Assembly (NCBI GenBank): GCA_024681175.1
Contig: JAILBI010000230.1
Coordinates: 1-9,294 of the forward strand
DNA length: 9,294 bases
Source: Acholeplasmatales bacterium
GTDB lineage: Bacteria; Bacillota_I; Bacilli_A; Acholeplasmatales; Anaeroplasmataceae
Direction: 5' to 3'
Part shown: positions 1-9,294 of the stretch, piece after piece
Layout of the letters: each line of letters opens with the position of its first letter
Position numbering within the stretch: the first letter of the stretch is position 1
Made by a program: the position numbers and the translations under genes
The notes under the pieces: model-generated
The model's database searches: none
What the model was told of the DNA's origin: nothing
What the model saw: the letters and a program-made list of their open reading frames with translations, nothing else

Positions 1-302
1 CATATAATGATGAATTTGAAGAACAAAGATTCATTAAATATTTAGATGAAGATAATTTAGCATATTATATAAAGATTTCTAAATTCTTAAAGAATGACAA
101 GGCCATTTATAATAAAAATGATTTAGAAAAATGTATTAATAAGGTAATTGATATATCTTATACTAATAAGCTTGAATCAATTAAAAGAAGAATGAAAAAT
201 GCACCTGAAGATAAAAAGGATGAATTATATACTAAAATGTTCAAATTAAGACAGGAGCATGAATTATTCAAAAGGAGAATTAAAAATGCCAAAGCAAAAT
301 AA
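1..302 (+). CDS. dnaG: DNA primase DnaG, C-terminal end (partial)
   Basis: The open frame enters from the left edge (first full codon at base 3) and ends with TAA at 300-302, giving the last 99 residues of a protein. They are highly charged and look entirely alpha-helical, ending in a Lys/Arg-rich tail. This fits the C-terminal helicase (DnaB)-interacting domain of bacterial primase, which is poorly conserved in sequence. The catalytic zinc-finger and TOPRIM parts would lie outside the window. The main reason for the call is context: the next genes are sigma factors and trmK, and dnaG-rpoD is the classic macromolecular-synthesis operon of Firmicutes. DnaG lays RNA primers at the replication fork. 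The last 17 bases overlap the start of the next gene, and that gene's ribosome binding site lies inside this coding sequence. The family assignment from this fragment alone is moderate. Confidence 0.7.
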   Translation, partial: YNDEFEEQRFIKYLDEDNLAYYIKISKFLKNDKAIYNKNDLEKCINKVIDISYTNKLESIKRRMKNAPEDKKDELYTKMFKLRQEHELFKRRIKNAKAK

Positions 303-1155
303 AAAGAATTCTCCATATATCGATTTATCTTATGATGAATTACCTTTATTAGATGCATATAAAATATATTCATTAGAATTAAATAAAGAGCCTTTAATAT
401 ATCAAAATCCATTAGAAAAAAAGCCTGTTATAAAGGATAAAGAAATAGAAAGAATATCTAATGAAATAGCTTTAGCTAAAGAAATAGCTTTAGCAAAAGC
501 TATTAAGGTAGGACAAGAGGCTAATAAAAAAATTAAAGATATTAATTATAATGATGAAAGTATCATTACTAAGGATGAATATTTTAAATTATTAGATTTA
601 GCTAAAAAAGGTGATCGTGCAAGAGAAATCTTGATTAGAGCCAATTTAAAATTAGTAATATATTATGCATACAAATATAAGAATAAAACAAATTTATCTT
701 TAGAAGATTTAATTCAAGAAGGTAATTTAGGATTAATGAGAGCTGTAGAATTATATGATCCTAAAATGAAAAATAGATTTTCAACATACGCCTTTAGCTG
801 GATTAATAAAAAGATGCAAAATTATATTGCAAATGAGGTAAAGGATTATCATTTTGAGGATATCAAAAATGATGATGATGACGATTTAGATATCGATATT
901 ATTGATAACGATACTAAATCACCATATGAGAAAAAAATAATTAGAGAAACTAAAGAAGTAGTTATTAAATTTTTAGAAGAAAACTTTTCTAAAAATGATG
1001 TATATATTTATACCGCACATCGTGGCTTTTATGGAGATGAGCCTAAAACATTTTTAGAGCTTGCAAATGAATTAAATATTCCTAAAAACACTATAAGGGA
1101 TAGATATGAAGCAATTATAAAGAAATTAAGAGAATCAAAATATATCATATTATAA
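286..1155 (+). CDS. Divergent RpoD-like sigma-70 family factor (shortened paralog of the adjacent RpoD)
   Basis: A 289-residue sigma-70 family protein. The ATG at 286 is chosen over the in-frame ATG at 259 because AAAGGAG (271-277) sits 8 bases upstream of it. Residues about 34-120 align with the RpoD encoded just downstream, including a lineage-specific stretch before region 2. Region 2 is clear: DLIQEGN at 141-147 (core RNA polymerase binding) and FSTYA at 165-169. The tryptophan pair that melts the -10 element in RpoD is Ser171-Trp172 here, and the following Arg-Gln is Asn174-Lys175. Regions 3.0-3.1 are missing. An acidic tract (about 196-210) then SPYE matches the region 3.2 finger of RpoD. 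Residues 254-285 form a region 4.2 helix-turn-helix. The gene overlaps dnaG by 17 bases and ends 14 bases before rpoD, so it is probably cotranscribed with both. It may be an alternative sigma factor with its own promoter specificity or a modulator that competes for core. The sigma-family call is secure; the role is unknown. Confidence 0.88.
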   Translation: MPKQNKKNSPYIDLSYDELPLLDAYKIYSLELNKEPLIYQNPLEKKPVIKDKEIERISNEIALAKEIALAKAIKVGQEANKKIKDINYNDESIITKDEYFKLLDLAKKGDRAREILIRANLKLVIYYAYKYKNKTNLSLEDLIQEGNLGLMRAVELYDPKMKNRFSTYAFSWINKKMQNYIANEVKDYHFEDIKNDDDDDLDIDIIDNDTKSPYEKKIIRETKEVVIKFLEENFSKNDVYIYTAHRGFYGDEPKTFLELANELNIPKNTIRDRYEAIIKKLRESKYIIL

Positions 1156-1169
1156 GGGAGGATATTTAG

Positions 1170-2453
1170 ATGACTATTAATGAAATAATATTAGAATTAA
1201 AGGCTTTCGCAGAAGCAAATGATGGACAAGTTACATCAAAGGATATTGAAACTAAATATAATTACAAAATGGATTCTGACGAATATGAAAAAATCGTCAA
1301 TGGTCTTGAAAAGGAAGGAATCAATATCGTTGAAATTGAAACTGAGCTTAGCATCGATGATATCGATGATTCAATGATTGATAAAAGCTTAGAGGATGTA
1401 AAGGATGAAATCATTGAAAGTGATGATACATTATTAAAGGACATTGATATCAATGACCCTGTAAGAATGTATTTAAAGGATATTGGTAAGGTTAAGCCTT
1501 TCTATATCAACCCACTTGATAATAAGCCTAAAATTGATGATGCAGATATTAAAGATATTACTAATAGAATTGCATTAGCAAAAGAAATCGCAATATCTAG
1601 AACTATTATTTTAGGTCGTGAAGCTAAAGCAAAGAAGGAAGAAATTGACCAAGATCAGGAATCTACAATTTCTGCTGAACAATATTTTGAGCTTGAAACT
1701 ATTATCGCAAAGGGTGAAAGAGCTAAGGAAAGACTTGTTAATGCAAACCTTAGACTTGTTGTATCTATTGCTAAAAAATATATTTCAAGAGGTCTACCTT
1801 TCTTAGATTTAATTCAAGAAGGTAATATGGGTTTATTAAGAGCTGTAGATAAATATGATCCTGATAAAGGATTTAAATTCTCTACATATGCAACTTGGTG
1901 GATAAGACAAGCTATTTCAAGAGCGATTGCAGATCAAGCAAGAACTATACGTATTCCTGTTCATATGGTTGAAACTATTAATAAGCTTGTAAGAACACAA
2001 AGACAATTAGTTAATAAATTATCTCGTGAACCAAGCGATGAAGAGCTTGCAGAGGCTATGGGTATTTCAGTTGAAAAGGTTCAACAAATCCAAAAGGTTG
2101 CACAAGAGCCAGTATCTCTTGAAAGCCCAGTTGGTGAAGAGGATGATTCTCAATTAGGTGATTTCATTTTCGACCCACAAGCTTTATCTCCATATGAATA
2201 TACAAGAAATCAAAAATTAAGATTAGAAATTGACACACTTTTAAAAGAAGTTTTAACTGAACGTGAACAACAAGTTATTAGAATGCGTTATGGTCTAGAT
2301 GATGGTAGAGTTAAAACTTTAGAGGAAGTTGGTAAATATTTTGATATCACAAGAGAGCGTATTAGACAGATTCAAAAAAATGCCATTAAGAAATTAAAAT
2401 TCCCTAAGAGACAAGAAAGATTAAAACCATTTATTGATGAAACAAATAGATAA
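1170..2453 (+). CDS. rpoD: RNA polymerase primary sigma factor RpoD (SigA)
   Basis: A 427-residue housekeeping sigma factor that directs core RNA polymerase to -35/-10 promoters. Region 1.1-like sequence occupies about residues 1-70. Region 1.2 starts near [11 protein letters not shown] (about 96-106). Region 2 carries [21 protein letters not shown] (213-219) and [13 protein letters not shown] beginning at Phe237, with the Trp243-Trp244 pair used in -10 melting. Regions 3.0-3.2 follow, including the acidic finger [10 protein letters not shown]. The region 4.2 helix-turn-helix begins near Lys382 and contains [10 protein letters not shown], the -35-reading helix. An unusual insertion of roughly 50 residues separates region 1.2 from region 2.1 and is shared with the upstream paralog. 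The start at 1170 has GGGAGG (1156-1161) 8 bases upstream. Codon use is richer in C-ending codons than in the flanking paralog and trmK, in line with high expression. It overlaps trmK by 17 bases. Confidence 0.98.
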
Positions 2454-3099
2454 TAGAATTACCTTTCTTGCAAGCTTGGCAAAAGATTCTAATACACTTT
2501 TAGATGTAGGCTGTGACCATGGTCTTACAACTATAAAGGCTTTAAAATATTTTAATGTTAAAAATGCAATCGCATCTGATATTAATCCTGGTCCTTTAAA
2601 AATGGCAAAATATAACATTATAAAGGAAGGATTAATAGATAGATGTAAAATAATTTTAAGTGATGGACTTAAAAATATAGATGATGATTTTGATACATTA
2701 ATAATCTCTGGAATGGGTGGATTATTAATAAATAAAATTTTAATTGAATCATTTGATAAAATTAAAAATAAAAAATTAATAATTCAGCCTAATTGTGAAA
2801 GAGAAGATGTAAGAAAATTTTTAACAGGTCATGGCTTTAAAATTGAAAATGAATACGCATTTTATGATAAAGAAATTTATTATGAAATAATGATATTTGT
2901 TAATGGTAATTTAAATTATAATGATGATGAATTATTATATGGTCCATGCTTAATTAAAGAAAAAAATGAAGCATTTAAAAAGCATTATAAAATTAAAAGA
3001 GATAATTTATTATCAAGCATTCCTAAAATTAAAGATGAAAAAATTAGGGAGGAAAAAAAGAAGCTATGCGATAAATATAGCTTCTTAATAGGTGAATAA
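2437..3099 (+). CDS. trmK: tRNA (adenine(22)-N1)-methyltransferase TrmK
   Basis: A 220-residue class I SAM-dependent methyltransferase of the TrmK/YqfN family, which makes m1A at position 22 of tRNA in Gram-positive bacteria. The SAM-binding motif I is DVGCDHG (23-29). DINPGPL (48-54) is the acidic motif II loop, and SGMGG (91-95) follows the fourth strand; these three are diagnostic for the family. QPNCERE and YYEI lie in the C-terminal half of the fold, followed by a charged helical tail. The Firmicutes order dnaG-rpoD-trmK supports the call. The ATG at 2437 is used, with TTG at 2434 also possible. No good ribosome binding site precedes either, and the gene overlaps the end of rpoD by 17 bases, so translation is probably coupled to rpoD. 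A Nif3-like gene often follows trmK in Firmicutes; here an alpha/beta hydrolase does instead. Confidence 0.95.
3058..3086. other. Perfect 10-bp inverted repeat at the 3' end of trmK
   Basis: AAGAAGCTAT (3058-3067) and its exact complement ATAGCTTCTT (3077-3086) flank a 9-base spacer. The left arm is preceded by a run of A (3053-3059). Read on the - strand, the structure is a hairpin followed by seven T, the layout of an intrinsic terminator. On the + strand there is no T-run, and the ribosome binding site of the next gene (3090-3095) starts 3 bases after the hairpin. It lies within coding sequence, so chance cannot be excluded. Confidence 0.35.
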
Positions 3100-3100
3100 T

Positions 3101-3850
3101 ATGGAACAATTTAGCATTTATAAAACTAAAAATTATTATCGTACTTATTTTGTTGATGATAATAAAAGACCATTAATTTTTATTTGTGCAGGTGGTGGAT
3201 ATCAATATACATCTCCAAGAGAACAAGAGCCTATTATGAAAATCTTTTTTGAAAAAGGATATCATGTATGTATTGTAAATTATATGGAAGATAAATCAGT
3301 ATATCCTACTCCAGGTATGAATGTTGTTTATGCATTTAATAAAATGAAATTAGATAAAAGAGTATCTAAAATCATTGGCGTAGGCTTTTCAGCTGGAGCT
3401 CATGTATTATTAGATATTACATTTAAAAATGGTTTTTATAATGTTTGTAAGCCAGATTTATTAATTATTGGCTATCCTGTTATTACAACTGATCCTAAAT
3501 ATTCACATAAAGGCTCATTTAAAAACCTTTTAGGCTCATCATATAATGATCCTAAATTAATGGAAGAAGTATCACTTGAAAAAAAGGTTGGTAATGATGA
3601 ACCAGATATGTTTTTATGGGGTACAATAACTGATGAAAGTGTCGATGTTAATAATTCATTATTATTAATTAAAGCTTATCATGAGCATAAATTAAATTTA
3701 GAATATCACCTATTCCCAATGGGTGGTCATGGGCTTTCATGTGCAAATGAAACTGCATTTGAAAAGGGTAGTGAAAAGATTATTCCATATGTAGAAGATT
3801 GGACATCTTATGCATTAAAATGGTTAGATTATAAATTAAAAAATAATTAA
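3101..3850 (+). CDS. Alpha/beta hydrolase (esterase/lipase-like)
   Basis: A 249-residue serine hydrolase of the alpha/beta fold, most like the small esterase/acetyl-xylan-esterase-like group. The strand-loop CAGGGY (29-34) is an oxyanion-hole motif of the HGGG type with the His replaced. GFSAG (95-99) is the nucleophile elbow with Ser97. TDESV (177-181) fits the loop carrying the catalytic acid, probably Asp178, and His210 in GGHG completes the triad. No signal peptide or membrane segment is visible, so the enzyme is probably cytoplasmic. The substrate cannot be told from the sequence. The ATG at 3101 is chosen over the in-frame GTG at 3092 because AGGTGA (3090-3095) sits 5 bases ahead of it. 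It lies one base after trmK and 17 bases before pflA, so it is probably transcribed with both. Confidence 0.85.
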   Translation: MEQFSIYKTKNYYRTYFVDDNKRPLIFICAGGGYQYTSPREQEPIMKIFFEKGYHVCIVNYMEDKSVYPTPGMNVVYAFNKMKLDKRVSKIIGVGFSAGAHVLLDITFKNGFYNVCKPDLLIIGYPVITTDPKYSHKGSFKNLLGSSYNDPKLMEEVSLEKKVGNDEPDMFLWGTITDESVDVNNSLLLIKAYHEHKLNLEYHLFPMGGHGLSCANETAFEKGSEKIIPYVEDWTSYALKWLDYKLKNN

Positions 3851-3867
3851 TCTTTTGGAGATATAAA

Positions 3868-4611
3868 ATGAAAGGTAAAATTCATTCATTTTTTGCAGGT
3901 GGTACAGTTGATGGACCTGGTATTAGATATGTAATATTTTTTAAAGGCTGTCCTATGAGATGTCTTTATTGTCACAATCCTGATACATGGGATATTAATG
4001 GTGCAGAAGAATATAGTGCAGATGAAATAGTATCTAAAGCATTAAAATATAAAGGATATTTTGGCTCTAAGGGTGGTATTACCTGTACAGGTGGTGAGCC
4101 TTTAGTTCAAATAGATTTTTTAATTGAATTATTTAAAAAATTTAAAGAAAATAATATTAATACAGCTTTAGATACATCAGGTATTATATTTGATCCAAAT
4201 AATAAAGAATTATTAAATAAATTTAATGAATTAATTAAATATACAGATTTAGTATTATTAGATATTAAGCATATTGATGATAATGAGCATATTAAATTAA
4301 CATCTAAATCTAATAAAAATATCTTATTATTTGCAAAATATTTATCAGATAATAATATTAAAATGTGGATAAGACATGTTTTAGTTCCAACTATAACATT
4401 AAATGATAATTATTTAATTAAAACAAAAGAATTTATTGATACACTAAAAACTGTAGAAAAAATAGAAGTATTACCTTATCATACTATGGCTAAATCTAAA
4501 TATGAAAAAATGAATTTAAAATATCCTTTAGAAGGCATCCCTGAGCCAACTAAGGATGAGGTAAGACATGCAAAAATATTATTAGGAGTCATAAAAGATG
4601 AATCTAAATGA
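3868..4611 (+). CDS. pflA: Pyruvate formate-lyase activating enzyme (radical SAM)
   Basis: A 247-residue radical-SAM activase, the normal length for PflA. The cluster motif CxxxCxxC is Cys28, Cys32 and Cys35 in KGCPMRCLYCHNPDTW; these bind the 4Fe-4S cluster that cleaves S-adenosylmethionine. TCTGGEP (72-78) is the family's SAM-binding motif. The N-terminal VDGPGIR and the YHTMAKSKYE stretch near the C-terminus are typical of PflA. The enzyme takes a hydrogen atom from the glycine of pyruvate formate-lyase, creating the stored glycyl radical under anaerobic conditions. Here the target glycine sits on a separate small protein (7101-7334), so PflA would act on that subunit alone or on its complex with PflB. 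GGAG (3857-3860) precedes the ATG by 7 bases. The 3' end overlaps the thioredoxin-like gene by 14 bases and ends in TGA. Confidence 0.97.
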   Translation: MKGKIHSFFAGGTVDGPGIRYVIFFKGCPMRCLYCHNPDTWDINGAEEYSADEIVSKALKYKGYFGSKGGITCTGGEPLVQIDFLIELFKKFKENNINTALDTSGIIFDPNNKELLNKFNELIKYTDLVLLDIKHIDDNEHIKLTSKSNKNILLFAKYLSDNNIKMWIRHVLVPTITLNDNYLIKTKEFIDTLKTVEKIEVLPYHTMAKSKYEKMNLKYPLEGIPEPTKDEVRHAKILLGVIKDESK

Positions 4612-4924
4612 TAAAAATTATAAAGAATATTTAAAAGGCATTAGTGTTGTTGAATTTTCTGGCGAGAGCTGTGCAAATTGTATTACACTTATGCCTATCT
4701 TACATAAATTAACTAAAGATAGAAGTGATTTAACACTACATCATGTTGAAGCAGGAGAGGACACAAAAGAAATATTATCTAGATATGAAATATTTTCTGT
4801 TCCAACTATTATGATCTTAAATGATGATAAAGAATTTGTAAGATGTAGAGGATTTCAACCAGAAGAAATTTTAGAAATTTGGCTTGATTCGAAGGTTGAA
4901 GAACTAAAAAATAGCTTAAAATAA
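4598..4924 (+). CDS. Thioredoxin-like protein with a CANC active site
   Basis: A 108-residue protein of the thioredoxin fold, the normal length of thioredoxin. The redox motif is Cys25-Ala-Asn-Cys28 in SGESCANC, in place of the usual WCGPC. The cis-proline loop VPT follows, after a strand ending YEIFSVPT. The C-terminal helix and the GFQPEEIL segment fit the family. Loss of the Trp and the Gly-Pro pair predicts a different redox potential from housekeeping thioredoxin, so it may act on particular partners. It overlaps pflA by 14 bases and has its own AGGAG (4584-4588) 9 bases before the ATG, so it is cotranscribed with pflA. A role in keeping the PFL cysteine pair or PflA reduced is a reasonable inference but is not shown. 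A terminator follows directly. Confidence 0.85.
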   Translation: MNLNDKNYKEYLKGISVVEFSGESCANCITLMPILHKLTKDRSDLTLHHVEAGEDTKEILSRYEIFSVPTIMILNDDKEFVRCRGFQPEEILEIWLDSKVEELKNSLK

Positions 4925-4934
4925 CGTTTACATT

Positions 4935-4970
4935 AAAAATAATTGAGAATCATTCTTAATTATTTTTTTT
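4935..4970 (+). terminator. Intrinsic terminator after the thioredoxin-like gene
   Basis: A 13-bp stem (4935-4947 with 4955-4967, one G-U pair) with a 7-base loop AATCATT, whose 3' arm runs into eight T (4963-4970). It closes the operon ending with pflA and the thioredoxin-like gene and separates it from pflB, which has its own promoter. The stem is AT-rich; the A-run on the 5' side could also let it work on the - strand. Confidence 0.75.
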
Positions 4971-4976
4971 ATTTCA

Positions 4977-5005
4977 TTGTATTTAAGACTTATATAATAT
5001 ATAAT
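4977..5005 (+). promoter_or_regulatory. Predicted sigma-A promoter of pflB
   Basis: A perfect TATAAT (5000-5005) lies 17 bases after TTGTAT (4977-4982), which keeps the TTG of the -35 consensus. Transcription would start near 5012. That puts the GTG at 5010 outside the transcript and leaves about 40 bases of leader before the ATG at 5052. A second TATAAT overlaps at 4993-4998 but has no fitting -35. Confidence 0.6.
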
Positions 5006-5051
5006 CTTAGTGGTTAAAAATGATTTAACTAGAGAGATGAGGATGAGATTT

Positions 5052-7085
5052 ATGAACAATGCATGGGAAGGATTTGTTCCTGGAAAATGGAATCAAGATT
5101 TTGAAATTGATGTTCGTGACTTTATTCAAAGAAATTATGTTCCTTACGAGGGAGATGGTTCTTTCTTACAAGGACCAACAGAGAATACTAAAAAGCTTTG
5201 GAATGAAGTATCAAAGTTAATGCAAGAGGAAAGAGAAAAGGGTGGAGTTTTAGAATGTGAAACAAAGATTGTTTCAAAGGTTAACGCTTATGGCCCTGGT
5301 TATATTGATAAGCCTCTTGAACAAATTGTTGGTTTACAAACAGATAAGCCATTAAAAAGAGCATTCATGCCAGATGGTGGTATTAGAATGGCATGCCAAG
5401 CTGCAGAACAATATGGCTATAAAATTGATGAAAATGTAGTTTCATTTTATGAAAAATATCGTAAAACACATAACGATGGTGTATTTGATGCATACACACC
5501 AGAAATGAGAAGATGTAGAACAGCTCACATCTTAACTGGTTTACCTGATACATATGGTCGTGGTAGAATCGTTGGTGATTATAGAAGAATTGCCCTTTAT
5601 GGTGTTGATTATTTAATCAAGATGAAGGAATTCGATAAGACTTTAATTGATGGTGAAATGACTCCTGATCGTATTAGAGATAGAGAAGAAATTTCTGAAC
5701 AAATTAAAGCTTTAAAGCAATTAAAGGAAATGGCTTTAGCTTATGGTATCGATATTTCAGCACCTTCAACAACTGCAAAGGAAGCAGTTCAAGCATTATA
5801 TTTTGGTTATCTTGCCGCAGTTAAGGACCAAAATGGTGCCGCAATGAGTATCGGTAGAAATTCAACTTTCTTAGATATTTATTTTGAAAGAGATTTTAAA
5901 AAAGGCATTTTAACTGAAAGTGAAGCACAAGAAATTGTTGACCACTTCATTATGAAATTAAGAATGATTCGTTTCGCTCGTATTCAATCTTATAATGAGC
6001 TTTTCTCAGGAGATCCTACATGGACTACTGAATCAATCGGTGGTATGGGTACAGATGGAAGAACTTTAGTTACTAAAACTTCATTCCGTTTCTTACATAC
6101 ACTTGATAATATCGGACCAGCTCCAGAACCAAATTTAACTATTTTATGGAGCAAGCGTCTACCAAATAATTTTAAATTATTCTGTGCAGATTTATCTATT
6201 AGAACATCAGCAATCCAATATGAATCTGATGAATTAATGAGACCTTATATGGGTGATGATTATTGTATTGCATGCTGTGTATCATCAATGAAGGTTGGTA
6301 AGGAAATGCAATTCTTCGGTGCAAGAGCAAACCTTGCAAAATGCTTACTTTACGCAATCAATGGTGGTAAGGATGAATTATTAAAGGATAAGGTAACAGG
6401 TAAGGCTGTACAAGTTGGTCCTGAATTTGCACCTGTCCTTGGTGATGGTCCACTTGATTATAAGGATGTAATGCATAAATATGAAAATATGATGGAATGG
6501 TTAGCTGGTATTTATGTAAATACATTAAACCTAATCCATTATATGCATGATAAATATTGTTATGAAGCATTAGAAATGGCCCTTCATGATACAAAGGTTC
6601 ATCGTTATTTTGCAACAGGTATCGCAGGATTATCAGTTGCAGTAGATTCACTTTCAGCAATCAAATATGCTAAGGTTACTCCAATTAGAAATGAAGAAGG
6701 CTTAGTTGTTGATTATAAAATTGAAGGTGACTTCCCTAAATATGGTAACAACGATGACAGAGTTGATGAAATTGCAGTATGGCTTGTAAGAACATTCATG
6801 AATATGATTAAGAAGCATTATACATATCGTGATTCTGAACCTACAATGTCAATTTTAACAATTACATCAAATGTTGTTTATGGTCAAAAGACTGGTAATA
6901 CACCAGATGGAAGAAGAGCAGGTGTACCTCTAGCTCCAGGCGCAAACCCAATGTCAGGAAGAGATACAAATGGTGCCCTTGCTTCACTTGAAAGTGTTGC
7001 TAAGCTTCCATATGATCATTCTCGTGATGGTATTTCAAATACATTTGCAATGACTCCAAGTGCCCTTGGTAAAGATGAAGATTAA
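5052..7085 (+). CDS. pflB: Pyruvate formate-lyase body, lacking the C-terminal glycyl-radical domain (split PFL)
   Basis: Formate C-acetyltransferase: pyruvate + CoA gives acetyl-CoA + formate, the main anaerobic pyruvate route. The protein follows one-chain PFLs closely from AWEGF at its N-terminus through [31 protein letters not shown] and NTPDGRRAG to SALGKDED, where it stops. Cys408-Cys409 in IACCVSS is the catalytic pair (Cys418-Cys419 in E. coli), and an extra Cys lies at 405. The glycyl-radical segment RVSGYAV, which should follow about 60 residues later, is absent and is encoded by the next gene. The length is 677 residues, against about 750-760 for one-chain PFLs. The ATG at 5052 is chosen because GAGG (5039-5042) precedes it, it falls 3 residues before the conserved AWEGF, and the GTG at 5010 lies at the predicted transcription start with no ribosome binding site. 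ATG at 5037 is possible. Codon use suggests high expression. Confidence 0.96.
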
Positions 7086-7100
7086 TAGGAGGAAAAAATT

Positions 7101-7334
7101 ATGTCACAAAGAGCAGAAAATTTAGTTCAAGTATTAGATACATATGTATCTGATGGTGGTTATCATTTAAATGTTAACGTATTTAATCGTGAAACATTAT
7201 TAGATGCGCAGGCTCATCCTGAAAAATATCCTCAGCTTACAATTCGTGTATCTGGATATGCAGTTAATTTCATCAAGCTTACAAAAGAGCAACAAGATGA
7301 TGTTATTTCAAGAACAATACATGAACAAATGTAA
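7101..7334 (+). CDS. Free-standing glycyl-radical subunit of pyruvate formate-lyase (GrcA-like, PflB C-terminal domain)
   Basis: A 77-residue protein matching the last part of ordinary PflB almost residue for residue: [25 protein letters not shown], then RVSGYAVNF (49-57) with the radical-bearing Gly52, and a C-terminal QQDDVISRT helix. PflA converts this glycine to a radical, which is passed to the Cys pair in the PflB body to start catalysis. It has a consensus AGGAGG (7087-7092) 8 bases before its ATG, so it is translated independently, and no terminator separates it from pflB. E. coli GrcA (YfiD, 127 residues) is a similar domain, but it is a spare part that rescues oxygen-cleaved PFL. 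Here it seems to be the only glycyl-radical domain for this PflB and so an obligatory subunit. It lies in the same frame as pflB, separated by TAA TAG. Its length plus that of PflB (754) equals a complete PFL. Confidence 0.93.
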
Positions 7335-7345
7335 TTAATAATAAG

Positions 7346-7380
7346 ACCTAATTGTTAGAAATCTAATAATTAGGTTTTTT
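7346..7380 (+). terminator. Intrinsic terminator of the pflB unit
   Basis: ACCTAATTGTTAG (7346-7358) pairs with CTAATAATTAGGT (7363-7375) around a 4-base AAAT loop, giving a 13-bp stem with one G-U pair. It is followed by a T-run (7374-7380). It ends 46 bases after the stop codon of the glycyl-radical gene and closes the two-gene PFL transcript. Confidence 0.88.
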
Positions 7381-7397
7381 ATTTTTTAAAATAATGG

Positions 7398-7426
7398 TTG
7401 TTTACTATATTTATTTATGGTATTAT
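7398..7426 (+). promoter_or_regulatory. Predicted sigma-A promoter of the CofE-like gene
   Basis: TTGTTT (7398-7403) and TATTAT (7421-7426) are separated by 17 bases, just after the preceding terminator. Transcription would begin near 7433, giving a leader of about 30 bases that ends with the AAAGGAG ribosome binding site (7452-7458) before the ATG at 7465. Confidence 0.55.
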
Positions 7427-7464
7427 TCTTTTGTAAATTTTTTACTATTTAAAAGGAGATAATT

Positions 7465-8658
7465 ATGACAAGAGTAACAGGTGTAACTTCAAGAGGCTTA
7501 AGAGGTCCAATCATTAAAGAAGGAGATAATCTTGCTTCAATAGTTACAGATGTAGTTTTAAATGCTGCAAAAGAAGAAAATTTTCAAATTCATGATAAGG
7601 ATGTAATCGCAATTACTGAATCTGTTGTTGCAAGAAGCCAAGGCAATTATGCTAAGACTGATGCTATTGCTAAGGATGTAGCTAATAAGGTTCAATCAGA
7701 TACAGTAGGTGTAGTATTCCCTATCTTATCAAGAAATAGATTTTCTCATATCCTAGAAGGTATTGCACGTGGTGTTAAAAAAATTATTTTAATGCTTTCT
7801 TACCCAGCAGATGAAGTAGGAAACCATCTAATTTCATTAGATATGCTTGATGAAGCAAATATTGATCCATATATGGATGTTTTAACATTAAAGGAATACA
7901 GAGATACATTTGGTTATCCTAAGCATGAATTTACAGGCATTGATTATGTTGAATTTTATGAAAATTTAATTAAAAAACAAGGCTGTGATGTAGAAATTAT
8001 TTTCTCTAATAGAGTTAAAACAATTCTAGATTATACAGATAGAGTAATCTGTGCAGATATTCATACAAGACATAGAAATAAAAGAATTTTAAAAAATGCA
8101 GGTGCAAAAGTAGTATTAGGTCTTGATGATATTATGACATCAAGTGTAGATGGCTCAGGCTATAATGAAAAATATGGTCTTTTAGGCTCTAATATGTCAA
8201 GAAATAATGAAGTTAAATTATTTCCAAGAGAGGATTATAATTTAATTTTAACAGTTCAAAAAAATATTTTAGAAGCTACTGGTAAAAAGGTAGAAGTAAT
8301 GGTTTATGGTGATGGCGCATTCAAAGATCCTCAAGGAAAGATTTGGGAGCTTGCTGACCCAGTTGTATCACCATTCTTCACAGATGGACTTATAGGTACA
8401 CCAAATGAATTAAAATTAAAATATTTAGCTGATAATGAATTTGATTCATTAAAGGGTGAAGAGCTAAAACAAGCAATCGTTAAAAAGATTGAAACTAAAG
8501 AGAAGAATTTAGTTGGTAAAATGGAAACTCAAGGAACAACTCCAAGACAGCTTACAGACCTTTTAGGTTCACTTTGTGACCTTACATCAGGTTCTGGAGA
8601 TAAAGGAACTCCATTCATTTTAGTTCAAGGATATTTTGATAATTATTCAGATAATTAA
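7465..8658 (+). CDS. CofE-like (F420-0:L-glutamate ligase family) gamma-glutamyl ligase
   Basis: A 397-residue soluble protein of the F420_ligase (COG1478) family. The N-terminal segment is characteristic: a VTGVTSRGLRGPIIKEG start, then GDNLASIV (20-27), and HDKDVIAITESVVARSQG (43-60), the counterpart of the CofE phosphate/metal-binding start. In archaea and actinobacteria CofE adds glutamates to coenzyme F420-0 using GTP. This organism type is not expected to make F420 and no F420 genes are visible, so the substrate is probably something else. As I recall, members of this family have been proposed to replace FolC as folate polyglutamate ligases in bacteria such as Chlamydia. A THF riboswitch lies immediately downstream, which suits that idea. 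At 397 residues it is longer than archaeal CofE (about 250). It is a single-gene unit with its own promoter and terminator. The family call is fairly secure; the substrate is inferred. Confidence 0.85.
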   Translation: MTRVTGVTSRGLRGPIIKEGDNLASIVTDVVLNAAKEENFQIHDKDVIAITESVVARSQGNYAKTDAIAKDVANKVQSDTVGVVFPILSRNRFSHILEGIARGVKKIILMLSYPADEVGNHLISLDMLDEANIDPYMDVLTLKEYRDTFGYPKHEFTGIDYVEFYENLIKKQGCDVEIIFSNRVKTILDYTDRVICADIHTRHRNKRILKNAGAKVVLGLDDIMTSSVDGSGYNEKYGLLGSNMSRNNEVKLFPREDYNLILTVQKNILEATGKKVEVMVYGDGAFKDPQGKIWELADPVVSPFFTDGLIGTPNELKLKYLADNEFDSLKGEELKQAIVKKIETKEKNLVGKMETQGTTPRQLTDLLGSLCDLTSGSGDKGTPFILVQGYFDNYSDN

Positions 8659-8660
8659 TA

Positions 8661-8696
8661 AAAAGAAAGTTATGTAATTTTTTACATAACTTTTTT
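8661..8696 (+). terminator. Intrinsic terminator of the CofE-like gene
   Basis: AAAGTTATGTAA (8666-8677) pairs perfectly with TTACATAACTTT (8682-8693) around a TTTT loop, with T continuing to 8696 and A upstream (8661-8664). It lies 7-38 bases after the stop codon, so the riboswitch transcript downstream starts separately. Confidence 0.9.
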
Positions 8697-8705
8697 ATTA
8701 TTTTA

Positions 8706-8734
8706 TTGAATTTAAATATGTATTAATATATAAT
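8706..8734 (+). promoter_or_regulatory. Predicted sigma-A promoter of the riboswitch-controlled gene
   Basis: TTGAAT (8706-8711) and a perfect TATAAT (8729-8734) are separated by 17 bases. Transcription would start near 8741, about 13 bases before the first paired base of the riboswitch. The position directly after one terminator and directly before the aptamer makes it convincing. Confidence 0.7.
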
Positions 8735-8753
8735 TCAAATGTCTTTTAAATTT

Positions 8754-8843
8754 ACAGAGTAATGGTCTTGCGTTAAGTGTTATACCATGGGTAGTTGGGT
8801 ATAAACGAACACAATTGTGGCGATAGGACTGTGCGACCGCTGT
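8754..8843 (+). promoter_or_regulatory. Tetrahydrofolate (THF) riboswitch aptamer
   Basis: This stretch is far more GC-rich and structured than its surroundings and matches the folate-sensing (folT/THF) motif. P1 is ACAG (8754-8757) with CTGT (8840-8843), followed by the conserved AGTA. P2 pairs 8763-8769 with 8825-8831. The invariant GCGTTAAGTG is at 8770-8779. P3 is TTATACC (8780-8786) with GGTATAA (8798-8804), closing a loop with GGGTAGTTG (8789-8797). AACGAA (8804-8809) leads into a small hairpin, CAC-AATT-GTG (8810-8819), then GGCGAT. The 3' strand GTGCGACCGC (8831-8840) can form the expected pseudoknot with the P3 loop (8790-8795 with 8833-8838, one A-G mismatch). These elements and their order correspond to the published THF aptamer as I remember it. 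It senses reduced folates and normally represses folate uptake or synthesis genes. Confidence 0.9.
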
Positions 8844-8899
8844 TAAATAATTTTTTTATTATTTTTTAGTGGCGCTCTATTTTATGGAGGGCTTTTTTT
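8833..8899 (+). terminator. Riboswitch expression platform: antiterminator / terminator
   Basis: Two exclusive hairpins can be drawn. In the antiterminator, GCGACCGCT (8833-8841, part of the aptamer) pairs with AGTGGCGC (8868-8875, one bulged A), extended by AAATAAT (8845-8851) with ATTATTT (8858-8864). In the terminator, GCGCTCTA (8872-8879) pairs with TGGAGGGC (8885-8892, one G-G mismatch), followed by seven T (8893-8899). Folate binding would hold 8833-8843 in the aptamer, free AGTGGCGC and allow the terminator, so the switch should be OFF with ligand. The GGAGG ribosome binding site (8886-8890) lies in the terminator arm, so translation would be blocked too. Confidence 0.82.
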
Positions 8900-9294
8900 A
8901 TGGAATTTATTAAAAGATTTTTTAAATGCCTATGGCAAAAAAAGATAATGATGATTGTAATTGTTATCTCAGCTATGGCACTAGGATTATTAATTAGTCA
9001 TCAATTTTATAATCCGAGCCATGAATATTATAAGGTATCATTTAAAACAGAAAATGAATTTAATGATAATATAACAAAAGATGATGTAAAAAATATTAAA
9101 AATATATTAATGAATGAAAGAAATAGCTCAGGATATTATATTTTAAATAATTATAAATATGATATTACAGGCTATGATGATACAAAAGAAATAATATATG
9201 ATGAGAAAAAAGAAACTATTCAAATATATTATAAGGATCAAGAAAAATATATAACTACCTATGGAAGATATAATGGCAAGGTTTATAATGATGG
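8900..9294 (+). CDS. Unrecognised single-pass membrane protein under THF riboswitch control (partial)
   Basis: The frame opens at ATG 8900 and stays open to the window edge (131 complete codons). GGAGG (8886-8890) lies 9 bases upstream, inside the riboswitch terminator. The product begins with a short basic segment, MEFIKRFFKCLWQKK, then a hydrophobic stretch (about residues 16-34, IMMIVIVISAMALGLLISH), which is a membrane anchor or uncleaved signal. From about residue 38 it is hydrophilic, rich in Asn, Asp, Lys and Tyr, and probably lies outside the cell. I recognise no family. It is not FolT or another multi-span folate transporter, because only one membrane segment appears in the first 131 residues. 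The layout (basic tail, one span, long outer domain) also occurs in Wzz-type chain-length regulators, but nothing specific supports that. The riboswitch suggests a role in folate acquisition or in a process limited by folate. Confidence 0.85.
   Translation, partial: MEFIKRFFKCLWQKKIMMIVIVISAMALGLLISHQFYNPSHEYYKVSFKTENEFNDNITKDDVKNIKNILMNERNSSGYYILNNYKYDITGYDDTKEIIYDEKKETIQIYYKDQEKYITTYGRYNGKVYND

Follow-up and report, generated by a model that had tools for sequence, protein, structure and literature searches.

Can a pyruvate formate-lyase (PFL) normally be built from two polypeptides, with the catalytic body and the glycyl radical encoded by separate genes? Many anaerobes use PFL as a main route for turning pyruvate into acetyl-CoA and formate, and the radical glycine of the enzyme is a classic target of oxygen damage. 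The question is raised by an operon on the forward (+) strand of a 9,294-nucleotide stretch of DNA from an Acholeplasmatales bacterium, analysed over its whole length and called the window below. Its pflA gene (3868–4611) encodes a dedicated PFL-activating radical SAM enzyme beside the PFL (TIGR02493, 288.8 bits against a cut-off of 231.75). It is followed by a thioredoxin-like gene (4598–4924; PF00085, 44.4 bits) with a CANC motif (Cys25-Ala-Asn-Cys28, codons 4670–4681), and then by a PFL body of 677 residues (5052–7085) that carries Cys408-Cys409 (codons 6273–6278) and no radical glycine. The body stop, TAA at 7083–7085, is followed by an in-frame TAG at 7086–7088. An AGGAGG Shine-Dalgarno sequence (7087–7092, read in the sequence) precedes the ATG at 7101 of the next gene, 15 nt from the body stop. 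This gene (7101–7334, with the stop ending at 7334) encodes a GrcA3-like radical subunit of 77 residues with the motif RVSGYAV and its radical glycine, Gly52, at codon 7254–7256. We preferred the body start at 5052 over an upstream GTG at 5010 because the bodies of relatives are 676 residues long in 24 of 41 loci, their starts being chosen by script. The preliminary description of this DNA had proposed a body and a separate small reading frame with Gly52 and its AGGAGG, and these coordinates were confirmed in the sequence.

A terminator-like hairpin 3′ of the small gene (7343–7378, + strand) is a weak feature, as two were found in the region against 1.1 expected by chance. Downstream of the operon, positions 7465–8658 encode a 397-residue protein with an F420 gamma-glutamyl ligase domain (PF01996, 174.5 bits), whose score is far below the NCBIfam F420 ligase cut-offs. 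Elsewhere in the window, two sigma-70-like genes lie in tandem (259–1155 and 1170–2453). The first encodes a 298-residue protein that by eye resembles a diverged sigma factor, directly 5′ of the rpoD-like gene; the family-library scan covered the rpoD-like gene.

Our first question was whether the two proteins add up to one enzyme. Against TIGR01255 (formate C-acetyltransferase, 744 positions) the body covers positions 1–664 with 1054.6 bits (cut-off 994.2) and the 77-residue protein covers 665–744, so that together nothing of the profile is missing. The lengths sum to 754 residues (677 + 77), that of a normal PFL, as first noted. In E. coli PFL numbering, the body match stops at 678 and the small-protein match starts at 699. 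The break had been placed just before the glycyl-radical domain. The missing part does lie on the next gene, but the exact boundary does not hold, as the break falls inside the Pfam Gly_radical family (106 positions; body 2–50, small protein 52–106). The radical domain and the body, which a PFL is expected to hold on the same chain, are thus on separate polypeptides.

We classified 176 loci (62 split, 113 fused, one run-off) and analysed 60 split pairs, 41 in the window's group and 19 in a second group, leaving out L155, a duplicate of L005, and L066, which has a frameshift. The motif R[VI]SGYAV is present in 60/60 small subunits and SGYAV in 0/60 bodies, while IACCVS is found in all 60 bodies. 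The Cys pair is invariant in 19 aligned bodies, and in the window we take it, by position, to correspond to Cys418/419 of the E. coli enzyme. Over 11 pairs of loci (ten from the window's group and one from Blautia), omega is 0.027–0.165 for the bodies and 0–0.144 for the small subunits, the latter on few changes; both genes are thus under purifying selection. Predicted structures add little. The body has a modest pLDDT of 70.4 and the small subunit a weak 66.5, and their best matches are E. coli PFL and YfiD. Judged from these sequence comparisons, the body and the small protein very likely form one enzyme. The large protein would give the barrel, the substrate site and Cys408/Cys409, and the 77-residue protein would dock into it. 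In E. coli PFL, Gly734 hands the radical to Cys419; here PflA would put the radical on Gly52, from where it would pass to Cys409.

Could the stops instead come from an assembly error, or be read through by recoding to give a fused protein? The two genes are in the same frame in the window, and also in 15 other loci of its clade (16/41 in all), as this explanation would require. It can be judged against the relatives. A scan of named genomes with the body gave 169 matching loci, of which 80 were kept. Among these 80, the eight closest (76–81% identical) are all split, and their hosts are metagenome-assembled genomes (MAGs) named Anaeroplasma, Anaeroplasmataceae, Acholeplasmatales, Mollicutes and Bacillales. 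In a survey of 150 genomes from the order of one close relative, 93 matched and 81 were above the PFL cut-off with one body each; the 12 with partial or sub-cut-off matches were left out of the body set. These 81 bodies comprise 38 split, 42 fused and one cut by a contig end. The window's group of 41 split loci consists of these 38, the window, L005 and L169.

Across this group the split has a consistent form. All 41 bodies end at LGK plus 0–6 residues, and all 41 small proteins are 76–82 residues long. The small gene is in another frame than the body in 25/41 loci, where stop-codon readthrough therefore cannot join the two proteins. The intergenic distance runs from −8 nt, an overlap, to 54 nt in the 40 loci where the script placed a start, all three stop codons are used, and AGGAGG precedes the small gene in 30/41 loci. 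A fused product made by error or recoding is thus an explanation to which we give next to no weight. A sequencing or assembly error, raised at the outset as a possible source of the stops, is excluded by 41 split loci of which 25 are out of frame. The further check was for an intact single gene in relatives, and within the window's PFL clade there is none. The same order does have 42 fused PFLs, which share 57–64% identity with the window's body and fall outside this clade; the tree included 37 of them, with 34 in one distant clade, two nearer and one elsewhere. With all 41 analysed clade loci split, the proposal that the split is the normal form in this lineage is borne out.

Two observations concern the junction itself. 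In L066, near 7067–7091, the PFL junction region has an apparent frameshift, and the locus is not in the split counts. Five fused PFLs of the same order (L088, L093, L094, L104, L120) and their relatives have 17–19 residues separating LGK from the NL of the radical domain, compared with seven in other fused PFLs. This insertion could be either the scar of a re-fusion or a loop that preceded splitting.

On a different reading, an intact PFL is encoded elsewhere, the small protein serves it as a GrcA/YfiD-type spare, and the large gene is a truncated relic. The best NCBIfam match of the small protein is a GrcA model, NF038360 (autonomous glycyl radical cofactor GrcA3), aligned over positions 3–78 of 78. 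The window scores 152.7 bits against a cut-off of 158, and one of 20 clade genomes scores above it. Solitary second copies of the small-subunit gene in some genomes also fit a spare. However, when 20 of the clade's 40 other genomes (completeness unreported; the window's own genome lies outside this count) were searched with PF02901, each had one intact protein, the split body, and G002 had a short degenerate fragment besides. The first 19 genomes searched had one PFL body above the cut-off each, that of G017 being the frameshifted L066. The full-length PflB that might carry the activity elsewhere, also listed for checking, was therefore not found in these 20 genomes, nor was any second full-length PFL-family protein. 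The body encoded next to the small gene lacks a radical domain that could be repaired, and for a relic it is unexpectedly well kept, being under purifying selection with the Cys pair present. We consider the spare-part reading very improbable, and we have high confidence that the window's two genes encode a two-subunit PFL, a view built on sequence in which the exchange of the radical subunit and the dithiol steps discussed below are inferred.

How does this pair compare with known systems? It shares profile coverage, the Cys-Cys pair, the radical glycine motif and a dedicated PflA with PflB (TIGR01255; E. coli PDB 1H16 and 2PFL). PflB of E. coli is one polypeptide, whereas the window has two, and pflA lies upstream in the window but downstream in 108 of the 113 fused loci. 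With GrcA/YfiD (PDB 6OWR) and T4 Y06I it has in common a separate small protein that carries the radical-loop part of PFL. The PFL that YfiD repairs, however, carries a radical domain itself, while the window's small protein is apparently the sole source of that domain. YfiD also has a disordered N-terminal part of ~60 residues, which the small proteins of the window's clade lack.

The E. coli system gives an indication of whether such a pair can work. In the YfiD study (PMC8683613), the end of PFL that oxygen cuts off is replaced by YfiD (GrcA), which performs best when its own 60-residue N-terminal part and PFL residues 696–733 are present; the window's pair has neither. Cleaved PFL with whole YfiD gave 15.9 µM radical. 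When PFL without 696–733 was combined with whole YfiD, radical uptake fell 32-fold to 0.5 µM, and isothermal titration calorimetry (ITC) as described there showed no binding of truncated PFL to YfiD, nor of cleaved PFL to truncated YfiD. The abstract words this as the 696–733 truncation preventing rescue by YfiD. Even so, a built pair of PFL without 696–733 and YfiD without its first 60 residues gave 2.7 µM radical and was active, with a kcat of 204 s−1 (PMC8683613). This built pair is close to the natural one, and its activity means that such a pair can work. Since the natural body is shorter than the truncated E. coli PFL, its small subunit must have some other way of docking more effectively. 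According to a 2025 review (PMC12288474), some facultative anaerobes express such factors and Fusobacterium nucleatum has none.

We next asked whether the split arose once. A tree of bodies was built from 144 of the 176 loci with the junction columns excluded (L155, L066, L133 and 29 near-duplicates, including L128 of the window's clade, were dropped). On it the split and fused states need three changes. The window's group is a single clade of 40 rows with an SH-aLRT support of 100. The other 19 split rows are in a different clade, inside which eight fused Ruminococcus-like rows are nested, and a mixture-model tree of 78 rows agrees with this topology. A single origin of all splits was rejected by the AU test (p-AU 0.00014) on 53 rows, with the groups named after the tree had been seen. 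On the same 53 rows and with the same post hoc grouping, one origin within the second group was weakly rejected (p 0.024), owing to the eight fused rows inside it. A count of minimum changes cannot distinguish gain from loss, so re-fusion may account for some of the fused rows; the eight nested ones may be re-fusions, replacements or unsplit survivors. The position of pflA is another sign that the two split groups were constructed separately, as it is upstream of the body in 33/41 loci of the window's group and downstream in 18/19 of the second.

The hosts of the second group include Lachnospiraceae (Blautia hansenii, L023, is one), Oscillospiraceae, one Spirochaetaceae MAG and one Coriobacteriaceae MAG. 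Surveys of two classes extended this; the labels Clostridia and Coriobacteriia used here are inferred from the genomes at the survey centres, Blautia and the Coriobacteriaceae MAG. Among the 98 genomes above the cut-off in the class of the Blautia genome, ten have a split PFL, as judged by profile coverage, with those ten then read in sequence; nine belong to the second group and one (G354, locus L169) to the window's. The class of the Coriobacteriaceae MAG shows the split form in 13 of 14 genomes. Twelve of these are new (L181–L192), were put in the second group by class and tails, and stand outside the locus counts and trees; the thirteenth is L067. At L169, in one of the genomes from the Blautia-class survey, a window-group PFL is accompanied by a thioredoxin-like gene of the CDAC type, which could reflect either transfer or a misplaced contig.

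What the split might be for is a separate matter. The radical subunit could be exchanged after oxygen cuts at Gly52 while the body stays reusable, and it might then be made in excess, through a stronger ribosome site and, in a few genomes, extra gene copies. In the window, the predicted anti-Shine-Dalgarno pairing is −10.2 kcal/mol for the small-gene leader versus −5.6 kcal/mol for the body. AGGAGG occurs in 0/41 body leaders of the clade, and the pairing of the small gene is stronger than that of the body in 34/41 loci, equal in five and weaker in two. The body starts were picked partly by Shine-Dalgarno strength, which works against finding a stronger small-gene site. In the second group the small-gene pairing is stronger in 12/19 loci.

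Five extra small-subunit genes without an adjacent body were found (L156–L160), and G002 has one more. In L157–L160 the extra and operon copies differ by 1, 0, 0 and 0 residues and by 18, 14, 37 and 5 of 231 bases, respectively. Such protein-identical second copies are new here. In L160 (region 2430–3228) the extra copy, identical in protein, lies 28 nt 3′ of a gene for rubrerythrin; genes for NifU-like and SufB proteins are found farther upstream. The other extra copies follow other genes, L156 and L159 apparently valyl-tRNA synthetase as judged by eye. With rubrerythrin as the neighbour of one extra copy in five, the link to oxygen defence rests on one case.

These features bear on the possibility that the two-subunit PFL is real but that the split serves regulation, with activity set by how much radical subunit is present or by its association, or is a neutral fission. 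Close coupling of the genes (gaps of 1–3 nt in 8/41 loci) fits a fixed ratio, and drift could fix a split once the genes are co-translated. The stronger small-gene ribosome site and the protein-identical extra copies fit renewal better, without proving it.

A further feature was noticed post hoc: a dithiol tends to accompany the split bodies. A thioredoxin-like gene is present in 26/41 loci of the window's group (25 CANC, one CDAC), and none was detected in the flanks retrieved for the 113 fused PFLs or for the 19 second-group loci. The gene cannot be essential, being absent from 15/41 loci; for two of these, the upstream sequence is shorter than 200 bases. In the second group the bodies themselves run 9–52 residues past LGK, and 27 of 31 extensions (15/19 in the analysed pairs and 12/12 in the new Coriobacteriia loci) hold at least two cysteines, as C-x(0-3)-C in 20 found by script and C-x4-C in seven found by eye. 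In L164, L167 and L168 a small third reading frame between body and radical subunit takes the place of the Cys extension. Its start resembles that of the radical subunit and its end carries a Cys motif similar to those of the body extensions, while the radical glycine motif is absent; neither Pfam (E 0.1) nor the PDB sequences (E 1) gave a match to that of L168. L162 has neither extension nor third frame. None of the 41 bodies of the window's group has a cysteine past LGK. In the 45 residues after LGK, C-x(0-4)-C occurs in 0/113 fused PFLs, and any cysteine in 6/113.

Shared ancestry within each group reduces this pattern to a few independent events. It nevertheless points to a possible benefit of a dithiol to a split PFL, for example by re-reducing the Cys pair while the radical subunit is off. 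The active-site cysteines might be exposed when that subunit is missing, and the partner would be the CANC thioredoxin-like protein in the window's group and the Cys-bearing extension of the body in the second group. Ribonucleotide reductase offers an analogy with its C-terminal cysteine pair. A dithiol in both split groups again fits renewal better than regulation or neutral fission, without proving it, and we regard those two readings together as a real but lesser possibility. Renewal after oxygen damage is a plausible role of the split on this comparative evidence. The association itself, not seen with the 113 fused PFLs, is new and is the most original lead of this work.

Is the split form known already? 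Two PDB entries named 'Formate acetyltransferase' are PFL bodies without a radical domain. One, 38LA (687 residues), ends in LGKED and could be a cut construct; the other, 38LB (739 residues), ends in a Cys tail of the Coriobacteriia type. By sequence both are other proteins than the window's, and no chain of either matched in a search of the PDB with the small subunit. Given these bodies, the split PFL is very likely already known to the depositors. A search of the open-access literature, which leaves most subscription papers outside its scope, found no paper describing it. With the second split group and these PDB bodies, the split PFL is real, conserved and more general than the preliminary description supposed.

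We can tentatively imagine a class of renewable glycyl radical enzymes, though the odds are somewhat against so broad a reading. The body would be kept, the oxygen-cut radical subunit replaced, and the cysteines re-armed by a dedicated dithiol. Two separately placed lineages would have done this with different dithiols, a CANC gene in one and a Cys-containing C-terminal arm or third small protein in the Clostridia and Coriobacteriia. The split may let a gut bacterium replace only the oxygen-destroyed part of its PFL. It offers a natural system for the docking of a radical subunit without the E. coli recognition element, and lets one ask whether the supply of that subunit limits the oxygen tolerance of anaerobes. 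Should whole bacterial groups prove to have the split form as their sole PFL, what is a repair trick of YfiD in E. coli would be the normal construction of the enzyme there.
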